The notes under the pieces: generated by a model
The model's database searches: none
What the model was told of the DNA's origin: nothing
Seen by the model: only the letters and a program-made list of their open reading frames with translations
NCBI GenBank assembly: GCA_002731275.1
Contig: PCBK01000105.1
Location: 1-63,790 of the forward strand
Origin: Deltaproteobacteria bacterium
Lineage (GTDB): Bacteria > Myxococcota_C > UBA6777
Length of the DNA stretch: 63,790 bases
Direction of reading: 5' to 3'
Part shown: piece after piece, positions 1 through 63,790 of the stretch
Layout: every line of letters starts with the position of its first letter
Numbering within the stretch: position 1 is the first letter of the stretch
Program-made: the position numbers and the translations under genes

Positions 1-661
1 TGGAGAGGTTTGTTGAAGGGGTCGTTGCAAAGTGGCCTCGCAAATGACAACCGCATATATTGTCTGAGCAATCGAGCGTTTGAAGGATGTCGCTTGCGAC
101 ATACGCATTCCCGTGAGGGATTGTGTCGTATGTTCGGGTGCATTTTGCGAAGACACAAGTGCAACTGCCCCTGGATCAAATATTAAGTATCCCCCGTGTG
201 TACGGTATAACTGCTCCCCCTTGCCTTCTCCGAAGGTCGGAGAGGAAGGGGGAAGGCCGGAGGCCAGGGGGATGGAGAGGTTTGCTGAAGGGGTCGTTGC
301 AAAGTGGCCTCGCAAATGACAACCGCTGCAAGTTGGTGAGTAATCGAGCGTGAGGAGGATGTCGCTTGCGACATAGGCATTGCCACGAGGGATTATACCG
401 TACGTTCGGGTGCACTTTGCGAAGACACAAGTGCAACTGCCCCTGGATCAAATAGGGGGAAGAGCCGAAGGCTCAGGGGGGGATGGAGAGGTTTGTTGAA
501 GGGGTCGTTGCAAAGTGAATGAAGCAAATGACAACCGCTGCAAGTTCGTGAGTAATCGAGCGTGAGGAGGATGTCGCTTGCGACATACGCATTGCCATGA
601 GGGATTATACCGTACGTTCGGGTGCACTTTGCGAAGACACAAGTGCAACTGCCCCTGGATC
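1..661. repeat. Three tandem copies of a ~180 bp non-coding repeat
   Basis: Copies begin at 1, 273 and 484 (all with TGGAGAGGTTTG) and end near 181, 452 and 661 (GCAACTGCCCCTGGATCA). Shared landmarks are GGGGTCGTTGCAAAGTG, CAAATGACAACCGC, ATCGAGCG and a perfect arm pair ATGTCGC-TT-GCGACAT. Copies 2 and 3 are closer to each other than to copy 1. The spacers differ: 1 to 2 carries extra sequence with GAAGGCCGGAGGCC-type dyads, 2 to 3 a short GAGCC-GAAG-GGCTC-like hairpin. No conserved reading frame survives in all copies, so I see it as a structured intergenic repeat. The first copy may be cut by the window edge, so the array could extend further. Confidence 0.85.
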
Positions 662-707
662 AGAAATCAGGCTGAAACTCGTATGTATCGGTTTGAATCG
701 TCCCGGA

Positions 708-1325
708 TCATTTTTTGACTTTGGGGATGAGGCAGAGGAGTCGAGCTGTTTGGCAGCTACTGTCGGGACGTTTATATTGCTTGGGCCATCGTTTCATGTT
801 GGCGAGTTGGACTTGTGGCAGAAGTTCATCGCAGTCAATACCACGACGACAATCGCGTGAATGGATGCGACAAGATTCTTGGACTTGTGGTGTCATGTGT
901 TTGCCGAGGATATGTTCGCAATTATCGAGATCCTTTGCTCTTTGGTAGGCTGCATTTTCAGCTCCAACAACTCCAGCAGCGTATGTTCCACCAAAGAAAC
1001 TACCTGCAATCAAGAGCACCAAGATACGCTGTGAAAACGTGAGTATTGGACGTTTCTCGTGTATGTTATCTTTGATCCATTTGAACAAAACGATGACAAG
1101 AACGAACAATGAAGTGAGTCCGCCAATCAGGTACATTTTGAGTGCATCACCATGAGGTGGATAACCAGAACGATAATCCAATCGAATTGACTCAATGACG
1201 CTCCCAAGAATCAAACCAAACATCATCAAGGCGAGCCAACCAAAGCTCTTCAAAAGAGGAGAGTTTCGCATAGTTTCCAGGGTTTCTTCATCACCAGGAT
1301 CGAGTCCAAAATGATTGTAATGCAT
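708..1325 (-). CDS. Hypothetical membrane protein
   Basis: Unrecognised protein of about 205 residues. The start is placed at the ATG at 1325 because GGAGAAAG lies just upstream; an earlier GTG-type extension to 1397 has no such site. Two or three hydrophobic segments are visible in the first half (around FGWLALMMFGLILGSVI, a second near GGLTSLFVLVIVLF and a third near ILVLLIAGSFFGGTYAAG). The C-terminal part is probably soluble and has several Cys (in NCEHILG, ESCRIHSRDCRRGIDC and SSCQTARLLC), which suggests an extracytoplasmic, possibly disulphide-bonded tail. It lies next to the repeat array and is transcribed away from the two PH-like membrane genes. I cannot assign a function. Confidence 0.6.
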   Translation of the reverse strand: MHYNHFGLDPGDEETLETMRNSPLLKSFGWLALMMFGLILGSVIESIRLDYRSGYPPHGDALKMYLIGGLTSLFVLVIVLFKWIKDNIHEKRPILTFSQRILVLLIAGSFFGGTYAAGVVGAENAAYQRAKDLDNCEHILGKHMTPQVQESCRIHSRDCRRGIDCDELLPQVQLANMKRWPKQYKRPDSSCQTARLLCLIPKVKK

Positions 1326-1522
1326 GTGCTTTCTCCATACAATGTGTTTGGACTCACAATGCACTCGCTCTTTCCAAAGAGTCAACAAGCGACACACAAC
1401 AGCCCATCACGCATTGGACACCTGTGCTGGATTGGCCGGACATCGTAGTGGGAATAAGTAATCTAGGGTTCTTAGTTTGTGAAGCAAGCACACTCTGACA
1501 AACGACCAAAAAGGTGTTTCCG

Positions 1523-1984
1523 ATGACGCAACAGATCGTATTCTCGTCAACAATCAGTACCTATATCTACCGTCTTCTCTTTCCGGTGGTATTGCTGTAT
1601 ATTCCATTTCACAACAGGCCTGTGAACAAGGGAGCATTGCTTCTTTCTGTCCTCATAGCGGTCTCTCTGATCTACCTCTCTTTCAGGTACAAACGAGTCG
1701 CCAAGGTAGGAGATGAGCTGCTCATTGGGCGCGGAACGAGCCAGATTCGCGTTCCGATCTCCGACATTGCAAGCGTCGAGCGGGTTGCTGATTTCGTCTT
1801 CATCCAACTGCCCATGACCTATCGAGGAAGAGCTTCTATCGGACAAATAAAGCTCAAGGGTTCGAAAAAAAGGGAATACTTCTTCATGCCTACAATGGAT
1901 TACTTGAGCGTCAGACCTGAATCGGATGACGTTGATGATTTACAGAACGCGATCATGTACAATCAAACAAAATCCACATACTGA
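1523..1984 (+). CDS. Small membrane protein with PH-like domain
   Basis: About 153 residues. Two N-terminal hydrophobic helices (YRLLFPVVLLYIPF and ALLLSVLIAVSLIYLSF) are followed by a soluble beta-rich part with LLIGRGTSQIRVPISDIASVERV, the look of the bacterial PH-like (bPH/DUF) fold on the cytoplasmic face of the membrane. The ATG at 1523 is preferred to a GTG at 1514 because AAAAAGG lies at a normal distance. The next gene, 14 bases downstream, is a clear paralogue (STTATFIFRFLLPLF and GSGSSQVRVHMRDVIGVERV align with it), so this is a tandem duplication in one operon. Role unknown. Confidence 0.65.
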   Translation: MTQQIVFSSTISTYIYRLLFPVVLLYIPFHNRPVNKGALLLSVLIAVSLIYLSFRYKRVAKVGDELLIGRGTSQIRVPISDIASVERVADFVFIQLPMTYRGRASIGQIKLKGSKKREYFFMPTMDYLSVRPESDDVDDLQNAIMYNQTKSTY

Positions 1985-1998
1985 AAGCGGAGCAGTTC

Positions 1999-2637
1999 AT
2001 GAAGTACGATGACAAAGACAGTTGGAAACGTCCACCCTCAAGAGACGAACTACCTATGGCCTCTTTTGGCGCGCTACAGACAGGCTCCTCTTCAACAGAG
2101 TCCTTTGGTCCAGAAGAAAAAGTCACCTACTCATCAACGACTGCAACATTTATCTTCCGATTCCTGTTGCCTCTCTTTATGCTCTCCATGATGTTTACCA
2201 CCCTCTCCAAAAACCCCAATAAAAAAGCTACATTGTTCGCCATGTTGCTCTTCGTCGGATTTTCCGCCCTCTCCGTATACATGTCCTTTCGATACAAAAA
2301 GATCGTCCAGGCTGGAGAGTACCTATACATTGGAAGCGGTTCGAGCCAAGTCCGTGTCCACATGCGCGACGTCATCGGTGTAGAGAGAGTGTACGATCTA
2401 TTCATCATCAATATCCCCATGAGCTACAGACGCAACTCTGTCGGCAGACTCGAACTCAAACACAGCGTTGGAGGAAAAGACCGCTACTTCTTCTTCCCAA
2501 AACGAGGCATCCTTGGCAACATAACCATGGGGGCGACAGAAGATGGTATCGATCGACTGCAACACGCCATCACACACTTCAACATTGGTGACAATGTGCG
2601 CAAAATGAGCGCCCCATTCTTCAGGGATGGTATATAG
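1999..2637 (+). CDS. Paralogous membrane protein with PH-like domain
   Basis: 212 residues, tandem paralogue of the preceding gene with a longer hydrophilic N-terminus (about 40 residues, Ser/Thr rich). Two membrane helices around residues 50-70 and 78-98 are followed by a PH-like segment (YLYIGSGSSQVRVHMRDVIGVERVYDLF) and a C-terminal extension. The spacing of 14 bases suggests co-transcription. A third protein of the same general plan (two helices plus PH-like domain, DUF6141-like) lies at 21873-22406. No catalytic motif is visible; proteins of this type are usually annotated only as membrane or PH-domain proteins. It converges on the ADP-ribosylglycohydrolase gene, with no terminator-like hairpin in the 87-base gap. 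Confidence 0.65.
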   Translation: MKYDDKDSWKRPPSRDELPMASFGALQTGSSSTESFGPEEKVTYSSTTATFIFRFLLPLFMLSMMFTTLSKNPNKKATLFAMLLFVGFSALSVYMSFRYKKIVQAGEYLYIGSGSSQVRVHMRDVIGVERVYDLFIINIPMSYRRNSVGRLELKHSVGGKDRYFFFPKRGILGNITMGATEDGIDRLQHAITHFNIGDNVRKMSAPFFRDGI

Positions 2638-2724
2638 CAAGCTCAGCCCGATTGAACGAGAACGTCGGAAAGTCCCCCTCCCAAATTGGAACTGACAGGG
2701 GTCGTTGTTTCCTGTGGGAAGATA

Positions 2725-3873
2725 TCAAAGGTAGGTTCGGAGCAGCTCTGCCTGGAAATCATCTTCGCGCTTGGACCACGCAGCCTCTTTCTCCATAAAG
2801 ACCTCCATCTCTTCCGGTGCATCACCAGACACGATCGCCTCTGCGTAGACCTCGATCCTCTCTCGATCCAAGAAGCGTGAAACAGGAATCCATTCAGAGC
2901 CAAATCGAGCCCCCAAAATCCCCCCACAGATCGCCGCGACTGTATCTGTGTCATAGCCCAAACGCACGATCTGTCCCAAAATTCGTTGTGGATCATCTCC
3001 ACCCAAAATCGCCATCAACAGACCATGCAAACCACCGAGCAAGACGAAGCCTTGGTTTGGATGGGCTTTCACAAACCCCTTCGCGAGATGGGGTTTTGCG
3101 AGACGATGGACACATTGCTGGATATCTTGGGCGCTGTTGAGCTTCTTCTCAAATGCCTTTCGAATCGTCTCGGAGACTAGGTGACCAGCCCCTCTCTCAA
3201 TCGTCCAATCTGCTCGCCCCTCTAACCACTCGCGCTCTACAGCTTCAACAGCGTCAGGAAGCTGCGCGATGATCTGTTCAACATCCTCTCCTCTGACAAA
3301 TGCGGCAGCCGTCCAGGCCACAGCGTACGCAAGTGAACCAGCCCGGATATCGCCGTGTGTGACGAGACATGACTCCATCACAACCTGTGCAAGAGACTCG
3401 GATTCATCGGCGTATAAACCACCGAGCGGGGCGATCCGCATCGCCGCCCCCATGCCCGCGGACTCACTCCCTGCCTGCTCTGGCACGGAACCTTTCTTCA
3501 GCTTGTGGACAGCCGCCGTAAAATTGCGTCCGTAACCACGCCATGCCCCCGTTCTCATCCCTTCCACCAGATACGTCGACCACTTTTGCAATGACCAACC
3601 ACCCTCTCCCATACAACACGCCAACAAAGCCATCGCTTGCTGTGTATCGTCAGAGTGCAACCCCAACGGACGGATCTTTTTGAGCACTTTCTTTCCACGG
3701 AGCGAGAGCAACTGAAAATCATATTCGTCTGGAAGCGACTCGTAATGTCCGTACGTCTCACGAATTTGACCTGATCGCCAACCCTCAACAGGACATCCAA
3801 AGACGTCCCCCCAAGCCAACCCTAACAATGTCCCTTGGATTCGGGAAACTCTCGTGATCTTCGATGAACTCAT
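2725..3873 (-). CDS. ADP-ribosylglycohydrolase family protein
   Basis: About 382 residues, the usual length of the DraG/ARH family (PF03747), which removes ADP-ribose from Arg or Ser side chains or hydrolyses related ADP-ribosyl compounds using two Mg ions. Family signatures read directly: GTLLGLAWGDVFGCPVE at the start, LHSDDTQQAM (metal-binding Asp pair), SAGMGAAMRIAPLG, VTHGDIRAG and, near the end, GYDTDTVAAICGGILGARFG (second metal-binding Asp cluster). The ATG at 3873 follows GAGAGGTAA and gives the family-typical start; a longer form to 3927 lacks a ribosome-binding site. No ADP-ribosyltransferase partner is visible next to it. The substrate cannot be told from sequence. Confidence 0.9.
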   Translation of the reverse strand: MSSSKITRVSRIQGTLLGLAWGDVFGCPVEGWRSGQIRETYGHYESLPDEYDFQLLSLRGKKVLKKIRPLGLHSDDTQQAMALLACCMGEGGWSLQKWSTYLVEGMRTGAWRGYGRNFTAAVHKLKKGSVPEQAGSESAGMGAAMRIAPLGGLYADESESLAQVVMESCLVTHGDIRAGSLAYAVAWTAAAFVRGEDVEQIIAQLPDAVEAVEREWLEGRADWTIERGAGHLVSETIRKAFEKKLNSAQDIQQCVHRLAKPHLAKGFVKAHPNQGFVLLGGLHGLLMAILGGDDPQRILGQIVRLGYDTDTVAAICGGILGARFGSEWIPVSRFLDRERIEVYAEAIVSGDAPEEMEVFMEKEAAWSKREDDFQAELLRTYL

Positions 3874-4031
3874 GTATTTACCTCTCTCAATATGCATTCT
3901 TGTATGCTCGTCGCGAGACGAATCCAAGGGTTCTGCTCAAGGCTTCACCCTTTGTGTACTTCGTGATAGTCAAAAAGACACACAATCAGACAAAAAAGTT
4001 CACAAAAAGTACAAATAACTTTTTCTCAACA

Positions 4032-7000
4032 TCAAGAGAGAAATGGAAAGCTGAGTTGTCGAGGATCTTGTGATGTGGTTGGGTTGGGGGTAGGATTGTG
4101 AAGTGGTTGCGCAAGGGCTTTGACTTCGTTCTTTTCGGAGGTATTGCTCCACACATCCATCAATAATTGCTTCTTCTTCTCCATCCTCTTGAGAAAGTTT
4201 TTGGCGCGTCGAGGGTTCAGCTCGCCAATGTCTTCGGCCAACTCTCTCCAGACCTCCAAGACATCGTTGGCCATTTGTGTATCACCACACAAAAAGGCGT
4301 GACAATCGGGCTTTGAGAGCATAGCCCAGACCTCATCGGCGTGTTGACGCATGAGGTCTTGTACATAGGTCTTCTCATCACCGACTCGCGAATACGCCAC
4401 ATCAAGGCGACGCAGGAGACCACGCTCCAACCACTGCTCAAGACGCTCTCGGTAAAGAAACTCACCCTCATGGCGGCAACCAAAAAACAGCCACACAGGA
4501 CCAAAACCAGCCTCTTCGGGATCCTCCACACCGAGCGCTTCAAGTTGGGCTTCTCGCTCCTCCAGAAAACCGATCAATGGTGAGATGCCCGTCCCAGGTC
4601 CAACCATCAGCACAGGCGCAGAAGGATCTTTGGGAGGCCGAAACTCGCTCGTCCTCACAAAGACGCGAACCTCTTCACCTTCGGACAAGCCAGCGAGGTA
4701 ATGTGAACACAATCCAGGCCGCGTCGAACCATCGTTCATCTCGACCTGTACGACACCGACAGTCAAAGCCAATGTCTCAGGAGAGTAAAGAGGACTCGAT
4801 GAGATCGAATAAAAGCGCGGTTTTTGTCTCGGGAGCAATCGCAAAAGCTGGGAAAAATACAGCTTCGCAGAGGGAAAAGTCGTCAACAGATCGGCCAGAC
4901 CACGAAAATGATCGGCGAGATGTCGTCTCGCACCGCTTGTGGTTTGCTGCGTCAACGTCTCCAAAAGCGACGCGAGCGCTTGCTTCTCATGTTGATCCGT
5001 CGCGGCTTGGTGCATCGCTTTGAGCAAACCACGACACGCTCCATGAAGCGAGATATCCAGCTCCTCAGAGAGCACCTGCCTCGGCGTTGTTGGGAGCGGA
5101 AAGGAGATCTCATGTGAGTGCTCCATCGTGAAGTACGCGTCAGGATCGACCTCTACACATTCGCAGATCTGCTCAACAGCTTCCTGTGGATTGATTGGGT
5201 ATACGCCGAGGTGATCACCCGCTTCATAGGTGATCTCCGACACACTTGTGTCGAGCGCGATGGAGCGCGTCGAGCGTTTCTTCTCTGCAGAGGCTCCCAT
5301 CAATTCGAGATTGTGTACAACATGAGTTTGGACAAACGCCCCTTGTGGGACGGAGAACTCAGTCGGGGGCGTATCCAGGAACTCGACAAAGAAGGTCTTT
5401 TCAGCCGACTCAGTGTGCAGACCATCGATCTGAAGCACCTTCGCGATCCGCTCAGACCACGTGTTTGCGCGGCGCGCCTGATTGTTCACCTCGTCTGCTT
5501 TGTGCAGTGGGAGCAAACGACTTGCGCCTTTACGTTCGAGTAATTCGTTGAGATACATCCCAGCAGCGCAGTAGTTTTCATAGATGCTGCTGCCGATCCC
5601 CAAGACACCATACGCCAGGCCTTTGAGCAATTCGGAAGACTGTTGTTCCATCCACTGTGCAAACAGGCGGGCATTTTTAGGAAGCTCCCCATCCCCAAAG
5701 GTCGAAGAGATCACGAGCAACAGGTCAAGCCCTTTGAGATCAGAGGGTTTGCATTCGTCGAGGGCTTTGACCTCAGGTGAAAGGGTCTTCAGGCGCGTCG
5801 CTGTCTGGTAGGCATAATTCTCAGCCGTCCCAGACTCGGAACCAAAGAGGATCAGGATCTTAGAGTCTGAATGTGCGGCAATCTCCTCGCTCAGGACCTT
5901 CTGTGTCTCGGCATCGAGGATCTGCCAGCGATTGCACAACTCCCTGTACTGAGGCTCCAATAAGAACTCTCTCATCTCGTGATGAAAGACCTCTGTCACG
6001 CTCCCGCTCATCGGTGGAACGACCCAACTCCAACGTGCAGGACACTCACGACCGGCTTTCTTTTCGCGTCGATCGTGGATCAAAAACTGACGCGACGCGG
6101 TGTGATGGTCGACAAGGGTGATACGTTGCTGCTTAAAGGAGTGAAGGACCGCGACATTCAGCTCGACAAAGGCCCGATCTCGCCAAAGCGTTTGCTCAGA
6201 GGAGGTGTCCAGTTCGAGCAGCCTTGCGATGTCTTCGGCCTTGTTGTAGCGATGGGTGTCGAACAAGTCACGCGCGATCTCAGTCCCCATAAACCAACCA
6301 TTAAAAGGCACACAGGTGTACCGAATCCCACCCAGATCCAGTCCAATGTTCGCGACCGCAGGGACCGCACACCACTTGAGCTTCAGAGACGCAAACTCAG
6401 GAATATTTGGGTGCGCGAGATCGACCTCGACGACACTCTCTTCGGGTAGCTCGTAGAGTTTGACCTCATGGCCAGGAGAGTCGATCATCACAGGGAGCAG
6501 ATCAAACTCCCCAGGTTCACCGAGCGGTTCCCATCCGTACTCCATCGCCTTTTTGGTGTATTCGACGTTATCGGGATCACCAAGAATCGAGCCATCAGGA
6601 AGCTCGTACCCTGCATATCGCACGTATTGTGTATTCCACAGCCTTGGTCCCCAGCGTTCACATGGGGCTTTGGGTGCAAAGACAGTCATCACGATCTGAA
6701 TATTGCCACCACAAGTCGCCATCTCCAGATGTTCGAGGATCTCCTGGTACATCTCGTCGGGATCGGTGCATTCTCGACGGTCTCGGACGATCATATTGTT
6801 CCAGTTGACGCGACCGATACACTTGGCGGCGTTTCGCCACGCAACCTGTGCTCCATAAGACAATTCTTCTGTAGTGTGTGTATACGTCCCTGTATGTCGG
6901 AGCTCCTCAGCGATCTCATCGAGACGACGCTGAAGTTGCTGGACATCCCAATGACACTCTTGTGCCATCAGCTCCAACCACTCCTTGGCTTTCGAGAAGA

Positions 7001-7985
7001 TCTTTTGATTTCGACGAACAGGTAGACTCACGATGGTACAAACACGCCGCAGAAAAGTACGAAGCGCCTGTGCACCTACCGTTTGATGATCCTCCACGAC
7101 AAAGTCGACCAAAACATCGGGGAGCGCAGAGAAAGCACAGGCGCGGACATCCCACGCCGTAAACAGCTCGGAATCTTCGCGTAGAGAGGAGAACATACTC
7201 ACTTCATCGTCGAGCTGGTGCACAGCAGAATCGATAGTCGAAAACAGTGCCTCACCAAATGCTTCTGGATCCGATGAGGCAAAGAAATGATTCCATTCAG
7301 GGCGCTCGGCAACCAATTGATGTACCCATTCACTTCCAGGCGCAGTGTGAAGTCCCACTCCTTCTTCCCAGAGTCTTTTGGCTTCCTTCATCGAAGAGAG
7401 CGCCTCTTTGAGCGACACGATCGCGTCGAACATAGGGGCCATGATCTTCCGCGTAAAGAACCTGTAAAAGGCGGAACGTTTGCCTCGGCTTAACTCGATA
7501 GTTTCGTATTCTTCGAGGATAAAACTCGTGCGGAACGACCACAACCAGACGCGCCTAATCACGTCCCAGTGATGGGGCTTCACACCAATATCGGCGAACC
7601 ATCTGGCATACTCAGGGAGTGTTTTCCACTCAACACGAGGATCGACATGGACAGGACAGACAGCTTCTCGTCCGAGTTGCTCTGTGTGAGGCTGTAATTG
7701 ACGAATGGCGAGATCACACAGCCCAAAGAAGATCTCTTCGACCTCATCCCCTAAACTTTGAAGTGTCGCGAGCAGCTCGGGCTCTTCGATGTAGAGACGC
7801 TCGGCAAAGGCCTCCATCCCGATGTGTTTCCAGGCGACAAATTTATTCCAGGTGTCCTTCAGGATCACCTCGTCACTGGAGGACAGTGGAGCGACTTCGG
7901 CACACTCGGCCATCCAAGCTTCATCTTGTTGAAATTGGCTTTGGATCAGCGGGATGCGCATCCGGCCAGAAGATCGCGTAAGCAT
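4032..7985 (-). CDS. nos: Nitric oxide synthase with N-terminal globin-like region and C-terminal reductase
   Basis: Single chain of 1317 residues that should make NO and citrulline from L-Arg with NADPH. Residues ~40-190 look like a globin fold (helix-like LKDTWNKFVAWKH, then IGVKPHHWDVIRRVW and a final H-helix-like KRSAFYRFFTRKI); residues ~240-325 may be a second degenerate one. The NOS oxygenase domain spans ~335-680: heme-thiolate Cys in WRNAAKCIGR (~389), substrate Glu in NGWFMGTEI (~569), pterin region WSWVVPPMSGSVTEVFHHEM. The reductase follows: FMN flavodoxin (LFGSESGTAENYA, STFGDGELPKNA, ~710-855), then FAD/NADPH ferredoxin-reductase type domain (PRFYSISSSP, GPGTGISPLIGFL). The linker between oxygenase and FMN domain is short, with no visible calmodulin-binding helix. 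Start ATG at 7985 follows AGGAGG. The globin proximal His position (4 before GVKP) seems to be Phe, so heme binding there is doubtful. Confidence 0.95.
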   Translation of the reverse strand: MLTRSSGRMRIPLIQSQFQQDEAWMAECAEVAPLSSSDEVILKDTWNKFVAWKHIGMEAFAERLYIEEPELLATLQSLGDEVEEIFFGLCDLAIRQLQPHTEQLGREAVCPVHVDPRVEWKTLPEYARWFADIGVKPHHWDVIRRVWLWSFRTSFILEEYETIELSRGKRSAFYRFFTRKIMAPMFDAIVSLKEALSSMKEAKRLWEEGVGLHTAPGSEWVHQLVAERPEWNHFFASSDPEAFGEALFSTIDSAVHQLDDEVSMFSSLREDSELFTAWDVRACAFSALPDVLVDFVVEDHQTVGAQALRTFLRRVCTIVSLPVRRNQKIFSKAKEWLELMAQECHWDVQQLQRRLDEIAEELRHTGTYTHTTEELSYGAQVAWRNAAKCIGRVNWNNMIVRDRRECTDPDEMYQEILEHLEMATCGGNIQIVMTVFAPKAPCERWGPRLWNTQYVRYAGYELPDGSILGDPDNVEYTKKAMEYGWEPLGEPGEFDLLPVMIDSPGHEVKLYELPEESVVEVDLAHPNIPEFASLKLKWCAVPAVANIGLDLGGIRYTCVPFNGWFMGTEIARDLFDTHRYNKAEDIARLLELDTSSEQTLWRDRAFVELNVAVLHSFKQQRITLVDHHTASRQFLIHDRREKKAGRECPARWSWVVPPMSGSVTEVFHHEMREFLLEPQYRELCNRWQILDAETQKVLSEEIAAHSDSKILILFGSESGTAENYAYQTATRLKTLSPEVKALDECKPSDLKGLDLLLVISSTFGDGELPKNARLFAQWMEQQSSELLKGLAYGVLGIGSSIYENYCAAGMYLNELLERKGASRLLPLHKADEVNNQARRANTWSERIAKVLQIDGLHTESAEKTFFVEFLDTPPTEFSVPQGAFVQTHVVHNLELMGASAEKKRSTRSIALDTSVSEITYEAGDHLGVYPINPQEAVEQICECVEVDPDAYFTMEHSHEISFPLPTTPRQVLSEELDISLHGACRGLLKAMHQAATDQHEKQALASLLETLTQQTTSGARRHLADHFRGLADLLTTFPSAKLYFSQLLRLLPRQKPRFYSISSSPLYSPETLALTVGVVQVEMNDGSTRPGLCSHYLAGLSEGEEVRVFVRTSEFRPPKDPSAPVLMVGPGTGISPLIGFLEEREAQLEALGVEDPEEAGFGPVWLFFGCRHEGEFLYRERLEQWLERGLLRRLDVAYSRVGDEKTYVQDLMRQHADEVWAMLSKPDCHAFLCGDTQMANDVLEVWRELAEDIGELNPRRAKNFLKRMEKKKQLLMDVWSNTSEKNEVKALAQPLHNPTPNPTTSQDPRQLSFPFLS

Positions 7986-8104
7986 CAAACCTCCTACTTT
8001 TCGACGTCACAGGATATGGACATGTCTCTCCCAGAGCAACACGCTCTCTCTTCGTATCCCTATTATCCTGTTTGGCGACGTTTTTGTTGCGGAGGATGTG
8101 TGGA

Positions 8105-9271
8105 TCACAGTTGGCTGGCATTGACCTTGAGACCAAGCAACACTTTTCCGCTAGCAGTCATTGATTGATCGGAGACCATAATGTGTTGGGTGATCGTGTG
8201 CACATCACGAAAGTGTCGCTGGAGTGGATTCCGTTTGTAAATGGATGTGCCACCGCCGAGCTTGTACATATCATCGACAACAGAGGCCGCAGAACTGACC
8301 GCATGAGACGCAGCCATCCGGACCAGCGCACGATCCTGAAGACTCATCTCTGCGCCACCTTTTGCCCGTGCATACACTTGCTTGAGAGTGTCCATTAGAT
8401 AGAGCTTCGCAGACTGAAGTAACGCCTCAGCCTGTGCGATCTGCAATTGGGTGATGCTCTGCTCGGAGAGCGAACGTCTCGTGACAGGGTTTCTTTTCTT
8501 TTTGGAGAGGGAACACAGCTCATCAATTGCCGCCCGACCAATCCCAAGCGCAACAGCGGACACCCCAGAAGCCAGAAGCCCAAATACAGGGAAGGTATAG
8601 AGTGCTCCATCCACCTTAGGTGTGGCACCGATCAAGGCCGTCGTCAACTCTTCTGGAACGAAGATATCATCAACAGCGATATCGTGACTTCCCGTCCCAC
8701 AAAGCCCTGAGACAGACCATGTATCAATGACGTCAGATTCTCCTGCAGGAAAAAACATCGAATGAATGATCGGCGCACCGTCCTCCCCCATACGTGGCTT
8801 GCCGTCTTCCATGACAAGCGCCCCTCCCATCCGCCATGTCGCGTTATCAACACCGCTCGCAAAAGGCCACCGTCCCTGAAGTCGATACCCCCCTTCGACG
8901 GCGACCGCTTTGCCCATCGGCGCGAAAATCCCAGCCATCACGACGTTAGGTTGTTCTTGCCAGAGCTTTTTGGCACCATCTGGTGGCATGTAGGCGGACA
9001 ACATACTCGTCGTCGCACCTGTCATCACACACCATCCCGTCGCAGCATCATAGCGCCCAAGTGTTTCGAGGATGGATGCAAAAACAGAAGGTTCAACCTG
9101 TCCACCTCCATACTCCTTTGGCACTAACATGCGAAAACAACCAAGCTCGGCGAGTTCACGGATCACGCCCTCATCAACATGTCTCTGAGACTCGTGTTCG
9201 GCGGCTTTTTCCTTGAGTTGAGGGGCCAACGTTTGTACTGCTTCGAGGAGCGGGTGGGTGATATCGTTCAT
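8105..9271 (-). CDS. Acyl-CoA dehydrogenase-fold flavoprotein (monooxygenase-like)
   Basis: 388 residues, full length for the acyl-CoA dehydrogenase superfamily. The order is helical N-domain (ELAELGCFRMLVPKEYGGGQVEPS), beta domain with GYRLQGRWPFASGVDNATW, and C-terminal helical domain of the Acyl-CoA_dh_2 type (LGGGTSIYKRNPLQRHFRDVHTITQHIMVS). The last motif and the absence of the catalytic Glu expected in beta-oxidation enzymes point to the flavin-dependent hydroxylase branch (HsaA, HpaH, DszC type) using FMNH2 or FADH2 from a separate reductase, although a dehydrogenase cannot be excluded. It lies 119 bases upstream of the NOS gene on the same strand, so co-transcription is possible. Start ATG at 9271 is preceded by GGAAAGGAAAG. 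Confidence 0.85.
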   Translation of the reverse strand: MNDITHPLLEAVQTLAPQLKEKAAEHESQRHVDEGVIRELAELGCFRMLVPKEYGGGQVEPSVFASILETLGRYDAATGWCVMTGATTSMLSAYMPPDGAKKLWQEQPNVVMAGIFAPMGKAVAVEGGYRLQGRWPFASGVDNATWRMGGALVMEDGKPRMGEDGAPIIHSMFFPAGESDVIDTWSVSGLCGTGSHDIAVDDIFVPEELTTALIGATPKVDGALYTFPVFGLLASGVSAVALGIGRAAIDELCSLSKKKRNPVTRRSLSEQSITQLQIAQAEALLQSAKLYLMDTLKQVYARAKGGAEMSLQDRALVRMAASHAVSSAASVVDDMYKLGGGTSIYKRNPLQRHFRDVHTITQHIMVSDQSMTASGKVLLGLKVNASQL

Positions 9272-9656
9272 GATTGCTTTCCTTTCCTGGGGAGAACAAA
9301 ACCCTTTGGGTCCCTGATGGTCTATTCCTTTTACCGACCGTTATAGCCGAAAGATTGTATGGGACCATGGAAACATAGTAAGCACAGCCTCTGCAAGGTA
9401 CCAATCTCCGAAGCCATAACAGACCATCAAAACCAAGGCACGACACAACAGAAGTCGTTCAAAAAAGTAGTGATGGTTCTTACGAGTTTGTGACAAAAAA
9501 TGAAGGCGCAAGTGCGTTCATGTTGTTGACCAAGAGGTTAAGAACGTGTTATGGATGAAGAAGAAACAACAGTATCTCGGGCCTCTTGTATGGTTCCGCA
9601 TTGAGCAGAAACAAGTCTGCTTCCTCAATTGATCAACGTAGTGGAGCGAGCGTCTC
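9272..9656. other. Divergent intergenic region (385 bases)
   Basis: Separates the minus-strand acyl-CoA dehydrogenase-like gene from the plus-strand pseudokinase and must hold both promoters. I see a TTGACC at 9526-9531 but no convincing -10 element 17 bases later (TTATGG), and no strong dyad. No open frame with a ribosome-binding site is visible. Confidence 0.4.
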
Positions 9657-11069
9657 ATGAGTTCAAATCCCTCCTTCCCACAGCAAGGAGATGTGTTAAG
9701 GGGGTATCGTATTGCCCGATTATTGCAACGAAAAGGCCCCCACTTTTCTTTGCTCGCCCATCATGCAGAGCAGTCCTTCCCTGTATTGATTCGCGGATAC
9801 CAATTACCTTCGCCACCTTCGCGACAGGTGTTTGCACACATCCAAAAACAAGCACACTTGTTGTACCAGCGGAAGCACCCTTCCTTGCTGCGTCCGTATA
9901 GAGTTGATTGGACCAACGCGACAGGATTGTTTTGGGTCATGGAGTGGTTTGGAGGCGTCCCACTCGATCAGTGGGTCCAACAACAAGCGAGACCCACATT
10001 ACCTCATATCATCTCCATCGTAAGGCAACTGACAGACGGTGTGCATGAGCTTCACGCCCAAGGTCTTTACCACGGGGTTCTCTCTCCGTCCTCCATTTTG
10101 CTCGCACAAGAGAACAATCAGTATATCCTCAAGATCGCGGATGTCGGGCTCTCTCACTGTCGTCAGCAGCTTATCGCGACGCAGTACCATCCGGAGTTCT
10201 CCTTTATCTCGCCAGAGCAAATCCACAACGCCGAGCATGCCGGCTCAAAAGAAGGTGATGTCTTTGCCGTCGCGGCGACTTTGTTTTACGTCCTTACAGG
10301 GATGAGTCCATTTGGTCCGCTTCACAACTTTGAAGCGCTCAAACAAAATCGTAAGAACCATCGGACCTTTAAACTCCACCAGCTGCTTCCCTCGTCGGAG
10401 CTTCCGGAGAGTATCGACCGCGTCCTGGCGTGTGCATTGCACCCAGACCCCAAACAACGTTACCCAGAGGTGCGCATCCTACGCCAAGCACTCGAACAAT
10501 CCCTGCACATCCCCCACCATCATGAACAGGCCACTCCAATGCCTCCGACTCCGAAGGGGACGCCCGCTTTTCTGTCTGCCTTCTCTCCACAACACACACC
10601 AGGCCAGGATACTCCCCACTCTTACTTCGATAGTCGCGATGAGCTCGCCTCGTCGTCTGACGTCGATAAAACAGCCGTCGAGTTAAAGAAGATCAGCAAA
10701 CCAACCACACACACACCGGCGAGTGTCGCTTCGTACTCTTTAGAAGACGAAGATGACGACGCCACGATGCTCGCCCCTGTAAATGCGTTGCTTGCACCAC
10801 CTCCCCAACACCACGTAGACAGACATGGTTCGACCAGTGGCATCACACCACCAGCCCGACGCTCATTGCCGGTTGTGGATCAACAAACAAAAGACGACGA
10901 TCATGGGTTTTTTGATGGTTCATTTGCTGAAGGTGAAGACGCCACGGCCTTCTTTACAGGCTTGAATTTCAAACATCCCCCAAAGCCGTCGAAAGACGAC
11001 TCTTCCCCCGAACTGGACCAACTCCTACAACAACTCACGACGATCGCGATCGACGAAGAAGACGAATAA
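9657..11069 (+). CDS. Ser/Thr protein kinase-fold pseudokinase
   Basis: 470 residues; residues ~12-285 follow the Hanks kinase fold (FWVMEWFGGVPLDQWVQQ as hinge, FSFISPEQI as the APE region, DVFAVAATLFYVLTGMSPFG, then a helical end with ALHPDPKQRYPEVRILRQAL). Catalytic positions are missing: no glycine-rich loop, VAIK is replaced by VLIR, HRDxxxxN reads YHGVLSPSS, and DFG reads DVG. It is therefore very probably inactive and acts as a scaffold or regulator. The C-terminal ~180 residues are low-complexity (Pro, Asp, Ser, His rich), without a clear membrane helix, so the protein should be cytoplasmic. Start ATG at 9657 has a distant GGAG. It converges on the TPR/DUF4177 gene. Confidence 0.85.
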   Translation: MSSNPSFPQQGDVLRGYRIARLLQRKGPHFSLLAHHAEQSFPVLIRGYQLPSPPSRQVFAHIQKQAHLLYQRKHPSLLRPYRVDWTNATGLFWVMEWFGGVPLDQWVQQQARPTLPHIISIVRQLTDGVHELHAQGLYHGVLSPSSILLAQENNQYILKIADVGLSHCRQQLIATQYHPEFSFISPEQIHNAEHAGSKEGDVFAVAATLFYVLTGMSPFGPLHNFEALKQNRKNHRTFKLHQLLPSSELPESIDRVLACALHPDPKQRYPEVRILRQALEQSLHIPHHHEQATPMPPTPKGTPAFLSAFSPQHTPGQDTPHSYFDSRDELASSSDVDKTAVELKKISKPTTHTPASVASYSLEDEDDDATMLAPVNALLAPPPQHHVDRHGSTSGITPPARRSLPVVDQQTKDDDHGFFDGSFAEGEDATAFFTGLNFKHPPKPSKDDSSPELDQLLQQLTTIAIDEEDE

Positions 11070-11090
11070 GCTCATCCGAGCAGGTACTTT

Positions 11091-11900
11091 CTACCGTCGA
11101 AAGACCAAGATCAACTGTCGAGTTGTTGTCTTACCTGAGGGTTTGGTGACAGATGTCGTGACAAGTCGCCAGCCTTCTTGTCCGTGTTGATTGAGCGTTT
11201 GGGTAGGAGGTATCGCTGGATTGTTAGCAGCAACAGAGATCTCAACGACCTTGTACTCCCAGACTTTCTTATGACTTGAGCGCAGTCCAAACGCCATCAT
11301 CCCGACGAGCAAAATGAGGATGATGTTGGTGATGAACAAGCCAAGTAACCAACGACCTATCGATGGCGGAATACTCAACGTCGCAGGTGCACTCATCGCA
11401 GGACGAGCCGGCACGGAAGACACCGGAGGTTGTGTCGCGACAGAGGAAGGACGTGGTGATGGCTTCGGTGTTTGGGGAGCAGGCCGTGTTGCAGGTGGTT
11501 GCTCTTGCTGCTGTGGAGATGTCATTTGGAATTGATCTGCGCGAGCCTTTTGTGGCTCAACAGGCGGAGACATCTGTAGTTTCTTTTGTTCTTTTGGAGG
11601 CGTCGGGGGTGGACCACCTGCTTGCTTGGCTTGCTTTTGACGCTCTGTAAACTTGCGAATGTCATCTTGCTTGATCGCCTGCATCAACAGCGTCGGATTT
11701 TTGGGCGCTTTGCCTTGTCCCCCGGGCTTCTTTGACTCGACCTTCTTCTTCAAAAATTGTATCCACTTCTTGATCGAATCAGATGAATACAACCCATACG
11801 CTTGTCGGTAGAATTCCAGCGATTCCTGAAATTGCTTCTTTTGGTATGCGTCGTTGGCTTTCTTTACCAACTCCATCGCCTCAAGATGATCTTGCTGCAT
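11091..11900 (-). CDS. TPR-like membrane protein with C-terminal DUF4177-type domain
   Basis: 269 residues. The N-terminus (~1-50: LVKKANDAYQKKQFQESLEFYRQAYGLY) is one TPR-like hairpin; residues ~60-185 are a Pro/Gln/Lys-rich disordered stretch; one membrane helix follows (WLLGLFITNIILILLVGMMAFGL); and the C-terminus (VWEYKVVEIS ... LNQHGQEGWRLVTT ... RQLILVFRR) has the DUF4177 pattern. Orientation is probably N-in with the DUF4177 domain outside the inner membrane. Start ATG follows GGAGAG. The upstream intergenic region carries several inverted repeats that may regulate it. Function of DUF4177 is not known; here it may be a sensor or binding module. Confidence 0.75.
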   Translation of the reverse strand: MQQDHLEAMELVKKANDAYQKKQFQESLEFYRQAYGLYSSDSIKKWIQFLKKKVESKKPGGQGKAPKNPTLLMQAIKQDDIRKFTERQKQAKQAGGPPPTPPKEQKKLQMSPPVEPQKARADQFQMTSPQQQEQPPATRPAPQTPKPSPRPSSVATQPPVSSVPARPAMSAPATLSIPPSIGRWLLGLFITNIILILLVGMMAFGLRSSHKKVWEYKVVEISVAANNPAIPPTQTLNQHGQEGWRLVTTSVTKPSGKTTTRQLILVFRR

Positions 11901-11982
11901 CGTCTACTCTCCAAAACAAAAAAACGTCTCAAAAGACGTGACATACGAAACTTCAAAGGCACATCGTCTGACATTGCCATCA

Positions 11983-11999
11983 TTGTACATCGTGTACAA
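11983..11999. promoter_or_regulatory. Inverted repeat TTGTACA-N3-TGTACAA, candidate operator
   Basis: Perfect 7-base arms separated by TCG, 83 bases upstream of the minus-strand TPR/DUF4177 start codon. It is itself enclosed by GACATTG (11970) and CAATGTC (12011). Arms of 7 and a 3-base spacer fit binding by a dimeric repressor. No polyT follows on either strand, so it is not a terminator. Confidence 0.45.
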
Positions 12000-12140
12000 A
12001 CACAAAAAATACAATGTCCTCTCTGTAAAACACAGTTTTTTACAGCTTGCACCTTGGCGTAAAGTGCATCATTTTGCAATTTTTCTCAAGCCTGTACAAG
12101 CGCTCCCTCCAGACCTCCCCAAATCACCTATCACTTCATA

Positions 12141-12156
12141 TGTGATACACATCACA
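12141..12156. promoter_or_regulatory. CRP/FNR-type site TGTGA-N6-TCACA
   Basis: TGTGATACACATCACA matches both consensus half-sites of the CRP family exactly, with the canonical 6-base spacer, and is directly followed by a further palindrome ATCACATGTGAT. It is about 146 bases upstream of the lipoprotein start at 12302 and ~240 bases upstream of the opposite gene. No CRP/FNR gene lies in the window, so binding is an inference from the site alone. Confidence 0.5.
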
Positions 12157-12301
12157 TGTGATATATTTTGTCCCCACAGGTAAAGAGGGTAAGAGGCTGC
12201 GACACAAAGACAGCGCAGCATCCTGGATGAAGGCTCGCGTGAGAAGCCACATCCAACAAGGGGTATGTTTCGGAATACCCACATAAACACGGGGAAACAT
12301 C

Positions 12302-12814
12302 ATGATTGCACAAAAGAACGCACCGAGACAGGACAACAAGCGACTTGTTTTGCTGGTGGCTATCGCAACGGGCTGGCTAATGATGCCTGGGTGTGCGGGC
12401 GTGTTCCAATTGCAAGAGCAAAACAAGTCACTTGTTGCGACGTTGGAAGATGGTTCACATTGCCCTGATGTAGGGAGATTTTCGCTGCAACTTGCGTCCG
12501 CCAGCATGGAGAGAGAGAAGCAGCTCACAGAAGCACAAAACCAGCTCAATTGTCGGCTCCGATGGCTCGAAGCCCAAGAAAAGCGCGCCGAATCCCTTCA
12601 ACGTGGGTTGAGCTCACGTTGTCTCACACAATCACGTGAAAACGCACAGGCCCTGCTCGTACTGGCCAAACAAGCCATCTCCAAGATCAACGCGAGCACC
12701 TCCTACAACGCGCAGAAGCAACACGCGCTCAAACTCGAACACATTGGACAGAGCTTGAGAGCCGAAGAGATCGCCACCAAAAAATGTGCCTTCAAAGATA
12801 TCTATGGGCAATAA
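12302..12814 (+). CDS. Putative lipoprotein with helical domain
   Basis: 170 residues. A positively charged N-terminus (PRQDNKR) precedes a hydrophobic stretch (LVLLVAIATGWLMMPGC) ending in Gly-Cys, which suggests signal-peptidase II processing at Cys31 although the -3 residue (Met) is not the consensus. The mature part is strongly helical and charged (SMEREKQLTEAQNQLNCRLRW, EAQEKRAESLQRGL), compatible with a coiled coil facing the periplasm. It has three further Cys residues. The start ATG follows GGGGAAACATC. The gene sits behind the inverted-repeat-rich region with a CRP-like site. No family recognised. Confidence 0.65.
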   Translation: MIAQKNAPRQDNKRLVLLVAIATGWLMMPGCAGVFQLQEQNKSLVATLEDGSHCPDVGRFSLQLASASMEREKQLTEAQNQLNCRLRWLEAQEKRAESLQRGLSSRCLTQSRENAQALLVLAKQAISKINASTSYNAQKQHALKLEHIGQSLRAEEIATKKCAFKDIYGQ

Positions 12815-12889
12815 GACCGTTGGAAGGAAAAGCACCGACCAAGCAACCTCCTCACCTTGCGAACACACCCCCTTCACAAAACTCCTCAG

Positions 12890-14269
12890 CTAAAGACTCT
12901 CAATCTCCTTGAGATATTGGTACAAACAAAAAGCCTCAAGTAACGCAGGTGAGATAAACGCAGCCGAAGCGATCTCAAAACGCACCCCAATATCCAGGAA
13001 AAACGGCCCTGTTCCAGGCGTATGGTCAGCTTCAGGAAGATGCACACCGAGCAGCACAGACGCGACATCCTCGATGAGTTTGTGAGGGAACATATGTGGA
13101 TGGACATAGGTGAGATTCATCATCGCGTGGAAGACAAAAATCAAATGTGTCCAACCTGTCACATTGCGTCCATCACAAATCTCATCATCATCGAGATATG
13201 TGTGAGCGCGTTGTACCAGAAAGTTTTTGATCTTGTTTCGAGTCCGTCCGTCGAGAAAAACGGGAAAATCATCGAGCCTATCGGTGACGTCCTCCTCTCT
13301 CAACTCCTCAATACGCTTATACGCTCGACACAAGTAAGCGACAGGGGCTGTATCGATGATAAAGTAATCGTAGGAATGCTCTTTCCAGGTCAAGGCCATG
13401 CGACCATCGATCGCCATACGCGTCGCCACGCACACAAAATCCATGGCCCGTTCGATATCTTCGAGATAGGGAGTGAAGTCATCGAGCAACGGTATCGCCG
13501 AAAGAATATTACCATTCACGGCACAGGAGAGACGCTGTAAAAAAGCGGGTTTGTCGCGACGAAAACCGTAGTACGTCCCGATGGGAAGGGTACCAAACTT
13601 GTACTTCACACCAACTTTCCGAATCAGCCACTGATCGTCCTTGTGGATATCAGCTTTTCGCAAATTGGAGCCCATGAGCGGCGCGACAAACTTTGGATCC
13701 TGAAGTGGGAAGGCGTACTCCATGATCCCTGGTGTGGTGTTCTCGATCGACATACACCACGCCCAATAATCGCCATCAGCCATGTTGGCGAGTGGTTCTC
13801 GTAAATTGAGAGGGTTGGCTTTGATCACAAACTGTTCAAGCCAATCACTGAGCGTGGCAGGGACGCGATACCCTTCAAGGAGAGGCCACCAGCCCATACT
13901 GCCGACAGGTGTCCCATGAAAGAATTTATCCTTCCCGTCCCCCTGAAAAAAGGCCGGCAGGTGTTTGCCTCGTTTGAGCTGTGACTTGATCTTGTCGCGC
14001 AGATCATCTGTAGGGAAGTCGTGGATCTGACCGAGTATTTTGTGGCATTGAGAGAGAAACCAGAGCCCCATAATGCTCGATCCACTCGCATCCTCCAACT
14101 CGTAGAGTTTATCCCCACTGTCCTTCCAATAGAAACGCAACCACGCGGGATACTCTCCCTGTGTAAAGCTACGATCCTTTTGAGGGAGGGGATCATCTTT
14201 CTTGTATTGCATATCTTCAAGGTGGGTGATCAGCTGTAACATTCGCGTTTTGATTGTCATCGTTGCCAT
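12890..14269 (-). CDS. Uncharacterised helical protein
   Basis: About 459 residues, start at the ATG at 14269 directly behind AGGAGGTTCTC; a longer frame to 14302 lacks such a site. No signal peptide or membrane helix is seen. The protein is helix-rich and aromatic (GTPVGSMGWWPLLEGY, MADGDYWAWCMSIENTTPG, TWKEHSYDYFIIDTAPVAYLCRAY), and includes conserved-looking DDDEICDGRNVTGWTHL near the end. The periodic W/Y-rich helices suggest an alpha/alpha-barrel or repeat fold, but I recognise no catalytic motif. It is divergent from a CrtI-type oxidoreductase. A role in lipid or isoprenoid chemistry would be a guess from context only. Confidence 0.55.
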   Translation of the reverse strand: MATMTIKTRMLQLITHLEDMQYKKDDPLPQKDRSFTQGEYPAWLRFYWKDSGDKLYELEDASGSSIMGLWFLSQCHKILGQIHDFPTDDLRDKIKSQLKRGKHLPAFFQGDGKDKFFHGTPVGSMGWWPLLEGYRVPATLSDWLEQFVIKANPLNLREPLANMADGDYWAWCMSIENTTPGIMEYAFPLQDPKFVAPLMGSNLRKADIHKDDQWLIRKVGVKYKFGTLPIGTYYGFRRDKPAFLQRLSCAVNGNILSAIPLLDDFTPYLEDIERAMDFVCVATRMAIDGRMALTWKEHSYDYFIIDTAPVAYLCRAYKRIEELREEDVTDRLDDFPVFLDGRTRNKIKNFLVQRAHTYLDDDEICDGRNVTGWTHLIFVFHAMMNLTYVHPHMFPHKLIEDVASVLLGVHLPEADHTPGTGPFFLDIGVRFEIASAAFISPALLEAFCLYQYLKEIESL

Positions 14270-14662
14270 GAGAACCTCCTCATTGGCTTCTGGCGCCACC
14301 ATCCCGGCATCCAGGAAGCACCTGCGTTGTGCTTTGTACCTCGCGAGAAAGAAACCACCCCAAAAGCCACTTCAAGAAGATCACATGTCCCTAAAGTGGC
14401 CTGACACGTCCAGATGGAAAAGAGGTCGTTCCAGACTCTCTTTGACGTGCGTGTGTATGGCCTCATACATCGACAGTACGAGCTACATTCATCTATTCAT
14501 ATGCTTGACATCACATCGTACGAATCTGCGCACATCTTTGCAAGCGATTTTTAAGCTATATCCGTGTCTTCTGTATCCTACGTGGAGAAAAAATGAAACA
14601 TGGTTCAAAAATGAAAGCGCTTCAGGTACAATGAGCCGCTCATAGCATGGTGGAGAAAAAAT
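14270..14662. other. Divergent intergenic region (393 bases)
   Basis: Separates the uncharacterised helical protein (minus) from the oxidoreductase (plus). It holds a plausible promoter for the plus gene at 14604-14632. The remaining sequence shows no strong dyad, no small frame with a ribosome-binding site and no repeat shared with other parts of the window. Confidence 0.45.
14604..14632 (+). promoter_or_regulatory. Sigma70-like promoter for the CrtI/RetSat-type oxidoreductase
   Basis: TTCAAA (14604-14609), exactly 17 bases, then TACAAT (14627-14632). This matches 4 of 6 and 5 of 6 consensus positions. A start of transcription near 14640 would leave a short leader carrying GGTGGAG about 8 bases before the ATG at 14663. 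Confidence 0.5.
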
Positions 14663-16270
14663 ATGACAACACAAAAACGAAAAAAGTCATGGGACAAACG
14701 TGGCGAAGGTCATGAAGGTCCATTTGACGCGATCGTCATTGGGTCTGGAATGGGTGGGATGACCACAGCGGCCCTGCTCGCGAAACTTAACAAACGCGTC
14801 CTTGTCCTCGAACAACATTATGTCCCTGGCGGCTTTACACATATGTTCCGCCGTAAACAGTATACCTGGGATGTTGGCGTCCATGCCGTTGGTGAGGTCA
14901 CGGAGCACAGCCTCACAGGGCGTATCCTCTCGTACCTATCAGATGGTGAGCTGGAATGGGCCTCGTTGGGCTCTGTCTATGATGAGTTCTATTTTCCAGA
15001 TGAGTTTCGCATCGACTTTCCAGATAACCCCCAACAATTTCGCCAAAACTTGATCGATGCCTTCCCCGAAGAGGAAGAAGCGATCCTCGCATATTTAGAT
15101 ATGATACGCGAGATATCCGGTGGGATGAGAGGCTACTACCTCGCACGTACGACAGGCGGTATGACTGGAAAGGTCGCGGACATGTTTATGGCGCGACGTG
15201 CGCAACGCTACTTTGAGCGTCCAACGATCGAAGTCGTCGAAGCCCTCACGGACAACCCAAAGCTCCGCTCGATCCTCACAGCACAATGGGGATACTACGG
15301 CTCTCCTCCAAGTCGCTCTTGTGTCGCGATCCAGGCGCTTGTCAACAAACACTTCATGTGGGGAGGGTATTACCCTGTTGGAGGCTCCAAGCGCATCGCA
15401 GAGACCCTTCTAAAAACCGTCGCAGACGCTGGAGGATGGACACGTATCTCCACCGACGTCCAATCCATCCTCATCGAAAAAGGAAAAGCTGTCGGGGTCA
15501 CGCTCGCAGATGGGAGCGAGATCAGGGCCAAACACATCATCAGCGCAGCGGGGATCTCCTCCACCATCCAACGCCTGCTCCCAGCCGAACAACGAGAAAA
15601 AACATGGGCCAAAAAGATCACCTCCTTGCAACCTGCCCCAGCCCACATCTGTTTGTACATCGGCTTCAAAGGAGATATCACACAGGCAGGCGCCAGCGCC
15701 GCCAACAAGTGGTTCTATAGCACCTGGGATATGGAGCGCTCCTATTGGCACATCAAGCCCGAAGGTGACGTCCCAACAGCTCCTTGCCTGTACTGCAGCT
15801 TCCCTTCTCTCAAAGATCCCGAACACGATCCTGGCGAAGAGGTTTTACACACAGGAGAGATCGTCACGTTTGTTCCGTGGGAGACCTTCGCCCCTTGGCG
15901 GGATTCCAGATGGAAAAGAAGGGACGAAGCATATGATGCCTTCAAGAAGCGCATGGAGGAGGCGCTGCTCAAGCAATTCCTCCAACACATGCCCGCACTG
16001 GAAGATATGATCGAATATGTGGAGCTCTCCACTCCCCTCTCGACGGATCACTTCTGTCGACCTGTCCACGGCTCGATTTACGGTTTGGAGCCCACACCAG
16101 AGCGATTCAAGAACCCCTGGCTACGAGCCAAATCCCCGATCCCCGGCCTCTATTTCTCAGGCAGCGAAGTCGCCTCTGTCGGCGTGATCGGTGCGATGAT
16201 GGGCGGCGTTCTCGCCGCGACCTCCGTCGCACCGACCAAAATGATGAGCCTCCTTCGCAAAATGGGCTGA
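14663..16270 (+). CDS. FAD/NAD(P)-dependent oxidoreductase, phytoene desaturase/retinol saturase type
   Basis: 535 residues, typical of the CrtI/RetSat family that desaturates or saturates polyenes and related lipids. The dinucleotide-binding motif IGSGMGGMTTAALLAKL with VLVLEQHYVPGG sits at residues ~25-60. YYPVGGSKRIAETLLKTV (~235-255) is the conserved GGS segment, HIISAAGISSTIQRLLP the second FAD contact, and the C-terminal GLYFSGSEVASVGVIGAMMGGVLAA the FAD-binding end motif. No membrane helix is obvious, and the enzyme would associate with membranes peripherally. It has its own promoter at 14604-14632. Substrate cannot be read; no geranylgeranyl or phytoene synthase gene is in the window, so carotenoid synthesis is not supported by context. 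Confidence 0.85.
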   Translation: MTTQKRKKSWDKRGEGHEGPFDAIVIGSGMGGMTTAALLAKLNKRVLVLEQHYVPGGFTHMFRRKQYTWDVGVHAVGEVTEHSLTGRILSYLSDGELEWASLGSVYDEFYFPDEFRIDFPDNPQQFRQNLIDAFPEEEEAILAYLDMIREISGGMRGYYLARTTGGMTGKVADMFMARRAQRYFERPTIEVVEALTDNPKLRSILTAQWGYYGSPPSRSCVAIQALVNKHFMWGGYYPVGGSKRIAETLLKTVADAGGWTRISTDVQSILIEKGKAVGVTLADGSEIRAKHIISAAGISSTIQRLLPAEQREKTWAKKITSLQPAPAHICLYIGFKGDITQAGASAANKWFYSTWDMERSYWHIKPEGDVPTAPCLYCSFPSLKDPEHDPGEEVLHTGEIVTFVPWETFAPWRDSRWKRRDEAYDAFKKRMEEALLKQFLQHMPALEDMIEYVELSTPLSTDHFCRPVHGSIYGLEPTPERFKNPWLRAKSPIPGLYFSGSEVASVGVIGAMMGGVLAATSVAPTKMMSLLRKMG

Positions 16271-16272
16271 CC

Positions 16273-17136
16273 TCACTCCCCAACAGGCAACCTCTCAAAA
16301 ACCTCCTTCATTCGTGCAACACGCTGTCCCCAAAGCTGAAAAGACAGACCGTGAGCCTCCGCGATCGCCTGACATTCCTTGGACGCACAGCTCTCTTCAA
16401 GTCGCGTCAGGACAACCCGCAGATGCTCACGGTGCACTTGCAAACTCTCCAGCAGAGCGGGCATGATGGACTTTGCAGGCTTCGCCTTAAACATCATCTC
16501 GAACCAATCGTCACAATGTGCATCATCTTTTCGATTTTCATCGTAATCGATCCCAATGCACCGCCGATCCGAAGGCCTGATCAACATGTTGTGCAAACCA
16601 CTGTCACCAGCTTGCAGAACATAGCGATGCATCAAGTGTTCCCAGCACTCCGGGTGCTCAAAGAGATAACGAGGTTGCTTTTTCACATGATCACTGACGC
16701 GGATCACCCCAGTGGACGCACGCTCCACCACTCGCAATTGACGAGGTCCCACTGCCGAAACATTGCGACAAACAGGTTGAAACACCCATTTCTCTGCTTG
16801 TTCGGAGGGATACAAAGCGGGCCAGACGAGGTATACGTCGCCCGTTGGGATCTCCGCGAAACAGGATGGTTGAAGCACAGTGGAGGGATATTCCGGAAGA
16901 GACCAACAGGCCATCAGCTCGCTACGCCCAAGCTCACGATTGATCCGCTGGTGCTCTCTCTCAGGTCGCCAAGGCCCCTTCACGATCTTGTCAGGGAACA
17001 AGAAGACCGGCTTCTTCGCCTTCCCAGTGCATTTTTGTGCAACAGTCCCGACATCTGCGTGAAGCATACGCAGCTCATCCTCACACAACCCATCCTCAAC
17101 AAACCATTTCTTCGGAATATACGCTTCATCCACCAT
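16273..17136 (-). CDS. Unknown protein with kinase-like GDxGxxN...D signature
   Basis: 287 residues with no membrane segment. The segment HRYVLQAGDSGLHNMLI, followed 10-15 residues later by GIDYDENRKDD, has the order of the catalytic loop (GDxxxxN) and metal-binding Asp of lipid-kinase/HipA-like folds. An upstream VFLFPDKIVKGPW could carry the ATP-contacting Lys. I therefore infer a kinase-like fold, not a proven kinase. Its ATG (17136) lies two bases after the stop of the upstream gene (17139-18167), with the ribosome-binding GAAGGTG inside that gene, so the two are translationally coupled. The pairing with a RarA-C-like protein suggests a two-protein unit. It ends two bases from the convergent oxidoreductase. 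Confidence 0.55.
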   Translation of the reverse strand: MVDEAYIPKKWFVEDGLCEDELRMLHADVGTVAQKCTGKAKKPVFLFPDKIVKGPWRPEREHQRINRELGRSELMACWSLPEYPSTVLQPSCFAEIPTGDVYLVWPALYPSEQAEKWVFQPVCRNVSAVGPRQLRVVERASTGVIRVSDHVKKQPRYLFEHPECWEHLMHRYVLQAGDSGLHNMLIRPSDRRCIGIDYDENRKDDAHCDDWFEMMFKAKPAKSIMPALLESLQVHREHLRVVLTRLEESCASKECQAIAEAHGLSFQLWGQRVARMKEVFERLPVGE

Positions 17137-17138
17137 GG

Positions 17139-18167
17139 TTATATCACCTTCTTCAGCTCATTTGTTCGCACAGCCTCACGCCAACGTTTACGAATATGCT
17201 TTGTCCGACACTCTCGACCATACAAGCGCTCTCTTTCGAGATAGATATCTTTGGCTCTCAAGCGCATCTCCTCTTCTCTCTCAATCCCAAGAACATCCGA
17301 AGGTCTCGCCAACACAGCTCCTTCCTCGAAGAACTGTTGTTGTCCTTTGTTCGCACGTCGCCCTTGTGCCGTGTGTTTATCCATCATCCAATCGGGGATG
17401 TCGTAGACTTCGTGCGCAGCTCTTTCGAGCCAGGAGGCGACCTCTTCATCGGAGATAACAGGCCTACTGAGCGACTCTACAGGCAAACGCAAGCAACTGT
17501 CCATCACCGCAAGATACAAAAACAACCTCGACGAAATCGAGATTTTCGAAGGTGTCCCAAAACAATGTCTCCAGGCTTTCATACGCGGAATCCGGGCCAA
17601 TGAAGACTCTTGCAGCATCACATCCCACACCTTCGACAAAAAATCGATGGAGAACCCGATACCTTGAGGAAGATCGACCTCTCCCTTCAGCGTCGTACGC
17701 AAAAATCCTTCCTCAACGTCCAGCCCCATCTGCTCCCAATCACCGGCTCGTAAAGATGCTCGGATCCCATTGAGCATCACCTCCTCCTCTCGCCAAGATT
17801 GGTCAGTAGGGACGGACGTCACGAGTGTAACGGCCCAATGGGGAATCCAACGAGATGCAGGACGCGCAACGGCCAAATAAGACACCTCGATCAACCGCCT
17901 CGCCCGCTCGAACTGCGAGAGACCTTTCCATCCCTCCATACGCTCGTTCAATACAGGGATCAAGTCAGGCGCACCGAGTCCAATATCTTCCGCCGCGATC
18001 ACCACCAATCGCTTCAACGCCGCGAGACTCATATCCGGTGTGCTCAACAAATGTTCGAGTTGAAGCAATATCAAAGGTTCCAAAAATGCGCGGCGGACGC
18101 ACTTTTGTTGCGCAGAACGGATATCACCCATCAACCGACCGTGAACAGAACGTCTTCTCAAAAACAT
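17139..18167 (-). CDS. Protein resembling the C-terminal part of RarA/MgsA, without ATPase domain
   Basis: 342 residues; start ATG at 18167 follows AGGAGG with 5-base spacing. The segment LAALKRLVVIAAEDIGLGAPDLIPVL is very like the RarA/MgsA (WHIP) motif RRLxxxASEDIGLADP, which in that family follows the AAA+ domain. A second conserved-looking stretch is DWMMDKHTAQGRRANKGQQQFFEEGAVL near residue 265-295. No Walker A or B motif is present, so this is not a complete clamp-loader-like ATPase. It is coupled to the kinase-like gene downstream. A role in DNA transactions is possible by homology, but I cannot name one. Confidence 0.5.
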   Translation of the reverse strand: MFLRRRSVHGRLMGDIRSAQQKCVRRAFLEPLILLQLEHLLSTPDMSLAALKRLVVIAAEDIGLGAPDLIPVLNERMEGWKGLSQFERARRLIEVSYLAVARPASRWIPHWAVTLVTSVPTDQSWREEEVMLNGIRASLRAGDWEQMGLDVEEGFLRTTLKGEVDLPQGIGFSIDFLSKVWDVMLQESSLARIPRMKAWRHCFGTPSKISISSRLFLYLAVMDSCLRLPVESLSRPVISDEEVASWLERAAHEVYDIPDWMMDKHTAQGRRANKGQQQFFEEGAVLARPSDVLGIEREEEMRLRAKDIYLERERLYGRECRTKHIRKRWREAVRTNELKKVI

Positions 18168-18257
18168 TTGCACCTCCTACAAAAACAACACACGACATCG
18201 TGTGGGGTGGTTGTAGCAGGCACCCTGGACAGATCAGGTCCAGGTTTAAAAGAAACT

Positions 18258-19232
18258 TCATGTTTCGTAATGTTTCGCGATTTGACGGGCTCTTTCAGCG
18301 ACCAAGTCGCGAAGCTCAGGAGGTGAGAGCGCGATACAATCTACACCAAGGCCGAGGACACTCGCAGCGATTGCAGGCAAACCACCAGCCCGAAAACGCA
18401 CCTCTATCCCATCTTCGTGCTCGATCAACTCTTGTGTCTCGTGAAAATTGCGATCTCGTGCCCAGTGCGCCGTCGGATATTTGATAAAGAGGCGAACATC
18501 GACGATAGGCGCAGAGCGCATCCCACCGTAACTCTCAAGCAAAAACGTCTCCAGATCAAAACGCCTCGCCTCCAATGGGAACGTCTCATCGAGCAAAAGC
18601 AGTTCGCGTATCTGGTTGACGTTGAACCACAACATCGCCTCTCGGTAATGGCAGTATGCGATCAAACGAAGCCCAAAGCGCCCCTGGTAAAGGACAAATG
18701 GTTCGACTTTACGGCGGGTAAATGTCTCCCTTGATGAGGTGAAATACAAGATCTCCACACAGCGATTTTCGAGGGCGGCCTGGATGATCTGGGGCAAAAG
18801 ATCCTCTTCAAAACGTCTGACATACCGACTCGTAGGCGATTCCATTTGATACACATCTGGGAATTGTCTCTTTTGGCGATACGCATGGCCACGTTGTGCG
18901 CCTTCGACTTTTTGGATCGCTGAGGCAAAAGCCTGCTGGTACGAGGTGTTTGAGAGCGCTTCCTGGACCGCATCTTTTGCAAAGATCAAGGCGGTCACCT
19001 CTTCGGCGTCAAACCACACCCCTGGCGCCTTGGAGCCTCTCATCATCTCGTAGTAGACATCGATTCCATCGCGCTCTTCGGTAATGGGAAACATCGACAA
19101 AGCGTCAATATCCCGCGCGATGGTCTTTCGAGAGACCTGGAATTCATCTGCCAACGCCCGCCTCGAACGACGCCCCTGTTGAAGACGATGAAGGATCGAC
19201 CACTGACGATTTAATTGATCACCACGTGCCAT
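18258..19232 (-). CDS. WYL-domain transcriptional regulator (YafY/DeoR type)
   Basis: 324 residues. The N-terminal winged helix (residues ~8-60: RQWSILHRLQQGRRSRRALADEFQVSRKTIARDIDAL) is the HTH of the YafY family, with TIARDIDAL as recognition segment. A central helical linker is followed by the WYL domain (~145-225: RCVEILYFTSSRETFTRRKVEPFVLYQGRFGLRLIAYC) and a WCX-type end (VRFRAGGLPAIAASVLGLG). WYL domains bind nucleic acid or nucleotides and often control DNA damage or defence genes. The start ATG follows AGGAGTG. The nearest possible targets are the coupled pair downstream on the same strand and YbaK upstream; no operator was identified. Confidence 0.9.
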   Translation of the reverse strand: MARGDQLNRQWSILHRLQQGRRSRRALADEFQVSRKTIARDIDALSMFPITEERDGIDVYYEMMRGSKAPGVWFDAEEVTALIFAKDAVQEALSNTSYQQAFASAIQKVEGAQRGHAYRQKRQFPDVYQMESPTSRYVRRFEEDLLPQIIQAALENRCVEILYFTSSRETFTRRKVEPFVLYQGRFGLRLIAYCHYREAMLWFNVNQIRELLLLDETFPLEARRFDLETFLLESYGGMRSAPIVDVRLFIKYPTAHWARDRNFHETQELIEHEDGIEVRFRAGGLPAIAASVLGLGVDCIALSPPELRDLVAERARQIAKHYET

Positions 19233-19271
19233 CGCACACTCCTGTTTCGCAAGATCTGGAACGACAACAGC

Positions 19272-19739
19272 CTATGAAGCTCTTGATACTTCTACGAGCT
19301 CGACGCCAACAACGTCAATCAAAGCGCTTGTGGGAATACCGAGGAGGAGGCCTCGACGACCACCATTTATATAGATGAGATCATGATCGAGTGCGGATAG
19401 ATCGAGATACAAAGGTAAAGACGTCCGCGCACCAAAAGGGCCAATCCCCCCAACTTTGTAGCCCGTCAAGCGCTCAGCATCTCGCTCCGTAGCAAGCTCC
19501 GCAGACTTTACTTGAAGCAGCCGGGCAAAAGACTTCATGGAAACAGATGATCCACCGGGCGCGAGCAGGTACACAAACTCTCTCTCAGGTAGCGCAACGA
19601 CAAGCGTTTTGAACACAACGTCAACAGGTATATTGAGCGCTATAGCGGCGGCTTCAGCGCCTTTTTTTTGATAATCATATGGATGTGGGGTATAATCCAC
19701 ACCTATGGTTTGCAGTGCTTTTTCTCCCAAACTGCTCAT
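19272..19739 (-). CDS. ybaK: YbaK/EbsC family aminoacyl-tRNA deacylase
   Basis: 155 residues, the family's usual size. It hydrolyses mischarged Cys-tRNA(Pro) or Pro-tRNA species in the cytoplasm. Motifs read: YDYQKKGAEAAAIALNIPVDVVFKTLVV (with the catalytic-pocket Lys in FKTLV), VYLLAPGGSSVSMKSFARLL, and GYKVGGIGPFGARTSLPLYLD (the GxxPFG loop). The start at 19739 (MSSLGEKAL) is chosen because AAAGGTGG lies before it; an ATG at 19757 would put that sequence inside the gene. A separate gene shares the 239-base upstream region in divergent orientation. Confidence 0.9.
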   Translation of the reverse strand: MSSLGEKALQTIGVDYTPHPYDYQKKGAEAAAIALNIPVDVVFKTLVVALPEREFVYLLAPGGSSVSMKSFARLLQVKSAELATERDAERLTGYKVGGIGPFGARTSLPLYLDLSALDHDLIYINGGRRGLLLGIPTSALIDVVGVELVEVSRAS

Positions 19740-19978
19740 TACAACACCACCTTTCATGAAATCAGCAAAAAACCAATGCGTAGATGACCTCCTCCCAGCA
19801 CAAGCAGGATGACTATACCCATAAAAATGTAGAATGTGCTATGGATATTTGTGTGAAGAAGGTCTATAGTGTATACAGAGTGCAAAACAACATCTGTTAG
19901 CATTCTGAAAAAAATGGCGTACTTACAAGGTAGCCCCTCTATCATGCCAACAGACCTGACACATGAAAGGGTAGCATA

Positions 19979-20923
19979 GTGGGTATTTGGAGTTGGTTTC
20001 AAAGTCTTTTCTCATCGAGTCCATCGTATACGGGGACCGTTATCAAACATGTCAAGGTCACAGATGTGATCGACGGCGACACACTGCACGTAACGTTCAA
20101 CGGAAAGAACGAGCGTCTACGTTTGCTGTGTGTCGACACAGAGGAGAGTCAATCAGGCGGTAGCAAGCCAGTGACACACGCTGGAAAGATGGCGTCTGAG
20201 ATGGCCAAAAAGTACTTCGCGAGCGGCAACGGTTGGTGCGAGATCACAATTGAATTCGACACAACGGACCCCACACAGCACTGTCTGGAGTACCACCGCG
20301 GGACGTACGGCCGTTTGCTCTGCTATGTATGGAAAGACGGTGAACACTACAACCAAAAGCTGATCGAAGAAGGATGGAGTCCTTACTTCGTGAAGTACGG
20401 CTCATCAAGACTCTACGACGCGACCTTTCAAAAGGTTCACGATCAAGCGCGCAAGGACAAGCTGGTGATCTGGGATCCAGCGACCAACAAAGGTGGTCCG
20501 AGCCGAGACTACGATGCCCTCCTTCCTTGGTGGGAAGCACGTGGTGCGCGCGTCAAAACCTTTCGTAAAACAGGAAGACCGGCAGGTGCACTCGACGTAC
20601 GCGAGGATTACGCCAAGATCCTGGACGCGATGAAGCAGTCCAGCGAGGCAACTGTCTTTTGTGATCTTCAGCAAGGCATCCAGGCCTACCCAGGCAATGG
20701 TGCTGTCGCATATATCGGCTCCAAAGCCCACCCCCTCAGCTTGTGGATACCAGACGCCGAAAGCGAGGACGGAAAACAAATCGTCGAATTGATCGAAAAA
20801 ACGTACGCAAAGAGAGGTCTTGGTTTCGCGTACATCACAGGTAAGGTGACATCGTATAAAGATGCACCTCAGGTAGAGATCACCTCTCCTTCACAAATAC
20901 AAGAAGGGTATCCTCCCTCATAA
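19979..20923 (+). CDS. Staphylococcal nuclease-like protein with C-terminal OB-like extension
   Basis: 314 residues with a GTG start behind AAAGGG. Residues ~20-165 form the SNase (TNase) OB-fold: VTDVIDGDTLHVTF with the Ca-binding Asp, RLRLLCVDTEES with the first catalytic Arg, and YGRLLCYVW with the second, so the nuclease should be active. The N-terminal stretch (MGIWSWFQSLFSSS) is too polar for a clear signal peptide, so location is uncertain. The C-terminal ~80 residues end with GFAYITGKVTSYKDAPQVEITSPSQI, the pattern of a nucleic-acid-binding OB domain. Combination of nuclease and OB domain suggests processive or structure-guided cutting. 41 bases separate it from the B12/XRE gene. Confidence 0.88.
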   Translation: MGIWSWFQSLFSSSPSYTGTVIKHVKVTDVIDGDTLHVTFNGKNERLRLLCVDTEESQSGGSKPVTHAGKMASEMAKKYFASGNGWCEITIEFDTTDPTQHCLEYHRGTYGRLLCYVWKDGEHYNQKLIEEGWSPYFVKYGSSRLYDATFQKVHDQARKDKLVIWDPATNKGGPSRDYDALLPWWEARGARVKTFRKTGRPAGALDVREDYAKILDAMKQSSEATVFCDLQQGIQAYPGNGAVAYIGSKAHPLSLWIPDAESEDGKQIVELIEKTYAKRGLGFAYITGKVTSYKDAPQVEITSPSQIQEGYPPS

Positions 20924-20964
20924 TCATTTCAACCAAGAGCAACTACTCTTACGGATAGGGATTC

Positions 20965-21858
20965 ATGGAACGCACACGACGAAGAGACAACTTTCCAAAA
21001 ACGGAAAAAGCGCTGCTTTCTCATCTCCAGCAAGGCTTGCTTCAAGGCAACCAAAAAGAAGTCCATTCGCTGGTCAACCACTGTCTAGGACAGGGTTGGA
21101 AGATGATGAGACTTTACCGCCTTCTTTTCATTCCAGTGCTACACCGAATCGGAGAACTCTGGCACCTCGGTGAGATCAACATCGCCCAAGAGCATCTCGC
21201 GACCAACATCATCAAAGATGAGATGAACTTCGTCCGCGAGGCCACGACACCAACACGACAGCTCGACCAAAAGGCTGTTGTCTCCTCCGTCGAAGGTTCT
21301 CTCCACTCAATCGGTGGACGGATGATGGCCGACTTTCTCCTGGTTGATGGATGGCAAGTCGACTTTCTGGGCGCAAATGTCCCCAAAGATGACCTGCTCT
21401 CCTTCATCAAATCACGCAGTTTCGACCTCGTCGTCCTCACTGTAAGTATGAGGGAGCAATTTCCCATCACAACTGAGACGATCCGTGAGATCAAATCACT
21501 CAAACAAGCTCCCTCTGTCATGCTAGGAGGGCCCTTTGGTGAGCTCAAAAAAGAATTCCCTGCGATCGACCTGTTTTCCAATGATCTCATCGGAGGCCTC
21601 GAACAGGTCAGACAAAAGTTCCACCTCGACAACACGGAGAGGATGCAGACCGACTACCTACAAAATCTCGGCAGACGCATCGCCAAGCAGCGCAAACACA
21701 AACAGTGGAGCCAACAACAGCTCGCCGAAGTCGCGAAACTCGATCGCACTTACATCAGTGGAGCTGAACGGGGGAAACAAAACCTGACAATCGGCGCGAT
21801 CGCAAAAATTGCAGATGCGCTCGGCATGGACCTCGAAGACCTCCTCGTCCCTCGCTAA
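20965..21858 (+). CDS. B12-binding regulator with C-terminal XRE helix-turn-helix
   Basis: 297 residues. Residues ~20-95 are the helical B12 cap: LFIPVLHRIGELWHLGEINIAQEHL contains W66-x9-E76-H77, the signature that contacts the adenosyl group in the light sensor CarH. Residues ~103-220 are the Rossmann B12 domain with SLHSIG (His114 as the lower axial ligand; the Asp/Glu of DxHxxG is replaced by Ser) and VDFLGANVP, VMLGGPFGEL. Residues ~232-297 are an XRE/Cro HTH (RIAKQRKHKQWSQQQLAEVAKLDRTYISGAERG). In CarH/LitR the DNA-binding module is an N-terminal MerR domain, so this is a different order and type. Likely a cobalamin- or light-responsive transcription factor. Target unknown. Confidence 0.85.
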   Translation: MERTRRRDNFPKTEKALLSHLQQGLLQGNQKEVHSLVNHCLGQGWKMMRLYRLLFIPVLHRIGELWHLGEINIAQEHLATNIIKDEMNFVREATTPTRQLDQKAVVSSVEGSLHSIGGRMMADFLLVDGWQVDFLGANVPKDDLLSFIKSRSFDLVVLTVSMREQFPITTETIREIKSLKQAPSVMLGGPFGELKKEFPAIDLFSNDLIGGLEQVRQKFHLDNTERMQTDYLQNLGRRIAKQRKHKQWSQQQLAEVAKLDRTYISGAERGKQNLTIGAIAKIADALGMDLEDLLVPR

Positions 21859-21872
21859 ACCAAAAGCCCCTC

Positions 21873-22406
21873 TTACTTCTCTCGTGCTTGTTTGCACTTC
21901 GCGCTTATCGCAGCCTCCAACTCCTCACTTCGTAATGATCCCAACAGCAACGGCGTACGTTCACGAAATGTCAACTGCACACCTTTGTTGCCGCTCACAT
22001 TGTATACCCACGTTCGAAAATTGTAGCGCACTCCCCACCCCCCAAACTCCAACAAAGGATTGTACTCTCTCATCTGACAAGACATGATATCTTCGTACCG
22101 AAAATGCCGCGTCAAGAACGGAAAGTACTTCACATACAATTCATCCTCTCTGACCTCGATCACTAGCGAACTTTTCCAAAAAAGCCACACCAACAAACCC
22201 AACACAGAAAGCGCAAACAACCCCGTCGCGATCAACACACCATCCGGCATCGGTTGACTCCCAAAAGGCACACCGTACACCAGCTGCTGCAACATACCGT
22301 ACAACATCAATAATACACCTGGAATAACGGCGAGAAACAAGATCACCCACAACCAACTGAGTGAAAAGGACTGTGTCTCCGAAAAAGTAATGTTTGTGTC
22401 GGACAT
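21873..22406 (-). CDS. DUF6141-like membrane protein
   Basis: 177 residues; the ATG at 22406 follows AAGGAGAGG. Two N-terminal membrane helices (LSWLWVILFLAVIPGVLLMLYG and GVLIATGLFALSVLGLLVWLF) are followed by a PH-like cytoplasmic domain: YVKYFPFLTRHFRYEDIMSCQMREYNPLLEFGGWGVRY and VYNVSGNKGVQLTF ... LLLGSLRSEELEAAI. The GGWG(V/I)R and N-SG-x-GVQL motifs match the DUF6141 family, which is uncharacterised. A longer frame to 22808 would run back through the divergent ATP-grasp gene and is rejected. It shares a general plan with the tandem pair at 1523-2637. Confidence 0.75.
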   Translation of the reverse strand: MSDTNITFSETQSFSLSWLWVILFLAVIPGVLLMLYGMLQQLVYGVPFGSQPMPDGVLIATGLFALSVLGLLVWLFWKSSLVIEVREDELYVKYFPFLTRHFRYEDIMSCQMREYNPLLEFGGWGVRYNFRTWVYNVSGNKGVQLTFRERTPLLLGSLRSEELEAAISAKCKQAREK

Positions 22407-22549
22407 ATGAACCTCTCCTTTACCTTGAGCTGCGAACTTGACACTTTCGCGATGATTTTGGTAGCTTATCACATACACAACGCATTCTTGAAGGCACCCC
22501 ACCATCAAAGCTTCGCGGACAATGGATGGTCCTCCTAAAGGAGTAAAGG

Positions 22550-23449
22550 TTGAGCAAAATAGGCATCGTCTCGTGTGACACTCTTCTTGGCGTCTTCGCA
22601 GTTGGTCCCTCCGCTCCTCACTACACAAAAGACGACATTCATCTCGTCCGCCATCTGATCTCAAGAGGACACGATGTATCTCCTCTCCTCTGGGGTGCGC
22701 CGATGGAAGAATGCGAACGTTACGATATGCTGCTGGTCCGCTCCACCTGGGATTACTTCGAACGTAGAGATGAATTTCTACAATGGCTACATCAACTAGA
22801 TGCCTCAAAGAGCAAAGTGCAAAATCCTACAGGCACGATGCTGTGGAACATTGACAAGCACTATCTACGCGACTTTGCGACGCAAGGGATCCCCGTTATT
22901 CCGACCATTTACATTGAGAGAGATGACCCCCAACCCCTTCACGAACATCTCGCGACAGTGGACTGGGACGAGTTCGTGATCAAACCAACCATCTCCGGCG
23001 GTAGTTATCTCACCTCACGTGTCCAACGCGATGCACTGACCTCCTTCGAAGAAACATTCCAAACATACCGAGCCGAACACGCGTGGATGCTTCAGCCATT
23101 CATGCAGGAGATCGTCGAGCAAGGTGAGTGGACCCTCGTCTACTTTGGCGGAGAATATGCACATACAATACTCAAAACACCGAAAGATGGAGACTACCGC
23201 GTACAAGAAGAGTTTGGTGGTAGCGTTCATTTTACCGAGCCCCCGAAGCATCTACGTGAGCAGGTTGACAAGGTAGTCGATACCATCCCCTACCCTTGGA
23301 CATACGCTCGCATAGACGGTTGCATGGTGAATGAGACCTTCACCCTCATCGAATGTGAATTGATCGAACCTGAATTATTTCTTCGCGCATCACCAACCTC
23401 AGTGGAACAATTCACGAGGGTGATTGAACAACATATCCACGACGAATAG
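22550..23449 (+). CDS. ATP-grasp ligase (DcsG/RimK-like)
   Basis: 299 residues; TTG start behind AAAGGAG. The pre-ATP-grasp region has RYDMLLVRSTWDYFERRDEFLQWL, then NPTGTMLWNIDKHYLRDFATQGIPVIPT, the arrangement seen in the family that contains the D-cycloserine ring-forming ligase DcsG. ATP-grasp motifs follow: EFVIKPTISGGSYLT (ATP Lys and Gly-rich loop), WMLQPFMQEIVEQGEWTLVYFGGEYAH, and the Mg-binding segment LIECELIEPELF. Such enzymes activate a carboxylate as acyl-phosphate for attack by an amine. It is the first gene of a three-gene operon that also holds a PGM1-like peptide ligase nine bases downstream; together they suggest a small-peptide or modified amino acid product. Confidence 0.85.
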   Translation: MSKIGIVSCDTLLGVFAVGPSAPHYTKDDIHLVRHLISRGHDVSPLLWGAPMEECERYDMLLVRSTWDYFERRDEFLQWLHQLDASKSKVQNPTGTMLWNIDKHYLRDFATQGIPVIPTIYIERDDPQPLHEHLATVDWDEFVIKPTISGGSYLTSRVQRDALTSFEETFQTYRAEHAWMLQPFMQEIVEQGEWTLVYFGGEYAHTILKTPKDGDYRVQEEFGGSVHFTEPPKHLREQVDKVVDTIPYPWTYARIDGCMVNETFTLIECELIEPELFLRASPTSVEQFTRVIEQHIHDE

Positions 23450-23458
23450 AGGTCTGTC

Positions 23459-25051
23459 ATGTTCCCCAACCCAGAAGCTATGCCTTGGCTTACCCACGTC
23501 CCTGGTTCACCAGAAGAGCTCGCTGCATTTCAACGTTTACAAGACTCCATCGTCCCTATGTTCCAAGAGATCTTCCCCAATCCTCAGCTCCCTCGAACAG
23601 TCGTCACAATCCCCAGCCTCTCCCTCAACGCCGAAGAGTTGGCGAAAATTACAGGTGTCCACCACTACGAAGAGCGCTTGCTGTGTCTCTTATTGCTCCT
23701 GCAAATGCCACGGACTCACGTGATCTATCTGACCAGTCAGCCGATCCAGCCTTCTATTATCAACTACTACCTACACTTACTCCCTGGTGTACCAAGTCAC
23801 CACGCTCGCAACAGACTGACCCTGCTCAGTTGCCATGACGCCTCTCCCAAGCCGCTCACACAAAAGATCCTCGAACGCCCACGTCTGCTCGCCAAACTCA
23901 AGAAGATGACCCTGAACGAGCCCAACGTCCACGTCGCGTGTTTTAACACCACACCGCTCGAAAGAACGCTGTGTGTTGAGCTACAAGCACCACTATTCGG
24001 TAGCGATCCGGCCCTCTGCCATCTCGGTGACAAGAGCCACGGTCGCGAGCTCTTTCGCAACGCAGGGATCGACATCGCAGACGGTTTTGAGCACCTGAGA
24101 GATGAAAAGGATATTGTTGGCGCGCTCGCAGACTTGCGCAAACGAAACCCCAACCTGCGCAAAGCCGTCGTCAAGCTCAACGAAGGCTTCTCTGGTGAGG
24201 GTAACGCAACGTTCAAATACGACGGCGCACCAAAAGAGGGCTTGGAAGCCTGGATCCAAGACCAGATCCCCACAAGGCTCAACTTCGAAGCCCCTGTGGA
24301 GACTTGGGACAGATACAAGAAAAAATTCGAGGATATGCAAGGCATCGTCGAAGCATGGCTTGAAGGCGATATCAAATGCTCTCCCTCCGTCCAATGCCGT
24401 ATCGAACCACACAACCTACAAAAACCCGTCGTGGTCTCCACCCACGATCAACTCCTCGGTGGCCCTTCAGGGCAGGTGTTTTTGGGGTGCACCTTCCCGG
24501 CTCATGAGGACTACAGGCTCGACGTCCAAGACGCAGGAGAGCGCATCGGCGATCAGCTCAAGCAGCGCGGCGTGATCGGACGATTTGCGGCGGACTTCAT
24601 CTCCGTCAAAGAAGAAGATCGATGGAAACACTACGCGATCGAGATCAACCTGCGCAAAGGTGGGACGACATTACCCTTCCTGATGCTCGAATTTTTGACA
24701 AACGGCCAATACAACGCACAGACCGGGCTCTATCACATCCCTACAGGACAACCTCGATTTTACTACGCCTCGGACAACCTCCAGAATGATCGCTACCAAG
24801 GACTCGCACCTGACGACTTGATGGATATCCTTGTGTATAACGAGCTCTACTTCAACAGCGCAAAACAAGAAGGTGTGGTCTTTCACCTGATGGGAGCGCT
24901 CTCGGAGTTTGGTAAGCTTGGGCTGGTGTGCATTGGTGACAATTATGAAACAGCCACACAACTCTACAAAGACGCTGTTGCAGCGCTCGACAGAGAGGCG
25001 ACCTCTTACGACAAAACGGACTCCCCTCTCGACCCTTTGCCTGAAAAATGA
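23459..25051 (+). CDS. PGM1-related peptide ligase (ATP-grasp with pre-ATP-grasp domain)
   Basis: 530 residues, close to the normal length of PGM1-related proteins, named after the pheganomycin peptide ligase that joins peptides to unusual N-terminal amino acids. The N-half shows VVTIPSLSLNAEELAKITGVHHYEERLLCLLLLL, THVIYLTSQPIQPSIINYYLHLLPGVP and LTLLSCHDASPKPLTQKILERPRL; the ATP-grasp half has KAVVKLNEGFSGEGNATF, GIVEAWLEGD and YAIEINLRKGGTTLPFLML (Mg ligands and C-terminal loop). Widespread relatives are cytoplasmic with unknown products. It lies between the DcsG-like gene and a HEAT-like gene in one operon that ends with a hairpin terminator at 25817-25843. Confidence 0.88.
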   Translation: MFPNPEAMPWLTHVPGSPEELAAFQRLQDSIVPMFQEIFPNPQLPRTVVTIPSLSLNAEELAKITGVHHYEERLLCLLLLLQMPRTHVIYLTSQPIQPSIINYYLHLLPGVPSHHARNRLTLLSCHDASPKPLTQKILERPRLLAKLKKMTLNEPNVHVACFNTTPLERTLCVELQAPLFGSDPALCHLGDKSHGRELFRNAGIDIADGFEHLRDEKDIVGALADLRKRNPNLRKAVVKLNEGFSGEGNATFKYDGAPKEGLEAWIQDQIPTRLNFEAPVETWDRYKKKFEDMQGIVEAWLEGDIKCSPSVQCRIEPHNLQKPVVVSTHDQLLGGPSGQVFLGCTFPAHEDYRLDVQDAGERIGDQLKQRGVIGRFAADFISVKEEDRWKHYAIEINLRKGGTTLPFLMLEFLTNGQYNAQTGLYHIPTGQPRFYYASDNLQNDRYQGLAPDDLMDILVYNELYFNSAKQEGVVFHLMGALSEFGKLGLVCIGDNYETATQLYKDAVAALDREATSYDKTDSPLDPLPEK

Positions 25052-25117
25052 TATGACACAAAGCGCCGAGAAAGATCCTTCAAAGTGCTCCCTAACCTCC
25101 GAGCGATAGAGGAGAAT

Positions 25118-25741
25118 ATGATGTCCGAAGCCAGACTCCTAGCACAATGTGAATCACTGGATTGGCAGTCTCTCCTTCGCGTCTTTGCGCAATTTATGCG
25201 AGACGTGCCAGAGCAGCTCGATCTGCCCGCCAAAGCCATCCGCAACAAAGCCCGCGCCGGTGAATTGCCAGAAGACGTCATCCCCCTACTGACGACGAGT
25301 TTGATGACCACCAAAAACACAACTGTGATCGTCGAGCTCGCCAAAGCGCTCGCTGCATTTGGTCGCAAAGCGCAAGTCGCAGCCCCCATCCTCGCAGACA
25401 AACTACGTGCGATGGTCGTCTCCGACGATGCCGACTTTTGGGCTTTCGATGGCTCCTTGTACGCCATCGCCTACCTCGGCGGTGAACACGCAGAGACATA
25501 CCTCAAAGAGCTCGAAGAAGAGCAAGAGCGTATGCCTCCTGTCTTACGTTCCGAAGACCTCTACCAAGGCACCATCCCTTTCGAAGACCGCGAAGGGCTC
25601 TTTTACGACACACTTGAACGTGTTCGTGGGATCCTTGAGAGTGAAGATCCAGGTGTATGGAGACAGCGTCGTACAGATCTTGAGACCACACAAGCCGCAC
25701 CAAGTAAAGCGCTCCCCGCCTGGCTCGCGAGTGTCAGCTAA
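25118..25741 (+). CDS. Helical-repeat (HEAT-like) protein of the ATP-grasp operon
   Basis: 207 residues; start ATG at 25118 behind GAGGAGA (an in-frame start at 25085 has no such site). The protein is all-helical and shows HEAT-like pairs (LPEDVIPLLTTSLMTTKNTTVIVELAKALAAFGRKAQVAAPILADKL and DGSLYAIAYLGGEHAETYLKELEEE). No catalytic motif, no signal peptide. As the last gene of the operon, 66 bases after the PGM1-like ligase, it may be a scaffold or substrate-presenting partner; that is an inference from position only. Confidence 0.7.
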   Translation: MMSEARLLAQCESLDWQSLLRVFAQFMRDVPEQLDLPAKAIRNKARAGELPEDVIPLLTTSLMTTKNTTVIVELAKALAAFGRKAQVAAPILADKLRAMVVSDDADFWAFDGSLYAIAYLGGEHAETYLKELEEEQERMPPVLRSEDLYQGTIPFEDREGLFYDTLERVRGILESEDPGVWRQRRTDLETTQAAPSKALPAWLASVS

Positions 25742-25816
25742 GAACTGTCCCCGCCAAGCCAAGATACAAACACACAGCGACATTTTCCCCGTAGAACCAA
25801 GCCTTGTCTCCGATCG

Positions 25817-25843
25817 AACTATCATATGATGTGATAGTTTTTT
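25817..25843 (+). terminator. Rho-independent terminator after the ATP-grasp operon
   Basis: Perfect 8-base stem AACTATCA / TGATAGTT with a 7-base loop (TATGATG), running into TTTT. It lies 76 bases past the last stop codon of the operon and before the convergent RNA-ligase gene, so it can stop plus-strand transcription. The stem's AACT on the other side gives only a short A/T run for the minus strand. Confidence 0.7.
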
Positions 25844-25885
25844 CGTTTGGGTCGGGCCTTGTGTTCGAATTCAGGATGAGACCTT

Positions 25886-26581
25886 TTACAATCTCTTCTC
25901 GCCAATCATCAACGCACCTGCGACATCGTCCCGCAACAGATTCTTCTCACCAGTCATCCCTTCAGCCACAACCTTTTGGTACCCCTTCTCCACCCATTTT
26001 CCACAGTACACTTCTCCCTCGACCGGTTGCGTTTGCTCGACGATCAACCCTTCCATCCTCTGTGTACCCATATTGGACTTGCCGACCCACTCCTGCAGTC
26101 TCGTGAGCTCACCAATGCTCCCACGCCAAAGAGGCTGGCTTGGTGTGAGCCCCACACGCCGACAACGCTCCTGCATCTCTTCAAGTGGAAGGGGAACCCC
26201 ATCCACACGATTCAAACCGTAACAGATAAAAAGATCAGGCAAGCTCGTGTATTCGACGAATAGCCTGTGCCAACACCATTCACCATACAGAGTCATGCCA
26301 GGCGTAAGGAGCGCGCGAAGAGCGTCCATTCGCTGACTCATATAGAGATCAAGCGCTCGTTCCAATTCCCCTCCAAGTGCACCGTGCCAGGGAGGCCGAA
26401 AAGACCACTCCAGCCGACGTCGTCCAGTCCTCCCAACCGCGACAGCGATCCCATCGACCTTTTCGAGAACCCAACAGTCCGTCGTCAACAAACGCTGTTG
26501 ATCCTCTAAAGAGAGCAAAAGATCGTCCTCTCCCATCTGACTCCCTGAAAAATGAGCGATACGTTGGTACAGTGGAATCAT
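25886..26581 (-). CDS. ATP-dependent RNA ligase family protein
   Basis: 231 residues. All nucleotidyltransferase motifs are readable: motif I EKVDG (residue ~41, Lys forms the lysyl-AMP), motif III TLYGEWCWHRLF, a middle FICYGL, motif IV MEGLIVEQ and motif V GKWVEKGYQK. Lack of OB or zinc domains and the WCWHRLFVEYTSLPDLF context favour the RNA ligase branch over DNA ligases or capping enzymes. It should seal 3'-OH/5'-P RNA ends. The ATG (26579-26581) overlaps the TGA of the upstream kinase fusion by 4 bases (ATGA), with GAGGAGGGGAG as ribosome-binding site, so the two proteins are made together. It converges on the ATP-grasp operon. Confidence 0.9.
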   Translation of the reverse strand: MIPLYQRIAHFSGSQMGEDDLLLSLEDQQRLLTTDCWVLEKVDGIAVAVGRTGRRRLEWSFRPPWHGALGGELERALDLYMSQRMDALRALLTPGMTLYGEWCWHRLFVEYTSLPDLFICYGLNRVDGVPLPLEEMQERCRRVGLTPSQPLWRGSIGELTRLQEWVGKSNMGTQRMEGLIVEQTQPVEGEVYCGKWVEKGYQKVVAEGMTGEKNLLRDDVAGALMIGEKRL

Positions 26582-28299
26582 ATTCTCCCCTCCTCCTCGC
26601 ATAGTATGTCGACAATCTTCTGGACATCTCGATAAAGTGTATCAGCATTTAGAGCGATATGATGCGCTCCCTCAGCCGGACGTAGAGGATGTATCGCCCT
26701 CTGTCTATCGCGCTCATCACGTTCACGCAGTAAATCAAGAGCGTCTTCAAGTGAAAGTCCTGCGCGAGCTGCGAGTGAAGCAGCACGTTCATCAAGAGGA
26801 GCATCCACAAAGATCTTGAACTCCGCATCAGGGTAGAGGTGCGTTCCGACGTCTCGACCTTCTACGACAGCATGTCCATCAATAGACGCATGGATACACT
26901 CCGACACAAACGCGCGGATCGAAGGCAACGCAGCCCACTGTCCAACAGATGATTCGACGACCGCAGCCCCTAAACTCTTTCTCAAACTCCACTCTCCAAA
27001 CTGGACACCACCTCCAGGCAACAGCCGCAAAGTCACACAAGAGAGCGCCTCAATCAGGCCTCGCGCGTCCTCTTCGTGTGGACGCAAATCGTGACAGTGT
27101 GCGTACAATGCGATCCCCCGATACATCGCTCCTGTGTCGAAATAAGAGATGCCCAAAGCAGACGCAAGCAGACCCGCAAATGGAGACTTCAAGCTCGCAG
27201 CCGTTCCGTCGATCGCGATCACCCCTCCAAAAGAAGAGTTCTTCAGTGAAGGCCAGGCAAAATCAGGCAAAGGAACGTCTTCTAACGGCCCCAACACACG
27301 CTTGAGCGCATGCTGTAGCTCACGACCAACAGCCACAGCACGTCGTGTAACAAATGAATGAGTTGAGTCGGTATGCCCACGCCGACCGAGATGGACATCG
27401 AGCAGATCCAAGAGGCCGACGAGCGCACCCATAAGCCCGACAAAGGGCAACAAGAACACATAACGTTGATGCCAACGCATGTCAGGTGTGTGTGCTGCGT
27501 ACGCGTTCAATAATCTCAACTCGTCAAACCACCCCACAGGGGTTCGGGTGACCATCATTGCTAAATCAAGTGCAGGATCGCCCAGACCAGCATATTCAAA
27601 GTCGACGATGGAGAGCTCTTCACCGCTCATCAAGTTATGCCAACGCAGATCTCCATGACAAAAAGCTTCCACACGGGGCCATCGACCATCCCATTCATCA
27701 AGACGCTCTTCTAGCACATCGAGAGCACGCTCACACAGCGCGAATGTCTCCGTATCGAGTACACCAGCTTCTTCCAATTCGTCGAGTTGATCTCCAATCA
27801 CACGTAACATTGACGATGGTCTGGAAGGCATCTTCAGTCGAGGACCATCGGGAAAAGGTGTTTGGTGGAGTGTTGCGAGCAGTCGGCCCAGCGACTCCAT
27901 CCCAGCGTCGTCAAGAGGTTCCTCGACAGCGTCTGCATCAAGCGCCTCCAAAAAGAGACCTTCTCCAACCGAAAGGTCGAGCTTCCCTATGAGGGTGAGG
28001 TCTTTTTTGTCGATCGCCTCTTCGAGTAAAAGATGGGGCTGAAGTGCACCAAGGACATTGGGTGACGGAAGGTCTCGCGCTGCATCCAGCGCTTGCAACT
28101 CAGCCCATACGTCATGTCTTTCATGTGCGCGGAGCTTGAGAAAACACGCTTGCTCGCGAAAGACTCCCCGAAAGAGATGATTTCGGCACCCAATGCTCGA
28201 CGGAAGCTGCGAGAATGTGTTGACAGAAGCTGGCGAGAGGAGCGACATCGCAGCGTTGATATATTCGCTGATCTGTTGTGTGGATACAGTCGTGTGCAT
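26578..28299 (-). CDS. Fusion of APH-type phosphotransferase and cytidylate kinase-like domain
   Basis: 573 residues. Residues ~40-330 are an aminoglycoside/choline kinase-like phosphotransferase: HGDLRWHNLM (Brenner motif) and IVDFEYAGLGDPALDLAMM. Residues ~365-573 are like CMP kinase: IAIDGTAASLKS (degenerate P-loop; the usual GxGKS reads ASLKS), ISYFDTGAMYRGIALYA, VVEGRDVGTHLYPDAEFKIFVDA and RDERDRQRAIHPLRPA. I know of no canonical enzyme with this pair. The ligase gene overlaps its 3' end by 4 bases, so a functional link to RNA ends (5'-phosphorylation or nucleotide supply) is likely. The ATG at 28299 is preferred because AAGGG lies 9 bases before it; an ATG at 28308 abuts that sequence. 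Confidence 0.85.
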   Translation of the reverse strand: MHTTVSTQQISEYINAAMSLLSPASVNTFSQLPSSIGCRNHLFRGVFREQACFLKLRAHERHDVWAELQALDAARDLPSPNVLGALQPHLLLEEAIDKKDLTLIGKLDLSVGEGLFLEALDADAVEEPLDDAGMESLGRLLATLHQTPFPDGPRLKMPSRPSSMLRVIGDQLDELEEAGVLDTETFALCERALDVLEERLDEWDGRWPRVEAFCHGDLRWHNLMSGEELSIVDFEYAGLGDPALDLAMMVTRTPVGWFDELRLLNAYAAHTPDMRWHQRYVFLLPFVGLMGALVGLLDLLDVHLGRRGHTDSTHSFVTRRAVAVGRELQHALKRVLGPLEDVPLPDFAWPSLKNSSFGGVIAIDGTAASLKSPFAGLLASALGISYFDTGAMYRGIALYAHCHDLRPHEEDARGLIEALSCVTLRLLPGGGVQFGEWSLRKSLGAAVVESSVGQWAALPSIRAFVSECIHASIDGHAVVEGRDVGTHLYPDAEFKIFVDAPLDERAASLAARAGLSLEDALDLLRERDERDRQRAIHPLRPAEGAHHIALNADTLYRDVQKIVDILCEEEGRI

Positions 28300-28424
28300 A
28301 CCAAACATCCCTTCGTATAGAAGTCCAAAAAGAGTTGAAAGTCATCATTTACGGTGATGTAGGGTGGTGAGGCAAAAAAGAAAAGGGGGAATGGCGAAGG
28401 AGCGGGTGTGATGGAACAGAAGGA

Positions 28425-28820
28425 TCAGGTTCCCCAACGGCTGCTGCGGGGAGTGTAGTTGTAGCTGGAGTATCCGCCACGAGAGGGACGACGGGAGCGA
28501 ACTTCCTTGCGGATGTCCGAGACCACATCATCGAGAGAATCTGGACCTTCACCCAAAAACTCTTCGATCATTGCGGCTGCTTTTTCACCACGAACCCAAC
28601 CGCTTTCGAGCGCGAGCTTGAAGGTGTTTTTCACAGCGCGCTCTGCGTTTGCGAGACCACGTGAGCTGGAGACAAACTCATCTTTGAGTTCCTGACGGGC
28701 AGTACCGATCGCAGCTTCTGTCTCGGAGATGCTGAGAGTGTTTCCGCTCTGTGCACCAACTGCAAGATCAGCAAGTAAGTTTGTCGCGATCGCGTTGTCA
28801 CCTTTACCTTTGATATTCAT
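28425..28820 (-). CDS. Small hypothetical helical protein with Arg/Ser/Tyr-rich tail
   Basis: 131 residues, start ATG at 28820 behind AGGAG. The first ~100 residues are probably helical (LLADLAVGAQSGNTLSISETEAAIGTARQELKDEFVSSSRG, then AERAVKNTFKLALESGWVRGEKAAAMIEEFLGEG). The end is low-complexity: RSRRPSRGGYSSYNYTPRSSRWGT spans the last two dozen residues and could contact nucleic acid. A longer frame to 28934 lacks a ribosome-binding site. Not recognised; it is separated from the TetR and kinase-fusion genes by about 200 and 125 bases, so it may be a single-gene unit. Confidence 0.55.
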   Translation of the reverse strand: MNIKGKGDNAIATNLLADLAVGAQSGNTLSISETEAAIGTARQELKDEFVSSSRGLANAERAVKNTFKLALESGWVRGEKAAAMIEEFLGEGPDSLDDVVSDIRKEVRSRRPSRGGYSSYNYTPRSSRWGT

Positions 28821-29019
28821 CTTCGACTCCTGAACAAAAAAATGTGGATATATAGCGAGCCCTACGGCGGGCCAATCATTTTTTGTTGGGCTGATTTGTA
28901 CCAGTGACGCTGAAGATACAAGAAAGGACCTCAATGTGCAAGCAAAAAACCACCAAAAAATGATGAATTAAGGGAATCACCAAGAGGCCGTAGCCAGCCC
29001 ATCCCCTCTCCTTTCCCCT

Positions 29020-29685
29020 TCAAGTCGCGGGAGGTGAAAGCGGCGTGGGGTAAGCTTGCGTTGGAGGAGACAGGAGATCGTAGAACAGATGAAAGACATG
29101 AGAGAGTGTTTGTTGGAACATGTCTGGAGCCAGCGTCTCCATGTGCTCCAACATCCACAGATCGGTCGCCTGGATCACAGACAACATCGTCACAAACAAC
29201 ATACTCTCAGGCAGGTCCGTACGCACGACACCAAGCTCTCTCCCTTTATGTATCAATTGGTCAAGCCACTGAAAGGCGAGTCGCTCGGCAGCCTTGTACT
29301 CCTCTGGACGCTGCTCCCGCAAACCACTCGACATGTAGCTCCTGATAAAGCCTGCGAGCAAAGGGTCTTCCTCAAAGAGTTGGTAAAAAGCCACCGAGAT
29401 ATCCTGGAACACAGACCAAAAAGAGACATCATCCACGATCTGTGTGAGTTGTTCTTCGGGGAGTTGGTGCTCCATGTTGGAGAGCACGCGGTGGAGCACA
29501 TCGAAATACAGATCCTCTTTGTTGTCGTAGTAGTAGTACATGACGCCCTTAGAGAGACCGGACTTTTCGATAATCTTGTTGTACGAACTTTTGTCAAAAC
29601 CGTGTGCAGAGAACTCAGCAAGCGCGACTTGCATGAGTACATTCTTCTTCTCTTCGGAGAGCTCTCTCCGTCTTGAACGGGCCAT
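29020..29685 (-). CDS. TetR family transcriptional regulator
   Basis: 221 residues; start ATG at 29685 follows AGGAG (a longer frame to 29817 is not supported). The N-terminal HTH is typical: KKNVLMQVALAEFSAHGFDKSSYNKIIEKSGLSKGVMYYYYDNKEDLYFDVL, with SKGVMYYYY the recognition helix and the usual YYY/F ending. The C-terminal ~160 residues form the ligand-binding helical domain with aromatic residues (FWSVFQDISVAFYQLFEEDPLLAGF). TetR proteins usually repress a nearby efflux or metabolic gene; no such gene and no obvious operator are adjacent, so its target is unknown. Confidence 0.9.
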   Translation of the reverse strand: MARSRRRELSEEKKNVLMQVALAEFSAHGFDKSSYNKIIEKSGLSKGVMYYYYDNKEDLYFDVLHRVLSNMEHQLPEEQLTQIVDDVSFWSVFQDISVAFYQLFEEDPLLAGFIRSYMSSGLREQRPEEYKAAERLAFQWLDQLIHKGRELGVVRTDLPESMLFVTMLSVIQATDLWMLEHMETLAPDMFQQTLSHVFHLFYDLLSPPTQAYPTPLSPPAT

Positions 29686-29838
29686 CTTGACTCCTAACCG
29701 CTGCAACGCTCGCGCGCCGAAAACCGCACGAGCTTGATGAATACCGCCGAATCGACGAAACTCTACCCTGCTGTGCTTTCTCAAGTCAACCAAATGTGCT
29801 ACGCTCACCACACACACTACAACTATCAGGAGAAGCGA

Positions 29839-30333
29839 ATGGACTCAAAATGGCATATCAACTCCATCATGCTCCAACACTCACAGCGCTTTTTCACCGC
29901 TGCGTATTTGGAGTGCTCCACCCAACTGGTTGTCTCCCAAGACACCAACCGCCTCGCCTTGGCACTTGTTGGGAATGTATTGTGGGCCAAAAGCCCTTAC
30001 GTCACAGAGAACCCACAAGACGAACACAACACGGCAATGCTCGGCGCGTTAATGAGCTCACTCGCGACGCCCTTCCTCCCTGAACAAACAGGATGGCAGA
30101 CAACCGTCGTCGGTGCTCTTGGTGACATTGAACGACAGTTACAAACACATTGGGATGATATCTTGGAGCACATTTGGCAACAGCTACAAGATGAAGACCT
30201 CTCTTACCAAGCGACCAACCAACGTGTGTGGGAGTGTATGTTCTCCGAATACGAATATCCAGCAAACCAATCATCCCTCCAAGGACAAATCAGACAAAAA
30301 CTACATTCCTTACCCAAATCCTCTCACGCGTGA
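29839..30333 (+). CDS. Hypothetical protein
   Basis: 164 residues; start ATG at 29839 behind AGGAGA. No signal peptide or membrane segment. Visible features are a central LALALVGNVLWAKSPYVTE and a long charged C-terminus (WDDILEHIWQQLQDEDLSYQATNQRVWECMF). The stop codon overlaps a perfect palindrome TCTCACGCGTGAGA. It is divergent from TetR across 153 bases, so it is a possible TetR target. I cannot place it in any family. Confidence 0.5.
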   Translation: MDSKWHINSIMLQHSQRFFTAAYLECSTQLVVSQDTNRLALALVGNVLWAKSPYVTENPQDEHNTAMLGALMSSLATPFLPEQTGWQTTVVGALGDIERQLQTHWDDILEHIWQQLQDEDLSYQATNQRVWECMFSEYEYPANQSSLQGQIRQKLHSLPKSSHA

Positions 30334-30939
30334 GAACACTGCTCACATATTAGTTTTTGTAAAAGAATTGTAACAGAGATATTTTTTTTGATAGATTACA
30401 GCGCTGTAGCAACCTATCGACAGTCTCTCACTTGGACAGCAGTGTACATTGCATTGATTTGAGGAGAGAGATGATGCGCCAACCCCCTCACAGACAAGAT
30501 TTAAAGTCCCTCCTCATTTAATCTAACAGTTTTTCTCTCAATCGACCCAAACTTGAAACATTCACGACTAATCATTTTCAAAAAGATACATAAATTCAAA
30601 AAGATACCGCACCACCTTCAGTACTTTTTGTTTTGAGATCACAGAAAAAGATCATCAAAAGCTATACCACGTGATTTTTCACTCTTTTTGGCACCGTTTA
30701 CCCAAAATTTGAAAAATTGGACGCTTGAAAAGCGCAACAAACGAACCATTCGGGTATATCCTCAAAACTTCGACAGAAAACAAAAAACTTTTATTTTTCA
30801 AGCACAAAGAGCCTCCCCAAAAGCCAAGGCTGCGGTCCCTTCTCAAAAAAATGTTGCAATCTGCGAGGAGATGGTCCACAAATATACACGGAACCGCAAG
30901 AACCGATGGAGCAAAATTCAAAAAAACGAGGAGTTCATA
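30334..30939. other. AT-rich intergenic region upstream of HU, with palindrome and possible small frame
   Basis: 606 bases, AT-rich. It contains the perfect 12-base palindrome TACAGCGCTGTA (30397-30408), itself inside GATAG...CTATC, a likely operator. At 30471-30521 a 16-codon frame (begins MMRQPPHRQ) follows a very strong GAGGAGAGAG site and ends with TAA. From 30688 an open frame runs in phase into HU but has only a TTG start and no ribosome-binding site, so I read it as long leader rather than coding. Confidence 0.5.
30471..30521 (+). CDS. Possible 16-residue small peptide or leader
   Basis: ATG ATG CGC at 30471 directly follows GAGGAGAGAG, one of the strongest ribosome-binding sites in the window (spacing short for the first ATG, better for the second). 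The frame ends at TAA 30519-30521. The peptide is too short to judge by composition and could be a leader, a micropeptide, or chance. Confidence 0.25.
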   Translation: MMRQPPHRQDLKSLLI

Positions 30940-31248
30940 ATGAACAAAAAAGAACTGATTGCAGCCGTTGCAGAAACAACTGGTCTTACCCAAAAGCAAG
31001 TTGGTGTCATCACCAACGCTATCTTTGCAGAACTTACCCAACAACTCAGCCAGCGCGAGCGCATGTTGATTCGCGGTTTCGGTACATTTGATGTTGCCGA
31101 TCGTGCGCCCCGTACAATTGTTCACCCCGGTGACGGAAAGAAGATGAACTTGCCAGCACGCACAGTTCCAGTTTTCCGACCAAGCTCCGAGTTGAAAGAG
31201 CTCGTTGCGGCCAAGAAGAAAAAGAAAAAGAAAAAGAAGAAAAAGTAA
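30940..31248 (+). CDS. HU/IHF-type DNA-binding protein with polylysine tail
   Basis: 102 residues; ATG at 30940 behind GAGGAG. Residues 1-90 are a standard HU fold: MNKKELIAAVAETTGLTQKQV, MLIRGFGTFDV with the GFG turn, and the DNA-contacting arm RTIVHPGDGKKMNLPARTVPVFRPS. The C-terminus adds an uninterrupted run of 11 Lys (LVAAKK... encoded by mixed AAG/AAA), which should bind DNA backbone strongly and compact chromatin, as seen in HU homologues with Lys-rich tails of some Actinobacteria and myxobacteria. It is a single-gene unit with a long AT-rich leader and a strong terminator, consistent with high expression of a nucleoid protein. Confidence 0.95.
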   Translation: MNKKELIAAVAETTGLTQKQVGVITNAIFAELTQQLSQRERMLIRGFGTFDVADRAPRTIVHPGDGKKMNLPARTVPVFRPSSELKELVAAKKKKKKKKKKK

Positions 31249-31265
31249 CATCCGCTGAGATGTGG

Positions 31266-31299
31266 GAGATCGCAAGGTCGCGATCTCTTGTTTTTTTTT
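31266..31299 (+). terminator. Rho-independent terminator of the HU gene
   Basis: Perfect 8-base stem GAGATCGC / GCGATCTC with loop AAGGTC, followed by TTGTTTTTTTTT. It begins 17 bases after the HU stop codon. Confidence 0.92.
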
Positions 31300-31516
31300 G
31301 AATAAATCTCCCATTCTCCCTTCCAGCCCAACCGAAAAATTGCCTCCTTATCCCATCTTTTGATACACCCCAAGACACAGTCGTGTTTTCAGGGATGTAT
31401 TGCATCTCATATACACACCTCAAACCCCCTCGCCTCTTGAAGCCTTTGCTGTGTACGAAGGTCTTCTGGTGGTCATCTCCCAAGGGCATAAGCCCATGAA
31501 ATGGAAAGCAAACATC

Positions 31517-33427
31517 ATGCACAAACGTTTGTCACTTCAATGGCTCTTTTTATGCACATGTGTTGCGTTGGTAAGCCACACACTGTCTCCCCAACTTGCA
31601 AACGCAGATAGCTGCGCGAAAGCCCCCCAAGGGATGTCTTGTATCCCTGGCGGCAAGATCAGTATAGGACACAACAACAGCGCAAAAAACCAACGCCCCT
31701 CCCACCAAGTCCAGCTCGACACCTTCTACATGGACAAACACGAAGTCAGTGTCAGAGACTACAAAAAATGCATCAAAGCAGGATACTGTTTTGCCCCCTA
31801 TCGTATCCCCATCCCATCCATCCACAGACGCAGCAACCAACCGATCAGCTTCGTCACATGGTATGAAGCCAATAGATATTGTCGCTGGCAAGGAAAACGA
31901 CTGCCTACAGAGGCAGAGTGGGAACGGGCCGCAAAAGGCCCCAAAGGCAACGTCTCCTGGACACGCCCCTCCTGTAAACAAGCCAGAGGCGCAGGCTGTG
32001 GCGGAAAAACAGCCGTCTCCAAACAAGCACCCAATGGATATGGTCTCTACCACATGCACGGCAACGTGATGGAGTGGGTCAACGACTGGTACGCTCCTTG
32101 TTACGCCTCGTGCAAAAATGCCTGTGGTAGTGCCTGCAAAGGTCAACAACCCAAGGGACCATGTCAGGGCACATTAACGTGTCCTAGCAGACTTCGAAAA
32201 GTCGCAAGGGGTGGAGGATATCAAACAAGCAGACAACGAATGTCCCCTAGCGCGAGATGGGCGTATGGACCCAACCGACGCAGTTTTGCCCTTGGATTTC
32301 GTTGCGCCTCCTCTAGCAACACCCTCCAAAAGCATACGTCTCCCGCCCCCGTCAAAAGAAGCACAAAGCCTGTCCCTTCCAAGCCTCTCCCCACACGCCT
32401 CGCCAAACTCTTTCGCGAAACACCTGAAGATAACTTGAAGCTCAAAAAGCTCTGCCCCAAACGCTATCGCTCAGGTAGTAACTGTAGAGATCCTATCCAC
32501 TACGTGCGTTCAAACGAAAAGAGACAACACCTGTTCGAAGCATACCTCGCAAACAGAGGGGGGGCTTATGTTGGTGTCGGCGCTGATCAAAATTACAACT
32601 TCATCGCATGGGCGCGTTCACGTATCGTCTGGCTGATGGACTACGATCACGTCATTGTGTGGTTACACAAATTACACAAAGCGTTGATTCTCCGCTCAAG
32701 CACAGGTAGTGAATACTTCTCTCATTGGAAACCAGCGCAGGCCAAAGCCACCATCCAGCTGCTCAAGTCTTTCTACAAAGGAGACAAAGATCTCAAGATG
32801 GTGTTGAGATTGTATCGCCGATATAGACGCTTTCTGTATCGCTCCTTTGCGCGTGAGATGAAGATGCCCAAGGCACAACGTCTCGATTGCAAAAGCTGCC
32901 GACATCACTGGATGCTTCGTCCCGATATGTACAACTACATCCGTACGCTGTACAAGCTCAATCGAATCCGCTTGATGCCTGGAGACTTGCTTGGGAAAAA
33001 GAGCCTCAGAGGAGTCGCTAAGGCCGCCAAAAAGATGGGTGTGAAAGTCCGCGTGGTCTATCAATCCAACGCCGAAGAATATTGGGGATACCCTGCACAT
33101 TACAGACGCTCATTCTCCATCATGCCCTTCGACAAAGACTCCGTCTTCATCCGCACACTCTCCTCTCCACGCTGGGGACGTCGAGGTGTCAGCTATTTCC
33201 ACTACAATCTGGAGAACGCTTTGTTCCACCAACGCATGATCCAGGAGAGACTCCCCTCTCCGCTCCCAAAAGGGTTTCGTGGATACAAAGGTGGAAAGCG
33301 ATACAAGTTGCGATATCAATTCAGACATGTAGGGATTCGACACATCATGGAGCGTTTCAGACAACCAGTCGGGACCGCCCCCAAATTCAGCCTGATTGGC
33401 TTCTCTCCAAGCTGGATCCAAAAATAA
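31517..33427 (+). CDS. Secreted SUMF1/FGE-fold protein fused to an unknown Rossmann-like domain
   Basis: About 636 residues from the ATG at 31517 (GGAAAG upstream), which places a clean signal peptide (LSLQWLFLCTCVALVSHTLSPQLANA). Residues ~35-300 have the SUMF1 fold: SCIPGGKISIGHNN, FYMDKHEVSVRDYKKCI, PISFVTWYEANRYCRWQGKRLPTEAEWERAA, GLYHMHGNVMEWVNDWYAP, and RKVARGGGYQT ... FALGFRCAS. The two active-site Cys of formylglycine-generating enzyme are absent around RGGGYQTSRQR, so it is not a sulfatase activator. Residues ~350-636 hold YVGVGADQNYNFIAWARSRIVWLMDYD, similar to an uncharacterised Rossmann/methyltransferase-like family with GVGxDQN. Exported, probably periplasmic. Confidence 0.8.
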   Translation: MHKRLSLQWLFLCTCVALVSHTLSPQLANADSCAKAPQGMSCIPGGKISIGHNNSAKNQRPSHQVQLDTFYMDKHEVSVRDYKKCIKAGYCFAPYRIPIPSIHRRSNQPISFVTWYEANRYCRWQGKRLPTEAEWERAAKGPKGNVSWTRPSCKQARGAGCGGKTAVSKQAPNGYGLYHMHGNVMEWVNDWYAPCYASCKNACGSACKGQQPKGPCQGTLTCPSRLRKVARGGGYQTSRQRMSPSARWAYGPNRRSFALGFRCASSSNTLQKHTSPAPVKRSTKPVPSKPLPTRLAKLFRETPEDNLKLKKLCPKRYRSGSNCRDPIHYVRSNEKRQHLFEAYLANRGGAYVGVGADQNYNFIAWARSRIVWLMDYDHVIVWLHKLHKALILRSSTGSEYFSHWKPAQAKATIQLLKSFYKGDKDLKMVLRLYRRYRRFLYRSFAREMKMPKAQRLDCKSCRHHWMLRPDMYNYIRTLYKLNRIRLMPGDLLGKKSLRGVAKAAKKMGVKVRVVYQSNAEEYWGYPAHYRRSFSIMPFDKDSVFIRTLSSPRWGRRGVSYFHYNLENALFHQRMIQERLPSPLPKGFRGYKGGKRYKLRYQFRHVGIRHIMERFRQPVGTAPKFSLIGFSPSWIQK

Positions 33428-33440
33428 CAATTCTATCGTT

Positions 33441-34190
33441 TTACACTCCCCACCCACCACTGATTGTAATATTGGCTCCGTTAACATAGTGTGCATCTTC
33501 AGAGAGTAGAAAAAGAGCACAACCCACAATATCATCGGGTTTTCCGATATATCCAGCGGGTATGTGTTTTAGCATCCGATCGAGTTCTTCTTGGGGCGCA
33601 CTTTGCGTATCGATGTAGCCAGGGGAGATTGTATTGACAGTGATCCCGTGTGGCGCAAGGGGCCGCGCGAGTGCACGTGTGAGCGCGAGGATACCGAGCT
33701 TCGCGATGTAATGTGCTGTGACCATTGGTTTGGCTTCGACCTTCTCCGCAGTCGCCATACTGAAACTCAAAATGCGCCCCCACTTGCGCTCCTTCATACC
33801 AGGCGCGACGAAGCGACTGAGATAAAACACAGGATGCAAATTGTTATCAAACATACTATGCCAGCCTTCAATCGACTCCTTGAAGAGACCCACACGATGA
33901 TACGGTCCCGCGCCATTGATCAACGCATCGATACGCCCAAAAGCCGATTCAACTTGCCGAACGAGTTCTTCGGCTGCGACAGGATCAGAGACATCACACT
34001 GAAAGGCCATCCCGTCAGCTTGTTCGTGGAGGGCTTTGACCTCCTCAATTGTTTTCTCGGCTTCATCTTTGCTGCTGCGGTAACAGATCGCAATGCTCCA
34101 GCCTTGCTTGGCGAGGGCCAACCCGATCGCCCTTCCTAAACCTCTCGCGCCTCCTGTGATCAAGGCTACACGCGAATGTGTTTGTGTCAT
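33441..34190 (-). CDS. Short-chain dehydrogenase/reductase (FabG-like)
   Basis: 249 residues, the classical SDR size. NAD(P)-binding TGGARGLGRAIGLALAKQG at the N-terminus, NNAG equivalent INGAGPYHR, catalytic Ser in ILSFSMATA and Tyr-x3-Lys in HYIAKLGILALTRALA, C-terminal SPGYIDTQ and GANITISGGWGV. The Arg/Ser pattern after the second beta strand (CYRSSKDEAEK) favours NADPH. It acts as a ketoreductase or dehydrogenase on an unknown substrate in the cytoplasm. It follows a small secreted-protein gene by 15 bases, so the two are probably co-transcribed. Start ATG at 34190 with TGGAGATGG upstream. Confidence 0.92.
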   Translation of the reverse strand: MTQTHSRVALITGGARGLGRAIGLALAKQGWSIAICYRSSKDEAEKTIEEVKALHEQADGMAFQCDVSDPVAAEELVRQVESAFGRIDALINGAGPYHRVGLFKESIEGWHSMFDNNLHPVFYLSRFVAPGMKERKWGRILSFSMATAEKVEAKPMVTAHYIAKLGILALTRALARPLAPHGITVNTISPGYIDTQSAPQEELDRMLKHIPAGYIGKPDDIVGCALFLLSEDAHYVNGANITISGGWGV

Positions 34191-34205
34191 ACCATCTCCA
34201 GTCGT

Positions 34206-34613
34206 TTAGCGTTTTGGGACTCGTTTGTTCCACTTGTTAAAGAGCTCCATAGACATACTTGTGGTGCTCTGTTCGACAGTCACGCGGATCTTGCCTTTGG
34301 GCCAGTTGGCGCTCTCAGAGAGAAAGGTTAAGCCTTTCTCACTTGTCCCCTGACATTCGAACTGTGTATTGCTCGTGAGACGACACTCAATGCGCACATA
34401 CTTTCCAAAGATCCCACGTAATTGTTTGCTCTTTGTGCGGACTTTTCCGACCTTCACCCACTTCCCTCGTCGCTTGCTCTTGGCTGTACGGCCAAACTTC
34501 GATTTACGAAACGAACGTTTCCACTTTCGAGCGCGCCTCGCTTCAGCAGGGTTCGATTGCAAGAGGACCACACCCAGACAGACAGCTGCTATGAGTATGA
34601 GAATACGCTTCAT
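34206..34613 (-). CDS. Small basic secreted protein
   Basis: 135 residues. A signal peptide (MKRILILIAAVCLGVVLLQSNPAEA) is followed by a very basic mature N-terminus (RRARKWKRSFRKSKFGRTAKSKRRGK) and a C-terminal beta-rich part (YVRIECRLTSNTQFECQGTSEKGLTF) with two Cys. Start ATG at 34613 follows GGGAGTG. The charge suggests binding to an anionic partner (envelope polymer or nucleic acid), but I recognise no family. It lies 15 bases before the SDR gene. Confidence 0.6.
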   Translation of the reverse strand: MKRILILIAAVCLGVVLLQSNPAEARRARKWKRSFRKSKFGRTAKSKRRGKWVKVGKVRTKSKQLRGIFGKYVRIECRLTSNTQFECQGTSEKGLTFLSESANWPKGKIRVTVEQSTTSMSMELFNKWNKRVPKR

Positions 34614-34842
34614 GAGTCACTCCCATTGATTGATAAGGTCACTCCCCAAGAGGACACCCAGGACAAGAGCGACCGTTGATGCACAAGACGAAATGGTGGT
34701 GATTATCCATCCATTGCCACATGGCTGTCAACGGCCCGTATCGACAACACCGCACATCACAGATCACTTGCGCTCTTCATCTTTCCAAAAACATGCCGTT
34801 TTAACAATGAGACGACCTTTCTTTACACACACAGGGGAGCCC

Positions 34843-36354
34843 ATGGTCGAACAACCCTTTGCCATCCTTCGGGAGGTTCTCACAGGCGAACCATCGTTTT
34901 ACAGATGGTCCAATCTTCTGGATATTTTGTTTGACTGGCCAGATTCATCGAGCTTCTCATTGGCTTTTCAGTACGCAGAAGAACATCTTCAAACGTGGCC
35001 TGATGAGCTTCGGTTGATATCGCCCTGGCTGTTGGCCGAATTATCGGGACGAAGAAAGCGCAAAAAGTTCGAACTTCGTCACCCTCTTTGGCAGCTCGCA
35101 CGTAGTCTCGCATTTGGTGGAGGTCTCGACTTTGACTGGAAACACCTGCGACAATTTGAACAGCTAAAGATCTTACGCCTTTGGCATACGCCTGCAGATG
35201 AAGTTGATTGGAAGGTGATCGCAGGTTTTTCACAGCTCGAAGAGTTGAGCCTTGAACATTTAACCCCTCCGGCATCAGCCGTAGAGTGGGGAAGACTCGA
35301 AGAGATCCCCCAGCTCAAACGACTTTACCTCAAAGATGTCCCCTTCAAACATGTGCAGTGGTCTTCGATTTCGCAGCTTCGTGGGTTGGAGGAGTTACAG
35401 CTCGATCACTTGATGATGACGGAGATCGACTGGCAGGCGCTAGGTCGTTTGACAGGCTTGAAGAAATTGTCGCTGCAGAGGTTGCGCATCGACTTATTCG
35501 ACTGGAGCAGCTTACTTGCCTTACCCCAGCTCGAATCATTGCATCTTGAGGAGCTACTACGCTGCCACGTCGATTGGGACACGCTTTCAACGCTTAAGCG
35601 TCTGAAACACTTTACTTTACGAGAACTTCCTGTAGGAGATTTCTCCTGGCAAGCTGTCGGGGAGCTTGAAGCGCTTCACACACTCCATCTCGAACACCTT
35701 CCTATCACCGCCGTCGATTGGGACGCGCTTGATCACCTGTCCTCGTTGCGGTCGCTGTATTTATGTGAGTTGCCGCTCCAATCACTCGGAGACATGTCGA
35801 CGCTGCTCCCACTGCGAGAGCTAGGGCTGGTGCGTTGCGCATTGCGCTCATGTACCATCCCCCCTGGTTTGTCGCGGCTACGTGCGCTGGATTTGAGCGG
35901 AAACAGATCATTGTCCTATCTCGACGTCCGAGAGGCCCAAGAACTCCAAACACTATCTTTGCAAGAGTGTCGAGTGTTACGAGAGATTCGGGGCGCGACA
36001 TCCATTTTATACGGACAATCCACAGAAGACGCTCCAACACATCCGCACTTTGTGGTCATTGCAGGTGAAGAGTTGGGACGTGCCTTTTCAGTGGAGGGGA
36101 ATTGTGTCTTTGGCCGCGTTGGTGGCGAGAAGCATGGTGATCCAATTGAGGGTTCGTTTTTTGAAATGAAATGCATGTCCATCTCCCCGGTGCATTGTCG
36201 CGTCGATCGAACAGGAGACGTCTTCATCATACGCGACCTGCAAAGCCTTGAGGGGACAAGCCTAAATGGAGAACGTGTCACAGAGGCTGTGTTGAGACAC
36301 GGCGATTGTGTAGAGCTCGGAAGAATTCTTTTGCAGTGGAGACAACCGTCCTGA
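34843..36354 (+). CDS. Leucine-rich-repeat protein with C-terminal FHA domain
   Basis: 503 residues from the ATG at 34843 (GGGGAG just before); an in-frame ATG at 34807 is possible but has no site. Residues ~100-390 hold about ten degenerate LRRs of 25-30 residues with a strongly conserved Trp (VDWKVIAGFSQLEELSLEHL, IDWQALGRLTGLKKLSLQRL, VDWDTLSTLKRLKHFTLREL). Residues ~402-503 are an FHA domain: CVFGRVGG, SPVHCRVDRTGDVFIIRDLQSLEGTSLNG and GDCVELG, the phosphothreonine-binding loop residues being present. No signal peptide or membrane segment. This is likely a phospho-dependent adaptor for the Ser/Thr kinases in the genome; two kinase-fold genes lie in this window. Confidence 0.85.
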   Translation: MVEQPFAILREVLTGEPSFYRWSNLLDILFDWPDSSSFSLAFQYAEEHLQTWPDELRLISPWLLAELSGRRKRKKFELRHPLWQLARSLAFGGGLDFDWKHLRQFEQLKILRLWHTPADEVDWKVIAGFSQLEELSLEHLTPPASAVEWGRLEEIPQLKRLYLKDVPFKHVQWSSISQLRGLEELQLDHLMMTEIDWQALGRLTGLKKLSLQRLRIDLFDWSSLLALPQLESLHLEELLRCHVDWDTLSTLKRLKHFTLRELPVGDFSWQAVGELEALHTLHLEHLPITAVDWDALDHLSSLRSLYLCELPLQSLGDMSTLLPLRELGLVRCALRSCTIPPGLSRLRALDLSGNRSLSYLDVREAQELQTLSLQECRVLREIRGATSILYGQSTEDAPTHPHFVVIAGEELGRAFSVEGNCVFGRVGGEKHGDPIEGSFFEMKCMSISPVHCRVDRTGDVFIIRDLQSLEGTSLNGERVTEAVLRHGDCVELGRILLQWRQPS

Positions 36355-36523
36355 GCCCATCTCAAAAGATGTGTCTTGCATGGTTATAAGGAAGTGCTTA
36401 CAATCAAGTGCAGATTTCGAGAACCATTTCATGTACACAAATCATGACGTCCTTTCGCGTGAAGGGTGTTTTTTGTAGGCTTGCAAGTGGTTTTGTGGTG
36501 TGAGCGCTTTTTGGGTTGTTTCG

Positions 36524-37624
36524 ATGTATCGTTTTGTCGTGCTCTCTTGTTGGATGTTGTGCATCATGTGTGCCCCGCTGCCTGCGGACGCCATACAAAT
36601 GCGCCTTGTCCACATATCCCACACGCTCACGCAACCTCCCTCAGCGGTCCCTTCACTCACGTACTTTTTACAGCTGCGCGGGTTTCGAGTCCTCTCCAAG
36701 ACGACCGAAAGTCCCCATGTCCGGATCACCTTTCACAAAGCTGGCAAGGTGGAAATGGTGGCTTTACACACCAGACGATATTTCTCGATCTCACCACGCC
36801 TCCAACTCGCAGAAGCAAGAGCCAGCGCGGTCTTGGTCTTTTTGGACCACTTCTTGGATATTCTCCCAATCGCAGAGGCAAAATACGCCAAGCAAACACA
36901 AAAAAAGCCCCTCAAACCCAAAAGATCCAGAAGAAAAAAAGCGAGAAAACTCGCTCGCACACGCGCCGCGCTCGTCGCCAAAAAGCCACCCAAAAGACGC
37001 CTTCAACCAGTACAAATCCGACCCATCCCACGAAAAATCAAACGCAGAGAGCTTCCTCCGTCTCCTTTCGAGATCCCCAACACGAGCCATCTCGTCACCT
37101 TCCCACTCCCTGAACCCAGACTCAAGGAACCTTTCACCCTCGGAGACACTCCATGGTGTGAGCTGAGCGCTGGTGCTGTGTGGTCATATCAACAAGGCGC
37201 TGTGCTCGGCGGTCTCTCGCTTATGTTCCAACTGCGACTCAAACACATCTCCTTTCACATGGAAGCCGATACCCAATTTGGCAAACCTATGAGAGGCGAT
37301 GAATCGCTGATCTTTCTTCGTCCGTCTTTGCTCATAGGATGGTTGCCCTTTTCCGATTGGGGTATGTTTGAACATCGTTGGTCTTTTCGATTCCTATTTG
37401 GTCTCTCTCCCTTCTTTTTGGGTGCGAGCAAGAAGGGACTGGAGTACAAGTGGGAGATCTTGCTAGGCTCGACAGCTGGTCTCCAACTGGATTGGTACTT
37501 TCATCGCAACTGGGCGCTGTACGTACGTCCTGCGTTGATACTCAACTTTGAATCCCCAAGACCCGACCAATTCAATGTTTTGTTCCAATTTTCGTTATGG
37601 TCTGGGATCTCCTTCAAATTTTAA
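36524..37624 (+). CDS. Exported protein with basic linker and C-terminal beta-barrel-like domain
   Basis: 366 residues. A signal peptide (YRFVVLSCWMLCIMCAPLPADA) begins at the ATG at 36524; a GTG at 36500 is an alternative start. A middle stretch of Lys/Arg (RSRRKKARKLARTRAALVAKKPPKRR) separates a small N-terminal domain from ~180 C-terminal residues of alternating hydrophobic/aromatic strands (MFQLRLKHISFHMEADTQFG, WSFRFLFGLSPFFLGAS, WALYVRPALILNFESP) ending ...SLWSGISFKF; the C-terminal Phe is typical for outer-membrane barrels recognised by BAM. It is followed by an ECF sigma/FecR pair, so it may be a sensor or target of that system. Confidence 0.65.
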   Translation: MYRFVVLSCWMLCIMCAPLPADAIQMRLVHISHTLTQPPSAVPSLTYFLQLRGFRVLSKTTESPHVRITFHKAGKVEMVALHTRRYFSISPRLQLAEARASAVLVFLDHFLDILPIAEAKYAKQTQKKPLKPKRSRRKKARKLARTRAALVAKKPPKRRLQPVQIRPIPRKIKRRELPPSPFEIPNTSHLVTFPLPEPRLKEPFTLGDTPWCELSAGAVWSYQQGAVLGGLSLMFQLRLKHISFHMEADTQFGKPMRGDESLIFLRPSLLIGWLPFSDWGMFEHRWSFRFLFGLSPFFLGASKKGLEYKWEILLGSTAGLQLDWYFHRNWALYVRPALILNFESPRPDQFNVLFQFSLWSGISFKF

Positions 37625-37798
37625 TGCCAAAAAGATGGACAACATATATGTCAGCATTCGACTTACAGAGAACAGTACGTGTGGCAGGTGATACGACACC
37701 CTCGCAACAAGTACCGTCACGACGAGACGACCATCTGTGTGTCACGATCTGGCTGTGTGAAATCATCGTTCCCTTTGTGTGGCGGCGAGGCGGTCAGA

Positions 37799-38425
37799 AT
37801 GTCATCTAGGAAACCAACCAAACACCGGTGGGATCTAGATGCGGACCGAGCACTGGCGAAGCGTATCCAAAGCGGAGACGCCGAAGCCTTCCGAGAGCTG
37901 TACAAACAACACGCTCCCACCCTGCTACGGCGCATCATTCGCATGACACATGACCCTGAAAAATCAGAGGATTACTTGCAAATGGTGTTTACCGAGGCAT
38001 ACGAAAGCATTCATCGGTATCGCGGTGAAGGCCCACTCTTCGTATGGCTCAACCGCATCACGACGTACACCATGCTCGATGAGTTTCGTCGAAAACAACG
38101 ATGGAATGATGCACTCAAACGCTTCTGGTTAGAGCGAGGTTGGGATGTTGGACAGGTCAACCCCCTGCCAGATGACGTCTTTGACACAGAAGAAACGCAA
38201 CAAATGGTTCACCAGATCTTGGGTGGAATCGATTCGCAAAAGCGGATCGTCATCCTCCTGTGTGACCTTGAAGGTCTCGGTATCGAAGAGGCCGCAAATG
38301 AGCTTGATATCCCCGTTGGAACAGTCGCATCGCGTCTGTACCGTGGACGACAATTGCTCAAAAAACGTCTACGTACTGAAATGAATCGACGTGGATTGTC
38401 TGTGGAGGAATGGTTTCATGAGTAA
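37799..38425 (+). CDS. ECF (RpoE-like) RNA polymerase sigma factor
   Basis: 208 residues; start ATG at 37799 after GAGG (a longer frame from 37679 is unlikely). Region 2: ALAKRIQSGDAEAFRELYKQHAPTLLRRIIRMTHDPEKSEDYLQMVFTEAYESIHRYRGEGPLFVWLNRIT, with the DYLQMVF core-binding and -10 element helices. Region 4: ILLCDLEGLGIEEAANELDIPVGTVASRLYRGRQLLKKRL, the -35 recognition HTH. The downstream FecR-like gene starts inside its last codons (ATGAGTAA overlap, 8 bases), a common arrangement for sigma/anti-sigma pairs. It probably directs envelope-stress or signal-dependent transcription; no autoregulatory promoter was identified. Confidence 0.92.
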   Translation: MSSRKPTKHRWDLDADRALAKRIQSGDAEAFRELYKQHAPTLLRRIIRMTHDPEKSEDYLQMVFTEAYESIHRYRGEGPLFVWLNRITTYTMLDEFRRKQRWNDALKRFWLERGWDVGQVNPLPDDVFDTEETQQMVHQILGGIDSQKRIVILLCDLEGLGIEEAANELDIPVGTVASRLYRGRQLLKKRLRTEMNRRGLSVEEWFHE

Positions 38426-39593
38426 ACAAAACCGACAACAACAACCAACCGCGCGTTCGCAGCTTGGATGGGATGAAGCGACCCCCAACGAGAAAGAGAT
38501 CCTCCACAAGGTGGAAGAGATCGTCGTCGAACAATACAAACAACATCACGCGACCAAAGCTCACAGTTGGTCATGGCTGTGGGCAACACCCGCCCTCGCA
38601 GCGACCGCGGCCTTTCTGTTCTTCCTCCTGCCGCAGCGCACAACACCACCCAACTATCAAGTCGGTGGCGCGCTCAAACTCAAAACAGTCCACACAAAAG
38701 GCACAGCCCCTGTCATGGCTGTTCGTGTTCCCGGCGTAGGACAAGGACGCCTCAAAGAAAAAGGAAAGTGGGAGCTGCAAGCACAGGGTGGTTCAAACTT
38801 CCGATGGGAGAGACACTCCAAGCGCGATACACGCATCCATCTCTCTCGCGGAAAGCTCCGTGTCCACGTCACCCCTGGTACCATGAAGCGCTTCTCGGTC
38901 CACTGCACAAGAGGTACACAGGTGTTTGTCAAAGGGACGATCTTTGCCGTCGAACAATACCCCGATGGCTTGTGGGTTGAGGTCGAAAGAGGCCGCGTAG
39001 AGGTACGTAGAAAATCAGGAAAAGTCCTCAACATCAAGAGTAAACAAGGTGTGTTTGTGCCAGACCAAGGCAAAGCCCCAACGATTTACTCTCTCCCCTC
39101 CAAACATATGCGCGCGCTCCCAAGGCTCAAGTGGCTCCTTCAGCGCGGTGAATACGCACGACTTGCACGCTTCGCGAGAGGTGAGAGTCAACGCAAAATG
39201 CTCTCCAAACAAAAACGCCACCTGATCCTCTTCACCGCGTCACTGATGCTCGACGGCGCCAAACAGTACCCATCGGCGGCGCGCTTGTACTACGAGAGCT
39301 ACAAACAACAAGCCCCCTCCGCAGGCGCAGAAACGACCCTCGTTCACGCCGCTACGAGCTGTCACAAAGGCAAAAACAACTCGACTCTTTGCAAAGAGAT
39401 TTTTGAACGCTACCTCGCCCGCTACAGCGAAAACGCGCTCGCTCGACAACGTGTGCTCTTCTTTAACGCCCACCGCCTCTACAGACTCGGAAAATACAAA
39501 CAAACCAAACAACAGCTGCTCCGACTTCTCGCTTTAAACCCCATCGGCGGGATCACCTCACAAGCAAAAACACTCCTCTCAAAACTTCCATAA
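38418..39593 (+). CDS. FecR-like membrane protein, probable sigma regulator, with TPR-like tail
   Basis: 391 residues; ATG at 38418 behind GGAGGA and overlapping the sigma stop. A cytoplasmic N-terminus of ~45 residues precedes one membrane helix (WLWATPALAATAAFLFFLLP). Residues ~95-215 are a FecR domain (GGSNFRWERHSKRDTRIHLSRGKLRVHVTP, VFVKGTIFAVEQYPDGLWVEVERGRVEVRRKSGK), facing the periplasm. The rest is helical and Lys-rich with TPR-like pairs (AARLYYESYKQQAPSAGAET, LYRLGKYKQTKQQLLRLLALNP). It should couple an envelope signal to the sigma factor encoded upstream. No zinc anti-sigma (HxxxCxxC) motif is seen at the N-terminus. Confidence 0.85.
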   Translation: MSKQNRQQQPTARSQLGWDEATPNEKEILHKVEEIVVEQYKQHHATKAHSWSWLWATPALAATAAFLFFLLPQRTTPPNYQVGGALKLKTVHTKGTAPVMAVRVPGVGQGRLKEKGKWELQAQGGSNFRWERHSKRDTRIHLSRGKLRVHVTPGTMKRFSVHCTRGTQVFVKGTIFAVEQYPDGLWVEVERGRVEVRRKSGKVLNIKSKQGVFVPDQGKAPTIYSLPSKHMRALPRLKWLLQRGEYARLARFARGESQRKMLSKQKRHLILFTASLMLDGAKQYPSAARLYYESYKQQAPSAGAETTLVHAATSCHKGKNNSTLCKEIFERYLARYSENALARQRVLFFNAHRLYRLGKYKQTKQQLLRLLALNPIGGITSQAKTLLSKLP

Positions 39594-39655
39594 CCACCAC
39601 ACTCCCTGTACAATACACTCCCCTACAATTCGCTACCTCAGAAAGGTGAACGCCC

Positions 39656-40729
39656 ATGGAATCAGAACAATCTCTTGGTGTCATTGAAGGTTTCTTTGGT
39701 CAGGAGTGGAGCTGGCAAGAACGCGAACAGATGCTCTCCTTCATGGCAGAGATTGGATACGACTACTACCTTTACGCACCCAAAGCCGATCGGTATCTGC
39801 GTCGAGACTGGCAATCTTCATGGCCCGATGAGACTAGCACAGCGCTACAACAGCTCATCTCCTCTTGTCAGGCCAAAGGCCTGCGCTTCGGGCTCGGACT
39901 CAGCCCCTACGAGCTGTATCTCAACTACCATGGCGAAAGCAAACAACGTCTGTTCGAAAAGATCGACGCCCTCAACGAGTTGAAGCTCGATATTTTGTGT
40001 GTACTGTTCGACGATATGAAAGGAGATATCCCAGGCCTCGCGACATACCAAGCCGAGATCGTCCACGATATCGCAGCCCGCAGCAACGCGTCCTCACTCG
40101 TGATGTGTCCCTCTTACTACTCATTCGATCCTGTCCTCGAAAAGGTCTTTGGAGAGATGCCTGAGAATTACTTCAGCGATCTGGGAGAGGCACTTGACCC
40201 CACCATCGAGATCTTCTGGACAGGTCCAAAAGTCTGTTCAACCACCTACCCCACCGAACACCTCCAAGAGGTGACGTCCCTGTTGAAACGAAAACCCTTT
40301 ATTTGGGACAATTACCCTGTCAATGATGGTGCGAGAATGTCGCGCTTTCTACACCTGAAAGCTTTCGAAGGCCGCCCTCATAACATGAGACAGTGGACCT
40401 CTGGACACACCGTCAACCCAATGAATCAACCATGGCTTTCGATGATCCCGATGGCCACACTCATACGCTGTTATGAACAACGAGCAGATTACGATCCTTC
40501 AACCGCGTATGAATGGGCATGTCTGAAAGTGTGTGGGGAGCCGCTGGGACGATTGCTCATCGAAGATGTCGAAGCCTTCCATGAAAAAGGTCTCGATGGA
40601 CTCGACGAAGCCGAAAAAGAACGACTCAAAGAGCGTTACAGACCCCATCAGGAGCATGGATGTGCAAAAGAGATCATCGCCTGGCTCAACGAAGAGTACA
40701 CCTTTGATCCTGCGTGTCTGACGGACTGA
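39656..40729 (+). CDS. Glycoside hydrolase family 84 (O-GlcNAcase-like) protein
   Basis: 357 residues; ATG behind GAAAGGTG. The GH84 TIM barrel is read from SLGVIEGFFGQEWSWQEREQML at the start, YLYAPKADRYLR, the catalytic pair LFDD (Asp119-Asp120), EIFWTGPKVCS and IWDNYPVND; these residues act by substrate-assisted hydrolysis of beta-GlcNAc in O-GlcNAcase and bacterial hexosaminidases. There is no signal peptide, so unlike many secreted bacterial GH84 enzymes it should stay in the cytoplasm, where it could act on GlcNAc-modified protein or on muropeptide/glycan fragments. No O-GlcNAc transferase is in the window. It stands alone between the sigma/FecR pair and the convergent metalloprotease gene. 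Confidence 0.92.
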   Translation: MESEQSLGVIEGFFGQEWSWQEREQMLSFMAEIGYDYYLYAPKADRYLRRDWQSSWPDETSTALQQLISSCQAKGLRFGLGLSPYELYLNYHGESKQRLFEKIDALNELKLDILCVLFDDMKGDIPGLATYQAEIVHDIAARSNASSLVMCPSYYSFDPVLEKVFGEMPENYFSDLGEALDPTIEIFWTGPKVCSTTYPTEHLQEVTSLLKRKPFIWDNYPVNDGARMSRFLHLKAFEGRPHNMRQWTSGHTVNPMNQPWLSMIPMATLIRCYEQRADYDPSTAYEWACLKVCGEPLGRLLIEDVEAFHEKGLDGLDEAEKERLKERYRPHQEHGCAKEIIAWLNEEYTFDPACLTD

Positions 40730-40814
40730 TCACAAGAACAAAGAGCGATCAAGAGTAGGGATGTTTGATGATGGAGGGCAAAGAGAGGTCGTTTGGAGGG
40801 GGATGGTGGATCGA

Positions 40815-43800
40815 TCAGCGGGGGCGGTTGTATTCACCAGCGCGCAACCAGCCCATCAACACGCGGACGTAGTGGAACGCAGAGTGTGCAGCTTCAGGGG
40901 AGGCGCCTGATTTGAGCGTCTTTCCATCTTTCTGGAAGTATTTATCACGGATACCTTTGAGGATCTCGTAACCTGTCGCGAAAGCGTTTGGTCCAGTGGT
41001 GAAAGTTGGGCGTGTCGTGGTTGTGACGCTTGCATAGTACACGCGGTTACTACCTGGATCCACGACCTCGATGTAACGATTTGGATCATTTTTGATGGAG
41101 TCGGGAACATCAGGACTCTCGGACAGACCACGTACAGAGATCTTCATCGCCTCGTTGAGGTCTTGATCATCTGTCGCATCGGAGAAGTAGACCGACGCGA
41201 GGAATCCGACGAGTAATTTTGCAGTGTACTGCTCTTCTGGGTCGACAAAGGTGGTGAAGTTGTACCGTGGGCTTGGGTTGAAGCCTTGTGTCGCGACACC
41301 AATTTCCTGACGGTACAACAGACTTCCACCGTAATCCGCGACAGGACCATAAGTGTCAGCTCGTCCAGCGAGGAACCCACCGACGATGTTACCGACATAA
41401 CGCCCAAACAAGTTGGTGAAGTTGATCAAGTAGCTGCGTGTGTTTCCGGATTGGTCGACGCCGAGGAAACGAGTGTACGGATCGCCCAACGCCATCACTG
41501 CGAGGTATTTGTCCCACCATGCGCCGTAGTTTGTGGGCTTCCAGTAGAACTCATACCCGTGGCTTGCCTTGTCAAACGCGCTGAGCATCGGACGACCTGT
41601 TCCGAGGTCGATCTCCATGAAGCCTTTCTTGATCTTTCCGTCAACACGCTCACACTGGCCATCGCTGACATGTGTAAAGGTCGTGCGATTTTCCACTTCT
41701 TTCTTCTCATAACAACCAACATCAGGTGTTTGAATGACACGAGAGAAGAAGTTCAACGCCGCAACAGAGGCGACAAATCCAGACTGTCCACAGCGGTCAT
41801 CCGTGTACCATGCGCCACCATCACCACACTTCTCTTCGCTTCGTACGATCAATCCGTCGTTGACGAAGTGTTTGTACTGGTGAGTCAAAGGCAAGAAGTA
41901 ACGTGAGTAGATACGTGAGAGATAGCTGCGTGTGTTCATCCCAAACTCAACACGACCGCGTTTGAACGCGTTGAAGATGTAGTAGCTCCAGTAACGTTGT
42001 GTGATGTCTTTGACGCGCTCGTAGGGATCTGCACCTTGGTCAAAGCGGTTACAGTTGGATGCGCCGTGATGGTATTCATCACTACAGAATTTGTAGGGCA
42101 CTTCGATCAACTTGGTGTTGGATGCCACATCTTTCATAGGCACAATGCTGCGCGCACTTTCGCGGAAGGCTTTGATCTGCTCAGTGATCGGTTTTTGTCC
42201 ACCAACGATACGTGGCAATTGTGTGTAGTGCCATTTTCCACTCTTGACCTCTGTCTTCACAGTGCTCGAGTTGAGCGCTGTTTGGCCTTGCTTGAAGACC
42301 TCAAGAAGGTCACCGTATCCGTAGAGAACAGCTGCGCGGTCGTACTTACCAAGCCCTTGAAGGTCGCTCGCGAAGCCTGCGCCATAATCCATGATCGAGC
42401 TGTACTGGTACTCGTGCATACCTTGCTTGATCGCGTTGTCCAAGAGTTTCTTTTGATCGTCTGAGTACTTGTAAAATGGAAGGGGACCTGCCGCACCGTT
42501 AGGAACGGTCTTGGCACGAAGCTCCCAGTATTTGTCGTGGTAGTTCAACGCATCAGAAGACGCTGCGAAGTTGTGGCGCAAGCCAATATTGTGACCAAAT
42601 TCGTGAAGTGTAACACCGAGGTAGATCTCTTTACGAAGTTCTGCGAGGACTTTCTTGTAGTCGATTTTTCCGTTCGCGTCCTGGAATTGACCTTTCATCT
42701 TGAGCGCACGTGCAAGGATACCATCATCGACAAAGTCAGCCATGAAGATATTGTTACCACTCAAACGCTTGAGTCGTTCACTTGCAAGCTCAAAGAACTC
42801 GCGGCTCGCCATACGGTGGGGACCAAATTGATCGAGGATCTTTTCGTTCACCTGCCCACTTGGGGACAACAAGTTCAGACCAAAGGCGCGGAACGGCTCG
42901 CCAGACAAGAGCGCAGCGTTGTTGGGGTGGTTGGACAACAACTTCAAGTTGGAGGAGACCCAGTCATAAGAAGCACGACCGTCACGGATCTTTTCTTTCA
43001 AGCGAGCACCGATCACTTTGAGGTGTGAGAGATCTTTGGTCAGCTTTCCAGTCTTGAGCTGTTCGTGAGTGTGTGCATGCTCGGTCAACTTCAGCTTGTT
43101 CATGTTGTCGAAGTACTTGAGCAGTTTTTGCCCATTGGCGAGCTGTTGCCCTTCGACGTCACCATTGACGAGACGGACGAGATCAGTCGCGTAGGTGGAG
43201 TAACGATCGAGCGCAGCGCCGTAGATAAATGCGTTGGCGTTGAAGACTTCACCGGTCACAGGATCAGCCGCAGAGGGTCCATATCCAAGAGGTGAGGAGC
43301 GGTGTGGACCAGGAACCCAGTACACGAAGTTGTAACGAAGATCACCAATTTGTGGGTTCAACCCAGGCTTCCCACAGATCTCAGGGTCGCCTGATTTGAC
43401 GGGGTTGTTTGGACAGAAGACGAAGACCTTCTTCTGATCTTTTCCGGAGCGTGACTTCACGACAGCGGCAAAGTTGACATTCCATTGATCGAGCACTTTT
43501 GATGTGGCTTCTTTGAGCTCTTCGGGGAATTGCTCGTTGATATAGTAGGGGATCTGCTTCACTTTGCACTTTGCGTGGGACAGGCTGAGCTGGGGTTGGA
43601 CACACTCTCTCTCATTTTCCCAGATGTTCCAGCGTTGGATCACGCGGCTTGTGTTGTCCTCGATGGTTCCATTTCCACGGTCATATGCGTAGTTGGTTTG
43701 TCGAAAGTATCCGAACTTGGACATACGATTGTTGTCGTATTGTTTTGTGATGTATCCAGTGTCTTCCGCGAGTTTAAAGGAGGAACGGATCTTGATCGTC

Positions 43801-44546
43801 TGTCCAAGACAATCTTTGGTGATGTCTGTGTACAACCAGCAAGATGGGATGGGACGTCCGTAGTAGCGTGAGTACAGTGCATTGATCTCGGGCTGGATAA
43901 AGAGTTTGTTCACGAGATCGATGTAGTCATCACCGATTTTTGCGCGGTCTTTGTTGTTGACCTCCGTTTCGGGAACGTAGAAGTTCACGGGTTGTTGGCT
44001 AACTTGGGAGCCCACAAAGTTGAAGTCGGAGATCAAGTTCTTGGAGAAATCGACGCGCATGTACTTGCGTTCGTTCCAGGGGCGATCAGTGTAGTTCTCC
44101 GTGATCACGTTGGTTTGTTCGCCCGTCGCAGGGTTGTACGCACGCTGTATGTCAAAGTGTGCTTCGACTCGGTATGCGGCGATCGCCGAACCTGGCGTAT
44201 CGCCAGTGTCAGGACGTTGCGCAGATGAATCTGTTCCTTTGACATACTCACGTGAACGGTGCGCGAACAGATATTTTTCAGTGACTTCCCAAACGATCTT
44301 CTCTGTTTTCCCTTGCTCACCGACAAAGGTCGCGCCACTACCGTAGGGGACTTCGATCACAGTCTGGCGAAAATACCACTCACGAAGGGAACCATCGTCA
44401 TTTTTGGTACGAAACACTGTTTTTTTCAGTGCGCGTGGTTGTGTGCGGTTGATGTCTGGAAGATCCTGCGCACAACCGCTCGTCAAAGAGAGCGCAAGGA
44501 GCAATAAGCTCCCAATGCCTAGTAAAAAGCGAGAAGACCGTTTCAT
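40815..44546 (-). CDS. Large lipoprotein zinc metalloprotease (metzincin, DUF5117/DUF4953 type)
   Basis: 1243 residues. The signal peptide ends in SLTSGC, a good lipobox, so the mature protein is a lipoprotein at the outer membrane or surface. At residue ~647, LHEFGHNIGLRHN is HExxHxxGxxH with three zinc His and catalytic Glu; the Met-turn follows as SSIMDYG. The flanking regions are rich in aromatic residues and conserved-looking (SREFFELASERLKRL, YHDKYWELRAK). The length and order fit the large DUF5117-DUF4953 metzincin family found in myxobacteria and Bacteroidetes. ATG at 44546 follows AGGAGG. A putative barrel gene lies 96 bases upstream on the same strand, so an operon is likely. Confidence 0.9.
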   Translation of the reverse strand: MKRSSRFLLGIGSLLLLALSLTSGCAQDLPDINRTQPRALKKTVFRTKNDDGSLREWYFRQTVIEVPYGSGATFVGEQGKTEKIVWEVTEKYLFAHRSREYVKGTDSSAQRPDTGDTPGSAIAAYRVEAHFDIQRAYNPATGEQTNVITENYTDRPWNERKYMRVDFSKNLISDFNFVGSQVSQQPVNFYVPETEVNNKDRAKIGDDYIDLVNKLFIQPEINALYSRYYGRPIPSCWLYTDITKDCLGQTIKIRSSFKLAEDTGYITKQYDNNRMSKFGYFRQTNYAYDRGNGTIEDNTSRVIQRWNIWENERECVQPQLSLSHAKCKVKQIPYYINEQFPEELKEATSKVLDQWNVNFAAVVKSRSGKDQKKVFVFCPNNPVKSGDPEICGKPGLNPQIGDLRYNFVYWVPGPHRSSPLGYGPSAADPVTGEVFNANAFIYGAALDRYSTYATDLVRLVNGDVEGQQLANGQKLLKYFDNMNKLKLTEHAHTHEQLKTGKLTKDLSHLKVIGARLKEKIRDGRASYDWVSSNLKLLSNHPNNAALLSGEPFRAFGLNLLSPSGQVNEKILDQFGPHRMASREFFELASERLKRLSGNNIFMADFVDDGILARALKMKGQFQDANGKIDYKKVLAELRKEIYLGVTLHEFGHNIGLRHNFAASSDALNYHDKYWELRAKTVPNGAAGPLPFYKYSDDQKKLLDNAIKQGMHEYQYSSIMDYGAGFASDLQGLGKYDRAAVLYGYGDLLEVFKQGQTALNSSTVKTEVKSGKWHYTQLPRIVGGQKPITEQIKAFRESARSIVPMKDVASNTKLIEVPYKFCSDEYHHGASNCNRFDQGADPYERVKDITQRYWSYYIFNAFKRGRVEFGMNTRSYLSRIYSRYFLPLTHQYKHFVNDGLIVRSEEKCGDGGAWYTDDRCGQSGFVASVAALNFFSRVIQTPDVGCYEKKEVENRTTFTHVSDGQCERVDGKIKKGFMEIDLGTGRPMLSAFDKASHGYEFYWKPTNYGAWWDKYLAVMALGDPYTRFLGVDQSGNTRSYLINFTNLFGRYVGNIVGGFLAGRADTYGPVADYGGSLLYRQEIGVATQGFNPSPRYNFTTFVDPEEQYTAKLLVGFLASVYFSDATDDQDLNEAMKISVRGLSESPDVPDSIKNDPNRYIEVVDPGSNRVYYASVTTTTRPTFTTGPNAFATGYEILKGIRDKYFQKDGKTLKSGASPEAAHSAFHYVRVLMGWLRAGEYNRPR

Positions 44547-44642
44547 GGTATACCTCCTGAGTCGAAGAGATGGATCGATGGCATGAGACCATCAAAAATG
44601 GGAACCAATCAAAAAGAGAAAGAATTGTTAGAGAACAATCGT

Positions 44643-45719
44643 TTAATATGTACCAGTCATTCTAAGATAGAACGTCGTTGTGTTGTCGTTGGGTGTCACA
44701 AGGTTCACGAAAGGAACACGCAGCCCCTTGTTATTCGCGGCAAAAGGCGTCTGCATAGAGATCGCGCCGAGCGTGAGACCAAGAAATCGCAAAGGTTGCC
44801 AGTGCACAAAGATATCACCAATTGTAAAGTCCAACCGACCAACAGTATCAGCCTTCACATCACCATTTTCAGTCGGGATCGTTGGCGTAAATTCATCGTC
44901 AGGTGTCGCGTATCGAAATGCATTGAGGATGATAAATGAAGCACCAACGGAGAGCGTCTTTAAGGGACGAACTGTGACGGAGAGACCATTGCGAAGGCGC
45001 ATCGAGATATTTTTCGTCCCGGGCTGTGGGACAAGATCATCTCCGACATCGAGCTGACTGCGGGTGCTCTGTCTCATCAAAATAGAAGGTAACTCTGCAC
45101 CTTCCTGGCGAAACAGTGGCGACGTATATTGATGGAAGGACTTGGCAAATCCAAATCCATATCGAACAGAGACAATGCCAGCAAATGTTCGGGACAATGA
45201 GAGTCCCAACTCGGCGCGCAAGAGACGCGTCTCAACCCGCGCAAGATAAGATGTAGGGAGTTGAAGTTGAAACGTGAATTGGTGTTGCAAGATTTTCCCC
45301 AAACCAGGGACGATATTGCGAACGCCAGTGCTGACAAAAACATCACGAGGAAAAAACCGCTGACCTGACGCGTTATCAGGCTGAGTATACTCAACATCAA
45401 ATCCCCAGTTGACCGAAGCAAATGCCTTCTTTAAGAAGGTCACACTCCCAAACATCGAGAGGGATTGTGCAAAGAAGTGATTTTGGTAACTCTCGGAAGG
45501 TGCAAAGCTTCCTGTACCAAGAGAAGTTGTAAGGGAAGCCCCTAGCGAATAAAAGCGACGTTTTTTAGAGGTTTGTTGCTGCAATTGGTTGTCTTGACCA
45601 TTGATCGCAGCCTGCGCCACTTTCTTCCCGCTTGACTTCGCCCATGATGTCGTCGGACACAACGAGAGCAGTAAGGCCAATACACACACTGAAGATTGAA
45701 TCATCGTTTTGCCAAACAT
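44643..45719 (-). CDS. Outer-membrane beta-barrel protein
   Basis: 358 residues from the ATG at 45719 (GAGGAGCG upstream). A signal peptide (CVLALLLSLCPTTSWA, then KSSG) is followed by repeating amphipathic strands with aromatic girdles (FYSLGASLTTSLGTGSF, FASVNWGFDVEYTQPD, HQFTFQLQLPTSY, ARVETRLLRAELGLSLSRTFAGIVSVRYGFG) and a terminal aromatic residue (TFYLRMTGTY), as expected for BAM-assembled barrels. It is not a recognised porin family. It precedes the metalloprotease lipoprotein, which suggests a surface complex or shared regulation. A perfect TATAAT on its upstream side and a GACCC-N8-GGGTC dyad mark its promoter. Confidence 0.75.
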   Translation of the reverse strand: MFGKTMIQSSVCVLALLLSLCPTTSWAKSSGKKVAQAAINGQDNQLQQQTSKKRRFYSLGASLTTSLGTGSFAPSESYQNHFFAQSLSMFGSVTFLKKAFASVNWGFDVEYTQPDNASGQRFFPRDVFVSTGVRNIVPGLGKILQHQFTFQLQLPTSYLARVETRLLRAELGLSLSRTFAGIVSVRYGFGFAKSFHQYTSPLFRQEGAELPSILMRQSTRSQLDVGDDLVPQPGTKNISMRLRNGLSVTVRPLKTLSVGASFIILNAFRYATPDDEFTPTIPTENGDVKADTVGRLDFTIGDIFVHWQPLRFLGLTLGAISMQTPFAANNKGLRVPFVNLVTPNDNTTTFYLRMTGTY

Positions 45720-46124
45720 AGGACGCTCCTCACCGACTTCGTGGATACACCACGACATCACTTACCAAATGCAATAAGACCAAAAATTATATTGATAGGA
45801 CCCTACAGCGAGGGTCATTTTCATCATGAAGAGAGAGCCACTTCCGAAGGACCATTCGCCTTCATTTTTTGTCGCTCAATATTTGAGTCTTGATCTGTCT
45901 TTCGATTTATCGCAACTTTTTTCAAAAAAACGCAAAAAAAGAATAACAACTCGAAATCGCTAAAGAAATAAAATACGATTAAGAGGCGCAATCGGAACAA
46001 CGCCCCCACATCCAAGGCTGATCCCGAAGCCTTCTTCCAATCATTTGGGTTCAGTGGCATGATGGAGCTTGAACGCATGAAAGACCGGTTGAAAGAAAAA
46101 AGACCGTTCTCAAAGGGAGCACGT
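45720..46124. other. Divergent intergenic region (405 bases)
   Basis: Between the barrel gene (minus) and the DUF2157 gene (plus). It holds the minus-strand promoter and dyad at 45786-45816. The remainder is AT-rich around 45870-45990 with A-tracts (TTTTTTCAAAAAAACGC) that could bend DNA. No small gene with a ribosome-binding site was found. Confidence 0.4.
45786..45816 (-). promoter_or_regulatory. Promoter with operator-like dyad for the barrel/metalloprotease genes
   Basis: On the minus strand a consensus TATAAT lies at 45791-45786. In place of a -35 hexamer there is the inverted repeat GACCC-N8-GGGTC (45799-45816), centred roughly where an activator or repressor would touch the -35 region. 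The barrel start codon is 67 bases downstream. Confidence 0.45.
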
Positions 46125-47750
46125 ATGCATCAACGAGACCGCGAATTTGTTCGCCAACTACACGAAGAAATAGACGAATGGGAGCAAGAGCAGCTGCTCT
46201 CCCCCCAACAACTTGAACGCTTAAGAGCGCGCTACCCTCTCAAAGAGGAGACCGCTGCAGCCTCGACACTTGTCAGTATCCGGTGGATCTTGTATCTCGC
46301 CGTGTTTGCCTTCCTCGCCGCGTTCTTCTCCTTTGCAGGTAGCCAATCGACACAGCTAGGCCCACCGCTACGCATCGGCATCCTCTTGTTGAGCAGCGTT
46401 TGCTGTTTGCTCGCAGGCACATGGCTTCAATCGCGTATCCGTTCAGAGAGCATGGCGCTCTTGATCTTGGGAGGTCTACTTCTCCCCACCACTTACTACT
46501 ACGCCGTTTATGTGTACAAATTGCTCACCGTGAGCGCTCCGTACCTCTGGCTCTCTGCGCTCGCCGCTATACTCGCCGCCATATACATAGCTCTTGGCGC
46601 GCGCTTGAAAGAGGAAGGTTTACTCGCGGTTGGATTCTCTTGCCTCCTTGGGCTGCCTTTTTTGTGGCTCGCACACTTTGCGCTTCAGGGGTTGTACCAC
46701 GCGCTGACAGCGGCACTCCTCGCGCTCGCAGTGTACGCACTTCAAACGACCCAACCACAACAACCACTGCTTCGCCCTCTCTGGTGGCTCGCGCAAGGAT
46801 TGCTGATCATCGCGCTCAGCGTCCCCATCGCCACGAGACAGTACAACACCTATTTCGCGAGTCTCGTGTATGGACTCTCCACGCTTTTTGCGTTCTTACA
46901 GATCCGACAAAGTCACTCCCCTTACATCCAGGCGCCTTTTTTGGCGGCGTTGCTCATGGCTGTCGGCTCCATCCTGCAAGCAAGTCACGTCCCGCTCCTC
47001 TACTTTCCACTCGTACAGCTCGGTGTCACCATTGGCGTTGTCTTCTTCGCCCATCTCGCACTTCATCAACGCCAACAGCTCGAAGCCCTGCTCACAATTT
47101 ATCTCGTGATCATCTACGGGAGCACTGCTGGACTGTGGATTTTGCGTGCGACCAACACTGGAAAAACCACCTGGACACTCACAATGCTCGCGTATCTGAT
47201 CAGCGGCGTGGGATTGTATCTTTTTACATACACCCGTCAGTCAGGCAGGCTCCAGACCTCCTTTCTGGCCGCATGGCACCTGCTCGCGGCCTTGTACATG
47301 TTCCTGGGAAAACCTCCCTGGACAACAGAGTGGATGAGCATCCCAACGGGCGTGTTGTTTGCGATCAACGCGCTCTTCTTTGCCGACGATGAACAAGAAC
47401 ATAGATACCTCCATCTCGCAGTGCTGATCTTGATCGTCCCAAGTCTGATCGAATCCTTTTATGACAAACACTTGCTGCGAACGATCTCGCTCGCCTTGGG
47501 CAGCATCGGTATGATCGCATGGGGCGCGATGCAAAAACGCCACTATTTGCTGCTGTCAGGTGTCGTGGCTTTGATCGTCTCCATCTTCGCCAAACTCTTC
47601 CACCAACTGAGTCAGCTGGGGATTCCAAGATTCATATGGTTCGCCATCTTTGGCATATTGCTCGCCGGCCTGGCGTGGTTCTTACAATGGACGCTCCGCA
47701 AAGAACAGGAGCACACAACACTCCCTACACACACAGAAACGGAGCGATGA
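46125..47750 (+). CDS. DUF2157-type polytopic membrane protein
   Basis: 541 residues; start ATG at 46125 behind GGGAGC. A soluble helical N-terminus (REFVRQLHEEIDEWEQEQLLSPQQLERLRARYP) matches the DUF2157 start, and about fourteen hydrophobic segments follow (for example WILYLAVFAFLAAFFSF, IGILLLSSVCCLLAGTWL, LWLSALAAILAAIYIALGA). Function is unknown in all relatives I can recall; the protein should be in the inner membrane. The GNAT gene begins at the very next base after its stop, so the two are co-translated. Confidence 0.75.
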   Translation: MHQRDREFVRQLHEEIDEWEQEQLLSPQQLERLRARYPLKEETAAASTLVSIRWILYLAVFAFLAAFFSFAGSQSTQLGPPLRIGILLLSSVCCLLAGTWLQSRIRSESMALLILGGLLLPTTYYYAVYVYKLLTVSAPYLWLSALAAILAAIYIALGARLKEEGLLAVGFSCLLGLPFLWLAHFALQGLYHALTAALLALAVYALQTTQPQQPLLRPLWWLAQGLLIIALSVPIATRQYNTYFASLVYGLSTLFAFLQIRQSHSPYIQAPFLAALLMAVGSILQASHVPLLYFPLVQLGVTIGVVFFAHLALHQRQQLEALLTIYLVIIYGSTAGLWILRATNTGKTTWTLTMLAYLISGVGLYLFTYTRQSGRLQTSFLAAWHLLAALYMFLGKPPWTTEWMSIPTGVLFAINALFFADDEQEHRYLHLAVLILIVPSLIESFYDKHLLRTISLALGSIGMIAWGAMQKRHYLLLSGVVALIVSIFAKLFHQLSQLGIPRFIWFAIFGILLAGLAWFLQWTLRKEQEHTTLPTHTETER

Positions 47751-48269
47751 ATGTATCACGTAGAGATCCGTCCCATGACCACTGAAGACTGTAAAGAAGC
47801 TGCACAAATCGTTCAAGAAAACCCCCTCTGGGAACGTTACGAGTACGGAGCCGATGAAGCCTTCCATTCGTTTACAAATGCACTTGGAAACCAGGATGAG
47901 ATGCTGCTCGTCGCGACAGAGCCGCAGGGGGAAATCGTCGGCTTCGCATGGGTCCAACCAAGTGGTGGACTTGGACGAGCCGGATACCTCCGATTGATTG
48001 GCGTCGCCCCCGCTCATCATGGACAGGGCATCGGCGAGCAGCTTATCCAGGCAGCCGAAGACGAATGTGTCGGAGGAACCATGATGTTATTGGTGTCGGA
48101 TTTTAACGAACGTGGGCAACAATTTTACGAACGTATGGGATACAAACGAGCTGGAGAGTTGGAAGCGTTTGTCCTGTCAGATGTCAATGAAATATTGATG
48201 TGGAAGAGAAAAGAACAGGAAGAGAAACCCGACATTACAGGGGCATTTTCGACCTTTTCAGAGGAGTGA
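47751..48269 (+). CDS. GNAT family N-acetyltransferase
   Basis: 172 residues. The GNAT fold is read from VEIRPMTTEDCKEAAQIV at the start, the acetyl-CoA motif LIGVAPAHHGQGIGEQLIQAA (motif A, Q-x-x-G-x-G/A order), and the end strand MLLVSDFNERGQQFYERMGYKRAGEL. It transfers an acetyl group to an amine of an unknown substrate. The ATG follows directly on the TGA of the upstream DUF2157 gene. A short, acidic C-terminal tail (EKPDITGAFSTFSEE) is not part of the domain. Confidence 0.9.
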   Translation: MYHVEIRPMTTEDCKEAAQIVQENPLWERYEYGADEAFHSFTNALGNQDEMLLVATEPQGEIVGFAWVQPSGGLGRAGYLRLIGVAPAHHGQGIGEQLIQAAEDECVGGTMMLLVSDFNERGQQFYERMGYKRAGELEAFVLSDVNEILMWKRKEQEEKPDITGAFSTFSEE

Positions 48270-48274
48270 GACCA

Positions 48275-50128
48275 TCAGCGAAGATGCTTCCAACGTCGTA
48301 AACAGGAGCGAGCGATTTTTCTTAAATCTTGCCGAGGATACGAACGTCGAAACACACGCAGAAAACCTTTGTCTTTCGTGTACTCACGACATGCAGGGAT
48401 CCTTCCGGCAGGGATTCGGCTGAGCGAACGTCCAGGCTTACGAAAGGGATGCTTCAAGTACGCAGCACAGTAGTACAAGAATTTGCGGCCGCAAGAACGC
48501 GCACAGCGCTTGCCCGCGCTTTGAAAGTCATCTGCACCACACACACCGTGATACCGCCCAATCTGAAACCCTGGGTTACTGTTGATCTTCGCAAAATACC
48601 GCCTGACACAACGCCGACACCTCGAAAACGAAGCCACCACAGAGGTGACGCGGCGTTTGGTGACGCGGCGACGTATAACACGACGTGGACGTACACTACG
48701 TCGGTGCAAGACAGCTCTTGTGCGAACGCGGGGAAGCGGCCTTGGCTTCACCACTCGACGTTCAGGCACAACAGGCGCTCGCTTCACCACGCGACGACGC
48801 ACAGGCTCTTTTACAGGACCCCTACGAGGTGGCTGGCGACGTCCCACATGTGTTCCTGGACCATCAGGCAGAGTGAGCGCCTGACGTTGTGAAAACAAAG
48901 ACCCCGCAAAGAACGCGAACACCAACAACAACACGAGCACGATCCCACCGAGCACAAACATCAACGCTGATGATTGACGCTTGGGAGCAATTAGCTCCGA
49001 GTCCTTAAGCTCGGGAACATGCATCTGTGCGTCTGTGGGTCGGTTATCAATTGCTTCTGCAGCCTGCGCAAGCTCAGGTGTGTCCTCTTCGACAAACATA
49101 CCTGTCGCGAGATCGACACCACGTTGTTCAGTCTTTTTGAACCGCTCATTTGGGCCTTCATCATCGGGGATTAATTCGTTGAGTGGTACACCTGAAGGCA
49201 GCTCTCTGTTGTGCAGATGTTGCTCTGCGATCATCGAAGGAATCGCTTCCTGCACGTCAACTGTATGGCCCGCAAAGCTGGACTCCAGGACGACCTGGAG
49301 CTCTTGTCGGAATGCAGGGCAATCGGGAAATCGATCCGCTGGATTTTTGGCGAGCGCCTTTTGTAGGACTTCGTCGAGCCCATTGGGGACAACGTCGAGG
49401 AAGTCACCGAGCGGTGGGATAGGCTGAAACAGGTGCGCACCGATGACTTCGATCGCGTTGCTACCGATAAAAGGCAACCGACCTGTCAGCATGTAGAAGA
49501 GCATCACACCCAAAGCATACACATCGACTCGTTCGTCCGGTTTGCCTTTGGACTGAGACACCTCAGGCGCGATGTAATATGGTGTCCCCAAGACGGAGCC
49601 TGTTTGGGTCTTAAACGAGTTATCAGCGAGTGATTTTGCGACGCCAAAGTCCACAACCTTCGGAATCTCTGCGCCACGAGGTCCATCGAGCAAGATGTTC
49701 GCCGGCTTCATGTCCCTGTGGATCACCTGATGGGAGTGGGCAAAGGTGATCGCATCCAAAACAGGCAAAAAGAGCCGCTGCACATCCTGCAAGGGTATCG
49801 GACCGTTGACTTCTTTGATGTAAGACAGCAGATCTTGCCCATCAATCCAGTCCATCACGATACAAAGTAGATTGTCTTCTTCGATGAGATCAGTGACACG
49901 TACGATGTTGGGATGTTGGAGGCGAAATTGAACATTCCCCTCACGCCGAAAACGCTCTCTCACCTCGGGAGAACGGGTCAACGACGGAAGCAACACCTTC
50001 ACCGCGACATGAACGTCCAAATCGACGTGGGTGCCGAGGTAGACTTGTGACATGCCTCCCTCTCCGATCATACGATCCAGTCGATATTTTCCGATCGTCT
50101 TGCCGACAAGAGTGTGTGTATCTGACAT
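48275..50128 (-). CDS. Transmembrane Ser/Thr protein kinase with Arg/Cys-rich ectodomain
   Basis: 617 residues from the ATG at 50128. The kinase domain (~10-270) is complete: MIGEGGMSQVYLG, VAVKVL, HRDMKPANILL, DFGVAKS and GTPYYIAPE. A ~120-residue linker leads to one membrane helix (SALMFVLGGIVLVLLLVFAFFAG). The extracytoplasmic part is unusual: about 80 Arg/Pro-rich residues (RRRVVKRAPVVPERRVVKPR and similar) and then ~110 residues with many Cys and Arg (SRCRRCVRRYFA, GKRCARSCGRKFLYYC), suggesting a disulphide-rich basic sensor. Its gene starts one base after the stop of the upstream membrane-protein gene. It probably phosphorylates FHA-bound partners. Confidence 0.92.
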   Translation of the reverse strand: MSDTHTLVGKTIGKYRLDRMIGEGGMSQVYLGTHVDLDVHVAVKVLLPSLTRSPEVRERFRREGNVQFRLQHPNIVRVTDLIEEDNLLCIVMDWIDGQDLLSYIKEVNGPIPLQDVQRLFLPVLDAITFAHSHQVIHRDMKPANILLDGPRGAEIPKVVDFGVAKSLADNSFKTQTGSVLGTPYYIAPEVSQSKGKPDERVDVYALGVMLFYMLTGRLPFIGSNAIEVIGAHLFQPIPPLGDFLDVVPNGLDEVLQKALAKNPADRFPDCPAFRQELQVVLESSFAGHTVDVQEAIPSMIAEQHLHNRELPSGVPLNELIPDDEGPNERFKKTEQRGVDLATGMFVEEDTPELAQAAEAIDNRPTDAQMHVPELKDSELIAPKRQSSALMFVLGGIVLVLLLVFAFFAGSLFSQRQALTLPDGPGTHVGRRQPPRRGPVKEPVRRRVVKRAPVVPERRVVKPRPLPRVRTRAVLHRRSVRPRRVIRRRVTKRRVTSVVASFSRCRRCVRRYFAKINSNPGFQIGRYHGVCGADDFQSAGKRCARSCGRKFLYYCAAYLKHPFRKPGRSLSRIPAGRIPACREYTKDKGFLRVFRRSYPRQDLRKIARSCLRRWKHLR

Positions 50129-50129
50129 C

Positions 50130-51278
50130 TTATAGCGTTCCGTTGTAAAGAGTATGTGCTGAGACATGTCCAGAAGGCTGGAGTGGACGAATCGTCGTCG
50201 AATTCATCGAAGACAAAGAGGACATCGCCCCTTTTCTCTCGCCATCGATGTACTTGTCTTGCACACGCAGGATGAGCTTGTTTCTCTCGGAGAGTTTGGG
50301 GTTGGTGACCAAACCAATGACGAGCGAGGCGATGCCAAGTGTCCCCGCACCGATAGCGCCGTAGATAATCCCCATACCTGTGTTGATGAGAAATTCACGC
50401 TCGATGTGGGGGATCACTGTCCGCTTGCTCTCAGCGTCCACAATGATAAATGTTCCGACACCTGCGAGTCCAACGCCGCCTGCGATAAAGACACCACCAC
50501 CAAGCATCAACCAAAAGGCCACATCTTTTCGGCTCTTGTAACGCTTCATCTCTGTACGGTATTGCAGCTCTGACTTGCGCAAGTGTGTGGACAGAGCACG
50601 GCGTCTATTGTTAATAGATCGTTGATCTTGTTTGATTTTCTTTTGTAACTTCGAGATCGCCTTGAGTGCCTTGGCGTTTTGTTTGAGCCAGCTGTCCCGT
50701 GCGGTCTTGTCCCCCCAATTGTCCGCAACGTAGGACAAAAAGGAGATGTACACCTTTCGATCACGAGATTCATTTGTCAGGTCTCTCTCAAACCCCAGAG
50801 AGGCTTGTAGGGCAATTTGAGACTGTACCTCTGACTTTTTCGCGATGCGGACGTAGATGCCGTTGTACTGCCTCAAATAATCAATCCCTCTCCGAAAGAG
50901 TTTGAGTTTGCGTTCCATTTTTTTGATGTACGCATCGAGTGCAGCTTTGTCCTCAAATTGATTGATATTTTTGATCGCAGGCATCTCGGACTTGGCCTGG
51001 TAGAATTTGGACCAAAAGAGCATGATCCACAACAAATGGGTGTTCCTCTCGGAGAAAGACATCTGCGCGCGCTCTTTTTTGTATGCGATAGTGGCCTCAC
51101 GGAGGCTCGTCTCCCATTTCCCCAAATCACCTAGCGCGATCGCCTTGCGCGCGCTCGTAAGATAAAAAGATGTCTGTCCCTTTGCCCACGCCGACGAAGC
51201 GCATGAACAAAGCACCAGCACCAACACAAAGGCGCGCTGTATGACACAACTTCTCAAAAAAGGCTCCAAAATATTCAT
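50130..51278 (-). CDS. Exported helical protein with C-terminal membrane segments, kinase partner
   Basis: 382 residues from the ATG at 51278. A signal peptide (FVLVLVLCSCASSAWA) precedes a long helical, Lys-rich region (residues ~30-245, TPR-like or coiled coil: LRKSELQYRTEMKRYKSRK), two hydrophobic segments (FWLMLGGGVFIAGGVGLAGVGTFIIV and GMGIIYGAIGAGTLGIASLVIGLV), and a polar tail. Domain order fits a periplasmic input domain anchored in the inner membrane. TAA, one base, then the kinase ATG: the two genes are translationally coupled, so it is probably a sensor or regulator for that kinase. No family name can be given. Confidence 0.7.
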   Translation of the reverse strand: MNILEPFLRSCVIQRAFVLVLVLCSCASSAWAKGQTSFYLTSARKAIALGDLGKWETSLREATIAYKKERAQMSFSERNTHLLWIMLFWSKFYQAKSEMPAIKNINQFEDKAALDAYIKKMERKLKLFRRGIDYLRQYNGIYVRIAKKSEVQSQIALQASLGFERDLTNESRDRKVYISFLSYVADNWGDKTARDSWLKQNAKALKAISKLQKKIKQDQRSINNRRRALSTHLRKSELQYRTEMKRYKSRKDVAFWLMLGGGVFIAGGVGLAGVGTFIIVDAESKRTVIPHIEREFLINTGMGIIYGAIGAGTLGIASLVIGLVTNPKLSERNKLILRVQDKYIDGERKGAMSSLSSMNSTTIRPLQPSGHVSAHTLYNGTL

Positions 51279-51611
51279 GTTACGGACCACAGTCAATCTC
51301 TTCAAACTATTACAAAAACAAAGACTTGCTTGATTTCATTAAAGGATTCAACCTTCTTTGTCAATGTGCACATGTTCACAGTTTGTATGCTCTTGACGTA
51401 CGCAGCAAGCCCGATTATCTTCAATCGTCCATTCACATCAACGATACTCTACTGACGTCATTGTAGGAAATTTTATTTCAAAATGACCATACAGTACGCC
51501 AAAAGAATTGAATGTCATTCGCTGACACACACACCCTGTATAACACACATACACCTGAGTTGATCAGGTGGTACACACTATCACCCATTTGTACCTGAGA
51601 GAGGAGTCGTC
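51279..51611. other. Divergent intergenic region (333 bases) with a hairpin before the glycosylase
   Basis: Holds promoters for the kinase-partner gene (minus) and the Fpg/Nei-like gene (plus). A TATAAC at ~51539-51544 is a possible -10 for the plus gene with no clear -35. Downstream of it is the perfect inverted repeat CACCTGA-GTTGA-TCAGGTG (51552-51570). No small gene seen. Confidence 0.45.
51552..51570 (+). promoter_or_regulatory. Inverted repeat CACCTGA-N5-TCAGGTG in the leader of the glycosylase gene
   Basis: 7-base perfect arms with a GTTGA loop, 41 bases before the ATG at 51612 and just after a TATAAC. It may be an operator or an mRNA hairpin in the 5' leader; there is no T-run, so it is not a terminator. 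Confidence 0.4.
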
Positions 51612-52454
51612 ATGCCTGAGTTTTCCGAAGTCAACATCCAAGTCAAATACCTCAGAGAGCGATGCAAGGGTTGGAAGATCACACAATTTGGATTCGAAGG
51701 TTGGTCTCACTTCCAAAACCTTCCAGAGGAAGGACGAGATGATGTACTCAAGCAATTCTTTGTCGGCAACGTGATCGAAGATATCACCCAAAAAGGAAAG
51801 CAGGTGATCATCCGCACAAAGAACGGGTTGATCCTCTCCCACCTCATGTTCAAAGGGCGCTGGAGCGTCGCCTCCGAACCCTTCCAGTCCAACTACAAAC
51901 ACCACAAAAAACCTCCCACAGAGAAGAGCAACAACTTTTGGATGATCGGTGAAGGAGATCAGCGCCTCAACTTCCACGAGCCCGAATACAAAGGAAAAGT
52001 CACGGTCTATCCTGGAGAGCATGACCCCTCCAAGCTCGACCACCTCGCCAAACTCGGTCCCGAGATCATCATCACCCCCGAGACAGATCCCGATCTCGCT
52101 GTCGAATGGACCCTCGACGCGTTCTCCACACGCGCTGGCAAAAGCAAACAGGCGATCAAAGCCTTCTTGCTAGACCAAAAGAAGCAATCAGGACTCGGAA
52201 ACATGTACGTCTGTGAGTCCTTATACGACGCAGGCATCGCCCCAACACGTGCAGCCAACAGCCTCTCTAGCGAAGAGCTCGGCAAACTCCACAGCGCCGC
52301 ACAAAGTATCCTCAAAAAGGCCATCGAAAACGAACTGGATTACGAAGAACTGCTTCGCATCTACAAGAAAAAAACCGACCCACACGGAAACGAAGTCAGC
52401 AACATAAAAGTCAGTGGACGCGATACTTTTTGGGTCCCCAACGTCCAAAAGTAA
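51612..52454 (+). CDS. Fpg/Nei family DNA glycosylase/AP lyase without zinc ligands
   Basis: 280 residues; ATG behind GAGAGGAG. The start MPEFSEVN keeps the N-terminal Pro2 nucleophile and Glu3 of MPELPEVE. The helix-two-turn-helix is LLDQKKQSGLGNMYVCESLYDAGIAP. The C-terminal hairpin keeps the DNA-binding Arg in SGRDTFWVPN but the four zinc Cys are gone (normal CxxCGxxI...GRxTxxCxxC reads DPHGNEVS...GRDTFWVPNVQK), as in zincless-finger NEIL1-like enzymes. It should excise oxidised bases and cut abasic sites. An inverted repeat lies in its leader. It is separated from the AAA+ triplet by 266 bases. Confidence 0.92.
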   Translation: MPEFSEVNIQVKYLRERCKGWKITQFGFEGWSHFQNLPEEGRDDVLKQFFVGNVIEDITQKGKQVIIRTKNGLILSHLMFKGRWSVASEPFQSNYKHHKKPPTEKSNNFWMIGEGDQRLNFHEPEYKGKVTVYPGEHDPSKLDHLAKLGPEIIITPETDPDLAVEWTLDAFSTRAGKSKQAIKAFLLDQKKQSGLGNMYVCESLYDAGIAPTRAANSLSSEELGKLHSAAQSILKKAIENELDYEELLRIYKKKTDPHGNEVSNIKVSGRDTFWVPNVQK

Positions 52455-52720
52455 CAAAAATATCCGAACCACACAGACCAAGCGACCGTAGTACCCCCCA
52501 ACGCCCCACAAAACACTACAGGGCTCAGGTCTGGGATGTTTCCTTCCCACGGCCTCAATACATCCAACTTACTCACACAACAGTCAGTGCTTTTTTCACT
52601 CATTGACCTTACAATGTAGACCGTTGCATCAGAGACCTCTCTGTGTAACTCTATCTGGCGCAGGCTTGCGTCCTGCATCGTCATTCTCCACCACACACAA
52701 CACGCACAATGGTAGGCTAG

Positions 52721-55700
52721 ATGGAAGTCCAGATCCAACTGTATATCCGTGAACACCATAATAGACACTACACCATCGAAGTCATCGGAGATAGCAGTAT
52801 TCAACTCTATGCAACCGATCTCGAACAAGGGCGCGAAGATCTCTACCTCGTCCTCAATGACAAACTCGAACGTCTACACCCCGGACACCAAGGACGATAC
52901 GCCGCCTCCAAAAACCAAACACATGAAGTCATCGACATCAAAGACTTCCTCAAAGTCGAAGGGCGGCTTGGGCTCGAAACATTCCCTACCAAAGTCTCCG
53001 TTGTGATCACACAAGACCGCAAATGGCAACGCCTCTGGTTCCCACGATGGAATTGTCACTACTGGATCCCCAAAGACGCAAATCTCGAAGAGTCCGTCGG
53101 CCTATTTGTCCACAGACATCTGCTCAAAAAAATGTCCATCCACGAAAAACTCCAACACCGATACGAGCGAAAAGAGTGGGTGGAAGACCTGATCGTCGAA
53201 GCTGAACCCCCCGCCCTCGAAGCCTTCCTCGATGGATATCTGGAGAAAGAATACCTCCCCTACCAACTCGACGAAAAAAAGAAGAAAAAAGACAAAAAAG
53301 ACAAAGACGACGAAGAAGAAGAAGAGAAGAAAAAGAAAAAACGCCCCCCAACCCCCACACTCAAAAAAATCGCCAGCCCCATCCACGAGCTCGCCAAAGA
53401 AAATGAACTCGAACACGCATACGGCCGCGATAAAGAACTGACAGACCTCCTCCAGATGCTCTCCGCACCAGGAGGTAATGCCCTCGTCCTCGTCGGAAAA
53501 TCAGGCGTCGGCAAGACCACCATCCTTAACGAACTCGCATACAAAGTCCGCAGCAAGGACCAACACGAGTCCATGCGGACACGCCCCATCTGGTTTGTCG
53601 ACGCGAGCCGACTCGTCGCCGGAGAAGGCTTTTTTGGAGACTGGCAACGCCAATGTCTCGACGTCATCCAAGAGTGTATCAACGCAGAAGTCATCTGGTA
53701 TGTCGGCAACCTCCTCCCACTCCTCGACGCAGGGAAGAGCATCGGCTCCGATCAAAACGTCTCCTTCCTCCTCCGTCCCTACCTCGCCGGAAATCGACTC
53801 ACTATCATCGGTGAATGCACCCCACAAGCCTGGTCACAGCTCGAATTAAAGGACATCGGTTTCGCCAGACACTTCACGCCATATCATATCGAAGATCCAA
53901 GCGAAAAAGAGATCGGCGACATCCTACGACTCGTCTCCAAAGATCTCCACGAAGAAAAAGACGTCCAATTCGACAAAGGCGCACAGCTCGCCGTCCTCGA
54001 ATTCAGTCGCCGCTATAACAGCGAAAACAGTCTGCTCGGTAACGCCCTGCACTTCCTACGAAGGATCGCCGACGAAGCCGAAATCAACGAGAAGACAAAG
54101 ATCGCACGCCCCGACGTCGTACAACAATTCTGCTCCGAGACAGGGCTCCCCGAATTTCTCGTGCGAGATGATCTTCCTCTCGACCCAGAGTCGATCTGGA
54201 TGACATTTCAAAAGCGCCTGATTGGCCAGGAAGAAGCTGTCCGGCGCATGACCGACCTTGTCGCGATGATCAAATCAGGTCTCTCCGATCTCAACCGCCC
54301 TCTCGGCTCATTCTTATTTGTCGGCCCCACTGGAGTCGGAAAGACCGAGATGGCCAAGACCCTGACCAAGTATCTCTTTGGTCGAGAAGATCGTCTGATC
54401 CGCTTCGATATGAGTGAGTTTGTCAGCCCAGACAGTATCCATCGCTTCCTCGGTGACGGACAAACAGAAGGTAAACTCGTCTCACAGATCAGGCGCACAC
54501 CCTTCGCCGTCCTACTACTCGACGAGATCGAGAAAGCCCACCCGGCTGTCTTCGATGTCCTCTTGCAAGTCCTTGGAGAGGCGAGACTCTCCGACGAATC
54601 AGGACGTAGCGCGGACTTTCGCAACGCCGTCGTCTTGATGACCTCCAACCTCGGCGTCAGCACAATGCGTCGCCAGCTCGGCTTCGGCGATGAGCAGCTC
54701 GGCAAATTCCGCGAACACTTTATCGCCGAAGCCGAACAATTCTTCCGCCCGGAGTTCTTCAACCGCATCGACTACATCATCCCCTTCTTCCCACTTGAAC
54801 GCGAAGCTATCGAACGTATCACCCACAGAGAGATCGACAAGTTTTTGCGGCGCGAGGGCGTCAGACAACGCAACATCTCCTTGGACCTTCACGAAGATCT
54901 ACCTGATTGGCTCGCAGAGCGCGGCGTCGATCCTCGCTACGGTGCGCGCCCTCTCAAGCGCGTCATCGAGAGCCAACTCAGCGCCCCACTCGCTCGTCAC
55001 CTCTCAGGCCTCGCCACAGAACAACACCACACAGTCCAAGCACAACCCACACCGTCCGCCCTCTCCTTCGTCAATCTCGCCTCCTCCCAACGACGCAAAG
55101 AGAAAGGACAGGCCCGCACCGTCCTCCAACGAACGCTTTATGAGATTGGGATCTTCCGCTTTCAGGCGAAAAACTGGCGACAAACCAGCCACTACAGAGA
55201 GCTCGTGCAAGAGGTCAAACTCTTCGACCGGCTCAGCCAAGACAAAAACTTCTGGCTCGACAAGCGCATGGCCGAAGACAGAATGAATGACATCAAACAG
55301 GCCCGTACATTCCTCGAAGAATTTGAAGGTCTTATCGAACAAATCGCCTCTATCGAAGATCTCTGTTATGAGCTCTACTACGATCGCAACCTCGAACCAC
55401 TCGAAATGATCGAACACGATATCAAACAGATCGAAGAGTCCTTGATCAAACTCGAGATGGAGCTGTTCGCACAGCGCTTCAAAAATCCCCACAGAGCCAC
55501 GATCTACTACGCAGAAGACCGTAACTCAACGAAGATTGTCCGTGGCTGGGTCAAGATGTATCTCGATATTGCCGAGAAAAATGGCTGGAAAGTCAGACTC
55601 TATTCGACCCGACGCCTGGAAGATGCACAGCTCAAAGACGCTGGTATCGACACCAAAGCGCTGATCACAGAGCAAGACCTGAAAAAGCAAAAGAGCAAAG

Positions 55701-56329
55701 AGCGACAGCTACAAAAAGAAGCGCGCCAAAAAGACGAGAGCGAAGAAAAGCCCCTCAAACCCGTCAAACAGACAAAAGAGAAGAAGTTCGACACCACACT
55801 CGAACGCCTGCGTCAGGTCTGGCGATATGTCGGCTCATTCCATCCAGAGATAGAAAAGCCCGACAAAGCCAAACAAGATCTGCTCAGTGAACTGTACACC
55901 CTCGGTGAAGACGCACAACCTAAAGCCATGGTCTTCGAAGGCCCCTTCGTCGCCTGCCTGCTCTTTGGTGAAACTGGCGCACACCAACACATCTCCGACA
56001 ACGCGTACCAAATTCGCGCCTTGTACAAAGATCAAAACCCGGCCCCGTTCGACATCTTCGCGCATCCATTGACCGAAGAACAGGCCAAAGAGTTCCCAAC
56101 ACTCCAAACCACAGAGCTGATCCACCCATTTGATCTGGATGACGCGCTCCCATCAGAGCGACGACGTAGCATCCACGAAGGCAAAAAACTCGTCAAAGAC
56201 TTTCACCTGGATCTCCAACATGTCCTCGAACCGAGAGTCTTTCAAAGCTACCTCAAGTTTATGCGCGCCAACATCTACTACACCGTTTTTGGTCCCGACG
56301 GTATCGAATGGTTTAACAGAGAAGGCTAA
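52721..56329 (+). CDS. Double-AAA+ ClpA/B-like protein with PCRF-like C-terminus (copy 1)
   Basis: 1202 residues. Residues 1-180 are a beta-rich domain unlike Clp_N; ~183-215 is a Lys/Glu/Asp linker. D1 (~225-470): P-loop GKSGVGKT at 259; pore-loop equivalent GEGFFGDWQRQ; the Walker B place reads VIWYVGNLL, so Asp-Glu is lost. D2 (~495-760): GPTGVGKT at 535, LLLDEIEKAHP, Arg finger in FFNRID, sensor-2 GARPLKR, and LGFG before FFRPEFFNR. The Clp GYVG pore loop is replaced by the shorter LGDGQTEGKL. Residues ~925-1100 resemble the release-factor PCRF domain (IYYAEDRNSTKIVRGWVKMYLDIAEKNGWKV, then EGPFVACLLFGETGAHQH) with a K/E-rich insert; there is no GGQ. First gene of a three-gene operon. A TACAAT lies at 52610. 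Confidence 0.9.
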   Translation: MEVQIQLYIREHHNRHYTIEVIGDSSIQLYATDLEQGREDLYLVLNDKLERLHPGHQGRYAASKNQTHEVIDIKDFLKVEGRLGLETFPTKVSVVITQDRKWQRLWFPRWNCHYWIPKDANLEESVGLFVHRHLLKKMSIHEKLQHRYERKEWVEDLIVEAEPPALEAFLDGYLEKEYLPYQLDEKKKKKDKKDKDDEEEEEKKKKKRPPTPTLKKIASPIHELAKENELEHAYGRDKELTDLLQMLSAPGGNALVLVGKSGVGKTTILNELAYKVRSKDQHESMRTRPIWFVDASRLVAGEGFFGDWQRQCLDVIQECINAEVIWYVGNLLPLLDAGKSIGSDQNVSFLLRPYLAGNRLTIIGECTPQAWSQLELKDIGFARHFTPYHIEDPSEKEIGDILRLVSKDLHEEKDVQFDKGAQLAVLEFSRRYNSENSLLGNALHFLRRIADEAEINEKTKIARPDVVQQFCSETGLPEFLVRDDLPLDPESIWMTFQKRLIGQEEAVRRMTDLVAMIKSGLSDLNRPLGSFLFVGPTGVGKTEMAKTLTKYLFGREDRLIRFDMSEFVSPDSIHRFLGDGQTEGKLVSQIRRTPFAVLLLDEIEKAHPAVFDVLLQVLGEARLSDESGRSADFRNAVVLMTSNLGVSTMRRQLGFGDEQLGKFREHFIAEAEQFFRPEFFNRIDYIIPFFPLEREAIERITHREIDKFLRREGVRQRNISLDLHEDLPDWLAERGVDPRYGARPLKRVIESQLSAPLARHLSGLATEQHHTVQAQPTPSALSFVNLASSQRRKEKGQARTVLQRTLYEIGIFRFQAKNWRQTSHYRELVQEVKLFDRLSQDKNFWLDKRMAEDRMNDIKQARTFLEEFEGLIEQIASIEDLCYELYYDRNLEPLEMIEHDIKQIEESLIKLEMELFAQRFKNPHRATIYYAEDRNSTKIVRGWVKMYLDIAEKNGWKVRLYSTRRLEDAQLKDAGIDTKALITEQDLKKQKSKERQLQKEARQKDESEEKPLKPVKQTKEKKFDTTLERLRQVWRYVGSFHPEIEKPDKAKQDLLSELYTLGEDAQPKAMVFEGPFVACLLFGETGAHQHISDNAYQIRALYKDQNPAPFDIFAHPLTEEQAKEFPTLQTTELIHPFDLDDALPSERRRSIHEGKKLVKDFHLDLQHVLEPRVFQSYLKFMRANIYYTVFGPDGIEWFNREG

Positions 56330-56387
56330 TCATGTGTGAACACCTCATCATACAAATCGCCCACATCCTCGTGACAAAGGAATGCCG

Positions 56388-59300
56388 ATGAATCTCAAAG
56401 TCCCCCTTCTCGTGTCCGTAGACAACCGCGAAGTCTACGAACTCTTTTTGCCGGGCATTTCAGAGAAACGCTTCAAGGGTGTCAGCCTCGCAGAGCTTCG
56501 CGATGACGCAGCGTTGCACCTTATGGAGATCATCCCAAAAGAACCGGCCTCACGGATGAGTCTCTATCAATTTTGCCCACACATCGAGCTGCGCAAGGTC
56601 AAGATCACCGTCGAGTTGACCACGCGCTTCTTTCCAGAGTGGATGTATGGGGATACCAACCAACACCCCAACCAACGCAAAAAGAAAGAGACCTGGACAG
56701 GGCGCCTCTCCGTCGTCGTCACACGTTGGCCCAAAGATGGTTTCTACACTGCATACGTCCCACAGCTCGGTCTAGAGAGCTTTGCTGTCGCCAAAACAGC
56801 CTACCTCGAAGAAGGGCTGATCCGATTCGTCAAAGCGTGGGCCAAAAAGAACTACACCACCAATCTCGACCCATATATTTGTCGCTCATATGAGTATCTC
56901 GACATCCTCGACGTGGACACGGAACTTCCCACGATCTTGCCAAGCCGTCCCAAGAAGAAGAAGAAGAAAAAGAAGAAAAAAAACAAAGACAAGAGCAAAG
57001 GCAAGAAGAAGGACAAATCCAAAAAGCAAAAACGCCGCCTGATCCCTCCTGATACACTCAGAAAAGTTGGCGTCAACCTGACCCACAGAGCGATCGACGG
57101 CAGACTCACAGAAGCATTTGGACGGGACGCACTCGTCGACCATATCTGCAAACAACTGCAACGAGAAGGCGCGGCCATCTTACTCGTCGGACCCTCTGGT
57201 GTTGGAAAAAGTGCCATCATCCACGAAGTCGTCCGTCGCTTCGCAGGACAACAACAAAGCCTCAAAGAACGCAGCGACTTTTGGGAGGTCAACGGCAACC
57301 GTCTGATCGCAGGGATGAAGTTTGTCGGTGCCTGGGAACAACGGGTCCAAATGATGGTCCACGAATTACACACCCGACAAGATGTCCTCTACGTCGACGA
57401 CCTGCCCTCACTCGTCTATACAGGACGTTCCTCTCACTCGGACACAAACGTCGCCGAATACATCGAACCACACATCTCCCGCGGAGAGCTTCGTATTATC
57501 GGTGAGTGCACACCCGAACGGCTCGAAGCCACACGTGAAGAATCCCCGAGCTTCTTCGCACGTTTTCGCGTCATCCAGATCCCCGAGCTTGATGAGAAAC
57601 AAACGCTCATGGTCCTCGTACATGCCATGAGAAGAATGGAAGCACTCGAACATCTGACGATCCAACCAGAAGCCCTTGAGTCCATCCTCTCACTGACACG
57701 TCGCTTCCTCGTACATCACTGTTATCCAGGCAAAGCCATCAACCTACTCATGCAGCTCCTCTCCGATTACAGAAACATCGAGCGGGATCGATTCAAGAGA
57801 CGCCTGATCACACGTGAACACCTGATCGAGTTCTTCTCTCGACAGAGTGGACTGCCTAGCTTTATTCTCTGGGAACAACAAGCGCGCCCACACAAAGAGA
57901 TCAAGAGTTACTTCGCCCGTAGGATCATCGGTCAAGACGACGCCGTCGAGACTGTCACGGACGTCGTCACCATCCTTCAGCAAGGACTGAACAACCCCGA
58001 ACGACCACTCGCGACCTTGATGTTTGTCGGCCCCACAGGTGTCGGAAAGACCGAGACCGCGAAGGCACTCGCGGAGTATCTGTTTGGAAGCGCGGAGCGG
58101 CTGATCCGCTTCGATATGAGCGAATTTATGCACCCCTCTGCGGTCACACGCTTGATCGGTGATCGCTTTCAGCCTGAAGGCGATCTGACCAGACAGGTCC
58201 AACAGCAACCCTTCTCCGTGATCTTGCTCGATGAGGTCGAGAAGGCCCACCCAAGTATCTTCGACGCCTTCCTTCAGGTGCTCGGAGAAGGACGGTTGAC
58301 CAACGCCGCAGGCCACACCATCGACTTTTGCAACACAGTCGTGATCATGACCTCTAACCTCGGCGTCAAAGAGGCCAACCGTTCACTTGGATTCGCCACA
58401 CAGGACGAAAGTCAAGCCCAACTGCACTACAGAAAAGCCGCAGAGTCCTTCTTTCGACCGGAGTTCTTTAACCGCATCGATCGCATCGTCGCCTTCTCCA
58501 AGCTGACACGGGCGTCGATCTCTCCGCTCGTCAAAAGGCTCCTGCAACAGCTACTCAATCGCCGTGGTCTTCGACACTCACATGTCCTCGTCCAGGTCGA
58601 TCCAGAGCTCGTCGAGCTGCTGATCGATCAAGGCTTCGACCCACAATACGGCGCGCGCTCGATGAAGCGGCTGCTCGAACAGCGACTGACTGTCCCACTC
58701 GCGCAACACCTCGTCTCCCACTCAGTCCACCAAACGACTGTGATCCAACTGTTTCGCAAAAAAGACAACATCGGTATGGAGCTTTGGGGACTCGAAGAGA
58801 TCATCCTAAAACCCTTCGAGCATCTGAAAAAAGCACGCCGCTGGAATGAACTAAAGCTGCGCTTTGAGCAACTCAAGCACGCTCTACAAGGGATGGAAAA
58901 GAGCGATGAGTTGAAACAAATCGTACAAGAACGCTCCGAACTCCTCGCCACCTTCAACGCTGACGAGGACAACACCGACCCACCAGAACGTCTGCTCTCT
59001 CTTTCCGAGCTGCTCGGTGGACAGATGCAGCTCAGAAAGTTCATAGAACAGTTTGAAGAGGACTACATGGTGGACTATCACTTCATCGAAACATCCGATC
59101 ATTGGTATAGTCAAAGTAAGCTCTGGGGCCCACAGAAGAACACAGCCTTCTCCCAAGAGCCCATCGAGCTGGACAGACAGCGATTGTTCCCAGAAGCCCA
59201 AGAAAAAATCTTCCAGGCCAGGATCGATTTTGCGTCTCTTCTCTACCGAACGAAAGCCATCCAAGAGGACAACCTTCATCCTGCGATCCTCCGCTTTCTT

Positions 59301-59966
59301 CCGGCCTCTGAAAGTCAAAGTACACAGAGATGGTCCATCCAGCTCGCGCAACAATTTGCGAGCAGTTGGAGCGATTGGGCGACGATCAAATACTTCGCCA
59401 GAAAACAAGACAAGTGGGAGGAGATCGAATCCAAAGAGTGGAGTGAATGGTACGAGCAGCTGCGCATGGGCGAAGAAGAAGTGCTCCAATTCTTCCCAGA
59501 ATCTCGCATGCTCGAAGTGCAAGGTGTGGCGATCACACTTCACGGACCGGGTATGCGTCCCCTTCTAGAGGACGAGCTGGGTTTTTACCAACACAACGCA
59601 CAAGAAGGGCCCGACCTCATCTGTGATCTCGTCCGTATCGAGGAAGTCAGCGATTCATTGCGCCTGCCTCTCGAACAACTTCATCATCTCGACGAAGCAT
59701 TCGAGGCATACAGAGAGACCAGACGCAAAGGCCTCGACGCTGAGAACCCAAGACCTCAGTTACCGCTAATTCGCGTGTTCAACGATGGGGCATGTGAAGA
59801 TCAAGAGACCGGAGAGCTGATCGACCATTGGAAGCTCGATAAAGACCTTCACAAGATCGCGATGCTACGGATCTTCGCTCGTTTTCTCGCACATACAGAG
59901 CAGACCGCGCAACCGATTGATGATGTTCATGACGAACCAACTTCAGATGACACACAAGAAGCGTAA
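56388..59966 (+). CDS. Double-AAA+ ClpA/B-like protein with PCRF-like C-terminus (copy 2)
   Basis: 1192 residues from the ATG at 56388 (AAAGGA six bases before; an ATG at 56382 abuts it). N-terminal region of ~185 residues includes GFYTAYVPQLGLESFAVAKTA, somewhat HicB-like, followed by a polylysine linker (PKKKKKKKKKK, ~188-225). D1: GPSGVGKS at ~269, pore-like AGMKFVGAWEQR, Walker B LYVDDLPSL (Asp instead of Glu). D2: GPTGVGKTETAK at ~549, ILLDEVEKAHP, FFNRIDRIV, GARSMKRLL, and SLGFATQDE before FFRPEFF. Pore loop IGDRFQPEGDL lacks GYVG. A long charged region leads to a diverged PCRF-like end (~965-1100: LRFLPASESQSTQRWSIQLAQQFASSWSDW, later LHGPGMRPLLEDELGFYQH). 58 bases after copy 1 and 9 before copy 3. 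Confidence 0.9.
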   Translation: MNLKVPLLVSVDNREVYELFLPGISEKRFKGVSLAELRDDAALHLMEIIPKEPASRMSLYQFCPHIELRKVKITVELTTRFFPEWMYGDTNQHPNQRKKKETWTGRLSVVVTRWPKDGFYTAYVPQLGLESFAVAKTAYLEEGLIRFVKAWAKKNYTTNLDPYICRSYEYLDILDVDTELPTILPSRPKKKKKKKKKKNKDKSKGKKKDKSKKQKRRLIPPDTLRKVGVNLTHRAIDGRLTEAFGRDALVDHICKQLQREGAAILLVGPSGVGKSAIIHEVVRRFAGQQQSLKERSDFWEVNGNRLIAGMKFVGAWEQRVQMMVHELHTRQDVLYVDDLPSLVYTGRSSHSDTNVAEYIEPHISRGELRIIGECTPERLEATREESPSFFARFRVIQIPELDEKQTLMVLVHAMRRMEALEHLTIQPEALESILSLTRRFLVHHCYPGKAINLLMQLLSDYRNIERDRFKRRLITREHLIEFFSRQSGLPSFILWEQQARPHKEIKSYFARRIIGQDDAVETVTDVVTILQQGLNNPERPLATLMFVGPTGVGKTETAKALAEYLFGSAERLIRFDMSEFMHPSAVTRLIGDRFQPEGDLTRQVQQQPFSVILLDEVEKAHPSIFDAFLQVLGEGRLTNAAGHTIDFCNTVVIMTSNLGVKEANRSLGFATQDESQAQLHYRKAAESFFRPEFFNRIDRIVAFSKLTRASISPLVKRLLQQLLNRRGLRHSHVLVQVDPELVELLIDQGFDPQYGARSMKRLLEQRLTVPLAQHLVSHSVHQTTVIQLFRKKDNIGMELWGLEEIILKPFEHLKKARRWNELKLRFEQLKHALQGMEKSDELKQIVQERSELLATFNADEDNTDPPERLLSLSELLGGQMQLRKFIEQFEEDYMVDYHFIETSDHWYSQSKLWGPQKNTAFSQEPIELDRQRLFPEAQEKIFQARIDFASLLYRTKAIQEDNLHPAILRFLPASESQSTQRWSIQLAQQFASSWSDWATIKYFARKQDKWEEIESKEWSEWYEQLRMGEEEVLQFFPESRMLEVQGVAITLHGPGMRPLLEDELGFYQHNAQEGPDLICDLVRIEEVSDSLRLPLEQLHHLDEAFEAYRETRRKGLDAENPRPQLPLIRVFNDGACEDQETGELIDHWKLDKDLHKIAMLRIFARFLAHTEQTAQPIDDVHDEPTSDDTQEA

Positions 59967-59975
59967 GGGAAACTG

Positions 59976-62900
59976 ATGCAAGAACGATTTCACCTATTTG
60001 TGCGCTACCACCACAACAACTGGCACACAGTCTCGCTCCTCACACACCCTCAGTACGCTGTGTATGGTCCAAAGTTGCCACCGTTACGGACGGAGCTGCA
60101 CAACATCGTCGCCCGTGAATTGGCGACGCGCCATCTCATCGTTTCGGAACCTGTCTTTTTCGAGGATATCAAACAACGCTCCCTCAAAATAGAGGTGAAA
60201 GCCGTCCAAAATAACCGCCTGATCATCGTCCCCATGCGGTTCACCCTGCTCTTTCGCCCCATCGACAAAGAGCGCGAGCTCTACGAAGTCCGCATACCAA
60301 GACTCAACACAGTCTACAACATCGTCGGTGAGGAGAACATCTCCTCTTGGGCAGAGGAACTGATCCGCGGACACTTTCACCTCAAACCTGTCTCTTCGCT
60401 CCTCAAATATGAGTACGAGAAGAACGAGTATATCGAACCGCTTCAGGTCGTGTACCACGGTCCAGGACGTTACAAGGTCAAAAAGGAGATCGATATCTTC
60501 AAGCTGTGGGAGCAAAGCAGAACGCTCACGGAGCTTGAGAGTGTAGGGATTGATCTCAGTGAAGAGGCTGACAAAGGCCGGCTTCAACGTGCGTACTTTC
60601 GCGAACAGGAGACCGAACAGTTCCTCAACGCCTTAAGCTCCAAACAGAGCCGCAGTGTCCTGCTCATCGGTTCTTCTGGTGTTGGGAAGACTGCGTTGCT
60701 ACACGAAGTCGTCAACAGGATCGTACAAAAAGACCGCATCCCCGAACGGCTCGAATACACACCCGTCTGGCATGTCTCAGGTGGACGCTTCATCGCAGGT
60801 ATGAAGTATCTCGGCGAGTGGCAAGAGCGCGCGCTCGCGATCGTGCAACAGGTCCGCGCAGAGGTCGGCATACTTTATGTCGACAGTTTGCTTGAACTGT
60901 TGATGGCAGGTTCCGTGAAGAGCGGTCTGAATGTCGCACAATTTTTGATCCCCTATATCCAAAGTGGCGAATTGACCATCGTCGCAGAAGCCACACCTGA
61001 CGCGCTGACGCTCGCACAACGACTGAACGCTCCCTTTGTCCAGGCGCTTCGCAAGCTGCCGCTGAAGGGATTGCCGCTCGAAAAGAACTTTCAACTGCTC
61101 GAACGTTCCGCGAACAAGTTGGGCAAAGAGCACAAGGTCAAATTCACGAAGCCTTCCATCTCAAGAGCTCTGGAGATCCTCTCGCGATTTGGTGATGCCG
61201 ATGCCTTGCCCGGTTCGGGTCTGTCTCTGATCGAACAAATGGCCCGCCTGTCTCCCCCAACCCAAAAACGCAAGACGCTCCATCCTATCGACGCGATTCG
61301 TGCATTCTCTCGTGCGAGTGGTTTTCCAGAAGACCTGATCAACCCGGACAAACTCCTCGATATCGAAGCTGTGAAGATGTTCTTTTTGGATCGTGTGATT
61401 GGCCAGGACCACGCGATGTCGTTGTTGACCAATCTCGTGATGTTGATCAAGGCCAGCCTCAACGACCCACAAAAACCGCTCGGTTCATTCCTTTTTATGG
61501 GTCCAACAGGTGTTGGGAAGACAGAGTCGGCGCTCACCCTCGCGGAGTATTTGTTTAACGATCGCAAGCGCGTCATTCGTATTGATATGAGCGAGTACTC
61601 TTACCCGGGGAGCGCGCAACGACTTGTTGGGAGCCAGCACACAGAAGGTGATCTGACCAAAAAAGTCCGCGAGACGCCCTTTTGTATCATCTTGCTTGAC
61701 GAGGTTGAGAAGGCCGACCCAAGTGTCTTCGACATACTCTTGCAGGTCCTTGGAGAAGGTCGCTTGACAGATGCCACGGGACAAACCGTTCGTTTTACAC
61801 ATACGATTGTGATCATGACCTCCAACTTAGGTGCGACGAGGAAACCATCTCTTGGCTTTTCGCAGCCGACGACGAAGGACATCGATCGACACTATATGGA
61901 CGCGGCGGAAAAGTACTTCCGCCCGGAGTTTGTCAACCGTATCGACTTTATCGTGCCTTTCCACGATCTCAACAAGGCCTCACTCAAGGCAATCGCCAAG
62001 AGGATGTTGGATTCGGCCTTGCAACGAGAGGGATTTGTGCGTCGTCAGCTCGAAGTGGAATACGAAGAGCCAGTGCTCGATTTCCTGATGAAGGTGGGCT
62101 TTGATCCCAAGTACGGTGCACGTCCGATGAAGCGGGCTGTGGATCAACATATATTGATCCCTCTCTCACGGCGACTGATCAGACGTAGTGGTGCTTCGGA
62201 GAACAAGTACAATCTATATATCCACCAACGGCGTGTTGCGCTCGTATCGGCACAACCGATGAAGGGGCTCCCTCCTCTTCCAGCTGAAGACATCACCCTC
62301 ACACACGATCATTTGTGGTCTCGTTATCTCAACCAGCATCGACAACGTATTGAAGAGTGGGAAGAGACACAATTGTATCGGGAGCTTCGGGAGACACAAG
62401 CACAACAGGTGGAGGTCTTTGCGAGCATCAAGCAACAATTGCAAGAGCTTGAATTGCGTTCCAAACGACAGCCTTCTAAATTGTCGCAAGAGGAACAGAA
62501 GGTGCTCCTCGAAGAAGCCCAAGCGCTCGACAACAAAACGTACTCTTTGGAGTGGGAGTTGTGTCTTGAGAGTCTGCCTTCGAGTGAACAATTCTCATTC
62601 TTTTTGGAGGTGAGGAGTTTGCACCCAACAGGTCTACGCTTTATCGATACGTTGATTCAGCAGTATCGTTCGTGGTTGCCTTCGCATGGGATAGACATGG
62701 TTGTCGAAGAGGAAGAGTATCGCACAAATTTAACGTTCAATGGCACACATGCGTCGTTGCTGTTAAAGCAGGAATTAGGCAATCACAGGCTGCAATTGGA
62801 GGATGATGAGTACATCGACATCTGGGCCTACATCACGCCTCCTCACAATGATGAAGGACTTCCATCACTTCGTGAGTACAGTCAGGAGCCAGGTAATATA

Positions 62901-63023
62901 TGGGATCCCGAGACAGAATATAATGTGACACACCCCCCCACAGAGCTTCACACGCACCTTGAGCAATTTGTGCTCAGGCGTATGTGTCTTCAGTTACGAG
63001 AACATCTCAAGCCAACCAGTTGA
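59976..63023 (+). CDS. Double-AAA+ ClpA/B-like protein with PCRF-like C-terminus (copy 3)
   Basis: 1015 residues; ATG behind AAGGGA. The N-terminal ~150 residues resemble those of copies 1 and 2 (HLFVRYHHNNWHTVSLL against QLYIREHHNRHYTIEVI in copy 1) but there is no polylysine linker. D1: GSSGVGKT at ~230, AGMKYLGEWQER (canonical KYxGEFExR-like pore loop), Walker B LYVDSLLEL (Ser replaces Glu). D2: GPTGVGKTESAL at ~508, ILLDEVEKADP, FVNRIDFIV, GARPMKRAV, SLGFSQPTTKD. The PCRF-like domain is the clearest of the three (~872-970): FFLEVRSLHPTGLRFIDTLIQQYRSWLPSHGIDMVVE, then FNGTHASLLLKQELGNHRLQ, lining up with FLEVRAGTGGDEA...MYxRYAExxxWxxE and GxxxYxxLKxESGxHRVQ of RF1. No GGQ. Confidence 0.9.
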   Translation: MQERFHLFVRYHHNNWHTVSLLTHPQYAVYGPKLPPLRTELHNIVARELATRHLIVSEPVFFEDIKQRSLKIEVKAVQNNRLIIVPMRFTLLFRPIDKERELYEVRIPRLNTVYNIVGEENISSWAEELIRGHFHLKPVSSLLKYEYEKNEYIEPLQVVYHGPGRYKVKKEIDIFKLWEQSRTLTELESVGIDLSEEADKGRLQRAYFREQETEQFLNALSSKQSRSVLLIGSSGVGKTALLHEVVNRIVQKDRIPERLEYTPVWHVSGGRFIAGMKYLGEWQERALAIVQQVRAEVGILYVDSLLELLMAGSVKSGLNVAQFLIPYIQSGELTIVAEATPDALTLAQRLNAPFVQALRKLPLKGLPLEKNFQLLERSANKLGKEHKVKFTKPSISRALEILSRFGDADALPGSGLSLIEQMARLSPPTQKRKTLHPIDAIRAFSRASGFPEDLINPDKLLDIEAVKMFFLDRVIGQDHAMSLLTNLVMLIKASLNDPQKPLGSFLFMGPTGVGKTESALTLAEYLFNDRKRVIRIDMSEYSYPGSAQRLVGSQHTEGDLTKKVRETPFCIILLDEVEKADPSVFDILLQVLGEGRLTDATGQTVRFTHTIVIMTSNLGATRKPSLGFSQPTTKDIDRHYMDAAEKYFRPEFVNRIDFIVPFHDLNKASLKAIAKRMLDSALQREGFVRRQLEVEYEEPVLDFLMKVGFDPKYGARPMKRAVDQHILIPLSRRLIRRSGASENKYNLYIHQRRVALVSAQPMKGLPPLPAEDITLTHDHLWSRYLNQHRQRIEEWEETQLYRELRETQAQQVEVFASIKQQLQELELRSKRQPSKLSQEEQKVLLEEAQALDNKTYSLEWELCLESLPSSEQFSFFLEVRSLHPTGLRFIDTLIQQYRSWLPSHGIDMVVEEEEYRTNLTFNGTHASLLLKQELGNHRLQLEDDEYIDIWAYITPPHNDEGLPSLREYSQEPGNIWDPETEYNVTHPPTELHTHLEQFVLRRMCLQLREHLKPTS

Positions 63024-63713
63024 ATCGCTCTAGTGGACGTGACACCAGCGTCTAGCTGCAGGCGCTCTGTTCGATGGCCGCGTACCCGGGTGAAAACCTG
63101 GGCCTATAGATAAAGTGTGTTTGTGTAAGGTGTGTTTGTGCGTTGAGGTGGGACTTTGAGTCCCACCGCATTCCGATCAATGCGAGGCTGTCAAGGCGAG
63201 CGTACGCTCTCTATAGCACCGGGTTTTAACCCGGTGATACCAACCAAACAATTCCCTCTACGCAACCATTCGGTTGCGATGCTCCCCCTCTCGAAAACCA
63301 TCCACAAAGACACACCAAACAAATACAACCACATATGGACGATGTTCAGGATACGAATAAAATCAAGTACGTACGGATTGGGATACGAACGGCCGTCCAC
63401 CCAGGTGAAAACCTGGGCCTATAGAGAGCGTACACGATGCCTTTGGCATCGCATCATTCGGAATTGGGCAGGTCTAAAGACCCGCCCTCGAAACCCATGC
63501 AGATATTTTGCGTTGGGTTGACAAATAAAGATGGTGTGAACAGTTTCATGTTGTCGAAATCGACATGGGGAAACGTAGAGGGAAACAAAAAATCTTTATC
63601 ACAAACCATCAAAAAGACCGGTCAACACAAAGGAACGCGTTATACACGTTTGCCCTTTGCAACCCCACGCTCTTTTTCTTTTGTGTGGAGACCGAGTTCA
63701 GAGGGGAAATCGC
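63024..63713. repeat. Hairpin mosaic upstream of an Rpn-family gene
   Basis: Non-coding. Seven short stem-loops are packed between 63085 and 63487: CCCGGGT-GAAA-ACCTGGG (63085-63102, one G.T), GGTGGGACT-TTG-AGTCCCACC (63147-63167), GAGCGTACGCTC (63198-63209), CACCGGGTT-TT-AACCCGGTG (63217-63236), CGCAACC-ATTC-GGTTGCG (63261-63278), CCCAGGT-GAAA-ACCTGGG (63400-63417), CGATGCC-TTT-GGCATCG (63435-63451), plus GGGCaGGTCT-AA-AGACCcGCCC (63466-63487). The first and sixth share loop and flank. They look like REP-type or mobile-element-associated palindromes. Confidence 0.8.
63202..63433. repeat. 15-bp perfect inverted repeats flanking hairpins
   Basis: GTACGCTCTCTATAG (63202-63216) is the exact reverse complement of CTATAGAGAGCGTAC (63419-63433). 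Each arm directly abuts a hairpin (CACCGGGTT... and CCCAGGT...). The arms are 202 bases apart and enclose the CGCAACC hairpin. Confidence 0.85.
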
Positions 63714-63790
63714 ATGTCATCATATGTCGATCCAAAAACAGACCTCGTATTCAAGCGAGTGTTCGGTGTTGAGAAGAACAAAGCTCTACA
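63714..63790 (+). CDS. Rpn family PD-(D/E)XK nuclease/putative transposase, 5' end only
   Basis: The window ends inside this gene, so only 25 complete codons are visible. ATG at 63714 follows GAGGGGAAATCGC. The peptide begins MSSYVDPKTDLVFKRVFG with VEKNKAL, which is the hallmark start of Rpn (recombination-promoting nuclease, PD-(D/E)XK transposase) proteins: M-x(2)-Y-hydrophobic-D-P-K-x-D-hydrophobic-x-F-K-x-hydrophobic-F-G. Such proteins promote RecA-independent DNA recombination and are commonly multicopy. The hairpin-rich region just upstream fits this class. The catalytic motifs lie beyond the window. Confidence 0.85.
   Translation, partial: MSSYVDPKTDLVFKRVFGVEKNKAL

Follow-up and report, generated by a model that had tools for sequence, protein, structure and literature searches.

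ATP-dependent RNA ligases are usually partnered, for the healing of ends, by P-loop polynucleotide kinases, and T4 Pnkp-Rnl is built on this kinase plus ligase logic. The APH phosphotransferases are among the largest families of small-molecule kinases. The bacterial Pnkp1-Rnl-Hen1 system also joins a kinase to a ligase (PMC4411300). In the HD-Pnk operons, a multidomain kinase stands beside a small ligase, and in Deinococcus radiodurans (DRB0098-DRB0100) DRB0098 phosphorylates 5'-OH ends, and the ligase DRB0100 self-adenylates at K40 but did not seal either DNA or RNA in vitro, its authors being unable to exclude capping (PMC1997131). ArkI, which has a protein-kinase-like fold, phosphorylates the 2'-OH of tRNA (PMC9095486).

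Here, we describe a unit of four genes on a 63,790-nucleotide stretch of DNA from a Deltaproteobacteria bacterium (contig PCBK01000105.1, assembly GCA_002731275.1), the whole of which is called the window below. Like the HD-Pnk operons, with whose ligases its own small ligase shares a wider family, this unit sets the ligase next to a multidomain kinase-like protein, but this protein is a fusion of an APH phosphotransferase with a CMP-kinase-like (CMPK-like) domain and not of HD with AAA_33; the unit also lacks the HD phosphoesterase and the macro-domain-like protein and adds a small helical and a HEAT-like protein. The kinase plus ligase logic of T4 Pnkp-Rnl and Pnkp1-Rnl-Hen1 is retained, but the T4-type P-loop polynucleotide kinase, the phosphatase and the Hen1 methyltransferase are absent. 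No paper on a CMP kinase or an APH protein coupled to an RNA ligase was found among the open-access papers searched, and the novelty, provisionally, lies in the use of different kinases, and of two new accessory proteins, for RNA processing of the kinase-plus-ligase kind. We propose, with a probability of roughly one half, that the four genes of the locus form a unit for processing and sealing RNA ends, consisting of an APH kinase, a CMPK-derived binder, a ligase and two accessory proteins.

Organization of the unit in the window

The unit comprises the genes for a small helical protein, the APH and CMPK-like fusion, an RNA_ligase-family protein and a HEAT-like protein (Table 1). The APH domain is N-terminal in the fusion and the CMPK-like domain is C-terminal. 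The ATG at 28299 appears to be a better start of the fusion than the one at 28308 because the sequence GAAGGG is located 9 nt upstream of it. The original prediction had the 3' end of the fusion overlapping the ligase start through ATGA, and this was confirmed in the sequence. It had further read the locus as a pair of genes; the coupling of fusion and ligase stood, but the small and HEAT-like genes had been overlooked and the unit contains four genes.

Table 1. Genes and sequence features of the unit, in window coordinates.
Feature	Position	Strand	Details
Small all-helical protein, first gene of the unit	28425..28820	-	131 aa, ATG 28820; Arg/Ser/Tyr-rich C-terminal tail
APH + CMP-kinase-like fusion	26578..28299 (alternative in-frame ATG 28308)	-	573 aa (576 aa from 28308); Pfam
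Degenerate Walker A of the CMPK-like domain, DGTAASLKSP, residues 367-376	27181..27210	-	Alignment
ATGA stop/start overlap of fusion and ligase	26578..26581	-	4 nt
RNA_ligase-family nucleotidyltransferase, adenylation domain only	25886..26581	-	231 aa; Pfam, motifs
HEAT-like repeat protein, convergent with the ligase	25121..25741	+	~206 aa; homologues beside other units

Conservation and distribution of the unit

The fusion was found in five genomes from two distantly related phyla, namely 2/5 genomes of the window's phylum (G000, which is the window's genome, and G003, both of one family) and 3/195 genomes of a second phylum (G530, G566 and G567). All four genes were present at each fusion locus (5/5), and the check for a conserved neighbourhood suggested in the original prediction thus had a positive outcome in both phyla. 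The possibility that homologues of the fusion always occur without the ligase, which would speak against the pairing, is contradicted by the ligase found beside every fusion (5/5). In G003, the same four genes have the same layout as in the window and are 36-59% identical, with the small-gene homologue (59%) in the same place and the HEAT-like homologue (50%) beside the unit; small-gene and HEAT-like homologues adjoin the units of G530, G567 and G566 as well. The four fusion homologues are 29-36% identical, a value of 39% being also obtained for the one in G003, and pairwise identities across the five units range from 22 to 59%. Between the phyla, identity was 26-33% for the fusion, 31-39% for the ligase, 22-48% for the small protein and 30-38% for the HEAT-like protein. 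None of the four genes was found in the remaining 3/5 genomes of the window's phylum, one of which is 86% complete and another in ~930 contigs.

The junction between fusion and ligase is ATGA or GTGA at 5/5 loci, and the gap from the small gene to the fusion was 116, 38, 1, -8 and 6 nt across them. Three arrangements of the HEAT-like gene occur: downstream and convergent (G000 and G003), downstream in the same direction (G530), and upstream and divergent (G567 and G566). Because the overlap is kept at all five loci while the HEAT-like gene occupies three positions, the linkage goes beyond mere synteny. That the genes are neighbors without a joint function, linked by inheritance only, is therefore very improbable, even though the loci are only five and G000 and G003 belong to one family: the linkage holds across two phyla at 22-48% identity, the 4-nt overlap is conserved, the HEAT-like gene moves yet stays linked, and the presence of the unit in the window's phylum is all-or-none. 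Fusion and ligase thus form a real, translationally coupled unit.

The unit is rare but real. Among 386 broadly sampled genomes, the fusion was detected only in G000 and G003 and in none of the other 384, and it was found in 0/392, 0/279 and 0/276 genomes of three further phyla, where the matches were to the CMPK domain only, or there were none; because these phylum and diverse-genome searches score only few candidates per genome, absence in them is no proof. Searches of viral contigs for the fusion or ligase, and of plasmids for the fusion, gave no member of the unit and distant ligases only. The window ligase sequence alone found no relative in the genome contigs, and a two-member ligase alignment found there only what appears to be G003's own record (SBHC01000070.1). 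Apart from one amine-oxidase-like gene, which is close to the unit in both the window and G566, the loci had no flanking genes in common. This gene encodes an FAD protein at 14663-16270 (+) of the window and has a 50% identical homologue ~4 kb from the G566 unit (L096 716-2500), which is probably a coincidence.

The two halves of the fusion

The APH half is a member of Pfam APH (PF01636), which it matched with E=6.5e-17 and 62.5 bits against a cut-off of 23.2. Residues K58, E70, H218-G219-D220, N225 and D236 (numbering from the ATG at 28308) are invariant in 5/5 fusions, so the HGDxxxxN motif, the downstream Asp and the N-lobe Lys/Glu that mark the family are all present; from what is known of the APH fold, we take these N-lobe Lys/Glu, HGD, Asn and later Asp residues to be catalytic. 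The complete catalytic set is shared with APH/choline-kinase-like phosphotransferases, but the window protein differs from these in the fusion to a CMPK-like domain and the coupling to an RNA ligase. Its nearest solved relatives are choline/ethanolamine kinases (3dxq, E=3e-9; 4r77, E=1.6e-8) and antibiotic phosphotransferases, all of which act on small molecules. The AlphaFold model of the fusion, built from two sequences, had a pLDDT of 37 and the domain geometry was not drawn from it.

The CMPK-like half matched Pfam Cytidylate_kin above the curated cut-off (E=1.5e-33) and missed the TIGR00017 equivalog cut-off (103.5 bits versus 135.55). The five fusions were compared with 43 canonical CMP kinase sequences drawn from the same searches. 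Leu replaces the Walker-A Gly (Gly373 position) in both G000 and G003, at a site where each canonical CMP kinase that covers it has Gly (42/42); in G566 the Lys is replaced by Ser, and G530 and G567 keep both residues. Thus, the Walker-A Gly or Lys was lost in 3/5 fusions and in two different ways, and the window sequence (GTAASLKS) departs from the GxxGxGK[ST] of an intact (d)CMP kinase. The degenerate P-loop had already been noted in the original prediction; it reads GTAASLKSP as stated and likewise GTSASLKSP in G003. Its origin by chance or sequencing error was ruled out by this second occurrence at 39% identity and by the Gly in all 42 canonical sequences.

The other side of the domain was found to be intact. 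The acceptor-pocket and lid residues equivalent to E. coli Y40, R41, R110, R131, R181, D182, D185 (D534 in the window fusion) and R188 are conserved in 5/5 fusions, and of these R41, R110, R131, D185 and R188 bind CMP and phosphates in the Yersinia/E. coli CMP kinase (PMC3603445). The D132 equivalent is kept in 4/5, being Val in G566 only, and the window protein has the entire pocket and lid set of a (d)CMP kinase (R41, R110, R131, D132, D185 and R188). At the Ser101 position, all five fusions have Ala or Gly and 37/43 canonical CMP kinases have Ser; Trp458 is present in 5/5 fusions, at a position that is Val in 28/43 canonical sequences. The likeness to (d)CMP kinase (cmk) therefore extends to the domain family, the acceptor pocket and the lid, and the differences are the broken Walker A (3/5), the altered Ser101 and Trp458 positions and the fusion to APH. 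The window's genome has a separate CMPK-domain gene.

The CMPK domains of the fusions group as a single clade (SH-aLRT 98); the simplest history is therefore one origin followed by two separate instances of damage to the ATP site. The alignments are best read as showing selection on the acceptor side and a donor side that can be dispensed with, so that in at least three lineages the domain would serve in binding and not as a standard kinase. This fits the earlier suggestion that one half of the fusion may bind and not phosphorylate. The ATP site of a CMP kinase has been lost repeatedly while the acceptor pocket next to it was retained, which makes this a clear example of an enzyme domain that is apparently becoming a binding module.

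The same two halves could serve a small-molecule pathway, in which APH would phosphorylate a metabolite or drug, the CMPK-like half would bind or make a cytidine nucleotide, and the ligase-fold protein would transfer a nucleotide to the phosphorylated compound. The choline/ethanolamine kinases among the best solved APH relatives and the mostly kept cytidine pocket favor it. We nevertheless consider such a pathway unlikely, as the partner is an RNA_ligase-family protein at 5/5 loci, no transporter or other biosynthetic gene common to the five loci was found, and the loss of CMPK ATP-site residues in 3/5 fusions is a poor fit to the CDP-forming step that would be needed.

The RNA ligase and its relatives

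The ligase belongs to Pfam RNA_ligase (PF09414; E=2.3e-9, 38.1 bits against a cut-off of 27), and a member of this family lies beside the fusion at 5/5 loci. The ligases of the unit are bare adenylation domains of ~220-230 aa, in which the motifs K41xDG, G100-E101, E177-G178 and K195-W-V are invariant (5/5). The comparison with a DRB0100-type profile by hhalign gave 99.7% and E=1e-26; the window ligase lies on its own long branch among its relatives and is 24-27% identical to those within the same phylum. On these comparisons, the ligase of the unit is a divergent relative of the DRB0100-type ligases. HD-Pnk, an end-healing protein in which HD and kinase domains are fused, adjoins 7/26 of the ligase relatives compared, including the D. 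radiodurans DRB0100-DRB0098 pair, and 6/26 stand next to a DUF3696-annotated ATPase that is accompanied by a second, short protein.

The window's genome encodes four PF09414 ligases in all, the other three being a T4 Rnl2-like ligase beside HD-Pnk, one with a tRNA-binding domain and a lone one. At C127 12529-13104 (L033 106-2460), an HD + AAA_33 (HD-Pnk-like) gene lies directly upstream of the first, which has a T4_Rnl2_C domain, and the second (C3 244564-245085; L034 883-2388) is RNA_ligase fused to tRNA_bind. G003, like G000, has HD-Pnk next to another ligase, in G000 away from the unit.

The DUF3696 set was seen repeatedly as three genes, for the ATPase, a ~170-180 aa protein and an RNA ligase from the wider family to which the window ligase belongs. 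The set occurs at L072, L073 and L074 (G038, G183 and G116) and on plasmids of Aeromonas (L087 1957-4585), Azotobacter (L088 1853-4471) and Rhodococcus (L090 1990-4552). The ~170-180 aa protein has no Pfam match; by eye, its DTN and DRKF motifs make it resemble a PIN nuclease, and the set may be a cut-and-reseal system. No paper on DUF3696 together with an RNA ligase was found among the open-access papers searched.

Instead of repairing breaks, the unit might modify RNA, with APH acting on an internal or terminal hydroxyl, or with a modified or capped 5' end being built and the ligase-fold protein working as a nucleotidyltransferase. The 2'-OH kinase ArkI is a precedent (PMC9095486), the ligase is a bare adenylation domain, and the related DRB0100 showed no ligation in vitro with capping left possible (PMC1997131). 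Many ligase relatives, however, adjoin an enzyme that prepares ends for sealing, and we judge RNA modification to be quite improbable.

The small helical and HEAT-like proteins

The small protein was modelled by AlphaFold as five helices (pLDDT 75). Its fold had no PDB match at E<=0.001, and no Pfam, PADLOC or PHROG match was found. G567 carries a further short, basic ORF (L092 3666-4097 (-)), flanked by the small gene and the HEAT-like gene; it ends in SPYGA, much as the small protein ends in SPYGG. The HEAT_2 match of the HEAT-like protein was just under the curated cut-off, with E=9e-6 in G003. Membership of the unit in anti-phage defence was rejected, as no PADLOC match was found at E<=0.1.

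Proposed role in RNA end processing and sealing

In the four-gene unit for RNA end processing and sealing proposed here, the APH half would be a working phosphotransferase that phosphorylates RNA at a hydroxyl, in the simplest case at a 5'-OH end. It is proposed as the RNA-hydroxyl kinase because no other kinase domain is intact throughout the five fusions and because ArkI, likewise of a protein-kinase-like fold, provides a precedent. In its conserved acceptor pocket, the CMPK-like half would bind a nucleotide or the end of an RNA, and several lineages would have given up its standard use of ATP. After activating itself with AMP, the coupled ligase would join the phosphorylated end to a 3'-OH, and the helical and HEAT-like proteins might recruit or scaffold the RNA. 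As the genes run in the order small protein, fusion, ligase and the last two are strictly coupled, the product of the fusion would seem to be the substrate of the ligase. What we infer from the genes is that RNA is the substrate, that labor is divided in this way and what the two accessory proteins do.

The all-or-none presence of the unit in the window's phylum, the kept overlap, the intact active sites of APH and ligase in 5/5 and the kinship of the ligase with HD-Pnk-linked ligases argue for this reading. Against it stand the small number of loci, the small-molecule kinases as APH relatives, the HD-Pnk already present beside another ligase in G000 and G003, and the failure of the relative DRB0100 to seal in vitro (PMC1997131). 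The idea of a candidate RNA repair unit was thus borne out only in part, in the coupling of the kinase fusion to the ligase and in the kin of the latter; the likeness to T4 did not hold in full. No 3'-phosphatase, cyclic-phosphodiesterase or other 3'-end-healing domain was found by Pfam in the four genes, and because the unit has no 3'-phosphatase or cyclic-phosphodiesterase it is not a full T4-like set.

The unit may even, though tentatively and with the odds somewhat against it, represent a new class of RNA repair or end modification, in which APH instead of a P-loop kinase phosphorylates the ends, a CMPK-derived nucleotide-reader guides and the coupled ligase receives them. If true, a kinase of the protein-kinase-like APH fold would have independently taken the place usually filled by a P-loop kinase beside an RNA ligase, and the APH family would gain a new activity. 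The unit is small and well defined, and the question is therefore answerable with purified proteins.

Other observations in the window

Two adjacent ATP-grasp genes were noticed at 22550-25051 (+), one like the D-cycloserine synthetase DcsG (E=2.8e-39) and one like the glutamate ligase BesA (E=3.7e-39), both under the equivalog cut-offs; these are perhaps a cluster for peptide or amino-acid ligation. At 30688-31248 (+), the window encodes a protein that looks, by eye, like an HU-like DNA-binding protein and carries a terminal run of 11 lysines.

Follow-up and report, generated by a model that had tools for sequence, protein, structure and literature searches.

The closest described relatives of the proteins considered here are the Hsp100 ATPases. 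ClpA and ClpC combine two AAA+ modules (D1 and D2) with a D2-small domain, have no long middle domain of the ClpB type and carry an [LIVM]GF loop at the ClpP-docking position, while ClpB/Hsp104 disaggregases possess a middle coiled-coil and ClpB has no ClpP-type loop. Peptide chain release factor 2 (RF2 or PrfB) binds the ribosome at its A site rather than at the exit tunnel. A release-factor-fold protein working with an AAA+ unfoldase is known from eukaryotic ribosome-associated quality control, in which Vms1 acts together with Cdc48 (PMC6514570), but this is an analogy only: Vms1 is a separate polypeptide from its ATPase and a member of the aeRF1 superfamily, which is unrelated. In the open literature, to which our search was confined, there is no description of a Clp–release factor fusion or of the three-gene arrangement presented below, a survey of release factors nowhere mentioning ClpA, ClpB or PCRF (PMC6514570) and a survey of conflict systems nowhere mentioning ‘release factor’ (PMC7159879). 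Within that literature, the initial annotation was thus right that no function had been described for such an arrangement.

The window, i.e. the whole stretch of DNA that was analysed, is a contig of 63,790 nucleotides (PCBK01000105.1) from a deltaproteobacterial assembly (GCA_002731275.1), at the end of which lie three consecutive ORFs on the + strand, hereafter the trio. The sizes originally given for copies 1 and 3 (1202 and 1015 aa) and the 9-bp gap between copies 2 and 3 stand, whereas the 1192 aa given for copy 2 and the 58-bp gap upstream of it apply only if translation starts at the second Met (base 56388), the full ORF being 1194 aa long and 52 bp away from copy 1. The features of the locus are as follows.

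52721..56329, + strand: copy 1 (T1), 1202 aa, with an N-terminal domain, a degenerate D1, a D2 predicted to be active and an RF2-derived C-terminal extension
52721..53230, + strand: copy 1 N-terminal domain, approximately residues 1-170 (AlphaFold model, pLDDT 83.6 overall, and alignment)
53393..54172, + strand: copy 1 D1 AAA+ module, Walker A present, GN in place of the Walker B acidic pair
54173..55030, + strand: copy 1 D2 AAA+ module and D2-small, Walker A/B, Arg finger and sensor 2 intact, GYVG pore loop deleted
54677-54685, + strand: copy 1 D2 LGF loop (sequence motif)
55166..56326, + strand: copy 1 RF2-derived region, residues 816-1202 (TIGR00020 and hhalign)
56382..59966, + strand: copy 2 (T2), 1194 aa, layout as copy 1
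57087..57875, + strand: copy 2 D1 AAA+ module, Walker B Glu replaced by Asp
57876..58751, + strand: copy 2 D2 AAA+ module, catalytic motifs intact, LGF loop at 58386-58394
58752..59963, + strand: copy 2 C-terminal extension, homologue of the copy 1 extension (hhalign, joint alignment)
59976..63023, + strand: copy 3 (T3), 1015 aa, layout as copies 1 and 2
60543..61340, + strand: copy 3 D1 AAA+ module, Walker B reading YVDS with the catalytic Glu lost, YLGEWQ pore loop present
61341..62195, + strand: copy 3 D2 AAA+ module, catalytic motifs intact, LGF loop at 61851-61859
62373..63020, + strand: copy 3 RF2-derived extension, FFLEVRS...LLLKQELGNHRLQ (PF03462 and hhalign)

As originally proposed, the three proteins are ClpA/B-like double-AAA+ paralogues: Pfam and NCBIfam find two AAA+ modules and a D2-small domain in each, and most of their length matches nothing else. 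ClpA and ClpB are the best NCBIfam matches, but the scores (342-386 bits against an equivalog cut-off of 993 for ClpA, 362-395 bits against 1232 for ClpB) reach only one quarter to two fifths of these cut-offs. Fold searches with two-domain models returned lists filled by Clp and other AAA+ proteins, the copy 1 D1 model matching ClpC D1 (Z 29.2, 268 residues aligned, rmsd 2.3) and its D2 model ClpC D2 (Z 28.6, 296 aligned, rmsd 3.3), with ClpC/ClpB D2 matched at Z 28. The trio shares with ClpA/ClpC the overall layout and the ClpP-type loop, LGF in all three window copies, and the window's genome has two full-length ClpP matches. In D2, the sequences lie at a similar distance from ClpB/Hsp104 (NCBIfam TIGR03346), but the trio has no middle coiled-coil and does have the ClpP-type loop. 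Unlike ClpA/ClpC, however, the trio has no ClpN domain, no Walker B Glu in D1 and no GYVG pore loop in D2, and it does have an RF2-derived C-terminal extension and an obligate-looking set of three genes. These motif changes are general. In a survey of 50 T1, T2 and T3 sequences from several phyla, together with the single-gene forms discussed below, D1 keeps its Walker A but no copy retains the catalytic Glu of Walker B, the aromatic D1 pore loop is retained in most trio sequences, and D2 preserves Walker A, Walker B, arginine finger and sensor 2 while about 5-6 residues are deleted at its GYVG pore loop.

The N-terminal domain of copy 1 was modelled as two beta-beta-beta-alpha units, which we think, by eye, are HicB-like; it had no reported match in a Pfam search and is not ClpN, in agreement with its first description as a non-Clp domain. 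Charged low-complexity linkers, rich in Lys/Glu/Asp in copy 1 (53276-53341) and made of poly-Lys in copy 2 (56952-56981), separate the N-domain from D1, and the basic linker of copy 2 could bind RNA.

For the C-terminus of these proteins, similarity to release factors had been claimed from the outset. The NCBIfam prfB model (TIGR00020) matches residues 816-979 of copy 1 (E=3e-8), and the Pfam PCRF model (PF03462, cut-off 24 bits) gives 14.4 bits for copy 1 and 17.6 bits for copy 3 (62352-62795), both below the cut-off. Copy 1 orthologues in two related genomes exceed it (31.9 and 31.4 bits), as do two distant relatives, a 940-aa double-AAA+ protein of genome G032 (57.5 bits) and another in G055 (24.6 bits). 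When related genomes supplied 19 RF2 and about 25 RF1 proteins for profile comparison by hhalign, RF2 was matched at 99.1% (E 8e-19) by the copy 1 family, at 97.6% by copy 1 alone, at 96.1% (E 3.5e-9) by the copy 3 extension with two orthologues and at 99.6% (E 1.3e-24) by the single-gene relatives, RF1 being weaker in every comparison. The copy 2 extension does not match RF2 directly (7%), but is homologous over its whole length to that of copy 1 (95.1%, E 3e-8) and is thus RF2-derived by transitivity. That the similarity is an artefact of coiled-coil or composition, a notion that could draw on the sub-threshold Pfam scores in the window, is hardly credible since reversed or column-shuffled release factor profiles used as decoys never exceeded 7.3%, relatives do pass the PF03462 cut-off, and the match extends over the beta-rich core and domain 4. 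Similarly, joining of a prfB fragment through mis-assembly could be ruled out because the fusion recurs in independent genomes.

Joint alignments reveal how much of RF2 has been kept. The domain-1 helices with their RF2-type xFWDD motif are in register, the domain-2 core is retained (MYxxWAxxRG and GxGAxGxLxxExGxHR), albeit with a charged insert in copy 1, and domain 4 (DxRTG...VLxGxLDxFI) is found in relatives. In the structural model, helices and strands follow one another as in RF2, but the fold lists were filled by AAA+ matches. Unlike RF2, the extensions are fused to an AAA+ motor and show a gap both where the SPF-type stop-codon tripeptide and where the catalytic GGQ are expected, although SPF/SPY and GGQ are each present in 19/19 control RF2s. 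The entire GGQ domain is missing from the window copies, the string GGQ in copy 2 lying away from the RF2 position, so that the reported absence of a peptidyl-hydrolase domain was correct. The label ‘PCRF-like’, on the other hand, was right as to homology and too narrow as to origin: because relatives also have the C-terminal domain 4, the donor was RF2 rather than a bare PCRF domain. We conclude from sequence comparison that the C-terminal extensions derive from RF2, in copy 2 by way of copy 1 only. Purifying selection acts on them (dN/dS, from a pair of close relatives, is 0.08 for copy 1, 0.19 for copy 3 and 0.16 for part of copy 2), but they are the least conserved part of the proteins (34-38% vs 68-75% in D2), and most T3 orthologues (about 760 aa) have none. 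Elsewhere in the window's genome, a 220-aa protein with an intact GGQ (L040:3454-4116) resembles peptide chain release factor H by eye. A related genome (G003; L089, minus strand, about 6460-7480) has a separate RF2-like frame scoring 43.7 bits with PCRF, with a degenerate GGQ loop and an in-frame TGA; it may be a pseudogene or else a frameshifted, free-standing RF2 that lacks GGQ.

Scanning named genome contigs with the copy 3 D1 region revealed at least 15 loci with a complete triplet arranged long-long-short, in Myxococcus xanthus AM003, M. vastator, M. dinghuensis, other Myxococcaceae, Myxococcota MAGs, Planctomycetota, Verrucomicrobia and a Holophagae MAG. Judging from these sequences, intact operons of the trio occur in Myxococcota, Planctomycetota, Verrucomicrobiota and Acidobacteriota, the genes staying together and in order across phyla. 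Trio members occur in 5/5 genomes of the window's own family, some on broken contigs, and Myxococcota MAG.451 is a relative of the window's genome. A D1 profile search of 386 diverse genomes also matched ordinary ClpB/ClpC and did not discriminate the trio. A search for recurrent flanking genes found none conserved between phyla, only local synteny within Myxococcus, and the unit is therefore self-contained. Copy 3-like genes of 740-860 aa with no visible partners were seen in Planctomycetota, Verrucomicrobia, Myxococcales and Parabeggiatoa/Thiotrichaceae (L167, L168, L172, L176, L179, L180, L183, L184 and L187). Another double-AAA+ family of unusual build, whose members are about 1170 aa long, have an extended N-terminal part and carry the D1 Walker A near residue 590, is present in 4/5 genomes of the window's family and in G057 (L049:6179-9676, L050, L051, L052 and L048).

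There is also a single-gene Clp-RF2 form, with a full-length RF2 scaffold devoid of stop-codon tripeptide and GGQ catalytic loop. Presence in the phyla of G055 and G029 is only sporadic. In that of G032, profile searching recovered the single-gene form from roughly 80 genomes, almost all belonging to one family with genomes of 4-14 Mb. We infer that this family is Myxococcaceae, most members of which would carry the single-gene form, because two of its genomes (G195 and G183) have triplet loci that share 95-96% identity with named Myxococcus records. T1 and T2 each form a clade in the AAA+ tree and are divided into the same two groups, T3 consists of two groups whose joining is unsupported, and the single-gene forms lie near the base. 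The simplest reading of these sequences is that the RF2 fusion would have come first, followed by triplication and then by loss of the extension in most T3. The single-gene relative is often near genes that by eye are RNase J, YajQ-like and RimO-like (several genomes; L134, L136 and L138), with the RNase J-like gene beginning 6 bp past it in L138, a neighbourhood that might lend slight support to a role at stalled ribosomes.

Chloramphenicol is a ribosome-stalling antibiotic. In a published transcriptome study of M. xanthus DK1622, three genes for Clp ATPases described as ‘one operon’, MXAN_4823/4824/4825, were up by log2 3.57/2.67/2.61 (up to 12-fold) after 8 h of chloramphenicol and by 1.47/2.17/1.92 after 36 h, with MXAN_4832 also up by 1.19 (PMC6617876). 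In M. xanthus AM003, a ClpC-like gene lies six genes downstream of the triplet, as would fit MXAN_4832, hence MXAN_4823-4825 is likely to be the trio on the basis of synteny and annotation rather than of the DK1622 sequence itself. Together with the RF2 scaffold, this induction, linked to the trio by synteny, supports a role at stalled ribosomes, but chloramphenicol also raises general protein-stress genes, as the rise of MXAN_4832 illustrates, which counts against a ribosome-specific reading.

These data outline a model, to which we assign a probability of roughly 45%, in which the three proteins would each supply one type of subunit to a single Hsp100-class AAA+ ring, which catalytically dead RF2 domains would bring to stalled or stressed ribosomes. 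A hetero-oligomer of T1, T2 and T3, already suggested in the initial annotation, is probable, given that linkage and gene order are preserved across phyla and that the splits of copies 1 and 2 mirror each other. The RF2-like domains would dock in the empty A site or at the GTPase centre, with neither codon reading nor peptide release, while in the mixed rings D1 would grip and D2 hydrolyse ATP. The ring might then strip or remodel a target bound there, be it a factor that has jammed, a product that is truncated or has aggregated, or the ribosome itself, and possibly pass it to ClpP. However, by analogy with ClpC-type rings, the extension would be on the D2 side, which is the ClpP side, and RF2 anchoring and ClpP docking may be mutually exclusive. 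Since RF2 docks in the A site, we favour remodelling at the A site or of stalled ribosomes over nascent-chain recognition, by analogy with RF2 itself. The boldest version of this model, an ATP-driven ribosome-remodelling or rescue machine that would be the first Hsp100 hetero-ring to be guided by a dead release factor to the A site, grip and hydrolysis being split between its two rings, is plausible, though the odds lean somewhat against it.

The absence of the extension from most T3 orthologues counts against recruitment to the ribosome and, with the loss of both SPF and GGQ, after which the RF2-derived domain may no longer touch the ribosome, fits a different scenario, in which this domain has been repurposed for protein interaction or ring organization and the trio acts as a general stress unfoldase or disaggregase that makes no contact with the ribosome. 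The low conservation of the extension and the chloramphenicol induction of an ordinary ClpC-like gene point the same way. Purifying selection on the extension and an RF2 scaffold kept in register, domain 4 included, across distant single-gene relatives speak against this scenario, which we regard as a serious one, somewhat less likely than recruitment to the ribosome.

The closer similarity to RF2 than to RF1 in every comparison would also be expected of an RF2 decoy that binds release-factor partners (e.g. PrmC, RF3 or ArfA-type) and modulates either termination or ribosome rescue, while its AAA+ motor remodels RF2 complexes. This is unlikely, however, the GGQ Gln targeted by PrmC being absent and the flank search having shown no genomic link to prfB, prmC or arfA. 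It is just as improbable that the trio is a mobile conflict system, anti-phage or inter-bacterial, despite its patchy presence as a self-contained three-gene unit with no fixed neighbours and the type I restriction methyltransferase-like gene (by eye) that lies 9 bp after copy 3 in G002 (L041:17288-19000). PADLOC models match the generic AAA+ core only, no effector domain is present, and the single-gene relative occurs in most members of one family, as a housekeeping gene would.

As far as can be told, the parts of the trio are of known kinds, and its architecture and the conservation of three subunits are new. If the RF2-like domains still find the ribosome, the trio would represent a translation-linked bacterial Hsp100 pathway, which would be an analogue of eukaryotic ribosome quality control with Cdc48, independently built from RF2. 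Even if they do not bind it, a conserved three-subunit Hsp100 in which, to judge from its motifs, one ring would be hydrolysis-dead and the other gripless would divide labour in a way unusual for this class. The likely presence of the operon in M. xanthus (MXAN_4823-4825), a genetic model, makes its function approachable there.
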